Part shown: positions 1 through 64,000 of the stretch, piece by piece | Layout of the letters: each line of letters starts with the position of its first letter | Position numbering within the stretch: the first letter of the stretch is position 1 | From: an uncultured bacterium | Lineage (GTDB): Bacteria > Patescibacteriota > Gracilibacteria > Absconditabacterales > Absconditicoccaceae | Direction: 5' to 3' | NCBI GenBank assembly: GCA_947169045.1 | Contig: CAMVOC010000003.1 | Span: 28,823-92,822, forward strand | DNA: 64,000 nucleotides | Notes under the pieces: model-generated | Told to the model about the DNA's origin: nothing | What the model saw: only the letters and a program-made list of their open reading frames with translations | Database searches by the model: none | Translations under genes and position numbers: made by a program

Positions 1-767
1 TTTTCGATTCCGTGTTGTTGAGATTTCTTTTTGATTCCTGCGGTATCGTAGGCAATGTAATTTTTCCCTTTGTATGTAAATTCTCCTACGAGATAATCTC
101 TTGTAGTCCCTGCATAGTCTGCTACTTTTGCGAGAGGCTTTCCTGTCAATGTATTGAGAAGCGTAGATTTTCCTGCATTTGGCTTTCAGAGAATGGCAAT
201 TTTAGATGCTGTAGATGATGTGTCTAATTCTTGCTTTGATGAGTCAGATTTTTTTATTCCTTTTGTTTTGCTTCGCTTGGTGTAGTATGATTTAATGGCA
301 TCGTGAATTTCTGTCAGATTTCTTTCTGTTTTTGCTGAAATCCCAATAATGGTGTCAAAACCGAGTGAGTGATAATCAGCAAGTGCTAGGTCAGTTTCGC
401 TTTCTTTTCGTTTAAGATCGAGCTTGTTGATAATGAGAAATGTTTGATTTTGCTTTTTTTCTTTTCTTATAATTTCCAAAATATGTTCTTCTTTTGCGGT
501 GATTCCTACGCTGTCATCCATAAGAAATAAGAGGAGATCAGAATGCTGAACAATTCGTTCAATGTATGAAAGTTCCTCGGTAAAATCTAAGAGTCCAGGA
601 CTATCAAAAAATGTTAGCGTATCGCCGTTTTCGAGTTGCATTTTATGGTTGATGATGTCAGTAGTAGTGCCTGGAATGTCGGTTACAATTGCTCTAAATT
701 GTCCGATAAGACGGTTGAAAAGAGTAGATTTCCCGACGTTGGTGGCTCCGATAAGTCAAATATTCAT
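1..767 (-). CDS. der: Ribosome-associated GTPase Der/EngA (tandem G domains), 3' end off the window
   Basis: With TGA=Gly: MNI[G]LIGATNVGKSTLFNRLIG...DIPGTTTD...DSPGLLDF...NKLD...KPNAGKSTLLNTLTGK...GTTRD; two Walker A motifs in tandem. Confidence 0.9.
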
Positions 768-986
768 CCACATGAGAGGAAAAGATAAAAATTCTTTTAA
801 AATATAGGGAAGTACTAGAAAAAAACAAGATTAAAACTGATTTTTTTTCTTTGATTGCTTGTTTTATGTTGAAAACCATATTATGTCATCGATCTTGGTA
901 TGTCAAGGATGTTAGAGTTGAAAATGATAGGTAGTTTTGTATGATAAAATGGAATTCAGCTTTTTTAGCTTTTTTATTGTTACGGT

Positions 987-3569
987 ATGTCAGAAGAAAC
1001 TACTACTCCTATTACTCCAATTAATAAAGAAATGGAGCACTCTGTGGAGAAAGAAATTTCTCAATCTTATATTGATTACTCGATGTCAGTGATTGTCTCT
1101 CGTGCTTTGCCGGATACGAGAGATGGATTGAAACCTGTAGTTAGGAGGATTCTTTATTCTATGTATCAGCAGGGGAATTTTTATAATCAGAAACATAAGA
1201 AATCTGCGACAATTGTTGGAGATGTAATGGGAAAGTATCATCCTCATGGAGATGCTTCGATTTATGAAGCGATGGTAAGGTTGGCACAACCTTGGTCGAT
1301 GAGGTATCCGTTAATTGATGGGCAGGGAAACTTTGGTTCTATTGATGGAGATGGAGCTGCTGCGATGAGGTATACAGAGGCAAGAATGACAAAGTTGACC
1401 GAAGAAATGCTTAAAGATATCGAACAAGATACTGTTGCATGGAGAGATAATTTTGATGGGTCTCGTCAAGAACCTGTGATGTTGCCTACGAAATTTCCTA
1501 ATCATCTTTGTAATGGTACTATGGGAATTGCGGTAGGAATGGCGACAAATATGGCTCCACATAATTTAACTGAGGTGCTGGATGCTGCTCTTTTGCTGTT
1601 GCAAAAAGAGGGGAAACCTATGATGGCTACTGTGATTAATGATCTTTGACTTGAAGAGGAAAAGGAGGTGAAATATGAAGTAAGTATTGATGAAATTATG
1701 GAGATTATTAAAGGACCGGATTTCCCAACTTGAGGATATATTTTTGACTCAGCTAATATTAAGGAAGTTTACAAAAAAGGAAAGGGTTGAATCGTTGTAC
1801 GCGGTAAAACTCATACTGAAATGTATGAAGATTCTCATGTAATTGTGATTGATGAGATCCCTTATATGGTTAATAAATCTGCACTTGTTGCAAAAATTGG
1901 GGAATTGGTAGTCGATAAAAAGATTGAAGGAATTGTGGATATCCGTGACGAATCCAATAAAAATAAGAATCGTATTGTTTTGTATCTTCGTAAAGGTGTC
2001 AATCCTGATGCAGTTTTGATTCTGCTTTATAAATTTACTGATTTGCAGACTAATTTTAATATTAATAATGTTTCACTTGTAGATAACGCAACTCAACCGC
2101 GTTTACTTAATATTAAAGATTTGCTTTGGGAATTCGTGACTTTTAGGCGTGAGGTAGTTTTTAAGCGTTCTAATTTCCAGTTGAAAAAGGCAAAAGATAG
2201 ATTGCATATTCTTGAAGGTTTGAAAAAAGCAATTGATATTATTGATGAAGTAATTGCAGCGATTAGATCTAGTTCTACTCGTGCAGAAGCGAAGGAAAAA
2301 CTGATGGCGAATTTTGATTTTTCTGATGAGCAGTCAGAATATATTTTGAATATGAGGCTTCAGGCATTGGTTGGCTTGGAGATTCAAAAAGTGGTTGATG
2401 AAATAGAAGAAAAGAAAAGGCTGATTGAAGATCTTACAGAAATTATTGCTAATCCAGCAAGGCTTGATGAGGTCGTGGCAGAGGAGTTTGAATATATGAA
2501 AAATAAGTATTGAGACGAAAGAATGACGGAATTAGTCGATGATACGAATGTTTATAATATTGCTGGAAGTATTAAGGCTTTACAAGCTCAGGCTGATAAG
2601 GTGAAAGAAGATGTCATTTGTTGGATTGGAAATGATTATTCATTGAGAGTATTGTATCAATCAAGAATTCAAGTAATCCCTGATGAGACGCTTGATTTAA
2701 TTTATACTCATAACCAAGATAAACTTATTATTGTTACGGATAAAGGTGAGTTGGTAGTTCAGAGATTGAAAGATTTTTGAGGACTTACTATGGCAAAACC
2801 TGCGATTAACCTTAAGAAACATTTTGATTTGAAAGGAAAAATCGTATTTGCTAAGACGTTACATTTTAACTATGATTATCTGGTATTTCTGACGAATCAA
2901 AATAATATTAAAAAGATTGATAAAAATCTGGTTCTTTCTTTTAAAAAGTTTCCAACCGTGGTGATGAATTTGGCAGAGAAAGAAAGAATTGTGGGAGTTG
3001 AAGCTGTAGTTGATAGTTATCATTTATGAATACTGAGTAGACAAGGACAAATGTTGTTGTTCCCTGTATCAGATCTTCGTCCAATGGGAAAAACTGCTGG
3101 TGGAGTTAAGGCAATTGAGCTGCTAGATGAAAAAGATGAAGTAGTTGATCTCTTCTTACATAAAGATGAGCCATTTATTCTTATTCACTCTGATAAGAAT
3201 GGAAAACTGCTTTCTCTTGAAGATTTGAAAATTTGGAAAAGGGCTAAAAAATGACAAATTGTGTCTACATGAAATGATGAAATTGAAGGTTGAATCTCTA
3301 TTGTCGAGGGGTCAATTAGGATTAGGTTTGATGATGGATCTTTGACTACTTTGCATTCTAATAATGTCTACTTGGATGAACCGGAGACTCCGCTTCGTAA
3401 AATGGTAGATCAGCATATTGATATTGTTTATCGTCCATGGGAAGAAAAAGATGAAAATATAAGGTATAAAGAAGAAAAAAAGAAAGCGGGAAAAGAAGAA
3501 GTAAGTTTATTTACGGATGTTGAAAAAGCACCAACAGAAGAGGAAAAACAAGAGGAAAAATCTGAGTAA
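987..3569 (+). CDS. gyrA: DNA gyrase / topoisomerase IV subunit A
   Basis: Six track ORFs in one frame fuse across [34 protein letters not shown] and GPDFPT[G]GYIF motifs; ends TAA. GyrA versus ParC not resolved. Confidence 0.9.
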
Positions 3570-3620
3570 GTTTTGGGAATATTTAGGGTAGTTGTATTTA
3601 TTTTCTTTGTCGTTATTTTA

Positions 3621-5087
3621 ATGGCTATTACTTCAAGAAAAGAAGATTATTCTGCACGATATAATGATCTTGTGCAGCAAGCAGGTTTGGCTGAGAATTC
3701 TGCGGTTAAAGGTTGTATGGTAATTAAACCGTATGGATATGCTATTTGGGAGAAAATGAGAGATATTTTAGATGCAATGTTTAAAAAAACGGGGCATCAA
3801 AATGCGTATTTCCCTTTGTTTATTCCTAAAAGTTTTTTTGCTAAAGAGGCAAGTCATGTGGAAGGATTTGCTAAAGAATGCTGGGTAGTTACTCATTATA
3901 GGTTAAAGAATAAAGTTGATGGGAAAGGCATTGAAGTTGATCCTGCTTCGAAGCTAGAAGAACCGTTAATTGTTCGTCCAACTTCTGAAACAATTATTTG
4001 GGATAGTTATAAAGATTGGGTGCATTCTTATCGTGATTTACCGCTTTTGATCAATCAACGAGCGAATGTTACGAGAGCAGAGATGAGGACAAGACCTTTT
4101 TTACGTACTTCTGAATTTTTGCGACAGGAAGGTCATACGGCTCATGCTAGTGCGGAAGAGGCTCATGATGAAGCAATGAAAATGATTCAAGTCTATCATG
4201 ATTTTTCTCAGCATTTTATGGCTCTTTTTAGTTATCGAGGAGAGAAACCTGCGCATGAGAGGTTCGCAGGAGCTGTACATACGTATACGTTTGAGCCAAT
4301 GATGCAGGATTTTAAGGCATTACAAGCGTGAACTTCTCATGATCTATGACAAAATTTTGCTAAGGCATTTGATGTAAAATTTCTTAATAAACAGAATGAA
4401 CTTGAATATGCTTATGCTACATCTCGAGGAGTAAGTACAAGGTTAATTGGAGGATTGATTATGACACATTCTGATGATAAAGGATTAGTATTGCCACCAG
4501 CATTGGCGCCTATTCATTTGGTTGTAGTTCCGATTTTTAAATCTGATGAGGATTTACAAGAGATTTTAAATTATCTTCAGTCTGAACTTGAAAAGATACA
4601 AAAAGCTGATTTTGCGATTGAAAGTGACTTTTTGTGAACATGGAAATCAGCTATTTCGGTAAAATTTGATCTTGATACTCAAAAAACTCCTGGTCGAAAA
4701 TATGCAGAATATGAATTAAAGTGAGTGCCTTTGAGAATTGCGATAGGGAAAAGAGATGTACAGCAGTGAATTGTTGAAATTTTTAGGAGAGATACTGGTG
4801 AGAAATTACAGGTTAACATTAGTGAACTTGCAACGGTTGTGCTTCGTTTGCTTTCAGAGATTCAAACTAATCTTTTCAAAAAGCATGAAACGTTTACTCG
4901 TGAACATACCTTTGAAGTTGATCGTTTTGAGGATATTAAAAGCAGGATTGATCAAGGATTTGTACTTGCTCCTTGGGATGGTACAAAAGAAAGTGCTGAA
5001 AAGATTCAAGAGGACTTGAAGGCAACTATTAGGTGTTTGCCGTTTGGAAGGGAAGATGGAAAGGTCCTCTTTGCAAAAAGTTATTAA
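3621..5087 (+). CDS. proS: Prolyl-tRNA synthetase
   Basis: Fused frame: [28 protein letters not shown][G]TSHDL[G][15 protein letters not shown][G][16 protein letters not shown] falls at glycines conserved in the family. Confidence 0.95.
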
Positions 5088-5123
5088 TGAATTGTCGCTT
5101 GTTAAGCTCTTTTTCTCGTTGCG

Positions 5124-5543
5124 TTATTCTAGGATAAGTTTGCATTGTTTCTTCTCACATTTTACTCCTTGTACGGCAACACAGTCGTATTCACATATCA
5201 TACCGTGGCTTTCGACTTGATATTGTCTGAAATCTTTGATGAGACTCTTGGCTGTTTCTACGTAGTTTTTGTGAATTGCTCTTCCACAGCCAAAAGGACA
5301 TTCTGCGTAAAACCATGAGCAATCTGAGTCTTGTTCGCAGTAATTATGATCGGATAAAAATTTATTGATTTCAAATTCTGTTGGAGGAGTTGTAAGTCTT
5401 TCGTTGGGACATTTTGTTGTGATATTTGCAGGATTGGAAGTCATTTCTTCTCAGATTTTTCATGATTGATTGTGAGATGATCCTATCCAGAACATTATAA
5501 AACATATTATCGTAAAGAGTACTACGAACGTTTTTTTCTCCAT
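5124..5543 (-). CDS. Small secreted/anchored Cys-rich protein
   Basis: MEKKTFVVLFTIICFIMFWIGSSHNQS[G]KI[G]EEMTS... then CEQDSDCSWFYAECPFGCG...CEYDCVAVQGVKCEKKQC; hydrophobic N-terminus, TAA stop. Confidence 0.6.
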
Positions 5544-5619
5544 TTTTTTTCTTTAAAAGAAATAAAAAACGATTCCATCGTAGGAAATCGTTCGTGAAAA
5601 GCAATACAATTTGTGAAAT

Positions 5620-5931
5620 TTATGCAGTTTTTTTTCTCTTGTTTATTTTTTGTTCAGAACTATCGATTTTAACTCTCGTTGGAGTCGCGTGTTTGTATTT
5701 CTCTATACAAGTGCTTATCTCTCATTCTAAAATCTCTTTATCGATGATCTTCTTCTTGTTTAATTGCATAATCTCTTTCTTGAAGAAAGGGAAATTTTTA
5801 AGGATGTTCTCTAATTTATGAGGGTTGAGCTCCGTTGATAGGAGGTTAAAAATCTGTTGTTTTATTCATTTTTTGACATGAAGTGGCTTCATTTGGCTTT
5901 TTAATTCCTGTTTCATCTCTTGTTCAATCAT
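5620..5931 (-). CDS. Hypothetical protein (103 aa)
   Basis: Open with two TGA: MIEQEMKQELKSQMKPLHVKK[G]IKQQIFNLL...KEILE[G]EIS...KKTA-TAA; absent from the standard-code track. Confidence 0.5.
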
Positions 5932-5986
5932 GTTTATTAGAAGAAAAAAAGATAAAAATTCTGACACTTAACTGTTTGCTTGTGAT

Positions 5987-6655
5987 TTACATTTGAAAAA
6001 TGCGTATGTTTGTCTTGCTTTTTAGATAATTTAAAAGATGAATATCATGTGTGATAAGACATATTGTTTGTCCGTTTTTGTTTGCATCTATTAAAATATC
6101 TCCGATTTCTTGAGTGTATTCTCGGTCGAGATTTCCTGTTGGCTCATCGGCAATGATACATTTTGGCTCATGGATTAAAGCTCTTGCAAGAGCAATTTTC
6201 TGTTTCTCACCTCCTGAAATGTTCTTGCTTGTCTTTTTGGGATCATCTTCAAGGTGTAGTTTTTCTAGTATTGCTTTGTATTTTGCGTTTATGGTATTTC
6301 TTCCCATTCCTTCCAGTTTGAGGGGATAGAGAATATTTTCTTTGATGGACATGGAGTGAATTAGTCTATCATCCTGGAAAATAATTCAAAGTTTTCTTCT
6401 ATATCTTTGAATTTCGTCGTCACTGAGTGTAGAGAGATCATCCATTTTATAATAGACAGTTTTACTGTATGGTCTGAGCTCTCCTATGAGAAATTTTACG
6501 AGTGTTGATTTCCCAACTCCGGATTTTCCAATGATGACTGTGAAATCTTCTGGGAAAATATCGAAATTCAGCTTTTTAAAGAGAGGTTTTGTTTGCTCAG
6601 GATATCCTCGTGTGAGCTCTGTGATAGTGATTAAAGGTACTCTTTTTTCGCTCAT
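5987..6655 (-). CDS. ABC transporter ATPase, FtsE/LolD/MacB-like
   Basis: IIGKSGVGKSTLVKFLIGE, RRKL[G]IIFQDDRLI, NISGGEKQKIALARALIHEPKCIIADEPTGNLD. Confidence 0.9.
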
Positions 6656-6747
6656 TTCTGAGATTTTTAAGAATAAAATATTCTTTATAGTATATGTGGA
6701 AAATAAAAAAATAGCAATAAAAATCTGTCTATGAGGTTGCTTTTGCG

Positions 6748-6775
6748 TTGACTTTTTAGCTTATTTATATAGTAA
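6748..6775 (+). promoter_or_regulatory. Candidate promoter TTGACT-N16-TAGTAA
   Basis: Upstream of the MFS gene; same architecture as other candidates in the window. Confidence 0.4.
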
Positions 6776-6840
6776 TAAGATCTTGTGCTTGAGATTACTA
6801 TTTTTTTGTTGTTTTATTTTTACCTATTTTCTTTATTTAC

Positions 6841-8160
6841 ATGCATAAATTTTTTAAGAATTTCCCAGTTCAGGTCAGATTTATCTCTCTCTCTTTATTT
6901 TTATTTATGTTGGGTTGGGGATTGGGAACTGATACATATTTTTCTATTTATGTACAAACGATTGTTGAAAGTCCTTGGGGAGTGATGATGATTGGGGCAA
7001 TCTTGGCTTTGGCAAAGCTGCTTTTTGTCGTTCCTGTAGGAGAGTTGAATGATCGTGTGCATAGTAAACATTTGTTGTTGCTTGGGAAAATTCTTTATGT
7101 GGTGTGTGCTTTCTTTTTCTTTTTCGCAGGATTTTGGCATTCTTGGGAATGTTTGTTAGTTGCTGTTATTTTTAATGGGTTTGCAAATGCAATTACGTTT
7201 ACGACATATCGTAGTTATTATGCTAAACATTCTACTCAATTTACGCGTACGCAGGTATTTTGATTGTATTTTTCCAGCTCTGCAGTGGCTCAATTGGTTG
7301 GGGCGCTGATTAGTGCAGTGCTGGTTAACTGGTTGGCATTGCCTTTTATGTATTTTTTTGTGGCAATTTTTGCTTTGCTCTCTCTCTTGCAGGATGATTA
7401 TTTGAAGGAAAAAATCTCAAGACGTACTACTAGAACTCGAAAATCTTTATATCAAAGAGAAAGTCGTCAATATCTTATGGAAATTGAAGATCCAGAGTTA
7501 GTCACTACTTCATTTTCTCATTTTTTATCTACGTTTTTTCAGGGAATCTTTTCTTTGAAAGCCTGGAAGAAAGTTTTTGATTTGTTAAAAGTTTCTCCTC
7601 GTGGACTAATTGTTGCGATGGGAACTGTGCTTTTTGCGTATTTATTAAATTATGTAGGATTCCTTTTTATCCCATTAGTTGCTTTGAATAATCAGCTATC
7701 TCTTTCAGAAATTGCTTTGCTTTTTGCTGTGATGAAAGTGCCTTATCTGTTTACTATGTTGACAGGGAAAATTGGGGATAGATATAGTAAAAAATTAGTT
7801 ATTGGAATCATTCTGATTTTTATGTCTATTTTTTATTTCTTGCTTGGAATGCAGGAAGATTTCTGGATTATTCTTGTATTGACGTTTGCTATTTCTCTAG
7901 GGATTTCCTTTTTGTTACCTCTTTCTTCTGCGTTGGTAGTGGATTATACTCCACCTCAACATCAGGGGAAATTGGTTGGAGCTACGGATTTTTTAGGAAA
8001 ACTTGGCGAAATTCTTGGTTCGCTGGGATTTGGGACTTTGGTGGCAATTGTTGGAAATCAATTAGGATTCATGATGATAGGAATTGCTACATTTGTCCTT
8101 GGACTTTGGATTTCAGTTAAGAGACTTGTAAAACAGCGTAGATTAAAACATCGTGTCTAG
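6841..8160 (+). CDS. Major facilitator superfamily permease
   Basis: Two collinear ORFs joined by TGA at 7261-7263; multiple TM segments, ends TAG. Confidence 0.85.
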
Positions 8161-8436
8161 TAGATTTTCTAGATTATCTACTTCGTCTTGCTCTTGTTTT
8201 GCTTCTTGCGCTTCTTTTTCTTTCGTTTTTTGTAAATTTTTGATGTAAGCTTCTTGAAGCTGTGCTCTTTTTTCTACTACGGCATTATGAATTGATGTCG
8301 TAAAGTGATTGTAAAGATATTCTTTGTATTCAGGTGTGAGCTCGTTTTTTTCCATCATTTTGATGAGATTTTCAGCTGGTTCTCGTAGTCCTTTTACTTT
8401 GTTAAGGACTTTGAGGATGTATTCGTCTTTGGTCAT
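8143..8436 (-). CDS. Hypothetical protein (97 aa), 3' end overlaps the convergent MFS gene
   Basis: Intact ORF without TGA, charged helical composition. Confidence 0.5.
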   Translation of the reverse strand: MTKDEYILKVLNKVKGLREPAENLIKMMEKNELTPEYKEYLYNHFTTSIHNAVVEKRAQLQEAYIKNLQKTKEKEAQEAKQEQDEVDNLENLLDTMF

Positions 8437-8528
8437 TGACTGCTGGTTATGTAGTAAAATATTTCTGACAATTATAGATAAAAAGCGGTCGTTTTCAAAT
8501 TTTGGCAGTTTCTAGCGGAAATTTTATC

Positions 8529-8556
8529 TTGACTTTTTTATTTTTTCGATTATAAT
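8529..8556 (+). promoter_or_regulatory. Candidate promoter TTGACT-N16-TATAAT for the giant gene
   Basis: TTGACT 8529-8534, TATAAT 8551-8556; ORF start at 8680. Confidence 0.55.
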
Positions 8557-8679
8557 TTATTTTTAGCTCTTATGGCTTTTTATTAGTAAGGTATCACATT
8601 TTTTGTAAAAAGCAAGGGGAAAAAGCGAAATTTTCCTCTTTTTCTTTTTTTTTCTTTGTAAAAAGTTACAATTATTACT

Positions 8680-11600
8680 ATGCACAAAGGTAAAAAGAAA
8701 TTAGTTTTTTTAACGTTGTCAGTGTATTGTGCGGGGCTTTTGCTTCAGCATTTTTCAGCTTTTTTTGAAGTAATTGCAAAAGAGGTGAATGTTCCTCATG
8801 TAAATATTGTTGCTGTTTTAGTTGATGATCAGCTGGTTTCTCCGTTGAATAACGATCTTCAGCGATATGCAACTAATTATATTCAGCAGGAAATTGTCGA
8901 TAGTAAGGCGCTTGTCTTGCCTTTAGACCTTGCAAATCTTGATGCTCATGATGTTTATACGATGCTCGAGAATGTGTATTTTGATGGGCTTTCTTGAGTC
9001 AATTCTTCCCTTGTTTGAGTTGTTTTGATTGGTGAAATTCCACTTCCAGTCGTTAATCAAGATGGATATATTTTCCCTACGATTTTCCCGTATGTAGATT
9101 TCTTGGATCAGAAATATGTACGAGATGCTTCATCTCAGTATTTTATTCCTAATTGAAATGCTGATTCTCAAGCTGAAATTTGGCATGGTTTGATCGATTT
9201 TGATACGGTAGAGGAGTATCATCAATTTTTTGAGAAAATTAGACAATATAAAGCTGATCCATCGTGATTTATTGGTGATCAACTACGATATGAAGATTTT
9301 ATTGCGAGTAAAAATGCTTTTTTGTCTGAGAATACTCAGTTTTATCAAAATAAATTATTATTCGCAGAGGATCTAGATTATCAGAGATATACTCCGTTGA
9401 TGCTTCAGCTTTTTCAGGCTGGTCAAAATGAAACAATTAATTCTTTATTGATGGGGCTTGGAGATGCTTTGCAAAAGATGTGAGGCGCAGAGCTTGCTTC
9501 TGATTTTACTTATACGGATGCTGATGGGAATCTTCAGACGATGAGTGTCTCTGATGGGTTGTCTGCTGGAGTTAATTGACAACTTCAAACAAAATCCGTT
9601 GAACAGGCCGTCAAAAAGAGTTTTTTGTTGGATTATTCTTCCTTATTTAATCCGATGTTGAGTGTGGTGCAGAGAGATAACGCTTTGGCAGGTGGAAGAC
9701 GAGTAAAAACTATTACTTGATCAGATGGAAATGCGACATTGTCGCCGAAAGTAGATTCTTCTGCAGAAATGATTACGATGAAGGATTTGATTAATGGGGG
9801 AAACGTGAATATTCAAGGTGTGCTTACGAATTTCAATACTTTATTGGAGGATGCCGTGGATAAAAAAATAGAGAAAGAGCGTTATGATATGGATATTGTC
9901 TTGCCTGTGAGTTATAAGTCAGAGTTTCAGTTGGGAGTAGATATTGATTATCCATGGTGGTATCCGAAAAAACGTGAAACGAAGATGATGCCGTTCTCTG
10001 TGCAGTATGATACTTTTTATTTTGGGAAGCGTGCGAATTTCATTACTTCGGCTCAAGAATTGAGCATGTATAGGGGGACGTTTAGAAATTTAGAGACATT
10101 GAGTGGAGTGCAATATCCAGCATTGCCATATTCTTCACCTGATCAAAATCCGGTAAAGTCTGCTCATGATGTGACTAATCTTATCTTGAAATCTATTGGT
10201 GCTTCTTATGATGTGTTTTCTACGCAGGTAGAGGCAAATAGGGGATATAATTTGAAAAATTCGCAAACTGAGTATGAAACGTATCAGGCAGAAAAGACGT
10301 ATGCTAAGTTTGAAATGACTTGTAAAAAATGGACTCTTGATTTGAGCTGGATTAAAGAGAATTGGAAATTTGGTTGTCAATTAGTACAACGATGACCTGC
10401 AAAAGATAGTTTCAAAGGGAAGACTTTGGAATGTGATCCAAATGATAGAAAGAAACAAGGTTGATGTGAGGATCTTTCTCAGTTTGCTCAGAGGAGGTGG
10501 GGAGGAGCTTCTCCGATTAATTTGGATATGACAGGGCTACAAAAAAATGGAACTTATGAACTTGTTGATTTTTCTGGATTTAATGCAGTAAAGGAGATTT
10601 ACGATATTGGAGGTAGTAAGGCATTACAGGAACCTGAACGGGATGCAAATAGTTATCTTGCGTATCAAACTTATGCTTCTCCAACGGCTATTAAAACGTA
10701 TGAATGGTTACGCTCTGACGAAACGGAAGAAAAGGATTGGTCTCCTAGTCAGATATTGAATACGAGTTTTTATTATGATTCTTTGCCGGATGAAAGATAT
10801 CCGAGGCGATCGTTACATTTGCCATTTGAAGAGGTAGATTATTTTGCTGATCGTATAGGTCTTCCTGGTCTTACGCAGTGGGATGTTAAGCGTTGAGAAG
10901 AGGAGAATACGTTTTCACAATCTCAACAAAAGGTTCCTGAAGATAAAAAGAAATGTACCAATAGTGAAAAGACAGGAGATCCAAATCGTTGTGCTTCTTA
11001 CAAGGAATATACGTATAAAATTATTCCTTCTGTGGTGAAAAATACGGCAACAAAACTCGATGAATTAAATGGATATCAAACGACGTTGTTTGCTACGGGA
11101 GGGGAGAGACATTATTATTTCCAAATGTTGTCGAAAGCGATTGGGAAATTGGAAGCGAATATGACGGGCGCATCTGTGCGTCAAATTCATGAGTTATGAT
11201 CAGGAATTCAGCTTTCTTTATCCTCTCTTTCAGATCGTTTGTTGGCGATTTCTGGAGAAGTGGCTTTAGCAGGGAATTTAAACAATAGTAAGATTGCGGG
11301 GGAAGTGGATGCGATTGCAACGAATTTGAAAGAAAATCAAGAATTATTCACTCAAATCTATGATTTGTTGGATGCTATTGAATCGAGCGCAGTTGTGATG
11401 GCGATGGAAGAGATTAGAATGGAAGAGGAATCTTTGATTAATCAGGGGGTAAAGATTCCGTTTGCGAGCGGTTGGTATGCAGATATTAAGCAACATTTGG
11501 AGAGATTGACGAGCTTGTATGTTGCTAATATGGTTTCAGCATATAAGGAGGAATATTCCGCTATTGAAACTCAACTTGCTAGTTTGTCGAGCACTACTCA

Positions 11601-14600
11601 GGACATTATTGATTCTGATGCATATAAACTTGCTGTAGATGCGAGATATTTGGATGTTTCTACGCAAGAACAGCTTGAGAGCTTGATCACTTCAGTTGGT
11701 GAAGTGTATACTCCAAATAGAAATGCTTCTGCGTATTTCTTTACTAATTTCTTTCATATTGTTCCTCAGAATCAGGCGTTAAAAAAGGCTGCAGCTACTT
11801 GACCTGTTGCTAAAAACTTGCATCAAGAGGCTTTAGACCTTTTTGATGCTACTTTTGAGTCTAGAGAAAAAGATGAACCGTTGAAAATTCCATGACTTAA
11901 TCTTTTAACTCTTGATCGTCCTGTGGATTCTCCGAGATATGTTACGTTTCAGTCAATTGGGAAAACAGAAATAAAGCTGATTTATCCTGATCTTTATAAA
12001 GTGCCAGTGTTTAAGATCTCTGGTGATACGCAACAATTAAAAACTATTCCTGAAATTACATCGGCTTTGGAAATGTATTTCCGTGCGAAAATTGCGGAAT
12101 ATAATGATTCTTTAAGAAAAGTTGTTCCAACTACTGACACCCCAGAAAAGTATCAGCAATTACGAACTTTAGGATTCACGGGAGCAACTCCAATCAATCG
12201 TTCTTATCAGAATTTTTTTACTTATGATGATTTATTGCAGGCGATAGGTGGAGAAAAGCAATTGCAAGTGATTGCTGAATTATTGTATTATCAGAATCTT
12301 ACTAATCTTGAGAAATCTTCTTCAAATAATGTGCTAGAGGATCTTAATTTGATTAAGAAGACTTTTAATATTAATAATAAAATTTCCTATGTGCTACAGG
12401 AATATTTGGTACATGGAAATCAAAAAGATGCTTTGCTTATTCCTAATTATCAAAAGACTGGATATGAAGTAGCATATATTAATTCGGATGGAGATGATTA
12501 TTTACAAACGGTTGATACTCCGGATTTTATTTCTGCTACTCAGGCGAGGCAAGAACTCTTTGATGGTGTTAATGCTACGTCTACGGAGGAAGATGATTTT
12601 TTTGGGGCATTGGAGGATAGTTGTGGTATTCCTGAAGATGGTGCGGTTATGATTTTTGAATATTCAGGAGGGACTTTGACTTCTCCTCGATGGGATGCAT
12701 TTAAGTGTTGGCTCTATGGGACGGGAACGCTTTCTGACCCTCAAGATCCTGGAGTGTTGCGTACTCCGCTAAAAATTAGATTGAATAATGCTGAAGCGCT
12801 TTGACCACGGTTGGATGATTTGAGTATGAGTGGTGCTTTTGATTATCTTCTGCGTGAAAGTGGAGTAGAACGTTGGTTAGATGAAATAAAAGATTTTGGA
12901 AGTGAATGGGTAGATTATGCTAAAAATGTCCGAATTGATACTGGAGTGGATGTTGTGACCACTAAAACATTGCAAGAAGTTGCCAATCAGAAACAGATTT
13001 CTTCTAATCTTCAACTGGCAAAATTGTATGGAGATGTAAAAGTGTATGTAGATCCTCTTAGTTTGCGTGTTGATGATTTAAAGCCTCAGACCTTGGATAT
13101 TACTGCAGTTGCGTCAGCTGGTGATGTGTTTTTCAGGATTTATGGAACGGGAGATGCCTGTTTGCAAGCGGATGGAATTGACTTGTGTACTCAGCAGATT
13201 GAAAAACAATTTGATCCTGTTAAAGATCCTCAGAGCATATCGCTTACTTCTACAGCAGGGAAATCTGGACGCTTTTTGGTCAGTGTGGATATTTGTTTGC
13301 CTGGAGGAGAAAAATGTGTGACAAAATCACATACTGTTACGGTACAACCTGGTATGGTAGATCGTTTTGAATTGAAGAGAGATTCGACTACTTCTGTGAA
13401 ATGAATGTATACAAAGATGCAATTGACGGCTTTTGATGCAAAGGATAATCTTATTGATTGGTCGCTTGTCCCTTATGAATTAAAGGCGACAGAATGACAA
13501 ATTTTATATGATGGAGTACTGAGTTCTTCTCACACATTTAATAGATTTAATAATCAGACGTTTTATTATCGTGCATTTTTGACGGGAACAGCTTCTTCTA
13601 CAACGATAGAGATTCTTCCTAATAATGAGACAGAACAGCTCAAGAATACTACTTATGAACAAAAGCTTGTTACGGGGACCCCTGTGGTAAGTGTTGATAG
13701 AAAGAAAATTGCGTTGTATGAAACAGGTTCTGAACAAATTAACATCTTACTTACGAATGATGCTACAGCTTCCTTTAGGAAAAATGTTATTTTGCAGATT
13801 CAAGATGCTCAGGGGCATGTTGTTGGCGTAGATAGTGATGTACGTATTCGTTCTGCTCAACAGCTTTTGCGTGTCGGAAATCAGTTTTCTGATGGAAGTT
13901 TTTCAAGCACTACAGTATTCCGTCTTTCTAAAGGTCTGCTTTCTTTTTCTCTTGATTCTCTTAAACAGGCGGGGGAAGATCTTGTGATTATTGAAATTCC
14001 TGGGTTAGATCCTATTTATCTTACTGTTTTAGTTCAGGCGGCCCCTGCTTTTAAAGTATCTACGGTATTCCCTGTTGAGAAAATGCAGGTTGGAGAACAA
14101 TTGACAGGGTTCCTTACGATTACGGATCTTTGGGGAAATCTCGTGTCTTCAGCGACCAATATTCAGTTAACTATTACAAAAAATTTGCAGGTTGGCTCTG
14201 TCGCCCAGCAAACGAGGATTTTGATGATTACGGGATCGAAGGAAATTTCTGTAAGAGGTACTGAAGCGGGTATTGGATATTTGATGGGACAAGTGATGAG
14301 TAATCCTGATGCAAGGCCAGATTATGTACGTATTACGGTGAGTGATGCTTTGTTGCCACAGACAGGACTTAATGTTATGTATCTTAATTATTTTGGTAGT
14401 GATTGGTGAAATCAGCGATGATATTTTTCTCATAATTATAAACAAGTAGAAAAGTTGGCTACTCATTCTGAAAAATTGATTACTACGACGACACAATTGG
14501 TGGATGAAGAGAATATTAGGCAAATGGTTTGGTGAATTTCTCCGGAATGATTTATTTTAAATGCAGGAGGATTACAAACTTTTCTTACAATTGACGGAAA

Positions 14601-17600
14601 TCAGCTTTCTTTCTCTATTGGATCAGTAGCTGAAGGACAGTTGATAGTACAGAATTTGCAAAGGATGAAAGTTAATTCTGAAAGAGATGCAGTTGCTAGG
14701 ATTCAAGCTGGACGTTTACATGCTACAAATGTGCTATTTTATGTTTTAGATGATACGGAAGATCGTTTACCAAGGAATGTATCTTTGCAATTATCCAGTT
14801 CAGCTTTAGGTTGACGCTACCAAATTTGGAATTTAGTGGATGGAGATATATCTTATGGAACGGCGATTCTCTGGCTTCCAAATTTTACTTTCTCGAAGGA
14901 TGCTTTTCAGGTGAAAGATGCTAATTATTTGGTTGCATCAACTTTTTCTTGTGGTTCTACGGATGCTCAAACTACGATAGGAATCTTTGATATGAGGACT
15001 ACATTGAGTTTGGATGCAGGTTTCCTTTCTTTGCAAGATAGTGATCAGAGAGATGAATATATTGGATTTAGGGGAGGTTTTAAAAATATTTCTCTTTATG
15101 CGGAAGGGGAAAGTGTCGGAGAAGCAACGAAAAAATTCTGATCAGAACTTTTGATTAATCTGGGGGATCCTTTGTTACGTACTCGTGATAAAAATCCTGA
15201 TTTATACGGTACTACTTATGATGGAGGACTTTGACAAGCGGTATTTACTGATCCAGATAAAACGATTTTGCAGTCTCATCCTATTGATTTTAATAATGAT
15301 GGATTGAAGGATTTAGTGGTGGTGTATACGGATGGGACAGTGAGACTTTTGAAAAATTATGGAAAGCCTGTATCTGGAGGGCAAAGTCCTTATCAAGATT
15401 TGGAGACCTTATTACTGGTTGCAGACCATATTGATGAAGTATTTGTGGGAGATGTAGATGGAAATGAGTATGAAGATTTGCTGTTTAGGCTTCAAAATGG
15501 TGAAATTCGTGTGTATCTCAATACGTGAGGTAAATTTGCTATTGATGGGCAATTAGTGTGTTTGAATATCAATGTGCAGGATGGACAGCAACAGCCTAAT
15601 CCTTCGGATATCTCACGTATTCAACAGATCTTTTTTGAGGATATGGATCATGATGGAGCGCTGGATATTATTACCAATGACGCAAGGTGATTTGTAAAGA
15701 TTTTTTATGGTGGAAAAACTCAGGGACAGGCAAATTATTTGAGTAGGGAATCTACTCATTGTGATGATGGGCGATATGATAGACAAAAAAATACAACGCT
15801 GACGGTTGCAAGGTTTGGATTGACGTTGGATGAGCGTTTAAAAGTCGTTGATAATAGTATGGTAACCTGGGAAGGATTGGATGTTTCTTCACTGAATCCT
15901 GCAGAGAGTGTGGAAATTGATGAGAATTTGCAAAAAGAAATTGATGCCAAAATGCAGGAAATGGAGCAACAACCTTGAGAATCTGATGATGATTTTGCTG
16001 AAAGAATGGAGAATTTTCAGGCTGAAGAATTACAATCTCATCTTCAAGATATTATTAATGAATATGCTGGTAAAGATCAGATGCTTGGTGCCGTATCGGA
16101 AGTTGTTGGAAAATATCAAGAGTTGACTACAGATACTCTTAATGGAACTTCACAAAAACAGAATGTGCGAGTCCCTATTAGTTATTTGGAAGAGGAAGAG
16201 TGAGACGCTGTGCAAGTGTATAAAACGTATAAGAATCTTAGTGGGGACATTTTGGAACCGTGAGATGTTGTGCAGGTGACGGTGCATTTAACTGCGTTGA
16301 AATCATTTCATGGAGCCTTTGGAGATAAGATTCAGTGACCGCGAAAGTATACAACTACTGCTTGAGGCTATCTTTCGTCTTTAGTGTCTGATTTGCGTTT
16401 CTTTACGAGTAATGGCGGTGGTGCTATTCATAAAAATGGTATTTATGTCGTTGGTAATAATAATGGATTGGTCCTTCATGGGAAAGATCAGAATTTTACT
16501 TATATTTTGGATAATATTGTTTTACATCCAGGGGAGACTCTTGAATATTCTTATCAGTTGATTTATAGAGAGATACCGCTTCAACATATTACTCTTGAAG
16601 ATGTCGAAGGATCAGATTATGACTTGGCTTTTCAAAAAGATGAGCTTTTGGATATTAAAATTCAGCCTGAGGATGGATGTCTGCGTAAGATGAGGCTTTG
16701 GGTAAATGATCATAGGAAAGCAAATAGATCTTATACAAGATATGATGTTGATTTACAAAAATATGTAGATGAGACTGTGGATATCTTGCAAAAAACAACT
16801 GATGAAAATACCGCAAGTTTGTTGTCTGGACTTACTACTATAGATGATTTAGAAGAGATTGCGAATGAACAGCCTCTTCTTAAGTCTTTGCTTAGAGCAA
16901 TAGGAGATTCATTTACGGAGGGAACGATGTTGAGTATCGATCTGAGTCTTTTTGAGGATACGATGCAAAGCGTTGAAGAAACTTTGAATGAAGTTGCAGA
17001 AGGACTTTGTAATGGATTTACTTTTTGAATTTCGAATCCATGTAAATGACTTCCTGTGCCATTTAATCAGGCTTTTTTGGCTCCTGGAAAGTATCATATT
17101 TTGGGATGCTATGATGTGGATGCATTAACGGAGATTTTATGAGGAGGAGTTCCGATATTTCATTATCCTGGAACTAGCTTTGTACTTGAACTTCCTATTC
17201 CTTTCTGAAAAAAGTGACCTTGAGATGAGTTTGTATGGATAAAGGGTGGAGTTTATCCTTCTATGTTTAGAATTTATGTTGCTCCTACGTTGACTGCACA
17301 GTTAGGAATTGCAATGTGTTTTTGACCATATTCGGTCTGAAATAATATTCCTTCTCCTTTTGCTGATTTGGGAGGAAATTGTATTGTTACTTCTATGCCA
17401 AATCCTCTTTGTAAATCTACAACTTCTAATCCTACAGAGACAGTAACGTCTCCTACTAAAGATTTGGGAAATGTAAGTTGTACTCCATCTCAGAGAGGAT
17501 CTGTTGTAACCAAAGTTGGCTTTGGAAGTAGCCCTTTGCGTGATACTATGACGAATGGAGCTTGAGATGAGGCAAATTTCTTATCGGATGGTTTTGGTTT

Positions 17601-20600
17601 TGTTATTTATGATATTGATACGGTAGCAGTTCCTGATAGTGTAGGTCAAGAGCCTTTCCCTAACACTTCCATCAATATTGATGGAGTAAAAATACAAGCT
17701 GATACTACTCAACGTAATACTCCAAAACAATGACGATTTGCAACACAATGGCAGGGAATTAGGAGAATATTGATTGATAAATTTATAGATCCTCAAATTA
17801 GATATCTGGCAAATAACTTGACGAAGATGCATTTGGAAATTAAGCGACCAGATATCAATGGTATTATCAATGATTTGGGTAATATTAGGATGTTAAATAC
17901 ACAGAGTGTTTTAGGAGGAATCGGTCAAATTAAGAATTTGTTTAATGCTAAATGAGGACAAACATTTGTGAATGATTTGGGTAGTGCTATTTCATTTAAT
18001 GATATTTCTAGACAGCAATCTTGGCTTTCTCAGGCTACGGACTATGTTAATGATCAGCTTTTGTCTAATCCTTTTGAGGAATTAGCGGCAATGTTTAATG
18101 CTACGAATATTATTAATGTAAGTACTCGTCAAGTTTCTGTGAAAGTACCATTGATTTATGTTGAAGATATTAATGCATACGAGCTTTATCTTCGTCAGTG
18201 GATTGATGTGAATGGGAAAATTATCGCAGATTGGATTGCTATGGCGGATACATTGACGAATTTGTGCTTGAATGAGAGGAGAGAAGCACAATGTGATGCT
18301 GATATGGAGCAAAAAATTAATGAAATTATGAGTTTTACGCAGAGATATGATGAACTTCTTAATCAAGTTAATCAAAATATTCTCACGTTACAAGAATATA
18401 GAATGTTCCCTTTCCAGCTGTATGAACGAGTACATGCGATTGATAGATATACTGCGGAAGTAACAGCGATTTTGAATAATACGTTTGGTTATGTAGCAAT
18501 GTGGATGACAAAGAATGCTACAAGATTTTCGAGTTATATTGATACCATTGTTTTGACGATGAATATTATCAAAACTTATCAAGTTTTGGTTGATTTTTCT
18601 GTGAATTGGTCGACTAGGTGCGGAACTTGTACTAATGATACCTATGATCAATATATGTGTAAACTTTCTTTTCTGTGTGATGGAGTAGATTTGCCGATTA
18701 TTCAAATTCCGAGTTTTAAACTTCCAAATTTGATTTTTGATCTTTCACAAGTCAATTTGAAATTAGATGTGTTGCTGCCAATTTTTAACCTTCAACCTGT
18801 GAAAATTGAATTACCAAATCTACCAAATCTTCCGACTCCTCCTGCTCTTACGTTGGATATGGATTTTCTGAACCTCTTTCCTCAGTTGAATTTGCCAACG
18901 ATTCCTCAACTTCCTACTCCACCAACATTGCCTGATTTGCCTTCATTTATTCCTAATGTTGAATTGGCATTACCTGTTTTACCTCCAGCTCCAGAGTTAC
19001 CAAAGATCCCTACGACGTTAGAGACTACGCTGAATTTTTTGGAGACAATTGGTTCTATTTATTGTCGAATTAAACATGGTATTGGATTTGTAGCAGAAAG
19101 TGCAGTAAAATCGAAGATTGAACAGCTTACTCAAAGGACGTATCGTGTGTGATATATTGATGATATGCTTAATCTTTTGAGTTTTAGGAATGATCCACCT
19201 GAATTGCAAGGCTTTGATTATGAAGTTTCTACTCAACTTAATTTGGAGTTTAATTTTGAGTTAATTTTTAACTTTTTGGATACCTTTATCCAGGAGATTA
19301 ACGATTGGTCTACCAGTGCTATTAAAGATATTGAAGACCTTAATACTGATTTGAGAGAATGGTGAAAGTCGGCTCAAGCATCTGGCGCTACTCTTCAACA
19401 GAAAGTAGATGATGCACCTGCGAATCTTCTTAGTTTATCAACGCCTGCAGATCAATTGGAATATGTAGATTATCAAGAGGCGAAAGAAAGATTTGATCAA
19501 GCTTTGACGTCATTTAAACATGCAACAGAAGAAAATTCTGAATTCCAAAAACGTTTAGTTGCTCTTGAAAATGAGGTTCATACTCCTGCTCAGGTTTCTC
19601 CTAATCAGGATCAGTTATCTCAGATACAGGGACAGGTTTTGGAAGTTGTTGCTTCTTCTCAAGATGTTCTTAAAAAACAATCTCAGCTTCTTGCTAATGC
19701 AAGTGATGATGAAGTGTGGGATGCTTATGAATGAATGTTGGCGAAGTTACAGGCTTCTTCGTCTTCTGAAGCTCTTGCTTGATCTGGAGAGAATCCTGAT
19801 GTTGAAGAAAATCTTGCGTTTAATTTCAGCTTTTTCTCTGTTGATACTTGATTGCAAACTCAACTTAAACAGTATGAACATCCGTATAAAATCATTTTGG
19901 ATAATAGAGTAGGTATTATGAGTGGATTTATTGGTGCATTGGAAACTCATACTGCAGAGGAATTTGGTATGACGGAAAAAATGTATCAAAATACGAAACA
20001 GTCTTTCTCTCGTGCGCAACAGCAACTTCTTGGATTTTATCAGAAATTTACGCCAACTCAGCAAACTGTTTTGACAAAGAGTTCTTCAGAATCGGCTACT
20101 TTCTCTAAGACGTTAACGACACAGCTTGGAGATAATACTTCTCCTTCGTTAACTCAAAGCTTGCAGGTAAATGCCAATGAATACGTAGGTGGAGTGCTTG
20201 TAAGAAATTCTTTAGGATCTTTTACTAATGCGTTGTATTCGTCTTATAATACGAAGAAAGTGCAGGATTCGTTCTTTTTGGAGGATGTAAATAACGATGC
20301 GTCTGAAGATATTATTATGCGAGATACTCATAGTGTGTATATTAAATATGGTAATCAAAATGCTAGATATTTATGAGGAAATCCTACTACTGATACTAAA
20401 TTTTATTTGGCAAGTACTATTTCTTCTCTTTCTCATCAGCCAACACGAATTACTTTCGATTCGGCTACAATCTTAAAAATTTCTGATTATCATGAAGAAG
20501 TGAAAAACTTTGCTATGCATGGTCAGAGTTTTGATGATATTTCGTTCTCTTTTAGGAGAAATGTAGAGGATACGGTCGCAGGATATCTGATAAAATTTAC

Positions 20601-21981
20601 AGAGAGAGTAGATTATGCTCCAGAAAAAGAGGATCAGAAGACTCCAAGTTTGATCAGTGCTTATGTATTGGTACTGCCTCAGAATACTTCTTTGGATGAG
20701 CTTCAGCTTTCTCTTCCTTCTTTACCTCTTATTAAAAATGTTGAGGAGGAGGTACAGGATTGGAGGACTCCAGAATTGAAAAAAGCTACAAAAGACAGAT
20801 TGATTCATGAGGTTGTGTATTATGATACTACGCTTCCTTCTACGACGGTGGTAGTGCAACAGATTGAGAGGAATTGGCAATATGCAAAGATTGCAACACT
20901 TAGAAAAGATGGGGCTGGAGTATTGAAAATTGCGTCTCCTTGGTCTCATCAGGTTGTTGCTGGAAGACAAATTTTGGCGGATGATCAAGGACCTGAGATT
21001 AAAGCTTTATTGATGAGGCCTCTTACTTTTGAAACTGTTAGTTCTGGAACTATTTTAAATGGTTTTGTCGGTACTAATTATACTCTTATGATACAGTGAA
21101 TAGATACTGTTGCGTTAGCTGATTTGCAGGTGTCTCAAAATGGAGTCGTTCTTGGGGAACTTACGGGTATTAACAAACCTACAGCTACTATTCCTATTCC
21201 GAAGCTGTTTTTTACGGGGACGCAACAACAACTTTATGATGTTATAGCGAGAGATCATGCTTGAAACGAGACAAAAAAGACAATAAAGCTGAATATCGAT
21301 GTGCCGGAAGTCACTATCACATCAGTAGAAAAAATCAGCGATACGTTAGCTCGCATTGTTGCTGAACTTTCGCAAGATATTGATCAGGGTTTTGTTTCTT
21401 TTCAAAAAAATAGAAATGATACATGGACGAATATGATGACTGACAATGGGGAGAAAGATTTCGTATTAGCTCCGAAGAAAACTGTTATTGTTGGTGAGAC
21501 TTATACTCTTGATAATTCGATTGGAATGTATGATAACAATAAACAATTGATTGCTAAACTTGATCCGGAAACTGGGAAAATTACGATTCAACCTGAATAT
21601 CAAAAGACAGTTTCCCTTGCTGTTGCAACACAGAACAATCATCCAGTAGTTCAGGTTGTCAGGGGGAATACGGTACTTTTTGTTGTGAATTTTGAGCCGT
21701 TGGAATTGGTAAATATTACGGTACCTGCTTCTGCTTATAAAGTAAGTGTGATTGATAATGCAGATTTTTGATCTTTTGTTGGAGGTAAGGCAGTATCTCG
21801 TAATGGAGATTTGATTTTACAGGTGTCTCCTAGTGGAAACATTCTTATTCCGAGCAATAAAAAACTTACGGGAAGTTATCAGTACAATGAAGAACATAAA
21901 ACCGTGGTGTACTCTTTGAGGGAAAGTGCCTTATCCGCTGAGGTTATTCAAGTAGAAATTAAGATTCAGCCTTTTAATTAA
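8680..21981 (+). CDS. Giant secreted/surface protein (4,433 aa) with FG-GAP/VCBS-like repeats and a Pro-rich PNLP segment
   Basis: Gaps between the 20 collinear track ORFs were read codon by codon: only TGA interrupts (about 50), no TAA/TAG until TAA at 21979-21981. N-terminal signal/anchor MHKGKKKLVFLTLSVYCAGLLL; DFNNDGLKDLVVVYTDGTVRLL-type repeats. Confidence 0.9.
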
Positions 21982-21996
21982 TGTGTTTATTTTTTG

Positions 21997-22875
21997 ATGA
22001 GAATTGATGCTTGGCTTACTCAACAATATCCTTATTCTAGAGCGTTTTTTCAACATATTTTAGAGAGGGGAGGAGTGAAAGTTGATGGGAAAGTGGTTAA
22101 AAAGTCTTATCAGGTTGCTGATGACTTGCAAAAATCTCAGGTAGAAATTGATAATTTAGAGCGTTATCTTTCTCCGATCATTTTGGAAGAAGCTCCGAAG
22201 ATTGATTTGCCAGTGGTGCTGGAAAAAGAGGATTTTCTCGTGATTAATAAGCCAAAGTGAGTGCTCTCTCATCCTAATTCGGTGTGGGATGTTAGTCAGC
22301 CTTCTGTTGTCTGATTTTTATACCATCGTTATAAAGGATTGCCGAGTTATGGGAATTTTATCAGAGCTGGATTGGTACATCGTTTGGATAAAGATACAGA
22401 TGGTTTAATGATTATTGCGAAAACTGAGAGAGGATTGGCTCACTTTAAGCAACTTTTTTCTGAAAAGTCGGAATCTGAGACTTTAGAACAAAAAATGCAG
22501 GTGAAATTACAGAAATTTTATCGTGTGAAATGCGAAATTTTACCAGCAGGAAAGAGGTTTTTAGAAGAGGTAAAAAAAAGCTGATTACCGTTTGTTATCG
22601 ATGAAATTGTCCGTGCAAAAGTGCCAAATGCAGTTGCGAAAAGAGGTATTACGATGATTGAGTCTTTTGCATTTTTAGATGAAACTACGTTAGAGGTGTT
22701 TCTTCAGCTTTTAACTGGTCGTACGCATCAGATTAGATATCATTTGTCTCACCATGGCTTGCCGATTATTGGGGATTATTTGTATGGAAAACCGTCGTCA
22801 AAGGGAATGCAATTAACTGCATGGAAATTGGTTTTTGAGGATTTAGATGGGAAAGAAATTACGCTTACTTGTTAA
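21997..22875 (+). CDS. RluA-family pseudouridine synthase
   Basis: VINKPK[G]VLSHPN, AGLVHRLDKDTDGLMIIAKT, LLTGRTHQIRYHLSHHGLPIIGDYLYG. Confidence 0.9.
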
Positions 22876-22932
22876 TTTTTTTTGATTTTCTTGTTGAGAA
22901 CTGGAAAATCGGAGATTCACAAGAAAAATCTC

Positions 22933-22960
22933 TTGACTTTTTTAAAATTTCAATTATAAT
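22933..22960 (+). promoter_or_regulatory. Promoter-like TTGACT-N16-TATAAT pointing antisense into ychF
   Basis: TTGACT 22933-22938, TATAAT 22955-22960. Confidence 0.35.
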
Positions 22961-22971
22961 TACAGTTTATA

Positions 22972-24072
22972 TTACACGTTAAACTTAAAAATCATTACGT
23001 CTCCATCTTTGACTATATAACTTTTCCCTTCTTGTCTGAGGAGACCCTTTTCTCTTGCTTTTGCTCGACTTCCTGCTGCGATAAGGTCGTCATAACTTAC
23101 GACGTCTGCTTTGATAAACCCTCTTTCAAAATCTGAGTGAATAGCTCCTGCTGCTTGGGGAGCTGTGGAATTTAATGGGATTGTTCGTGCTTTGGACTCT
23201 TTTTCTCCTGTGGTGAAATAGTACATCAGACCTAGAGTGTTGAAGGCTAGGAGAATTGCATCGTCGAGCGTTGGGATTTTATGGTTTTCGATTTCTAATA
23301 ACTCAGCTAGAAAATTGATTTTTTCTGGGGTAGTCATTGACATCATTTCTTCTTCAATTTTTACGCAGATGATGGCTACGGGAGCGTTGAGTTTTTGTTC
23401 AAATTCAGTTTTTAATGCTTCACTATTTTTGATGTCTTCTTGGGCAATATTGAGAGCGTAGATAATAGGCTTGAGCGTGAGGAAATTGTATGATTTCACT
23501 AATTTTATTTCTTCAGGTGAGAGTTGTAGTGTGTTTGCTAATTTTCCCTCCATGAGTGTGGCATGGATGCGTTCGAGGATTTCGACCAGCTTTTTATCTT
23601 CTTTTGATCCATTTCCTGCTTTAGCTTTTTTTTGGAGGTATGGCAATGTTCTATCGATATGCTCGAGATCGGCAAAAATTAGTTCGGTATTGATAATTTC
23701 TACATCTCTGAGTGGGTCGATTTCTCCCTCTGTGTGGACGATGTCAGGATCTTGGAAATATCTTAATACCTGGAAAATCACGTCAGTTTCGCGAATATTG
23801 GAAAGAAATTTGTTTCCTAGTCCTTCGCCTTTGCTAGCACCTCTTACGAGACCTGCAATATCTACGAATTCTATCGTTGCGTAGACGGTTTTTTTGGATT
23901 GAGAAAGCTCTGCAAGTTTAGTTAAGCGTTCGTCTTTCACTTCTACAATTCCGATGTTTGGATCGATGGTGCAAAACGGGAAATTCGCAGCTGGAGCAGC
24001 ATATGACTTGGTGAGAGCATTGAAGAGAGTGGATTTCCCGACATTAGGAAGTCCGACAATTCCGATTTTCAT
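22972..24072 (-). CDS. ychF: Obg-family ATPase YchF
   Basis: MKIGIVGLPNVGKSTLFNALTKSYAAPAANFPFCTIDPNIGIV; contains no TGA. Confidence 0.95.
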   Translation of the reverse strand: MKIGIVGLPNVGKSTLFNALTKSYAAPAANFPFCTIDPNIGIVEVKDERLTKLAELSQSKKTVYATIEFVDIAGLVRGASKGEGLGNKFLSNIRETDVIFQVLRYFQDPDIVHTEGEIDPLRDVEIINTELIFADLEHIDRTLPYLQKKAKAGNGSKEDKKLVEILERIHATLMEGKLANTLQLSPEEIKLVKSYNFLTLKPIIYALNIAQEDIKNSEALKTEFEQKLNAPVAIICVKIEEEMMSMTTPEKINFLAELLEIENHKIPTLDDAILLAFNTLGLMYYFTTGEKESKARTIPLNSTAPQAAGAIHSDFERGFIKADVVSYDDLIAAGSRAKAREKGLLRQEGKSYIVKDGDVMIFKFNV

Positions 24073-24180
24073 ATGAAATTCTAAGGAAAAGAATAAAAAT
24101 TCTCGATGTTCGTTAAAAACTAGCTTGCAGTTTATGCTTTTTTTTGTATAGTTCAAGAGTTTTTATTTTACGAGGGTGGT

Positions 24181-24609
24181 ATGTTCTCTATAAGTGCTTT
24201 TTTATCTGAGTGGTGATCCAAGGTGAAATATGGTTTATTTCTGCTTTTTATTGTTCTTTGTGTGCTGGTAATCAATACGTATGTGAACTATTCAACGATC
24301 CTTGAAACTATCGATACGGTGTCTCATAAGACCGATCTTGTGCAAAATGAAATGGATTATTCTAAATATTTTCAGTTGAGATATCTGGCTTCTGAATATG
24401 GACATCTTTTTTTGGCTCATGATAATAATATTGTTTTTCGAGGTGAAGTGGTTATTGGATTTAAAAATACTCAGGATTTGGAGCGTACGTTGCAAGATCC
24501 TTTAGTTCATCGCATCCCTGATCGTTCACAAACTCAAGAATTAGAAAAAGTTAAGCTGACTCCTCAGGAAGGTTGGAAATTGTTTTTGCAGGAGAAACTT
24601 GATATTTAA
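24181..24609 (+). CDS. Small membrane protein, possibly FtsB/DivIC-like
   Basis: MFSISAFLSEW[G]SKVKYGLFLLFIVLCVLVINTYVNYSTI...; one TM plus helical region. Confidence 0.55.
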
Positions 24610-25394
24610 TCTCCCTCGATTTCTTTGATTTGGTCGCGGATATTTGCGGCGTCTTCGAACCTTCGTTCTTTGATTGCGAGGTCTAATTGAGATTTTAAGT
24701 CCTTGGTAATCAGATTTTTTTCTGCTTTTGTCATTTTTTTGAGGCGTTTTAGTTTTCCGCGAGTGAAGGAAGAAAATTGTTGGAGATCGTCGTCAGTTTT
24801 TACGGTTTCTAGGTGTTTTACGTTTGATTGTGCGGCTTTTGGCGTTATGTGATGCTGCTTGTTGAATTTCTCTTGGATCTCGCGACGACGGTAGGTCTCT
24901 CGTAATGATTTGAGGAGAGACTCGGTAAAACTGTCTGCGTACAAAACGACTTCTGAATTAGGATTTCTGGCAGTACGACCGATGATTTGGATGAGAGACG
25001 TGGTGGAGCGTAGGAATCCTTCTTTGTCTGCGTCTAGTACTGCGATAAGAGAGACTTCTGGAAGATCGATTCCTTCACGGAGTAAGTTAACTCCAACAAT
25101 GATGTCAATGGCTCAGCTTTTTAGCTTTTTGATAATTTCTCGTCTGTCCATTGTTGCGACTTCACTGTGTAGATAGAATGCTTTATATCCTTTGGAAATG
25201 AGGAAATTCGTCACTTCTTCACTGGATTTTTTCGTGAGTGTGATGAGGAGAATTTTTCCTTTTTTTGCAATATGTTGATCGAGCTTTTTGAGTAGGTGAT
25301 CCAAAAAGGCATCATTCTCTTTATCCTTTTGCTTTGCGATTTCTGCTTCGGAAAGTTGGAGATATTGTGTGAGTTTGTTACGATTTTTAGACAT
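24606..25394 (-). CDS. uvrB: UvrB C-terminal half only (second helicase domain + UVR motif)
   Basis: LHSEVATMDRREIIKKLKS[G]AIDIIVGVNLLREGIDLPEVSLIAVLDADKEGFLRS...LIQIIGRTARN...FEDAANIRDQIKEIE; in-frame TAA upstream, no Walker A domain. Confidence 0.85.
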
Positions 25395-25513
25395 TATGTA
25401 TCTTTATTATTTAGTAAAGAGGTCTTTGTCGAAGGATTGTATGTATTTTGTGTTGCATTTTCAACCTGAAACACTATATTTATCAGCGTTTTTTTATCTT
25501 TTTCTTTTTCCTG

Positions 25514-27742
25514 ATGAAACAGTTTTGGAATAATAGGAAAGTGGTGTTATCCATTGTACTTTGACTTTCTATCATTATTGTGTTTTTTATTGCTTGGACC
25601 TTTAACGGTGAGACTCTTAAGAGAGGATTGACCTTTACTCCTCAAGGGGTGTTATCTTTCAGAAAAGGATTGGATATCTCTGGTGGAACTAAGTTGACGT
25701 ATAGAGTAGATTATAGTAAGTATGCAGAAACTTATAAAAATTCTACTGAATTACAGTCTGTCCAAAATACGGTACAAAATATTATTCTTCAGAATATTGA
25801 TAATCGTATTTCTAAATTGGGAGTTAGTGATTACAAATCTTATACTCAACAATTAAATAATGAAACGCAGATTGTTGTAGAAATTTGAGGAGTTGCAGAT
25901 CTCGATCAGGCAAAAGAAATTATTGGTAAAACCGTTGAACTTGAATTTAAGTTGCCAAATGAAGACGAAGGTGATGTAGAAGCTAGGAAAGCTCTTGCTG
26001 AAGAATATTATCAAGATATTCAAGGAAATCCTAATAAAATGGCTGAGCTTACTGAAGGTAAGACTTCTGAAAATGTGTTTTATCATAAGTACGATGAAGT
26101 AAGTTTGGCTCAGTTGCCAACGTTTTATCAGAAACAATCTCAGCTTTTAACTTCTTTGTCTGCTACTACAGGAAAATTTAGTGCAATTACTGAGGGAGTG
26201 TATGGAGATTCTGTCTCTTATGATCAAGAAGGAAATCCAATGGTACTTCCAGTTGAAGGATTTACGTTTTTTCGTGTGTTAGATTCAAAAACTCAGGAAA
26301 GAACTGCTGTTACTTATCAAGATGTGATTGAAGTCCTTGCTCAGATGGGAGTCTCTTATAGTACAGATTTGAATTTACAAAACTCTGATCGTGGCGTTGC
26401 ATCTGGGGATTATCAGTTTATTGATGGAACATTGCGATTTAATAACGGAGAATTCTATTCAGGTCAAGAAGTACTCAATACAAGGATTTTAGCCTTAACT
26501 CAGGAGAGTACATTAGGAAAGACATTGGAAGAAACGTTAGCTGCTAATGAGGCTTTTGCAGAAAAAGTAACAGAGATAAAAGATGAATTAGCTAAGGACT
26601 TAACTCAAGATATTCCTGATACATCAGAGGCTTTTGATGGATGGATTGCACTTAGCGAGCTTCAACAAGCAATTCCTAGTTTTGATGCCGCAGCGACAGA
26701 TGTGATTCAATCATACGAAGGGGATAATGGAGTGACTTATATTTTGATTATCAACGATAAAAAACTCGCTACCGAGCATAAATATTCTTTTTTACAGGTA
26801 GATTGAGTGGATCAGTCAGCTTTTTCTTCTGCTTTAAAGACGCAGACGTTGTATACCATTGAAGATCTCTTTGTACAGGACCGTTTGACGTGGGTAACTG
26901 CTCAAACTCCAGATGGAAAGATCTTGAATGGAGCTAACTTTAAATATGCGGGAGTAAGTAATTCACAACTTGGACAACCTGTTGTTGTGCTGAATTTCGA
27001 TGATCAAGGAAAAGAAATTTTCTGTCATATTACAGAGAGTAATATTGGAAAACAAATGGCGATTTTTATTGGAGGTCAGCCTATTACTGCTCCAGTTATT
27101 CAGTCAAAAATTTGTGATGGATCTGCTCAGATTGATGGACAATTTACTCCAGCTTCTGCTAAGGAACTTGCCAATTCTTTAAATGATGGAGCATTGCCTG
27201 CGCCTTTGATCTTGATGCAGGAGGAGAAAGTGAGCCCAACGCTTGGAGATAGCGCTTTCTCTGGGGCTGTCTTTGCGATGTTTATTGGACTTTTCTTGAT
27301 TTGGGTGTATATGACGATTAAGTATGGATTTAAAAAAGGTCTGATTTCACTTCTTTCTTTGGTAAGTTATTTGCTTGTGCTTTTGGCAGTTGTTAAAGTG
27401 ATTGATTATGCGTTGTCTTTGTCAGGAATTGCTGCTATTATTCTTTCGATAGGAATGGCTGTAGATGCGAATGTTTTGATCTTTGAGAGGTTAAAAGAAG
27501 AAAAAGCTGAAGGAAAGACGGATGATGTTGCTATTAAAAACGCTTATGAGAGGAGTCGAATTGCTATCAAGGATGCTCAGCTTTCTACCTGATTGATTGG
27601 ATTATTGTTATTTATGATGGGAATTAATATGTTTAAAGGTTTTGGAGCTATGATTATCGTTGGAGTATTGTTGACGTTGTTAATTAATGTGCCTTTGATT
27701 CAAGAATTGTTACATCTCTTTTATCCTGTTAAGAAGAAATAA
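25514..27742 (+). CDS. secD: Protein translocase subunit SecD
   Basis: GLDISGGTKLTYRV, NIDNRISKLGVSD, IVVEI[G]GVADLDQAKEIIGKTVELEF, IILSIGMAVDANVLIFERLKEE. Confidence 0.9.
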
Positions 27743-28314
27743 TGAAAAAAAATGCTTGTTATTTGTGTTTGTTAGTACTTTTGTTACTCGCTGGATGTGG
27801 TAAACAAACGGCGATAGAGTACAATGATGCTTTGGTTGATGCTACTAAGGCGTGCTTGACGGCTGAAGTGCAGGTGTGGGAGTCTCTAGCTCAAAGTGAT
27901 ATTCCTTCATCTAGCGATGCTTTGCAAACGGCGAAGTCTACGTGTGAGGCTTCTCATGCGACTGTTAGTGATTTGGGAGATTTTGATGGTGATGGTCAGC
28001 TTTGAAAGACTGTTGAAAATGTTTTATCTGTGGAACTTCAGTATTTGTCTGTTTTGGAAGAAGTGCTTTCTTATAGTACTGATACTCCTTGGACTGATGC
28101 TCAACAAGAGGAATATCTTGATCTTCAAGAACAATTAGCTGCTCTTAGAGCTCAAGCGATTGAACTGTCAGAACAAGTGGTTACCTTGCAAGAAGAATTT
28201 GCTCAACAGCATGATTTTGTCATTGAAGAAAGCGTTATTTCAAATGGTACAGAAGAAGCTTTAGTAGGGGATGGTGAAGGTACCGCTGAGGAGGAAGCTT
28301 TCATTGAAAGATAA
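27742..28314 (+). CDS. Lipoprotein
   Basis: MKKNACYLCLLVLLLLAGCGKQ lipobox; one TGA; ATG overlaps the secD stop (TAATG). Confidence 0.75.
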
Positions 28315-28380
28315 TTTTTTGTACTTTTTCGCTATTTTTTTGGACGTTTTTTGCTTTTTTAGATGGTATTGAATATACTT

Positions 28381-28410
28381 AAAGAGATTCTCAGGAGTCT
28401 CTTTTATTTT
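28381..28410 (+). terminator. Intrinsic terminator
   Basis: AAAGAGATTC-TCAG-GAGTCTCTTT followed by TATTTT. Confidence 0.6.
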
Positions 28411-28421
28411 ATGATGCTGGA

Positions 28422-30002
28422 ATGACCGATTTGATCAATTCAATCCTTGATCTTTCACAAGTCCAAGCTTTGCACGTGGATTTTTCCCGATTGCAAAAAA
28501 TTCCTAGGCAACAAGCGGAACAGCGTCAGATAATCCTTTTTGATAGAGATGCCGATAAATTTGTACACGTCTTAACTACCAATAATCATCCTGAGGAATT
28601 AAAAAATTTTCTTGTGCAACTTACGAATCAGGGGGTTAAATATAAGGTATTTTATACTTCATTAGAAGGATTTTTGCACGCAGTGACGTGGTATGATCAA
28701 CTGGAGCAACAACAAGAACAGGAACTTCAGCAATTACAAATTCAACAACAAGCAAAAGGTCAGTCTGCAATTACTATTATGAAAGAGCTTTTTCAAAAAA
28801 GAGCAACTTTCGATCCTGGAAAATTTATTATGGAATTAGTAAGACTTTCGTTTCAATCTGGTGCTTCGGACTTACATTTTCAGCCTTCTGATACTTTTGT
28901 TGTTCTGCGTTTGAGGTTGGATGGAATTTTGCATGATATTTTGCAGTTTGATATTAAAGATTTTGGGAAATATTTGCAGAAACTTAAGTTTATCTCTGGA
29001 GTAAAGACGAATGTGAATTCTTTACCTCAGGATGGAAGATTTAGCTTTGAATCTCATACTCCACAAGGAGAAATAAAAAAAATAGATGCAAGGGTCAGCT
29101 TTATTCCTGGTCTTTTGTCTGAATCTACGGTGATTAGATTTTTGGATTCTTCTCGTAAGATCTCTACATTTCAGGATATTGGCTTTTTGGATAGAGAATA
29201 TAATATTTTGAAGCCATATTTGGCTAAGACTACAGGAATTATTATCGTCGCAGGTCCTACAGGATCAGGGAAAACAACAACGCTTTATACGGCGTTACAG
29301 ACGCTTAATACCTGAAAAACTAAGATTATTACGTTGGAAGATCCTGTTGAATATCTAATGCCTTGAATACAACAGTCGCAAATTGATTATTCTAAAGGGT
29401 ATGATTATGAAACGGGGTTGCATGCTGTGCTTCGTCATGATCCTGATGTTATCTTGGTGGGGGAAACTAGGTCTCAAGAAACGGCGGATATCTCTATTAC
29501 TGCGGCACTTACCTGACATTTAGTGTTTACGACTCTTCATACTAATAATGCTATTGCTTCGATTGAAAGGTTGCTTTCGATGAACGTGAAACCTTATCTT
29601 TTAGCTCCAGCTTTGCAGTTGGTAGTCGGGCAGAGGCTTGTACGTAAGGTTTGCCCACATTGTAGTGTTAAGACGGCTGCGAGTTATGCTGCTGATGCAG
29701 AGATTCAGCAGACGCTTTCTGCTTTGCGTCCTTTTGGCTTGAAATTGCCTGAATATGATGGACAAGTCTTGGCGGTCAATGGTTGTGAGCAGTGTAATCA
29801 TACGTGATATATTTGAAGAATTGCAGTGATAGAACTTCTAGAAATTACTGAAGAGATAAGGAATCTGATTGTTAATTCTGGGACTGCATCGGAGATTTAT
29901 GCTAAAGCTAGGGCTAACGGCTTTATTTCTATGCAAGAAGATGGAATTCTTAAAGTATTATCTTGATTGACGACGATTGATGAGCTACATAGAGTGCTTT
30001 AA
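28422..30002 (+). CDS. pilB: Type IV pilus assembly ATPase PilB/GspE
   Basis: GPTGSGKTTTLYTALQTLNT[G]KTKIITLEDPVEY, LRHDPDVILVGETRSQETADISITAALT[G]HLVFTTLHTN, CPHC...CEQC. Confidence 0.93.
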
Positions 30003-30046
30003 CTATATTACTTTTTATTTCTACCTTTTATCTCTTTGGTTGTTGT

Positions 30047-30421
30047 ATGGAAACATTTGTTAATTCGACCAGTCTTCTCTTATTGGAACCGAGTACTCTT
30101 CTTTCGGTCGTTTTATCAATTGCTGTAACATTGTATGGGTTAGGAGGTTTGGGATCTTTTTACGCGTATATCCCGCAGGTAAAGGTGGAAAATGATACCA
30201 TGACAAAAATGAATTTGTGACAATATATTTGTTGGTTAATAGGGTTAATTTTATTATTTGTGTATACGATAGTTATCGCTCAGGCGCTTTGGCTTTCAGT
30301 CTTGTTGATTGTGGAATTAGTTGTGATGGTGACGTTGTTCTGTCTGCTGTTATGTAGAAAATATTTGTATGTGAAAGAATTATCGAAAAAACTGGCTTGT
30401 AATAAGAAAAATTGGTTTTAA
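30047..30421 (+). CDS. Small membrane protein (124 aa)
   Basis: METFVNSTSLLLLEPSTLLSVVLSIAV...MNL[G]QYICWLIGLILLFVYTIVIAQALWLSVLLIVEL...NWF-TAA; hidden by one TGA in the track. Confidence 0.6.
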
Positions 30422-30453
30422 TCTTGCTTTACAGCATATTTTCAGTTTATCAA

Positions 30454-30481
30454 AAAGAACCCGTTTAGGGTTCTTTATTTT
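30454..30481. terminator. Terminator between convergent genes
   Basis: AAAGAACCC-GTTTA-GGGTTCTTT stem-loop with T-rich flank. Confidence 0.7.
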
Positions 30482-30482
30482 A

Positions 30483-32963
30483 TTATGCACAGTTTACGGC
30501 TAAATTTCCTTCTTCTCGCTGGATTTTCTTTGCTTTAGTGACTCCGATAAGATCGTCTTCAAATTGCTGGATAGCAAGTTTTTCTTGTTCAGTACACGTG
30601 ATTTTGAGTGTTTCGATTTCTGCTCCCATAGAGATTTGGGATTCAGATTTGTATTTTCTCACTTGTTCAACGACGTCGAGTGTTAGATTCATAGCAGAGA
30701 GGAGATTTTGCTTGTCTGCGTTTGTTTCGTTGGCTGTAAGAGGTTGTGGAAATTGTGTCCTATGGATAGAAGAAACATCTGTTTTGAAGTATTCTTGGTA
30801 GATTTCTTCGGTGATATGTGGAAGATATGGAGCAATGAGTTGTAAAATAGTATAGAATACGTAATAGAGTGTTTGTTGTCAGCTTTTTTTCTTTTCTTGT
30901 CCGTTTTGGAAACGCTCTGGTTGGTATAGGCGCACTTTGATGAGCTCAAGATAGTTGTCGCAGAAATCTGCTCGGAAAAACTCTTCAAAAGCGATTTTTG
31001 CTAGTCCGTATTCGAAATTATTTAGGTGCTTAGTCATTTTTTCGATAGTGAGGTTCAATTTTGCGAGGATTCGTTGATCAGTTGGATATCCTGCTTTTTC
31101 TCCTGTTAGTATTTCTTTATCGGTCCATGATGCTTTGTTCTCGTCTACGGATTCTCCAAGTTGCATCTTTACGAATTGGAAAGCGTTCCAAAGCTTAGTA
31201 ACGAGTTTTTGCCCTTTTTTAAGTTCTTCTTCGTCAAATACAATATCTTTTCCAAGTTGTCCACTGGCAGTTCGGTATCTTACGGCGTCTGCCCCTCGTT
31301 GTTTGATGAGATTTTCTGGTTCTATTTTTGCGTTTCCGGATGATTTTGAGATTTTTTCACTTTTCCCTGCGAGTACGTGTCCGGAAATCATGATGTTTTC
31401 GAAAGGAATTTCTCCGGTTCTTAAGTAGGATTGAAGCGTTGTATATAACAGTCGCGTCCTGATAATATCGTGAGCTTGTGGTCTCAGAGAGAATGGGATA
31501 AGATTTCCTCCTGTCCGACCGTCTCTTTTGAGGAAAGTCTCATTGATATATGGGGTGAGAGCTGATGTAAATCGCGTATCAAGAACGAGCGTTTCTGGTT
31601 CTACTTGGTCGGCTGTATATCCCTCTGGAAGATCTCTGTACGGATCGATCATTCCTTTTGCTAATTGGGTTTCGCTTGGAAGGATGATTTCGTTTGTTGT
31701 TTTGGAATATCGTACAGGGATAGGAATTCAGAATTTTCTACTTCTGGAAATATTCCAGTCTCGAGCGAGATTATTGATCCAATCGCTAGATCTTTTTTTC
31801 ATAAATTCAGGAAACCATTGCATTTTTTCGTTTTGTCCGAGGAGGATGTCCTTTTTGTCCAAAATTGTTACAAATCGTTGATATACAGGGATGATTTCGA
31901 TAGGAGTTTTCCCTCTTTCGGAGATTTTTTTTGCTTGAATAATAGGATCACGTTTGACGATAATTTTATCTGTAGGGTTGGTGCAGTTTTCGTCTTTATG
32001 TTCGAAGAATTCCATGATTTGACGTCTAGCTTCATCGATTTTAAGTCCTTCGATAGTTTCGCACTGAGAATTCTCGATTTTTCCGTATCTGTTGATGATA
32101 ATTTTTTCTGGGAGATGGTGCTTTTGCACTCGGTATACGTCAGTTTCGTCTCCATAGGTACAACACATTACCACTCCACTTCCTTTGTCCATTTTTACTT
32201 TGTCATCACCGAGGAAAGGTACGGTGTCACCTAATGGTGTGGTGATTTTTCTACCGATATATTTAGCAAATCTTTCGTCTTCAGGGTGACAAAAGACGGC
32301 AACACATGCTGGAAGCATTTCAGGTCTGGTGGTAGCAATAATTAGCTTTTCTCCGTCGTCTAGGGTAAAATTAAGATAATTGAAAAATTCATTAAATTCT
32401 TGTTCTTCAGTTTCTGCTTGAGCGATTGTGGTTTGAGTCTTTGTGCATCGAAGGGCTGGGAATTTTTTCCCGATAATATCACCGGATTTAACCATTTCTA
32501 CAAACCTTTTTTGTACGAGTTGTTGTACTTCTGGTGAAATGGTCGCATATGTTCTGTTTCGATCAACAGACATTCCCAGTGATTGTCGTAGAGATTTGTA
32601 AAGATCTCTATATTTTTGGTTAATTTTTAGGCATTCTTCGACAAAATCACTTCTTTCCATCTCTTTGATGTTGATTTTGAGCTCTCTCTCTACTAATTGT
32701 TCTGTAGGGATTCCATTGTCATCGTATCCCATAGGATAGAAGACGTTAAATCCTTGCATTCTTTTGTATCTTGCTATGATTTCTGCTTGAGTATAAGAAA
32801 AAATATGCCCAATATGAAGCTTCCCACTGACGGTAGGAGGAGGAGTATCAATAGAGAAAATCAGCTTTGGATCTGTCCTTGTGAGATCGAAAGCATTAGT
32901 TTGTTGTTCTGCTCGAAATTGTTGTCGTTTCGCTTCAGACGATCTGAAATCGTATTTGGACAT
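30483..32963 (-). CDS. valS: Valyl-tRNA synthetase
   Basis: PPPTVSGKLHIGHIFSYTQAEIIARY, DWNISRSRKF[G]IPIPV, GKSEKISKSSGNA (KMSKS variant); three ORFs in one frame. Confidence 0.93.
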
Positions 32964-32987
32964 AAAAATTCTCGTAAAAAAAGATAA

Positions 32988-33012
32988 AGAAAAAAGATGC
33001 TATCGTAGCATC
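32988..33012 (-). terminator. Intrinsic terminator downstream of cmk
   Basis: GATGCTA-(3 nt)-TAGCATC followed by a T-run on the minus strand. Confidence 0.6.
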
Positions 33013-33033
33013 CTTCAAAGATAGTGATTTTTG

Positions 33034-33570
33034 TTAGGCTTTCAAGTTTTTTTCAATTGTTTTGATTATCTCATCGATTGTTTTGTCACTGGTGTCGATG
33101 ACGAGAGAATAGTTCTTATGGTCTCGGATGTCAATATTGTATAGCTTGATATATCTTTCTTGGTCAGCTTTATTTCTCTTTTTGACTTCTTGTAGACTTT
33201 GTGCTAAGTCTTTTGCGGTTTCTGTGCTTCTTTGGTCTCCTAAGATCCTCTGGGCAGCGACTTTATCTTGTACGTCCAAAAGTATCCTAAAAGCCTTAGG
33301 TTGAGCGTAAAATCCAAGTCTGCTATCCAAAATAATTTTCCCATTCAAAGGGAGACTTTTTTGATATTCTTCGTATTTGAGGTCAAAGGTTTCTCTGTTT
33401 TCTGGCTTCTCACCCAACAGATTAAAAGACTGGATATCTAATCACATTTCGGCTGCCAATTGACGTTTCATATTCCCGATAGAAATTACTTCATATCCTA
33501 GTTTTTCTGCTAATTTTTTAGCTACAGTAGACTTACCGCTACCGGCTTTACCTCAGAGCGTTATGAGCAT
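33034..33570 (-). CDS. cmk: Cytidylate kinase-like P-loop kinase
   Basis: MLITL[G]GKAGSGKSTVAKKLAEKLGYEVISIGNMKRQLAAEM[G]LDIQSFNLLGEKPENRETFD. Confidence 0.75.
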
Positions 33571-33600
33571 AAATATCGTACTTATTGATAAATAGTGCAA

Positions 33601-33687
33601 TTATTTCTTTTTAGCTGGAGCTTTTTTAGCAGGAGCTTTTTTAGCAGCTGGTTTTGCTGTAGTTTTACAAGATTTGCAACAAGGCAT
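33601..33687 (-). CDS. 28-aa Lys/Ala/Pro-rich microprotein with CC-x2-C
   Basis: MPCCKSCKTTAKPAAKKAPAKKAPAKKK-TAA; PAKKA repeats; below the ORF-track size limit. Confidence 0.5.
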   Translation of the reverse strand: MPCCKSCKTTAKPAAKKAPAKKAPAKKK

Positions 33688-33773
33688 AGTATTTGTTGAT
33701 AAAAGATAAAAATTTGTCGCTGTGAGCGTATTCAAGCAAAATGAAAAATCAATCCGAAAACGTGCATATTTCC

Positions 33774-33800
33774 TTGACTTTCTAAAATATTGCTTATAAA
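33774..33800 (+). promoter_or_regulatory. Candidate promoter TTGACT-N15-TATAAA upstream of glyA
   Basis: Read directly. Confidence 0.4.
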
Positions 33801-33922
33801 TTATGATGACTTTGGGAGAGGGGATGAGATGTTGTTTCCTGGGGTAGTGATTTGAAACTTTTATTGAAAATGGTCCTTGAATAACTATGTTTATGATTGT
33901 TTATTTCAGCTTTTTTTTGCTT

Positions 33923-35176
33923 ATGGATGAGGTGCAACGTCTTATCGATGCAGAATATGCTCGTCAACAAACGGGAATAGAACTTATTGCGAGTGAAAAT
34001 TACCAATCTCCTGCTGTTTTGAAGGCACAGGCGAGTGTTTTTGCTAATAAATATGCGGAAGGGTATCCTGGAAGACGTTATTATGGAGGGAATCGTTATA
34101 CTGATGAATTGGAACATTTGGCAATTGATAGAGCAAAAGCTTTGTTTCATTGCGATCATGCTAATGTTCAGGCACTTTCTGGTGCGAATGCGAATCTTTG
34201 TTTTTATACGGCAGTGATGAAGCCAGGAGACACGATTTTGGGGATGGATTTAACTCATGGTGGGCATTTGACGCATGGAGCTCCCGTTACATTTTTTTCT
34301 CATGTGTTTAATTTTCAGAGATATCAGACTTTACCTACTGGGGAAATTGATTTTGCTCAGGTTCGTCAGCTTGCTCGTGATTTGCGCCCTCAAGTAATTT
34401 TGGCGTGATTCTCCGCTTATCCTCGTGAATTGGAATACGCTAAATTTGCCGAAATAGCTCAAGAAAGCTGATCTATTTTGTATGCAGATATTTCTCATAT
34501 TGGAGGGTTTATTGCTGCAGGACTTCTCAAGAATCCTTTTGATGAGGGGTTTCATGCTGCGATGACGACTACTCATAAATCTCTGCGTGGACCTCGTGGT
34601 GCACTTCTTCTTTCTCAGGGGAAAGTTTCCAATCCGCTTAAAAAACCGGAAGATACCTTAGAAAATCTTCCTACTCGTATCGATAGGGCGGTATTTCCTT
34701 GATTTCAAGGTGGGCCTCATATGCATACGATTGCAGGAATTGCTATTGCTTTAGAAGAGGCGACTACTCCTGCCTTTAGACAGTATGCTCAACAAGCGCT
34801 TTTGAATGCACAGATTCTTGCCTCTGATTTGCAGGCTTATGGATATCAGTTAGTTACTGGGGGTACGGATAATCATATGGTGATTCTTGATTTTACTTGA
34901 ACTGGGTTGGATGGGGCGAGTGCAGAGGAGCTTCTGGAATCTATCGGCATCTCTACTTCAAAATCTACTATTCCTAACGATCCCAATCCTCCTTTTCGTC
35001 CTTCTGGACTTAGAATTGGGACTCCGGCAATGACGACGAGAGGAGTCAAAGAAAGCTGAATGCATCACATTGCAACTTTTATTCATCAAGCACTCAGTAG
35101 TGGTGGAGATGAAACCATTTTAACGAGATTACAGGCAGAGGTGACAGAGTTTTGTACATTGTATCCTTTGCCATAA
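33923..35176 (+). CDS. glyA: Serine hydroxymethyltransferase
   Basis: ELIASENYQSPAVL, YAEGYPGRRYYGGN, TTTHKSLRGPRGALL, AVFP[G]FQGGPHMHTIAGIA. Confidence 0.95.
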
Positions 35177-35189
35177 GGAGAGAAACATG

Positions 35190-35972
35190 CTATTTATTTG
35201 GGGTCGCCATTTCGCTTTTTCTCCCTACGAATCGGCTATTTCTTGCGTTTCTCCACTCTTGTGTGAGTTGTCCGTTTTTATCAATGTATCCGCATTCTTG
35301 TAAGACAAGACTTCCGGAGAGAGTCAGCTTTTTTAATTCTTTTAAGCTAAAGAGATGGTAAAATCTTTGGTAGGTTTTTCCTCTGTTTTTCCGTGGTATG
35401 AATACGTCTCTTCGGCTTTTTTTTCATAAAGAAAGTGCTGTCTGAGTGAGGGATTTTAGGAAAATTTTAGGATGTTTGCGTAAAAATCGGGTAGAAAACG
35501 CTCGGTTTGTCATCAACATGATTCCGTTATACTTGAGCGTTCTATAGGCGTATTTTATAAGGAGGTAGCGCTCGTTTCGAGTTGGTAGATGTTGGAAACT
35601 TGCGGTGGCAATGATGATGTCGCAGCTTTCTTGAGGTTGAGTTGCTAGAAATGTAAGCATATCCGCAGTTTCGAAGTGCATTTTGGGATTGTCTTTTTTG
35701 GCATATTTTAATAGTTCTGAGGAGAGATCACATCCGATGTAGGTATATTCCCCGTCGAATTGTTGGTTGAGAAAAGTGGCAAATCTTCCGCTTCCAGCTC
35801 CAAGCTCCAAAATATGGAGGGTTTCGTCTTCTCTTTGAGCTTTTTTTTGCTCTTGGAGCTTCTCTATTTGTTGGAGGATTCTTTCTCCTTCGTGCCGGAA
35901 TTTTTGTCTGGTCTCGGCGTATTTTTTAGCTTCGTAGTCGTAGAAAAATTGAAGGTCGGTTTTGATGGACAT
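35190..35972 (-). CDS. SAM-dependent methyltransferase (class I)
   Basis: LHILELGAGSGRFATFL...YIGCDLSSELLKYAKK...; continues across one TGA to TAG at 35190-35192. Confidence 0.8.
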
Positions 35973-36072
35973 ATGTTTTTGTTAGTGACTAAAAGCGTTT
36001 TCTTGTTTAAGATTCTTTTAAGGTAGATGTGATATAATTTATTGTCATACATTCGTTATACGAAAAAACTTC

Positions 36073-36100
36073 TTGACTTCAACTCGAAAAAGGATATTAT
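36073..36100 (+). promoter_or_regulatory. Candidate promoter TTGACT-N16-TATTAT
   Basis: Directly upstream of the CDS at 36146. Confidence 0.5.
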
Positions 36101-36145
36101 TTTGACGGTTTGTAAAGCTTTTTTTTTAATTTGGTTTTTATTGAA

Positions 36146-38281
36146 ATGAAACGTACTCGTGCATGGATTTTTGCTCATAAAAAACTTTCCATTTTGTCCG
36201 TAGTTGTGCTGGTTATTGTTGGGGTTGTTGTTTGCAAGCAATTGACAAAGAATCCCGTGAATTCTGATTTTGTTGGTAGTGAATATATTGTACAGACGGG
36301 GGATATTCAGACTTCTTTAACTCTTCAATGAACGACTCAATTTTCTGATTCTCAAAAACTGACGTTTAGTAATAAGGGTAAAGTTACCGCTGTGAACGTG
36401 AAAGTTGGAGATGAAGTCTCTAAAGGTCAAGTATTGGCGGCGATTTCTACTGATGATTTGGATGACCAAGTAAGGCAGGCAAGAATCAATTTAGACGATG
36501 CAAATCAGGCGCTTCAAGATCTTTTGGATTGACGTAATTTGGAGCTTGAATTGCTCGCTGAACAGGCTGATTTGGATCAGTTACTCAATAAACAAAAAAC
36601 GATTGATCAAGATCATGCTTTAGCTTTGACAGAACTTAATCAAAAAATTGAAAAAGAGAAACAAGATGTTGCCAATGCTCAAAAGGATTATGATGAAGTG
36701 AAAGCAGATTATGATGAATTATCTGTTGGTTCTTCGTCTGCAAATGCTGATCTTGCGCTTTCTAGTAGGATGAGGGAGAGAAATGATACCTTTCAAAATG
36801 CAGTTCTTGACCTAAAAAAAGCGATCAATGATTTGAGAGGGACATTGGATTCTTATGATCAAGTGATGGGTATTTCATCGGCTTATCGTAATGACAATGA
36901 TGATTCTCAGTCTCTTGGAGCAAAGGATGCTAGTCTCGTGGAGCAGAGTAAGACGCTGTTTGATGATATTTCTTTGCAAAAAGCTTCTTTGGAAGAGAGC
37001 TATCAATCTTTAGCATCAAAAAATGTGAAAGATCTTACGGATACGGAGGTTATTTCTGCATATGCGATTCTGAAAACTATCGGTTCTAATCTGATGATTC
37101 GAGGAGAAAAAAATTATGCGATGTTTAAAGCCTCTCTTACGACGATGACGCTTACGCAGAGTAAAATTGATGGATATGCAAATACGTTTGGTACTCAGGT
37201 ACAAAATGCGGGGATTCAATATGTACAGAAATATAGCACGATGGTAAATACTTTTGCTAATCTGAAGGATGATACTTCTTTAAGTGATAAAGAACGCGAG
37301 TTGAACGCGGCTCAACTTAAACTTGATCAAGCAAAAACGACCCTTGAAAGGGATCAGCTTTCTATTACTTCTTTGCTTCTTTCTCAACAAAAGGAAAAGG
37401 TGCAACTTTTGGATGATATTGATACCAAAAAGAGGAATATTGCGAAAATTAAAGGGGGAGATTCTTTGGATGAGAGTAGGGTTAAGCAGGCGAGAAATGC
37501 GGTTACTCAGAGGCAAGATGCTTTGAATTCTTTGATGGATAAGTATCAAGATTATCTCTTGGAGGCAAATTTTGATGGGGTAGTGACGCAGATGGATATT
37601 CAGGTGGGTGATAATATTGAGATGGGGAATAGTTCTGAGGCAAAATATATTTACGTGGAAAGTAATAATGTCTTGGAGATGACTTTGGATGTTGAACAGG
37701 TAGATATTATTAAGCTGATTAGGGGGATGGATGTGATTGTCTATCTTGATGCGTATCCAGATAATACGTATGAAGGAGTTATTTCTGAAATCAATACCGT
37801 GCCAGTGGGGTCTACCTATGAGGTGATTGTTGCTTTTGAGAAGCAGAGTCCTGAAGAATTGGTGTATGCTGGTATGGGAGGAAATGCTAAAATTTTGACT
37901 TTTCAAACGAAAAATGTTTTGATTGTCCCTAATCAGGCTATTACGAGAAAAGATGGTAAAAATGTTGTTCAACTCTATAAAAATGGTAAATGGATTGATC
38001 AGGAGGTAAAAATCTGAACTTCTGATGAGTATCATACGCAGATTTTGGATGGCTTGTCCGTTGGAGATCGTATTAGAGCAATGTATATCAGTTATGAAGG
38101 AATGCGTAATGCTGGGTTAAGCCCTGAAGGAACTCAACTGGATATGGAAGCTATGATGAGAGAAGGAGGTGGAATGCCTGATGCTCGTCCTAGTGGTGCA
38201 GGAGGACAGTGAGGAAGTAGGCCAATGATGTGAGGTAGTAGTTCGAGACCTTCAGGCGGAGCTCCTATGATGAGAATGTAG
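36146..38281 (+). CDS. HlyD/MacA-type membrane fusion protein with long coiled coil
   Basis: N-terminal TM; GKVTAVNVKVGDEVSKGQVLAAISTDDL lipoyl-like half; FDGVVTQMDIQVGDNIEMGN second half; several TGA; ends TAG. Confidence 0.8.
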
Positions 38282-38375
38282 GGAGAGATAACTATTTTTC
38301 TCACTTTTGCTCTAGAATAAGTCCTAATTATACCATCCACTTGGATATCCTCTTCGAAGAGGACTTCCTCGTTAT

Positions 38376-38406
38376 AAAAATCTCCTTGAAAAACAAGGGG
38401 ATTTTT
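38376..38406 (+). terminator. Stem-loop/terminator upstream of fusA
   Basis: AAAAATCTCCTTG-AAAAA-CAAGGGGATTTTT. Confidence 0.5.
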
Positions 38407-38449
38407 GTATAAATGCAGTGTTTTTTTACTTTTTTTTATTTTTAGCAAC

Positions 38450-40549
38450 ATGGCAGAAATTACCCCACTCGAAAGGGTGAGAAACATTGGAATTATGGCT
38501 CATATTGATGCGGGAAAAACCACAACTACCGAAAGAGTCCTCTTTTATACTGGAAAGAAACATAAGATTTGAGAGACTCATGACGGAGAGGCAGATATGG
38601 ACTGGATGGAGCAGGAAAAGGAGAGGGGAATTACTATTACCTCAGCTACAACAGTATGTTTTTGGAAAAAACATCATATTAATATTATTGATACTCCAGG
38701 GCACGTGGATTTCACTATCGAAGTGGAAAGATCTCTTCGTGTGCTAGATGGAGCAGTAGCTTTGCTTGACTCTTCTCAGGGAGTAGAGCCTCAGACGGAA
38801 ACTGTTTGGAGACAGGCTGATAAGTACCATGTTCCAAGAATGATTTTCGCTAATAAAATGGATAAAATGGGAGCAGATTTCTTTACCTGTTTGGATTCTA
38901 TTAAAGAGAGGATGACAGATAAAGCTGTTGCTATCCAAATCCCTAATGGAAAAGCTGATACCTTCGTTGGAGTGGTAAATCTTGTGAATATGAAATATTA
39001 TACCTTTGAAGGAGATAAGGGTTCTGAGGTTGTAGAACATGAGATTCCTGCAGAACTTCAAGCTCAGGCAGAAGAATATAGAGAAAAAATGCTGGATACT
39101 ATTTCTATTTTCGATGACGAACTCGCAGAAAAATTCCTCGAAGGAGAAGAAATTCCTGAATCGTTGATCAAAAGAGCTATTAGAACAGGAACTATTAGTG
39201 GAAACCTTTTCCCTGTAATGTGTGGTTCATCACTTGGAAATAAAGGAGTTCAATTGATGCTTGATGCTATCGTTGATTTTATGCCTTCTCCATTAGATAT
39301 TTGAGCAGTTGTTGGAGAAGATGAAGATGACTCAGAGAAGAAACTCGAGAGACAACCTTCTGATTCAGAACCTGTTTCTGCTATCGCGTTTAAGATTTTG
39401 ACGGATCCATTTGTAGGAACATTGACGTATGTGAGAGTATATTCTGGAATTATTCATTCAGGAGATACCTTATATAATCCAATTACTAGACAAAAAGAAC
39501 GTGTAGGAAGATTGTTGTTGATGCATGCAAATAAGAGGGAAGAAATTGATGAAATTCATGCAGGTCATATCTGTGCATTCCTTGGATTGAAGGATACGAG
39601 GACAGGAAATACTCTTTGTGATCCAAAACATCCAATCGTTCTTGAAAATATGGAGTTCCCTGAAACAGTGATTTCTATCGCTGTAGAACCAAAATCAAAA
39701 GCTGATCAAGAAAAAATGGGACTTGCTTTGGCAAAACTTTCCTACGAAGATCCTAGTTTCAATTACAGATCAGACGAAGAAACAGGTCAGACTATTATTT
39801 CTGGTATGGGAGAGTTGCATCTAGAAGTGATCGTAGATAGAATGAAGAGAGAACATAAAGTTGAGGTAACAACTGGTGCTCCACAAGTAGCTTACAGAGA
39901 AACTATTACTCAGAATGTAGAAGGTGAAGGAATCTTTAAAAAGCAGACTGGAGGTCGTGGACAGTATGGACATGTTGTATTGAAACTTGAGAAAAATGAC
40001 GAAAAGGTGTACGATTTCGAATCTCAAATCAAAGGAGGAGTGATTCCTAATGAATTTATTCCTGCAATTGATAAGGGAGCGAGAGAAGTTGTAGCACAAG
40101 GTCTTTTGGCTGGATATCCTATCATTAACGTAAAAGTAATTCCATTCTTTGGATCTTATCATGATGTGGATTCTTCAGAAGTATCATTTAAGGTTGCTAC
40201 TCATAAAGCGATGAAAGATGCCTTCTTTAAGGCTGGACCTATCCTACTTGAGCCAATTATGGCTGTAGAAATTGTAACTCCAGATGAATATACTGGTAGC
40301 GTGATGGGAGATCTTAGTGGAAGACGTGGAATTATCCTTGGACAGACCCCTAGAGGAAATGCAACGGCAATTAGTGCAAAAGTTCCTTTAGCAGAGATGT
40401 TTGGATATTCTACTGATTTGCGTTCAAATACTCAGGGAAGAGCTCAATTCACGATGCAGATGTCTAATTATGAAAAAGTTCCTGATCATGTAGCAAAGAA
40501 AATTATTGCAGAAAGAGCAGGAAAGCTTAAAGGTGATGATGATGAATAA
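38450..40549 (+). CDS. fusA: Elongation factor G
   Basis: [29 protein letters not shown][G][27 protein letters not shown]; only two TGA in 700 codons. Confidence 0.97.
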
Positions 40550-40581
40550 TTGATGCTGAGGTTAGTAGTTGAAAAAAAATC

Positions 40582-40615
40582 AAAAAGCTGATCTTCGTTG
40601 TGAGGTCAGCTTTTT
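40582..40615 (+). terminator. fusA terminator formed by inverted AAAAAGCTGA/TCAGCTTTTT
   Basis: 10-bp perfect stem ending in T5. Confidence 0.75.
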
Positions 40616-40685
40616 CTTATAGATTATTATTATAATTATTTTTTGCAAAAAGTCAATAGCGTTTTTGTCGCATAGTTTTGCTGTT

Positions 40686-40714
40686 TTGCATTCTGATGGT
40701 ATTCTCGGTATAAT
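40686..40714 (+). promoter_or_regulatory. Candidate promoter TTGCAT-N17-TATAAT for the pilus cluster
   Basis: -10 lies 3 nt before ATG 40718, so translation may start further downstream. Confidence 0.5.
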
Positions 40715-40717
40715 GTA

Positions 40718-41368
40718 ATGAACGATACTAGACTCTACTTGGTAGATGCTGGATATTTGTTTTTATCTTTTATGTTGGGAACTATGCAAGTTAAACAAAA
40801 AACGGATAAAAAGAAAAAAGGGATGAAAACTCCTCAGTCGAAATACGTTTTTATTCTGCTTTTTATTGCTCTTTTAGCTTTTGCAGCTTGGACTATTTAT
40901 TTGCAGGTGAATACTGTTATTACGAGAAGATTTGTAGAATCCAATAAGCAACAAATTGCTTCTCTTACCCAAGAAATTACTAATTTTTCTTTGATTCCTG
41001 GATTTGATAAGTTTCAATCCGTGGTAAAACTTGAGAATTCATTGCAAGAGATTCCATGGTCTAGGCATATCCAGATGGTGAGTCAGATTTTTGAAGATGT
41101 TGTGAGTACAGATGTTTCAGAGACAAGCAATATTATTCTTTCAGATTTTCATATTTCTTTGGATGAAATTAGTGTGCATGGATATGTGACGAATTTGCGT
41201 ATTTTGTATGTTTCTCCTGATCCGCTCAGGAGGCCGTCTTTGATTGAAAGATTTGAACAATTACCTTTTTTGACTGATATCTCTATTAAAAATTACGAGA
41301 GAGATCCTAGTGGTGTAGGATATAATTTTACTTTAACTGCTAAAGTGATTAATAATGACGATGAATAA
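40718..41368 (+). CDS. PilN-like type IV pilus assembly protein
   Basis: Single TM then coiled coil/periplasmic domain; first of a T4P gene block. Confidence 0.5.
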   Translation: MNDTRLYLVDAGYLFLSFMLGTMQVKQKTDKKKKGMKTPQSKYVFILLFIALLAFAAWTIYLQVNTVITRRFVESNKQQIASLTQEITNFSLIPGFDKFQSVVKLENSLQEIPWSRHIQMVSQIFEDVVSTDVSETSNIILSDFHISLDEISVHGYVTNLRILYVSPDPLRRPSLIERFEQLPFLTDISIKNYERDPSGVGYNFTLTAKVINNDDE

Positions 41369-42404
41369 TGAAATCCTTTCTAGGATTATGGGAAAGGCCT
41401 GAGAAGAGGCTCAAAAACCAAAGATTGATGCTTCTCAAGTTGCTCCGGAAGAAGTTTCTCCTTCAGAGGCAGCTGCAGAGATTAAATCGATGGAACAAGA
41501 TATGCTTCAGGAGCATCAAGTGCTTTCGAAGGCAAGGATTGTAACAGCAAGATATAAAGTGTATTCTGCGGTTATTTTGCTGGTTTGAGTGATTTTTTAC
41601 TTGAATTATTATCCTTCGTTTTCTAATGCGAATGTTGCTGTACATTCTTCTTATGATCAGACTCGTCAAGAAATTCAGTCGTTAACTGATAAAAAGGCTC
41701 AATATACAGCAGATGAGCAAACTCGTCAGGAAATAGAAAAAGAGGAGTCAACTATTAAGCAATGCGTGAATAAAGAGGATATTACAGCGTGCTTTGCTTT
41801 ACCTGAATGGATGACTCATTATCAAGATATTCAGCAACAACTTTCTGCTTTAAATGCAAAGGCTCAAACAGGGGTTCTTACTGATTTAGAGCTTAGAAAA
41901 CAGACAGCGATGACGAGCTGTGTTAATTCTAGGAATTTTAGCAACTGTGAAACGCTTTCTAAATGGATGAAGGGAATGGACGTTCCTTTGTCTTATTTGC
42001 TAACGAATTCCTTGTTCACTGAGCGTATGCCTGTCGATGAAAAGAAAGTACTAAAAAACATTAACGAATATTTGATTAGAAACGGAATTTCTGAAGGATC
42101 TAATGTCATTAATGGTGAGATCGCTAGTATTACGATTTGAGATCCAAAATTGGTAGATGCGACGAATCCGTATTTTTTCCAGGTTCCGATCGATTATACT
42201 ATTGATTTTGCTAAGATTGATGAATTGATTTCTTTTGTTCGTAATGTAGAGAAAAGGCTGATTGAAGCTCCAGAGGATCGTATTCTCTATAAAATTCAAG
42301 AGATTGGGTATGATATTATTGCGGCCAATCAGATTCAATCAACGAAAATCTCTATGATTGCTTACTATTATTATAATCCTAGTTTATCGAATGTCGCTAG
42401 ATAA
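41355..42404 (+). CDS. PilO-like type IV pilus assembly protein
   Basis: Three-segment frame with TM (YKVYSAVILLV[G]VIFYLNYYP); between PilN-like and PilC. Confidence 0.5.
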
Positions 42405-42448
42405 GGTTACTTCTTCTTTCTTTATTCTCTCTTTTATTATCGGTATTG

Positions 42449-43603
42449 ATGAAAAATATCAAAAAAAATCTTAAAACGGTGTCAGATAAATTAACGTTTA
42501 AAAGCTCGGCTATTGATAGTTTTATCGAGAAGGTTTTGGAATCTAGTGATAAATCGTGATTTACTGGTAAAGAAAAAATATTATTCTATAAAGAATTGGT
42601 ATATATGATGAAGGGAGGAGTGTCTTTGATTGCAGCTATGGATATTATTATTTCAAGTTCTGATAATTACGCTATCAAGAATGTAGCACAAAAAATTAGG
42701 TCCTACCTTAATGATGGAAAGTCTCTTTCTTATGCGATTAGTAGGATGTCGGAATATTTTGATGAAGGGGATGCAGCTATTATTAAGACTGGAGAAGCAT
42801 CTGGAAATCTTCCTGTTGTTTTGAAGTCTCTTTCTGAAGAATATGCTTATATTAAGGCCATTAAGGCTAAATATGTTGGAGCAATGATTTATCCAATTGC
42901 TTTGATTGTTATTTCTTTTGTTGCGGTGATTTATTTGTTTGCCTTCGTCCTTCCTGGAATTTTTGAAATGATTAGTGGTGGTGTGGAAGAAATTCCTAAA
43001 ATTACGATGTTTTTGATGAATTTAACAGATTTCTTTGTTAATAACTGGAAAAATCTTTTAATGATTTGATGAGCTGTGATTTTATTGTTTGCAGCGTATT
43101 GTTCGACAGAAACCGGTAAAAAATGGTTCTTTCAAACGATTATTCATGTGCCAATTTTAGGAGATATGACAAAGTTTTATTATTTGATTAAATGGGCTAG
43201 ATATTTGAGATTGATGGTCGCTGCAGGAATGGATTATGTAGATACGTTTAGGCTTTTGAGAGATATTCTTAAAATTCCGTTGTATCAAGATATGATTGAG
43301 GAAGTATTGGTGGATATTTCGTTAGGTAAGTCGTTGTATGAGCCAATAAGTCAGTATCCGCATGTAGTGCCTTCCAATGTTGCAGTTTTGATTAAGGTAG
43401 GAGAAGAGACAGCTAATCTTGAACATGCAATGGATAGTGTTATTGAATTGTATCAGGAAGAATTGGATAATTCTATTGAAAATTTCTGAAAAGCGATAGA
43501 ACCTGTGATTTTGGTCGTTGTGGGAGCTATCGTGATGCTGATCGCCCTTGGTGTCTTTGGTTTGATTTTTGCGGTGATGGATAATGTAGGTAATTTGGGA
43601 TAA
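42449..43603 (+). CDS. pilC: Type IV pilus inner membrane protein PilC/GspF
   Basis: YKELVYMMKGGVSLIAAMDIIISSS...SYAISRMSEYFDEGDAAIIKTGEASGNLPVVLKSLSEEY; duplicated T2SF domain. Confidence 0.88.
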
Positions 43604-43645
43604 TAACCTCTTGATTTTTTCTCTCTGCTTTGTATAAGTGGAGGT

Positions 43646-44215
43646 ATGAAAAAGGCATTTTCTTTGATAGAATTGGTTTTTGTAATGCTTCTTTTAGGAG
43701 TCATCGTTGTGCTTTGTATGACGGGGTTTTGATCACAATTTCAAAAATTGCAGCAAAAAGTTGTTAAAGAGGCGTTTTTAACTGAGTATCAGCAGGTGTT
43801 TACTAGGAATCTTACTTCAGCAATCCAGTTTGGTCAATTATATACTGGTATGCATATTTCTTTTTCTATAAATTCTTCAGGTTTTAGCGTAGAATATCTT
43901 GGTACTTGAGATTTTAGTCAGGCTAATTTTCAATATGCTGATCCTCATTTGGAGATTAAAGAGATTATTCCTTCTCCGTTTGCGACATTTCCAGATTCGT
44001 TAGAATCTCTTGTCCTTTCTTCTCGTCCTTATAAGTTTTCTTGTTCTTTTGTCTGACAAGAGGATGAGGATATTTGACCTATTGTTATCTCTACTCTTGT
44101 TAGGGGAAATCAGCCTTATTGCTTTTTGATTAATCCGCTTATGTGTAGATTAGTAGAAGTTCCTTGTAAACAAGTTCGAGTTGCTGATGAATATAAATAT
44201 TTGTTTAATTCATAA
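43646..44215 (+). CDS. Type IV prepilin-like protein
   Basis: MKKAFSLIELVFVMLLLGVIVVLCMTGF[G]; missed by the track because of TGA. Confidence 0.8.
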
Positions 44216-44868
44216 TGATGCTTATGAAAAAGAAGACTTTTACACTTGTAGAAATGCTTATTGTTATTGCTGTGTTTGGGACAGGTATTTTGACCGTACT
44301 TTACGGGCTTTCTCAAACTTTAAGGATGCAAGATAGAGCAGATATGATGGTCTCAGCTTCTTTTTTGGCGAGAGAAGGGATAGAGTTGATCTATAATTTA
44401 AGAGATGCGAATTATGCGAAAAAACTTGATTGGAATTGTATTTTTAGAAAGGTGAGTGTATCGGAGCTTAAGAAACTTGCTTCGGATTCTGATAATCCTT
44501 TTTGTGCTTGATATTTTACTGGAGGGGATCTTTTAAAACTTTCTATGGGGACTGATTGACAGTATTTGGCAGTTGAACGTTTGCCTGAACAGGAGAGTCA
44601 AAAACTTGAAAATGAGTGATTTGATGCTTTGTTCCAGAAATATCAGCTTTTTTATCTTATTGATGGGGCAAGATATTCGTTTGTTTATACTGGAGAGCAT
44701 CAGGGTGAGCCTTTACGATATGCAAGATATATCAAATTACAACCAGTGACCGATGGTATTGACGTGCTTCCTCTAGATAAAATTCTTAAGGTTGAGTCTC
44801 ATGTTTTATATAAAAAAGGTGCTTTAACTGGGGAATCTATTATGGAGACTTTCATTTGAAATTATTAA
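44215..44868 (+). CDS. Type IV prepilin-like protein (PilV-like)
   Basis: MKKKTFTLVEMLIVIAVFGTGILTVLYGLSQ; continues over several TGA to TAA. Confidence 0.8.
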
Positions 44869-44919
44869 TCTTAATCTCTTTTATTATGTGTGTTTTACCT
44901 CTTTCGAATTGTTGTTCTT

Positions 44920-45573
44920 ATGAAAAAAGCTTTTACTCTCGCAGAAACCATTATTGTCCTTGTTATTGTGGGGATTTTGGCGTGAGTGATCATTCAAAGT
45001 TATATGACTATTAGCCAATTAACGTTTAGGATTGAACAGAAGAAAATTCTGACAGAGGAAGCGTTGATGTTGACTCAGTTTTTTGATTCTTTAGTTCAGG
45101 ACTCAGAAATTGATTATGAACGTTATGCTAGTAGTTTGCAATCTACGGGTGGATTTGCAGATGTACTTTATTTGACCGGTAAGATCTGGAGTGGAACGAT
45201 GATTTATTCTTCTGGTGAGTGTCTTGATTTGGAGGGAGCATTTGAAAATGAGGGAGGCAAATCTCTTAATTTGACCGATTATTCCGGTTGCCAGCTTATG
45301 TTAAAACAAGGAAATAAACCTGAAGTTTCTCTCCTTGCGACAAATACTGATCAGTATAAAAGATTGATTCCATCGAAAGTGCAGTTTAGAATTATTCCTT
45401 TTGATTCTGATAGTAATTATATTCGTTCGGAATCACAAAATATTACCAATGATTTAGGTAAGCAAGGTGTTCGAGTCTTTTTACATTTGTATTCTTCATT
45501 TTATCAGCCGATAGGAGTGAATAATATTAGTCAGCCTTTACAACTTTTCTTTAATTTTAATGTGGCAAGATAA
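44920..45573 (+). CDS. Type IV prepilin-like protein
   Basis: MKKAFTLAETIIVLVIVGILA[G]VIIQSYMTI. Confidence 0.8.
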
Positions 45574-46393
45574 CTTTTGTCTTTCATCATCGTCTTGGAA
45601 AAAAGGAAACATTACGTTGTTGGTGATTTTTATTTTGTTGGCTTCAGCTTTGATGTCTTTGCTTGCGATGACTCAGCTGAAAAACATGATGAAATATGGA
45701 GAGACGACTAATAATTTTTTTAAAGCGTATTATTTGGCGAAAGCTGGCTTGGAACTTGCATTAACAGAAGTAAGTACGCGTGATGTAGGATTTCAGATTG
45801 TACATGTTAATTCGGGAGATGTGATTGTATCTGGGAATTTGAATACTCCTGATTCTCCTTATGTACCTTATCGATCTTGGACTATGTATGCGAGGAGTAC
45901 GGGTATGGAAGTGGAGCTTTGACCTAAAGAAAATATTACAATTCCGCTTTTTTTGGATCAAACCAGTACTCATCTCTTAGCTTTGGGTGATGGAATTCCG
46001 CTTGAAAACTTGGATTTTGTTAACAATAAGATTCAAAATATGAGATTTGAAGAACATGAAAAACCTGTAGATCCTTATATGGTCAGTGTTTTCTCGTATT
46101 CGGGGGATCAGAATATTTTTCAATTAGCGTTGAAAACTGATGATTCTGGAATTAATGGAATTTGGCAGAGACCTGCAGTAGAAAATTTTTTAAAGAGCGA
46201 TAAGGCTAAGAATGCTAGGACTTATTTGGTAATTTTTAATCAAGACACTCAAAATACAGGAAGTTTTAGGATTGATTGGAGTAATGAATTTGGCTTGCGA
46301 ACTACAGATATTACCTCTTTGGGACATTATGGAGATACAGAGATTGGAACACATGCTACGTTAACAGAGAAACCACCTTCTTGGAGTTTTTAG
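45560..46393 (+). CDS. PilX-like minor pilin
   Basis: KKGNITLLVIFILLASALMSLLAMTQLKNM...AYYLAKAGLELALTEV. Confidence 0.65.
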
Positions 46394-46415
46394 TAGCTTT
46401 TCCCCTTTTTTGTGC

Positions 46416-46811
46416 TTAATTTCTAATTCTAAAAACTTCGTAACTTATTTTTCCTCTAGCAATAGCTTCTTTGATCATCATTTCATTGCGATTGAGCTTT
46501 GAAAGTCAGCTTTTTATTTCTAGTAGGATGATTTGTTTTAATTCTCCTCTAGCGAGTCAATCGAATACGAGGTAATCAATACCTTTTCCGATAAAAACTA
46601 GATCTTTGCAATCGTAAGGGAATCCGGGGAGAGCAGGAGCTATTTTTTCGTTTACTTCTCCGAGAATGACGGATCTTGATTGTTTTGTGGCTCGTTTCCT
46701 GGCGCTGTGAATGCTTTTTTGGAAAGCTATTTTTGCTAGTAAGTATCCTCAGATGATTCCGATGATTATTCAGGTAATTACTATAGGAAGTTGCTCTTTA
46801 AATGCTTCCAT
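46416..46811 (-). CDS. Membrane-anchored Holliday-junction-resolvase-like endonuclease
   Basis: With 4 TGA: MEAFKEQLPIVIT[G]IIIGII[G]GYLLA...FPYDCKDLVFIGKGIDYLVFD[G]LARGELKQIILLEIKS[G]LSKLNRNEMMIKEAIARGKISYEVFRIRN. Confidence 0.75.
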
Positions 46812-46966
46812 GTTGTCAAAAATAAAGAGATAAATTTGTATTAACCTATGGTTTTTTCTTTGAGATGCAAGAGATTTTCTTGTGTTTTGGTGCATTCATT
46901 GTATTTCTGTTCTATAAAAGCGATAAAAAGCTGGAATTTTTCCCTTGAAATGATATACTTTCTATT

Positions 46967-48217
46967 ATGAATACTCCTTTGGCATATCGACTTCGTCCTA
47001 AGACTCTTGATGAAATGGTTGGTCAAGACGCAATTCGTCAGACCGTGCGTGTTTTTTTTGAAAAAGATCAGATTCCTTCAATGATTTTTCGAGGGACGCC
47101 GTGATGTGGAAAGACTACTTTGGCACATGTTATTGCTCATCATATGCAATCTTCACAGTTTCATGCAGGGCAGACGGATTTTTTTGAACTTTCTGGGGTT
47201 GCCAGTAAGAAAGAAGATCTTAATCGTATTCTTGAAATTGCTGGGAAAAATAAAGGATATGGGAAAAAGACTTTACTTTTTTTGGATGAAATTCATCGTC
47301 GAAATAAGGCTCAACAGGATGCCTTGTTGCCGTTTGTGGAATCAGGGTTGATCACTCTTATTGGTGCTACTACGGAGAATCCCTCTTTCACGATTATTAA
47401 TGCCTTACTTTCTCGTTCTAAAGTCTTAATTTTTGAGTCTTTAACTCAAGAACATATCATTGAGTTTTTTGAGAAAAATATGGAGAAAATTGTTACGTGT
47501 CCTTCTTTTTCTTCTCGTTGAAAGATTTCTTCAGATGATAAGCGTCAATGGGAGATTCAGATTACTCATGAAAATCTTCAAACGATAGCTACACTTGCTC
47601 ATGGAGATTTACGTAGTGCTTGTAATCTCTTGGAAGCGAGTCTGCTTTTATCTTCTGATGGGACATTAGAGGATTCTACTATCAAAAAGGCTTTTGGAAC
47701 GCCTGTGTATTATGATCGTGATGGTGAGGAGCATTATAATATTATTTCCGCGGTACATAAAAGTTTGCGTGATGGTGATCCACATGCTGCGTGTTATTGG
47801 ATTCAGAGAATGCTTATGGGAGGGGAAGATCCTCGTTATATTGCTCGTAGATTATTGCGTTTTGCTTCGGAAGATATTGGCCTTGCGGATAATAAAGCTC
47901 TTTTACTTGCGAATCAGGTTTATGATGTAGTGATGAAACTCTGAATGCCTGAGTGTAAAGTCGCTATTTTTCAGCTTGCTTTGTATTTAGCAAAAGCTCC
48001 TAAAAGTAATCTAGCATATAAAGTAGACCTTTTAACGGCAAAAGATGTTGAAAAATTCTGAAATTTACCTGTTCCGATGGTAATTCGTAACGCACCTACG
48101 ACCTTCATGAAAGAAGTCTGATATGGAAAAGGATATGTTTATGCTCATGATGTTCCTCCTGGTGAGGCGAATAATCAGCATTTCCCTGATGAATTACAGG
48201 GAAGAAAGTATTTTTAA
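46967..48217 (+). CDS. rarA: AAA ATPase RarA/MgsA
   Basis: [17 protein letters not shown][G][11 protein letters not shown] (TGA inside Walker A), [35 protein letters not shown]. Confidence 0.93.
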
Positions 48218-49266
48218 TCTCGTAAAGACTGAGCTTTACTTGTTTTTTCTTCAGCTTTGATTTCTTGGTTATTTGCTAATTGTAAAAATTTATTTACTTC
48301 GTATAGGAATTCCTCTCCATTGAGGGAGATTTTTTTGAAATAAAGAAGGTAAAAAAGCAGAAATGCCGTCATTTTTACATCGTTTTTGCAGTAAGATTTG
48401 ATTTCTTTGAGAAATTTGTCGTCTCCGGTAGCTTTTCGTTGTTTTCGAAGGGTTTCTACGCTTGCTCCTCAACCTTCCAAGTTTTTTTTCATCCCTACTA
48501 AATCAGTAACGATTCTGTTGAGACCGATTCTTTTTTTCGTGAGATTTCGTACGAAGACGAAGAGATCGAGGCTTTTTTCATTCAGCTTTTTAATCCTTTC
48601 TTGTCTAGCTTCTTTTTCTTCTGGTGTTGTTCATGGCATTACATTGTAGATGCAGACAGGATTATCAAAATAGATGTGGTTAAATCCTATGATATATCAT
48701 TCATAATTTAGCATTTTATCAACAAAAGCTGGGAGCGTTTCTTTTGTGATGCAAATATATTCTGTTTTCCCTGGTTGGCTTTCTTCCATATAATATCCTA
48801 TGTAAAATTCAGTTTCTTCTAGGTCGTCATTGATGAGAGAGGTCTCAATATCATATACTAAATATGGTTTTCCAAGTGTTTCAAGAAATTTTCCTTGTGA
48901 AAATTCATCCTGCAGGATGTCATTGATGGATCTTTGCTCTGTTTGACGTTTATGTTGAGCATAATTTGTAATCAATCTATCTAAGCGGCTTCTTTCTTCG
49001 GATGAGACCTCAATTTCTATCGCGTCTACTTCATCGTAACAATGTAAAGCTCCGTTTTCTTCTAGGTAAATTTTGAAGATGATATTTCCTCTATCAAAAT
49101 AAAAAGCTTCTTGTCCAGTTTTTCCAAAATCTAAATCTTTTTTTAATAGAGATTTTATAGATCGATCGCTTTCTTTTTTAAATTCACGTTTGATTACATC
49201 AAGGAGATGGGGAATGAAATTATTTTGGATCGTTGAAATCTCTTTGAGAGTGAATTTTTTGTACAT
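48214..49266 (-). CDS. RNase H-fold 3'-5' exonuclease-like protein
   Basis: YLVYDIETSLINDD...NYE[G]YIIGFNHIYFDNP...LNRIVTDLVGMKKNLEG[G]GASVETLR...YCKNDVKMTAFLL. Confidence 0.7.
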
Positions 49267-49374
49267 CTCTATTACAACAGAAAAATAAATCTAGATTAAA
49301 ATACCTATTTTCTTGTTAAAATCAATTGACTCTCGTTTTTTTTTCTGTATGCTCCTTTTTGAGAAAGAGTTTTG

Positions 49375-50223
49375 ATGCTTTTTATTTCTTTTTTGGTACT
49401 TATGAAAATCTTTACAGGGTTTGATACTAAGTTAGATGAGAAGGAGCTTGCCAGTGCTATTGAACAATATGGTGTTGGTAATGCCATTTTAACTAAGAAA
49501 CATCGAATTTTTTTGCTTCGACCTTTGGTGTATCTTTTCCTTTCGATAGGTGTTTTTGCGTTGATGGTCTGGGTTTCTTATGCTCAGTATATTGATATTG
49601 ATAAGGATTGGACGCTGTTTTGGATTATTGTTTCTGGACAGTCTGTGGTGACGTTGGTTTGGATTATTCATAGTATTCAGACTATTTTTTCTACTATTAA
49701 AAAATATAAAGGACATACCTATTTTGGTACTGTTTCTAAAGCAAGTATTACTACGGATGGGAAATTTGAGCATTATTTGAAACATAGCTTTGTTTCCCTG
49801 ATTTTACAGGTTATTTTGATGTTGCTTGATATTGTACTTACTGTGATGTCTGGAGGACAAGATGTTAAAGCTCGATTTGTTTTGTTTGGTGGAGTTTTGC
49901 TGAATTTCTTGTTTATTTTTATTATTTCAACGACAGTCTACAAGATTATTGATTACGAAATGCGATTTAATATTTTTACTCCTGATCATTTTAGTATTTA
50001 TCGTCAAAAGGGATTTTTCAAACCGGAAAGAATTACTCTTCCAACGACGAATATTATGATTAAAGAATTGCCGCAAGGTATGGGGGCAGTCTTAGGATAT
50101 GGTAAAATTGGAATTTTCCCTGAAGGAGGAGGTGATACTAAACAACCTATCAAACTCCCTTATGTGACGAATCCGACTAAGCTTAGGAAGAAATTGGAAG
50201 AATTTACTAAGTCGAAACAGTAG
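49375..50223 (+). CDS. Membrane protein with bPH-like C-terminal domain
   Basis: Multiple TM; FSIYRQKGFFKPERITLPTTNIMIKE; no TGA. Confidence 0.6.
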   Translation: MLFISFLVLMKIFTGFDTKLDEKELASAIEQYGVGNAILTKKHRIFLLRPLVYLFLSIGVFALMVWVSYAQYIDIDKDWTLFWIIVSGQSVVTLVWIIHSIQTIFSTIKKYKGHTYFGTVSKASITTDGKFEHYLKHSFVSLILQVILMLLDIVLTVMSGGQDVKARFVLFGGVLLNFLFIFIISTTVYKIIDYEMRFNIFTPDHFSIYRQKGFFKPERITLPTTNIMIKELPQGMGAVLGYGKIGIFPEGGGDTKQPIKLPYVTNPTKLRKKLEEFTKSKQ

Positions 50224-50830
50224 GAAGTATCTTTCTTAGAAAGAGTTTACGGTGTAGGTCGCAAGGTCAGAATTCTTTTATTTTTTCTCTATGCATTTTT
50301 GTCCCGTATCCTTTGTGTTGCTCGAAGCCGTATTTTTGGTAACGCTTTGGTAGCTCGTTCATTAGATGATCACGGTTTACTTTTGCGATGATAGATGCCA
50401 TTGAAATCTCTTTTACTTTGTCGTCACCTTTTATAATTGTTTCAATTTCCCATTCTGGATGTGTTTTCTGGAGTCAGAAATCTCTATTCCCATCCAGATG
50501 GAGGAATAGCTTAGTTTTTTCTTTTTTTAACTGACAAATTTCTTTAATTCAGCGTTCTATGGCTAACGCCTGAGCTTTTGTCATTCAGAGTTTGTCGATT
50601 TCTTTGACGCTTGCATAACTGACTTTCGTTAAAATCAGCTTTTTTTTCTCCATTTCTTGAATTTTTTTGAGAAGATTTTCTCTTTGTGATTCGGAGAGCT
50701 TTTTACTGTCTTTGAAGTCTTGTATTTGATTGCTTTGTAATTTTTTTATGGGTATAATAATCCCAACTGCAAGTGGTCAAGCTAAAGGTCATCTGCCTGC
50801 TTCATCGATGTACATGTGGAGCGTTTTCAT
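50207..50830 (-). CDS. rnhB: Ribonuclease HII
   Basis: MYIDEAGR[G]PLA[G]PLAVGIIIP...[16 protein letters not shown]...[14 protein letters not shown][G][10 protein letters not shown]; six TGA, so no ORF appears in the track. Confidence 0.93.
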
Positions 50831-50863
50831 GTGATGCTTTGATGTAAAATAACGTTTGTTTTT

Positions 50864-52528
50864 TTATGATAGGGGAGGAACTATTTCTTCTCCTATTACT
50901 TGTCGTCAACCATTGAATGTATCTCTTTGGATTTTCCCGATCAGAGAAATGGTGTCTGGTATATTGCTTATTTCTTCTCATTTCCCCCGAAAAATAGTTC
51001 GAAACATTTGGTCTCCAAATTGTACGAGGAGTTTTATATGAGTTCTTTCTCCTTTTCAGATTTCTTTTTTTTCTTTTATTTTTAGGTTTTGGAAAAGAAA
51101 ACGTGGTTCAGGATTTCCTTCTCAAAATGGAGCGATTTTTTCAATTTTATTAAATATTTCTGCATTTCGTTCGTGGGTGAGAAGCTCTGTGTCGACAAGA
51201 ATGGTTTTTTCTATGTCTTCTTCTGTGATTTTCTTTTCGCATCGTGATGCCATTTGTTGGCAAAGTTCTTCGAAATGCTCTAGGTTTACGGTTAATCCTC
51301 CTGCTCCTTGATGCCCTCCATATTTTTCGAGGAGATGTTGGTGAGCACAAATCATTTCTATTACGCTAAAGTATTCTGGTCCTCTTAAGCTTGCTCCTGC
51401 AGTTCCTTTTTCATGGTCGATTTTAAATACGATTGAAGGTTTATGATATTTTTCGGTTAATCTTCCTGCGATGAGTCCTATTATTCCCTCGTGAAACTCT
51501 TCATCTGCTGCAATAAGGAGCTTTTTTGTGAAATCTAATTTTTTTTCCGAGATTTCTACCATTGTTTCTTGCATTGCTTTTCTTTGTGTGTTAATTTCTT
51601 CTAGCCTTTGAAGGTATTTTAGTTGTTCGTTTCCTTGTTTGATAAGTATTTGTAGGCTTTCTTCAGGAGATGCGATCCTTCCTCCAGCGTTAATTCTTGG
51701 AGCGATTTGAAATCAAATATGATAGGTAGTTATTGGTTCTTTTAAGTTGAGAAACTCTAAAAATCCTTTTAAGCTTGTGGGGATCTTCTCTTTTTCATAA
51801 TTGATTAGATGTAGTCCTTGTTTTACTATTCGTCTATTTTCATCAATTAGAGGCATAATATCTGCTACAGTTCCGATTGCCACTATTGGTAAAAAGTAGG
51901 TAAAAATCTGATTTTTTTTCTCTTTTGGTAATGTTGAATGATTGAGTAATGCGGTTACGAGTTTGAATGCAACTCCTACTCCTGCGAGATATTTGAATGG
52001 ATATTCTGGGCTACAGAGGGGGTTAATGATGGCGATCGCTTCAGGAAGCGTTTCTAGAGGGTGATGATGATCGGTAATGATGAGTTTTAATCCGAGTTGC
52101 TTTGCGTATTCTGCTTCTTGTATTGATGTGATACCGTTGTCTACCGTGATGATCAATTCTGCTCCTGCTTGTTTCATTTCATCGAGATGATAGTTCCTTA
52201 GTCCGTATCCGTCTTTTTGTCTATTTGGGTATTTGATTTCAACATTTGAGTAGTTGAGAAATTTTTGGAAGAATTCCCAAAGTGTCCAACTTGCCGTGAT
52301 CCCATCGACATCGTAATCTCCAAAAATGATGATTTTCCCTCTTTTTTTCATTGTTGAAATTATGGTGTTGACGGCTGTCTCCATCCCATTGAGTAAATGA
52401 CTATCATTCCAAGAATTGCTACATGTTGGAGAAAAAAAATGATCTTTTGTTTCTGTGAGATTTCTGATTTCGAGGAGTCTCTCGATTACTGATTTTTCAT
52501 AATGTGTATTGAGAAGTTGATATTTCAT
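50864..52528 (-). CDS. recJ: Single-stranded-DNA exonuclease RecJ
   Basis: IIFGDYDVDGITASWTL, ITDHHHPLE, APRINAGGRI, GASLRGPEYF, GGHQGAGGLTV, APF[G]EGNPEPRF. Confidence 0.93.
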
Positions 52529-52585
52529 TCTTTATACCATAAGATTTTACCTTGTATTTACAAGTAGTTTTTGTATTAAAGAGTT

Positions 52586-53491
52586 ATGAATCTTACCTCG
52601 ATTACTACTCAGCTGAAGAGTACTCAAAATCTTCAAAGAATTATTGGTGCTTTGGAATTGACTTCTTCGATAAAATTTCAAAAACTTCTTTCACAGTCAG
52701 CTTTTTTTAGGTCTTTTCTTCGTGAATATTTGTGAGTTCTTGGGAAAATTCAGGGGAAAATTGCACTTTGGGATGGAATTTTTGAAACTTTTGCAATAGA
52801 GAAAAAAAGGCTGATTATTGTTATTTCTACTGAAAAAGGTTTTGTTGGAGGGCTTAATACTAAGTTGTTTAGTGTTATTGAATCTACGTATGGTAGCCGT
52901 AAATCTACGGTGGATTTATTTGTCTTGGGGAGGAAGGCAGAAGTGTATTTTCAGAAAAATGGTTGGAATGTTGTAGCTTCTTTATATTTGTGAGAGAATG
53001 TTAGTTCTGAAGCGTTTGTAGAGCTCTATCAATATATACAACAGGCAATTCAGTTGGAGAAATATACAAAAATTAAGATTTATTTTACCTATTATCAGAA
53101 TTCGTTATTTCAACATCCTATTAAATTTACAGTTTTCCCTATTACGAGAGAAAATTTTACTCATTTTTTGCAGGCAGTAGGATTAGAGTTTCCTGAGACT
53201 TCTTTGGAAGATTTGCAGGGTGGTGAGGATGAGTTGGTTATTGAGCCAGATATTCAGGCTTATAAGCAATATATTTTTCAATATTTGATGGAATCTATTG
53301 TCTATTATAGCGTTATTAATGCTAAATTATCTGAATATCAAATGAGGATTACCCATATGAAAAATGCGAAAGATAATAGTAAAGAACTAGAAAAAAAGCT
53401 TCAACATCAGCAACAAAAGCTTCGTCAAGCTACGATTACTGCGGAGATCTCGGATATTGTAGGTGGTAGAATCTTAGAGAAGAAGTTTTAA
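52586..53491 (+). CDS. atpG: Divergent F-type ATP synthase gamma-like protein
   Basis: MNLTSITTQLKSTQNLQRIIGALELTSSIKF...IIVISTEKGFVGGLNTKLF...LSEYQMRITHMKNAKDNSKELEKKLQHQQQKLRQATITAEISDIVGG. Confidence 0.75.
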
Positions 53492-54366
53492 TTCACTCTT
53501 TCTTCTGCTGTTTCGAAAATATGGTACCAAAAATTGATGAGAAATGCTTCATAAATGCTATTGAGGTAGGTGATTAGTAGTAATGCTATTCAGACGATAC
53601 TTCGTAGGATAATTTCGACCGCTTTGTATTCAATCAGTCAAAAGGTTACTGCTCCATAAAATACTCCTATGGGGAGGATGGCGATGAGAATGGCATTGAG
53701 AAATAGTTTTCCCATAAAGAAAAAATCCATGCAGAGTGCTTTAAGTGTTAATCTAAAATTTCCTAAGGTGAGAAGTACGCTTTTTTTCATTGCATCAAAT
53801 ACAGGAATGTCCTTTAGGACAACGTAGAATTTGAGATAAGGTCGAAAAATGATGGTAAATAAAGAAGAAATAAGTCGGATAATAATGATAGGTTTGATGA
53901 TGATGCTCTCTAATATTCCCATTACCCGTAGTCTAATTGTAACCGTGATAATTGTATATACTCCCAAAAAAGCACTTAAACTTCTGTATTCTAGCATATA
54001 GAAGAATTTTTTTAATCCTTGGTTCAAGGCTTTTGCTAGGTTGTTTCCTCATTCCTTCATGGTGTAAATGAGCGTTGCTTCAGCTACTGGATAAATATAG
54101 AAATATCCTATGAGTGCAATGAGAATAAAGGTAATAATTACAGCTAAAATATTGAGTTCTTGGATAGTGTTGAAGATGTAGATAAGTGCTTCAGAAACAT
54201 TAATTCCTGCGTTATATTGCATGCTAATGATGCTATTGAAAAAATAAGCAATGAAAAAAACGTATACGATGGTATGCCCAAAGGTCATCAAAAAAGCCGC
54301 GTGAATTAACTTCGGCTTTTTAATAAGGAGACTGATTGAATCTTTGATAGTAGATTTGAGCGTCAT
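53488..54366 (-). CDS. Multi-pass membrane protein
   Basis: Two collinear ORFs plus a 3' extension across TGA to TAA; hydrophobic. Confidence 0.6.
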
Positions 54367-54378
54367 GAGAAGAGACGA

Positions 54379-55416
54379 TTAATCAACTAATTTAATTTGT
54401 AATCCTGCTATTTGACTTGCTAATCTTACGTTTGACATCTTTGGTCAGAAAGCACGTGGAAGATCTTCTGTGGCAACTTTCACGGTAGCTTCTTTTTGTT
54501 CTGGGTTTATCTCTACATCGAGCACTTTAGCAGGTGCTAAGAGCTTTTTGATGAATTCTTTGGTGTCGTGATTCATTTCGATGAAATCAATTTTTTCTCC
54601 ATCTAGGAGAGATAATACTGTATGAATTCTATCTCCTTGACTTCCAACCATTACTCCTACAGGATCAACTTTTTCGTCATTTGAACTTACTACGATTTTA
54701 GTTTTAATTCCTGCGATTCTTGCAATTTTTTCAATTGTTACTGCTCCACTTGCGAGTTCTGGTACAAGTTTTTCGAGGATTGCTGCTACGTATTCGCTGT
54801 TAGTTTGGGAAATATCTAGGGTAGTCCCTCAGGAATCTTTAGCCATTTTCTTTAAAAAGACAAAGATATTACTTCCTGGTTCGTAGTTTACGTTAGGTAA
54901 TTGTCCTTCGCTAGGGAGTACAACAGTAGTTTGATCAATCTCTAAGAGTACGGTATCTCCTTGTACTTTGAGTACCTTTGCTTTTAAAAGCTCTCCCTCT
55001 TTGTCCTTAAACTTTTCGTAGAATTTTTCTTTTTCCATATTTTTAAGGTTTTGCTTGATAGTTTGTGCTGCTGCCTGTGCTGCAATTCTTGAGAGCTCCA
55101 TGGTTTCTGGGGTAACGTCTTCGAGTAATTTTTCACCTATACTTGCATCTTTTCTGATCTTTTTAGCTTCTGCTAATGTCAATTGTGTATCTGGATCTTC
55201 AACTTCTTTTACAATTTCCATTGCTTTGTAAATTTTTACAGTCCCATCATCTGCAATATCTACGAGAATATCTGATTTTTTGTAGTCGGGATAGTCTTTT
55301 TTGAATCCTACTTTAATCCCTAATTTGGAAATCTCTAAAATTTGGTAAGGATCAAATTTATAATCTTCTACAAGTTGCATCATCGCAGTTTGAATAGCTT
55401 TTCCGTCAAGTTTCAT
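54379..55416 (-). CDS. nusA: Transcription termination/antitermination factor NusA
   Basis: MKLDGKAIQTAMMQLVEDYKF...VKVYKAMEIVKEVEDP-like N-terminus; EKIARIAGIKTKIVVSSNDEKVDPVGVMVGSQGDRI...EDLPRAF[G]PKMSNVRLASQIAG. Confidence 0.9.
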
Positions 55417-55454
55417 AAGATGAAAGGAATAAAAAATAAAACAAATGCATTGTA

Positions 55455-55862
55455 TTAATTGTTTTTCTCTTTTCAAGTGAAAAGTTGTTGTACTTTTGCA
55501 AGTTGTTCATCGTCTGCTTTTTCTCCATTATCTATTGATAAGTAGGTGTTGGGATAGAGGGGGTATAATCTAAGATGTACGTGGTTGACCATGAGCCCTT
55601 CAACTACTAAAGCGACTCTTTCTACGTTAAGATTTTTTTTGAGAAGCTCTACCACGGCTTTTCCTGCTTGTAAGTATCTTTCGTAAAATCCGGGTTCGTC
55701 GATGAGAAATAAATCTGATTCGTAGTGCTTTTTTGGAATTACGAGAGTTTGTCCTTCTCTGTTTGGACAGATGTCTAAAATTGCTTCAAATTCTTCGTTT
55801 TCTCGGATTTTGTAGGATGGAATGTCTCCGGAAACGATGTTACAAAAAGGACAATCTTTCAT
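55455..55862 (-). CDS. HIT-family nucleotide hydrolase/transferase
   Basis: MKDCPFCNIVSGDIPSYKIREN...NHVHLRLYP; C-terminus extended across TGA to TAA. Confidence 0.85.
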
Positions 55863-55976
55863 ATGAATGATAGGTTAAAGGTTAAAAGTGAGTTATTAAC
55901 TATTACTTATTAGTGATGAAAATGCAATCAGATTTTTTTTCTTGTTTTTTTTGAGGAAAACGTTACACTGAAAATA

Positions 55977-58900
55977 ATGGCACAGCAAGCTACTTCTCAA
56001 ATTATGTCTCGTGATGAATTTGAACTGCGTTTCACTGCTTATCGTGGAATGAAGACTCGTTTTAGGCTTGAATGGGATACGGAGATCTTGATTAATTTGA
56101 CAAAGAGGACCGATCAAGGACAGCTGACGCATGCGCTTAACCAAACTTCAGTCGATGAGCTTCATCTCTTGACGAAACAAACGTATACTCCTTTTAAACA
56201 ACAGTTTATTACGGATCAAACAGACAAAAAAGTCTGATCGGATGCTAGATTTTCCTTATCTGATTATATTGAACGTTTGGAGTATGAACTGAAGGTAATT
56301 AAAGAAATGGGCTTTAATTCGTACTTTTTGGTCGTTTCTGATTATGTTCGTTGGGCGAAATCTCATCAAATTTCTGTGTGACCAGGAAGGGGTTCTGGAG
56401 CGGGTTCTTTGCTTGCGTGGTTTATTGGGATTACGGAGCTAAATCCTTTGCCTTTTGACCTTCTTTTTGAGAGATTTCTTAATCCTGCGAGGGTTTCTAT
56501 GCCAGATTTTGATATTGATTTTGAGGATACCTTGAGACAGCAGGTGATTGAGTATGTCACTCAAAAATATGGAGTAGAGAATGTGTGTTCTATCGGTACG
56601 TTTATGAAAATGGCAGGGAAAGCAGCCTTCAAAGATGCGGCTAGAGCTTTGGGAGTCCCTTTTGAAAAGTCAAATTATGTTTCTAATTTAATTCCGGATA
56701 AAGTCTGACTTTTAGATCTTGTGACCAAGACTCCTGAAGATGAAAATCAAGAGATAAAAAGGCTGTATGAAACAGACGAAAAAGTGAAATCTGCGATTGA
56801 ATACGGAAATGCTCTCACAGGAAATATGCGTCAATTGTGAGTCCATGCTTGTGGTATTATCATTGCTCCAGAACCAGTAACGACCTTTACTTCTACGCAG
56901 TACAACAAAGAATCTGATCATACTATTGTTTCTCAATATGATGGGCCAACTCTTGAAAAGATTTGACTGCTTAAAATGGATTTTTTGTGATTGCGTAATC
57001 TTTCTATCATTAAAAATTGTATTAAAATTATCAAAGCGAGAGCAGATAATCTAGGGAAACAAATTCCGGAAAATTTTCAGTATTTTTTGGATACTATGAG
57101 TTTGGATATTCCTTTGGATGATGCAGAGACTTTTGAACAAGTGTTTAAAAATGGGGAGACTACGGGAATTTTCCAATTTGAATCTGCTGGAATGAGGAGA
57201 TATTTGATTCAGCTAGAACCAGATAAATTTGATAACTTGATTGCGATGGCAGCGTTATATCGTCCTGGTCCGATGGATTATATTCCTGCTTATATTGCTA
57301 GAAGATTGGGGAAAGAAGAGATTGAGTATTTATACCCAAAACTTAGAGATGAATTGTTAAAAAAATACTGACCGGAAGTTGTAGAAGAAGAAAGAAAAAA
57401 GCTGATTGAAGACCTTGATCCGATTATGCATACTACGTATGGAATTGCTGTGTATCAAGAACAATTGATGTTTTTGGTGCAGGCGATGGCTGGATTTTCG
57501 TTATCAGAGGCAGATGAATTACGTAGAGGAGTTGGAAAGAAAAAATTAGAGGTCGTGGAGAGACTTAAAGCGGAATTTATTAAGAGAGGTGCGGAATTTA
57601 GGAATTATAAGCCAGAAACTGTTAAAACGATTTATGAAGAGATGATTATGCCGGCAGCGAATTACTCTTTCAACAAATCTCATGCCGCTTGTTATGCGTT
57701 GATTGCTTATCAAACCGCTTTTCTTAAAACACATTATCCGATTGAATTTCATGCTGCTTTGGTAAGGTCTGTCGAGGAAGACGTAGATACGCAGAGTTTT
57801 TATATTTCAGAGATTCAAGAGCATGGGATTCAGCTTTTTTGACCTGATGTAAATATCTCTTTTAATCATGTTGCAGCTTTAGATGAGTCGATTAGACTTG
57901 GGTTTATTTCGATTAAGTGAGTAGGATTTGATGTAGGAGAATTCATTCAAAAAGAGAGAGAACGCTGAGGAGACTACACATCTTTGGAAAATTTTTGTAA
58001 AAGATGTTCGAGTGTGATAAATAAAAAATCTTTGGAAGGGCTCATTAAATCTGGTGCTTTGGATAGATTCGCTGATCGTAAGGTGTTGCGAAATAATTTG
58101 GAAGTGATTCAGGATTGGATTAAGACCTCGGCAAATGCAGATCAGGGACTTTTTGGGGGAATGGAGACGGTCATTCCTCTAAAATCAGTTACTCCTGCAA
58201 CTCATATGGAAAACTTGATGATGGAACAAGAGGTGTTTAAGACCTTTGTATCTTGAAATCCTTTGGATGGATTTTATCAGTTTGCTAAAAAACACTCCTT
58301 CCTTTCTCAAGTTCTTGCGAAAGATGATTATCCTTATTTTGAAATTATCGCTTATATTAGGGAAATTAGAAAGGCGAAGAAGAAGTGATTCTTCGTGAAA
58401 ATCTCTGATATTACTGCAGATTTCGAGATTTTTTTATCGGATCTGTGTGGGTTAGAGAGATTTGATTTTGTTATTCTTTCTGGGGCTAAGAGACGTTATG
58501 AGACCAAAGATGGAGAGAAAAAAAGCAGAATTAATGTCTATAAAATTATTAAGACTACGTATGAGAAACTACAACATTTAGCTTGAGGTCTTTTTAATCC
58601 AGCAGATACCGTTGTTGCAGTGATGAAAGTTAGGACGGAAGACTTGAAACCTAAGGTTACAAATGATTCTGTTGCTTCGACTCTCTCTCATGATATTTCT
58701 AGTTCGATCAATGTGTGATCATCCTCTGATTCTGAAGATGATGCAGATAATGAGCAACATTTAGATGTATCAGATCGTGAAGAAATATTAGCATGACAGG
58801 AAGAAGGAGAAATTATGCTGGAAGATGAAACCGATGAACAGGAATTGGATGCTCAAGATCTTTCTGATACTTTGGATACTTCGGATTTTGGTGCATTAGT

Positions 58901-59174
58901 TGATAATTCTCTTGGTGGGGATTGCCCTGAGACTGATTCCTCGGCTTGTAAGACGACTTCTGAGTCTTCAGAAGAGCCGGCTTCGAATGCTGTTTCTCAA
59001 GATGAATGAGACACAATGTATACTTTAGAGACTTTGCATCTTACCATGCCTCAACTGCAAGAAGTTATCCAAATTATTAAACAGTATCCATGAGAAAAAC
59101 CTCTTCGTGTTATGGGTAAAGAAGTTTTTATTTCTGAAGCAGGGCGAGAATTATTAGGTAAATTTAGAATGTAA
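55977..59174 (+). CDS. dnaE: DNA polymerase III alpha subunit lacking the N-terminal PHP domain
   Basis: YELKVIKEMGFNSYFLVVSDYVRWAKSHQISV[G]PGRGSGAGSLLAWFIGIT...MPDFDIDFEDTLR...AALYRPGPMDYIPAYI...YSFNKSHAACYALIAYQTAFLK; about 17 TGA, TAA stop. Confidence 0.93.
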
Positions 59175-59185
59175 GTTTTTGGAGC

Positions 59186-60754
59186 TTATTCTTCGTCGAT
59201 AAACATTGTTTTTGATCTGTATTGAATCGCTTCAGCTAAGTGTTTTACTCATATCTTTTCTTCGCCATTCATATCTGCGATAGTTCTAGCTAATTTGATG
59301 GTTCTATGAAGAACGCGACCAGAAAGATTTAGTGTATTCGCTGCTTGTAAAAGAAAATCTTTTTCTCCACTTCCTAGGGGAACTAATTCTTGAAGTTCTT
59401 TCGGAGTCATATGTGCGTTGGCTTTGATGGAGAGTCATGTGAATCTTGCTTGTTGAATTTTTCGTGCATTGATTACTTTTTCGCGAAGGGAGGCAGAATT
59501 TTCTCCCTTTTGAGATTCTAGAATCGTATCAATATCTTCTCTAGGCACTTCTAAAATGATGTCGATTCTATCGAGTAGTGGTCAGGAAATCTTGCTTTGG
59601 TATCTTTTGATGTCCATAGGTGAGCAGGTGCAAGCTTTTGTTTTGTCTTTGTAGAATCCGCATCTACAGGGATTCATCGAAGCAATAAACATAAAATTTG
59701 CAGGGTATTCTACGGTTCCGGTTACGCGTGAAATATTGACCATACGGTCTTCTAGTGGTTGTCTAAGGGTTTCCAGGGTTTCTTTTCAAAATTCTGTTAA
59801 TTCATCAAAAAAGAGAATACCTTTGTGGGCAAGAGAGACTTCCCCAGGTGTTAATTGACTTCCTCAACCAATGATGGAAAATTTTGATGCAGTATGATGG
59901 ATTTGTCTAAAAGGTCTTTGGGTGATTAGGGGGAGATCTTTGTTGAGTTTCCCTACTACAGAATAGATTTGGCTTACTTCTAAAATCTCTGAAAAATCCA
60001 AGGGTGGAAGAATGCTTTTCATGGCTTTGCTCATCATTGTTTTCCCGCTTCCGGGAGCTCCTATCATGAGAGCATTGTGGAATCCTGCTGCGGCAATGGC
60101 TAAAGCTCTTTTGGCAAAAATCTGTCCTTTAATTTGTTCGAAATCTATTTCAAACGTTTGTCCTTCTCTTAATATTCCGAAATCTTTGTGCTGTGTAGAA
60201 TGCTCTAATTCTTCTCCTTTTACGAAATATCCTACTAACTGCCTAAAATGCTTGAGGGGATAAATGGTAATGTCTGGAATATATTCTAATTCAAAAAAGT
60301 TGTCTTTAGGGATGAAAAATGTTTTTCGTCCTTTCTTTTTTGCGGATAAGACGCTAGGTAATAATCCATTAATTCTCTTTACGCTTCCATCGAGGCCTAG
60401 TTCTCCAAAAAAGAGACTTTTTTCTAGGATTTCTGTATGTCGCAAGTGTGTGCGTACTTCGTGTAATAAAATCGCTAATGCCATAGGGACGTCAAAGCTG
60501 GTCCCTACTTTACGGATGTCGCTAGGTGCTAAATTGAGTACGAATTTCCTTTTGGAAAGGGATACTTCGCAGTTTCTAAATGTGCCTCTGATGCGTTCTT
60601 TCGCTTCTTTGATTGCGGTGTCGGGGAGTCCGATGATATCAATAGTTGGTAATGCTTGGGTCGAATCTGCTTCGATAGCAATTTCATGTCCAATAAGTCC
60701 GAGATTTGTGAATGTTTTGATAATTTGCACCATGTCTTTTGTTTTGTATGTCAT
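59186..60754 (-). CDS. comM: Mg-chelatase-like AAA ATPase ComM/YifB
   Basis: IDIIGLPDTAIKEAKERIR, LNLAPSDIRKVGTSFDVPMALAIL, MIGAPGSGKTMMSKAM, GILFFDELTEF[G]KETLETLRQPLED, NPCRCGFY. Confidence 0.93.
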
Positions 60755-60877
60755 AAAGTTTATGACAAAGATATAGTGTTTTGATTTTTTATGTCAAGAG
60801 ATTTTTTACAATTTTTATTTTAGGCTTTTCCTTTGGATTTTTTGTCGTTCTTGCTGTAGCATTACGTGCATATTGGG

Positions 60878-61279
60878 TTAGAGCGTGATAAGTTCGACGG
60901 TTCTTTCGTTTTCATTCAGCTTTTTTATTTCTAGTTTTACAGCTCCGGAAAGCCCTAATTCCTTTTCCCATTTAGGTCGCTCAATCAAAATATAAGAGAA
61001 ATTAGAAAGCTGATCGAGAATGCCTTTTTCTATCATTTCGTCGAATTGTTCTAGGCGGTACATATCTACGTGTAACAGCTTATTATCATAGATATTTAGG
61101 TATGTGTAGGTAGGGGATTGCACTTTCGCTGGATCAATACCTAATCATTCTGCAAACCCTTTTGCAAAGGTCGTTTTTCCTACTCCGAGGTCGCCAGACA
61201 AAAAAATTACAGGATATCATCCTGCAAGTTCTTTTCCATATTGATGCATGGCTTCTGGAGAGCTAATTTGTTGTATCAT
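60878..61279 (-). CDS. tsaE: tRNA t6A biosynthesis ATPase TsaE
   Basis: VIFLSGDLGVGKTTFAKGFAE[G]LGIDPAKVQSPTYTYLNIY; start chosen at the second ATG because the first overlaps the -10 box. Confidence 0.9.
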
Positions 61280-61286
61280 ACCTTCC

Positions 61287-61314
61287 ATTATATTCGAAAT
61301 TTTCAAAAAGTCAA
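61287..61314 (-). promoter_or_regulatory. tsaE promoter TTGACT-N16-TATAAT abutting the start codon
   Basis: -35 61314-61309, -10 61292-61287. Confidence 0.6.
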
Positions 61315-61612
61315 GGGTTTCTTGTTTTTTTGCCTTTTTAGTTTCTTTAAATACGTATGTATAAGTGGTATTTTGCTTGATTTTGAGGAGAAAATTCTTT
61401 ATACCTAGGAGGAGGCGTGTGTTTTCTCTTGTATTCCTTTTAAAAAACTTTATTCTATGAGGGACATTTTATCTTGCATTTTTTTTAGTGATGAGCAGGT
61501 AATGCGGTGCGGATGCTCTTGGCAGGAGAATATTTCGTTATCTTAGAGTATGTGCGTTTTGAACCATTCTTCCGGGCGTGAAGTCTGCTTTTTATTTCTT
61601 TTCAGCCCATTT

Positions 61613-62794
61613 ATGACTCAACAACAAAGAACTGCTAATGGAGAAGCGATCATTCAACGTCGTGTATTTCTTGTAGATATTGTTGATAAATCTACGAAGC
61701 CGGATATCTTAAAAGATAGGATGAAAGAGCTTAAAAGTCTGGTTGAGACCTATGGTGGTATTGTTATTTTGGATGAATATCAAAAAAAAGATACTCCTGA
61801 TCCTAAAACCTACATTTGAAGCGGAAAATTGAATGAAATTATTGAAGCAATGCTTGCGGAACAGGCAAATCTTTTAATCGTGGGGAATGCTCTTAAACCT
61901 GCTCAAATTTATCAACTTAATGAGAGGCTTCGTCAAGTCTCTGAAGCTCATCATCTCCCGGTTAAAATGGAGGCTTGGGATAGAATTGATTTGATTTTGA
62001 AAATTTTTGAGAAGCATGCAACGAGTGGGGAATCCCGTTTGCAGGTTGAATTAGCTGCAATTAAGCATATGGGACCTAGGATTTATAGGATGTGACTAGA
62101 CCTTAGTAAACAAGGAGGTGCTGCTTCTGGTGCTGGAGCTGGTGCAACGAGATGATTGGGAGAGACTAATACTGAAGTTATGAAGCGTCATCTCAAGGAA
62201 AAAATTAGAAAAATAGAAAAAAAGCTGGAAGAATACGCGCGTACGAGATCTCTTCATCGTGAAGCTCGTAGAAAACGCAGGATGCCTACTGTAGGAATTG
62301 TTGGATATACTAATGCGTGAAAATCTTCTTTGCTCAATGTTTTGACTCAAAAAGGAGTTTTAGCTGCGAATAAGCTTTTTGCAACGCTCAATTCTAACGT
62401 AGGTAATCTTTACATTATTACAGATCCGGTTACTGGTCGTGGGAAGGAGATTTTACTCAATGATACCATTGGTTTTATCCGTGATTTGCCTCCTAAATTG
62501 ATAAAATCTTTTAGTTCAACTTTGGAAGATAGTATTGAGAGTGATTTGTTGTTACATGTCATTGATGCATCTGATCCTTATGCGAAGGAGAGAATCGAAG
62601 TGGTTAATCAGATTTTGTCTGATATTTGAGCGGTGCAACCTCAGATTTTGGTGTTTAATAAAATCGATTTAGTTGATCAGGCAAAAAAAGCTGATTTGGA
62701 AGAACGTTTTGCTGGGGAAAATGCTGTTTTTGTTTCAGTAAAAGCGGGTGAAGGTTTAGAACAACTTAAAGCATTATTGGCTGCGAATTGCTAA
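61613..62794 (+). CDS. hflX: Ribosome-associated GTPase HflX
   Basis: DPKTYI[G]SGKLNEI, GESRLQVELAAIKH, ATR[G]LGETNTEV, VGIVGYTNA[G]KSSLLNVL (TGA in Walker A), DTIGFIRDLPPKLIKSFSSTLED. Confidence 0.95.
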
Positions 62795-62959
62795 GGTTTT
62801 GTGCTCAATGATGGCCGTGGAGGTTGCTTGTCGCTTTGGCATTGGTAAATTGGGATGAATTGGCTTGTTGTGAGATATTTCTTGATTTTTTGGTACGAAT
62901 ACGTATGCTGAGGATGTCATAATAATTCTTAATATTAACGTAAAAAATGGGGGGTTTTT

Positions 62960-63271
62960 ATGTCATCGAAACAAAAACATATATTAAATTTGTCAGATGT
63001 AGGTGTGGATGATTTTATTTTTCAGGATTGGGAATCTACTTTACGAATCGTTTGTCGGTTTTGTTTATTTGCGGATAGATTTTATTCTCGGAGGGCATAT
63101 GAAGAAGATTATGTATGCAGTAAGCTTCCTTATTGTATTTATAAAGACTGGCCGGAATTTCAAGATTTTGAAGCTGTGGTAAAAGAAGTGACATCTTTGG
63201 CACAACATGATCCTTATCTTGATCGACTTTTGGCAACAATTTACCATCGTGTTCATGGAGATTATTCATAG
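62960..63271 (+). CDS. Hypothetical protein (103 aa)
   Basis: Complete ORF followed directly by a terminator. Confidence 0.55.
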   Translation: MSSKQKHILNLSDVGVDDFIFQDWESTLRIVCRFCLFADRFYSRRAYEEDYVCSKLPYCIYKDWPEFQDFEAVVKEVTSLAQHDPYLDRLLATIYHRVHGDYS

Positions 63272-63298
63272 AAAACGCAGTGTATTACTGCGTTTTTT
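63272..63298 (+). terminator. Intrinsic terminator
   Basis: AAAACGCAGT-GTATT-ACTGCGTTTT then TT. Confidence 0.8.
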
Positions 63299-63559
63299 GT
63301 TCAGTTTTTTTTATCTTTTTTACGATAATGTCTTGCCATGTCATTTTTTTGTCTAAAATTGAGGAGGTATTTTTTACAAAGTCCCCAAAAAAAAGAGAAA
63401 TAAAAATGCTGACCTACAATAAAAAAAATGTAAAAATCTCTTGCAATCGTTCAGGAAATAGTTATAGTAATCCCTGCTTCGTTGAAATGACGGAAGCGAG
63501 ATGTTGATCCTTAACACCCCATACTATGATAATATATTACACAATTTTCGAAAGAAATA

Positions 63560-64000
63560 AATTTGTTTAAGAGCAATGGAAGGATGCCTTGGGTAAAAAA
63601 GAGTGAAGGACGTGACAGGCTGCGAAAAGCTACGATGAGGTGCCAATAGCCGCTATGAATCGTAGATCTCCGAAGGGGTAACCTGACTGCTATAAGCGGT
63701 CACCAGGATGGTAAAAACCCGGTGAAGTGAAATATCTCAGTAACCGGAGGAAAAGAAATCGTAATGAGATTCCCTTAGTAGTGACGAGCGAACAGGGAAG
63801 AGCCCAAACCGTATCGGTTCGCCGATAGCGGGGTTGTAGGATAAATCATATGGAGTTACAAAATATGGTTAGAAGAACTACTTAAAAGGTAGACCATAGA
63901 GGGTTTAAGTCCCGTATTTGAAAATCATGTTTACTTCGATTTACTCCTGAGTAGTGTCAAACACGTGAAATTTGGCATGAATCTGCCCAGACCATTGGGT
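63560..64000 (+). rRNA. 23S rRNA, 5' part (runs off the window)
   Basis: AAGGATGCCTTGGG...GAAGGACGTGACAGGCTGCGAAAAGC...ATCTCAGTAACCGGAGGAAAAGAAATC...GTAGTGACGAGCGAACAGGGA; 5' end approximate. Confidence 0.9.

What the first reader, a model, noticed from the sequence alone, without database searches (positions are those of the whole stretch)
8680..21981. One continuous 13.3-kb ORF encodes a 4,433-residue giant secreted/surface protein
Seen: the gaps between the 20 collinear track ORFs (8680 to 21771) were read codon by codon; only TGA (about 50 by hand count) interrupts them, with no TAA/TAG until 21979. It takes up about a fifth of the window, has a signal/anchor N-terminus and a TTGACT-N16-TATAAT promoter. 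Segments look bespoke: N-terminal LVGVVLIGEIPLPVVNQDGYIFPTIFPYVDF...AEIWHGLI, long helical stretches, Cys pairs (CGTCTNDTYDQYMC). In a reduced, probably host-dependent lineage, such an investment suggests attachment to or predation on a host cell (inference). Under the standard code it would be about 20 meaningless fragments.
Basis: partly seen in the sequence, partly recalled or inferred. Interest (0 to 1): 0.8.

Follow-up and report, generated by a model that had tools for sequence, protein, structure and literature searches.

The report
Class-wide giant surface protein, pilus-linked
A tiny, probably host-dependent bacterium really does encode one 4,433-residue secreted protein; its relatives nearly all carry the same giant, and in several of them it sits in one gene row with the machinery for type IV pili, which suggests a class-specific cell-surface device, probably for gripping other cells.

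Summary
Window 8680-21981 (+) is one open frame of 4,433 codons with 50 TGA and no TAA/TAG before 21979. It is not an artefact of recoding: standard-code relatives encode the same protein as single uninterrupted frames, up to about 7,900 residues, and at the window's TGA codons they carry glycine as often as at its GGN codons. It belongs to an undescribed family found in 109 of 154 genomes of the class (Absconditabacteria, Gracilibacteria, Peregrini-/Peribacteria), one per genome where checked, and in no other class of the phylum sample.

Parts: signal peptide; a domain like the non-catalytic half of gingipain-type (C25) peptidases; invasin-like Ig domains (seen by profile in one relative); FG-GAP repeats; an adhesin-type beta-sandwich; a conserved helical/LP-rich region. 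Eleven standard-code families add C-terminal SLH wall-binding domains. In those lineages up to four small secreted proteins (A-D) follow the giant; in several, pilB-pilC-pilin genes precede it directly. B, C and another secreted neighbour (E) persist elsewhere in the window's own genome.

Best reading: a surface-anchored or pilus-borne adhesin/scaffold used in contact with other cells. Secretion, family and gene linkage are well supported; the adhesive role is inferred. Predation is not shown.

The parts
8680..21981 (+). giant gene, 4,433 codons, code 25 (50 TGA = Gly), stop TAA 21979-21981
8680..8781 (+). signal peptide (KKK, hydrophobic stretch, V-I-A then K-E); an Ala at the same place is nearly invariant in the family
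   Evidence: alignment and hydropathy; no dedicated predictor was available
8800..9279 (+). N-terminal C25-like (gingipain subdomain-A-like) alpha/beta domain, residues about 41-200, without the catalytic half
   Evidence: Pfam PF01364 hits in two homologues, Foldseek RgpB 4ief_D prob 1.00, catalytic motifs fall beyond the match
9280..11079 (+). rest of the N-terminal module (to residue 800), modelled with pLDDT 81; no known family
12997..14379 (+). beta-rich region, residues about 1440-1900; the corresponding region of a standard-code orthologue holds Ig-like (GH2_C5 over cut-off, Invasin_D3, Big_1) domains
   Evidence: orthologue L039; no hit in the window copy itself
15286..15714 (+). FG-GAP repeats (PF13517, residues 2203-2345), calcium-type DxDxDG loops
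16177..16749 (+). adhesin-type beta-sandwich, residues about 2500-2690
   Evidence: model; Foldseek RrgA pilus adhesin 5mkc prob 0.99, CLIPPER fibrillar adhesin domain 9ifr prob 0.97 (E-values weak)
16912..17499 (+). most conserved core, with four cysteines invariant in 57 sequences (residues 2788, 2880, 2901, 2934)
18115..19179 (+). conserved long-helix region, CxxC pair (3314/3317) and LP-rich strand region (residues about 3146-3500)
20047..21978 (+). C-terminal region, residues 3790-4433; standard-code relatives have SLH domains in their C-terminal region, this copy has none detectable
8529..8556 (+). promoter-like TTGACT-N16-TATAAT site (weak evidence)
28422..30002 (+). PilB-type ATPase (PF00437), 6.4 kb downstream; the homologue lies upstream of the giant, in one row with it, in Peregrinibacteria
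42446..43603 (+). PilC-type platform protein (homologue of the PilC upstream of the giant in relatives)
43646..46393 (+). prepilin-like ORFs (43646-44215, 44215-44868, 44890-45573, 45560-46393)
   Evidence: N-terminal sequences read; no profile run

Best explanation
The gene encodes one secreted giant surface protein, the core of a conserved module of its class. The protein leaves through Sec (signal peptide) and works outside the cell as an adhesin or adhesive scaffold. Its FG-GAP repeats, Ig-like and adhesin-type beta-sandwich domains and a catalytically incomplete C25-like domain make a long, probably disulfide-stiffened stalk with binding surfaces. In the ancestral arrangement it is bound to the cell wall by SLH domains, is made together with small secreted partner proteins (A-D), and is encoded in one row with a type IV pilus machine, with which it probably assembles or cooperates. 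In the window's lineage the SLH domains are not detectable and the partner genes are scattered, so the protein may be held by the pilus, by a partner, or released. Shown: the single gene, the class-wide family, export-type features, the domain hits, and the gene row in relatives. Inferred: adhesion, assembly with pili, and attachment to another microbe as its purpose.
For: Orthologues in 48 of 59 relatives and 109 of 154 class genomes with the C-terminal core. Gene row PilN/O-PilB-PilC-GspG-type pilin-GIANT-A-B-C-D on one strand in standard-code lineages, with the pilin 73-315 bp upstream in several loci. Giant followed by at least B and C, mostly A-B-C or A-B-C-D, in 12 families. B and C homologues in Absconditabacteria, including own genome G000:C2, and E with a T4SS-type pilin at G000:C13. 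SLH over cut-off in 11 standard-code families. FG-GAP, invasin-type Ig in an orthologue, adhesin-like sandwich, signal peptide. Precedent: in Saccharibacteria a pilus-locus protein with a beta-propeller (PilX2) is needed for full host binding (PMC12206443). Vampirococcus, an Absconditabacterium, has giant membrane proteins credited with its fibrous surface, and about 100 nm between it and its host (PMC8080830).
Against: No binding or localisation data exist. The pilus linkage is direct only in some standard-code families; in the window pilB is 6.4 kb away, and many Absconditabacteria loci show no pilus gene next to the giant. Families f5, f8 and f13 lack the giant; f5 and f8 have PilC, so pili in this class do not need it. 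Foldseek E-values are weak (0.008-0.07), and model 2 has a mean pLDDT of only 69.
Confidence: 0.55

Rival explanations
1. Envelope scaffold: a structural, S-layer-like or wall-spanning protein that shapes or protects the cell surface and has no dedicated role in gripping a host; the pilus genes are neighbours because pili must cross the same envelope.
For: C-terminal SLH domains in 11 standard-code families; one copy per genome and vertical descent fit housekeeping; SLH proteins abound in those genomes.
Against: SLH not detected in the code-25 copies tested, yet the rest of the protein is kept; adhesin-type and FG-GAP domains; no repeat array; whole families lack it.
Confidence: 0.27
2. Secreted effector or enzyme used in predation, exported or presented by the type II/IV-like machine, which damages the prey.
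For: C25-like fold at the N-terminus; pilus/T2SS-type machinery next to it in relatives; Absconditabacteria with cultures are predators (PMC8080830, PMC11452946).
Against: No catalytic or lytic domain found by Pfam or NCBIfam; the matched part of C25 ends before the catalytic His and Cys; no invariant Cys in the N-terminal module.
Confidence: 0.13
3. Active C25-type peptidase that processes the surface proteins of its own cell.
For: Foldseek prob 1.00 to RgpB over 153 columns; PF01364 over cut-off in one homologue.
Against: Catalytic half absent from the match; invariant residues do not include a His/Cys pair in the right order; the C25 score is below cut-off or absent in nearly all members.
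Confidence: 0.03
4. Artefact: chance open frame or several genes joined by a wrong code.
For: None found beyond the unusual length.
Against: Uninterrupted orthologues under the standard code, Gly at TGA columns, conservation along the whole length.
Confidence: 0.005

Closest known systems
PilY1 / PilC-type type IV pilus tip adhesins, and the PilX2 propeller protein of Saccharibacteria (PMC12206443)
   Same: Secreted, propeller/FG-GAP-type module with calcium-type loops, encoded with pilus genes (in relatives), organisms thought to attach to other cells
   Different: 4,433 aa, several times the size; no PilY1/Neisseria_PilC or VWA profile hit; N-terminal C25-like domain; SLH anchors in relatives; own set of secreted partners
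SLH-anchored giant surface proteins and bacterial fibrillar adhesins (invasin, DUF11 and CLIPPER types)
   Same: Signal peptide, Ig-like/beta-sandwich modules, SLH in 11 standard-code families
   Different: SLH not detected in this copy; no tandem Ig array; conserved unique core with invariant cysteines and an LP-rich region
Giant membrane proteins of Vampirococcus lugosii (ten longest 1,392-4,163 aa; PMC8080830) and very large exported proteins of Peribacteria (PMC4736985)
   Same: Same lineages, same size class, surface location proposed; the 4,163-aa Vampirococcus protein may well be the orthologue (not checked)
   Different: Those papers treat them as an unsorted set; no class-wide family, gene row or C25-like domain was found reported in the passages read
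Gingipain-type peptidases (Pfam C25)
   Same: N-terminal domain shares the fold of the first half
   Different: No catalytic half, so not a peptidase by the evidence here

Membership tests
PilY1/PilC type IV pilus tip adhesin | PilY1/Neisseria_PilC beta-propeller domain | tested here: not met
   Pfam scan gives only FG-GAP_3; a propeller-like repeat, but not this family
PilY1/PilC type IV pilus tip adhesin | N-terminal von Willebrand A domain or equivalent | tested here: not met
   C25-like domain instead; no VWA hit
PilY1/PilC type IV pilus tip adhesin | encoded with pilins or pilus assembly genes | tested here: inconclusive
   met in several standard-code families; in the window pilB is 6.4 kb away and the pilin cluster about 22 kb away
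PilY1/PilC type IV pilus tip adhesin | located at the pilus tip and needed for pilus function | not testable with these tools
   needs microscopy and mutants
Peptidase family C25 (gingipain type) | caspase/gingipain-type fold | tested here: met
   Foldseek RgpB prob 1.00, 153 columns, rmsd 3.0, E 0.068; PF01364 over cut-off in one homologue, partial in another
Peptidase family C25 (gingipain type) | catalytic His and Cys half | tested here: not met
   matches end at profile positions 161 and 207; the dyad of a true C25 lies at about 241 and 278; none invariant in the family
SLH-anchored surface protein | C-terminal SLH domains over Pfam cut-off | tested here: not met
   not in the window copy nor f22; met in families f2, f4, f6, f10, f15, f16, f18, f20, f21, f25, f149
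SLH-anchored surface protein | signal peptide | tested here: met
   hydrophobic stretch followed by a nearly invariant Ala
RTX/LapA-type repeat giant adhesins | long tandem repeat array | tested here: not met
   no tandem repeats in the DNA, no internal protein repeats at E 1e-3
This orthologous family (N-terminal profile A1, core profile A2) | both profiles match within one frame in the same genome | tested here: met

The most novel reading that the evidence does not exclude
The giant is the core of an undescribed, class-specific contact apparatus: a type IV pilus machine, one giant protein and several small secreted partners (A-D, E), ancestral to Gracilibacteria sensu lato, wall-anchored in standard-code lineages and changed to a pilus-borne or released form when the code-25 lineages lost the SLH domains.
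Probability: 0.3. Interest if true: 0.82.

Novelty: new variant of a known kind. Interest (0 to 1): 0.62.

Why it matters
How host-dependent CPR bacteria recognise and hold other cells is largely open outside Saccharibacteria. A protein that takes about 1.5% of an 0.87-Mb genome assembly, is kept in most genomes of a class, is unknown to Pfam and NCBIfam beyond its FG-GAP repeats, and travels with pilus genes and secreted partners in relatives gives a concrete, testable candidate. It may also account for part of the 'huge protein' excess reported, uncharacterised, for Peregrinibacteria (PMC11573180), and offers a clean case for studying giant-gene conservation across a change of genetic code.

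Tried and rejected
Sequence searches of PDB with the N-terminal and core profiles gave nothing meaningful, nor did a phmmer search with the FG-GAP region. Profile comparison of A1 with one true C25 protein gave no hit, so the C25 claim rests on Pfam hits in two homologues plus fold. NCBIfam gave only an FG-GAP-region hit far below cut-off. Pfam on the accessory proteins A-E gave nothing believable except T4SS_pilin for the 155-aa neighbour of E. The helical and LP-rich region has no match; pore-forming or tail-fibre readings were considered and dropped for lack of evidence. Active peptidase, RTX/LapA adhesin and code artefact were considered and rejected (see rivals and membership). The gene tree split of code-25 and standard-code rows has support of only 52, so it is used only as consistent with vertical descent.

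Full report
Observation. The frame 8680-21981 is open exactly as described: 4,433 codons, 50 TGA, no TAA/TAG before 21979, upstream stop at 8659. Chance is out of the question (about 10^-99). Of 59 relatives, 48 have the N-terminal third. Fetched full loci show single frames: 15 complete copies in the window's family of 4,133-4,913 aa. In the same class, standard-code genomes read the same protein with no TGA in it, in open frames of 3,762-7,874 aa. At TGA columns these orthologues show Gly at the same rate as at GGN columns (32.5% and 31.2%), so TGA is glycine in this very gene.

Family and range. Named records are Absconditabacteria/SR1 (including RAAC1_SR1_1), Gracilibacteria, Peregrinibacteria and Peribacteria. 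The window's nearest relative in the N-terminal tree is SR1 bacterium MS502-49, support 100; code-25 and standard-code rows lie on opposite sides of one weakly supported branch. With the C-terminal core profile, 109 of 154 class genomes match; families f5, f8 and f13 essentially do not (one marginal f5 match). In a phylum sample of 287 genomes the N-terminal profile matched only class members (13).

Anatomy. A signal-peptide-like start ends at a nearly invariant Ala. Residues about 41-200 are a divergent C25-type domain: Pfam PF01364 matches it in two homologues, once over cut-off, and the AlphaFold2 model (mean pLDDT 81) matches RgpB with probability 1.00 over 153 columns, though with E 0.068. 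The matched profile part ends before the catalytic residues, so it is a non-catalytic relative. Mid-protein Ig domains are recognised by profile in a standard-code orthologue, FG-GAP repeats in the window copy. Residues about 2500-2690 form a beta-sandwich like pilus and fibrillar adhesin domains. A conserved core has four invariant cysteines, followed by long helices, a CxxC pair and an LP-rich stretch without any match. Eleven standard-code families have C-terminal SLH domains, several with TSP3 repeats; the window copy and a code-25 Gracilibacterium (f22) do not. Genome-wide, code-25 lineages hold 1-11 SLH matches against 9-64 in standard-code ones, so the loss fits a wider trend.

Gene neighbourhood. 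In Peregrini-/Peribacteria loci a GspG-type pilin gene lies just upstream on the same strand (12 loci), and in several the row is PilN/O-PilB-PilC-pilin-giant-A-B-C-D, then uvrA reversed (PilN/O and uvrA named from the sequences, PilB and PilC by homology and PF00482). Iterated profiles find B and C directly downstream of the giant, mostly with A and often with D, in 12 families. In Absconditabacteria, E (Cys-rich, secreted) follows the giant in the six genomes opened, next to a T4SS-type pilin gene in several, and B and C homologues are kept, often in a convergent cluster nearby. In the window's own genome these are on other contigs: a 530-aa secreted protein, B (415 aa) and C (754 aa) on C2, E and the pilin on C13. 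In the window, PilB (28422) and the PilC/prepilin cluster (42446-46393) are downstream but not adjacent.

Mechanism. The best-supported reading is an exported adhesin or adhesive scaffold that works with, or on, type IV pili and small secreted partners; confidence 0.55. Shown by sequence: one gene, class-wide family, export-type features, domain composition, gene-row linkage in relatives. Inferred: adhesion, physical association with pili, host contact. Precedent comes from Saccharibacteria, where a pilus-locus propeller protein supports host binding (PMC12206443), and from Vampirococcus, where giant proteins were credited with the fibrous surface (PMC8080830). The main rival is an envelope scaffold (0.27).

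Novelty. The parts are known kinds; the family, its C25-like start, its partner set and the pilus gene row were not found described in the papers searched, a library that lacks most subscription papers and preprints. A preprint on giant genes in predatory bacteria known to me was not in the library and could overlap.

Noticed in passing
G039:C21 around 30198 (family f5): A family that lacks the giant has a different 7,295-aa open frame carrying an SLH domain; perhaps a replacement.
   Followed up: no
class genomes: Code-25 lineages have 1-11 SLH matches per genome, standard-code lineages 9-64: a possible loss of SLH-type wall anchoring along with the code change.
   Followed up: partly
L188 (G000:C2:56500-67500), L189 (G000:C13:2000-9000): Own-genome secreted proteins of 530, 415 (B), 754 (C) and 332 aa (E), plus a T4SS-type pilin, related to genes beside the giant elsewhere.
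   Followed up: partly
L076:1894-9781 and related loci: In some standard-code families a multi-membrane-helix protein (about 800 aa) and a 1,800-aa protein precede the giant; no Pfam match for the first.
   Followed up: no
window 8614-8640: Terminator-like hairpin with T run between the promoter-like site and the ATG of the giant; could be attenuation or chance.
   Followed up: no
window 27742-28314: 190-aa predicted lipoprotein with a DFDGDGQ calcium-type loop, between SecDF and PilB; no Pfam match.
   Followed up: no
window 1-64000: No tRNA found by ARAGORN; a large-subunit rRNA begins at 63557 and runs off the window.
   Followed up: no
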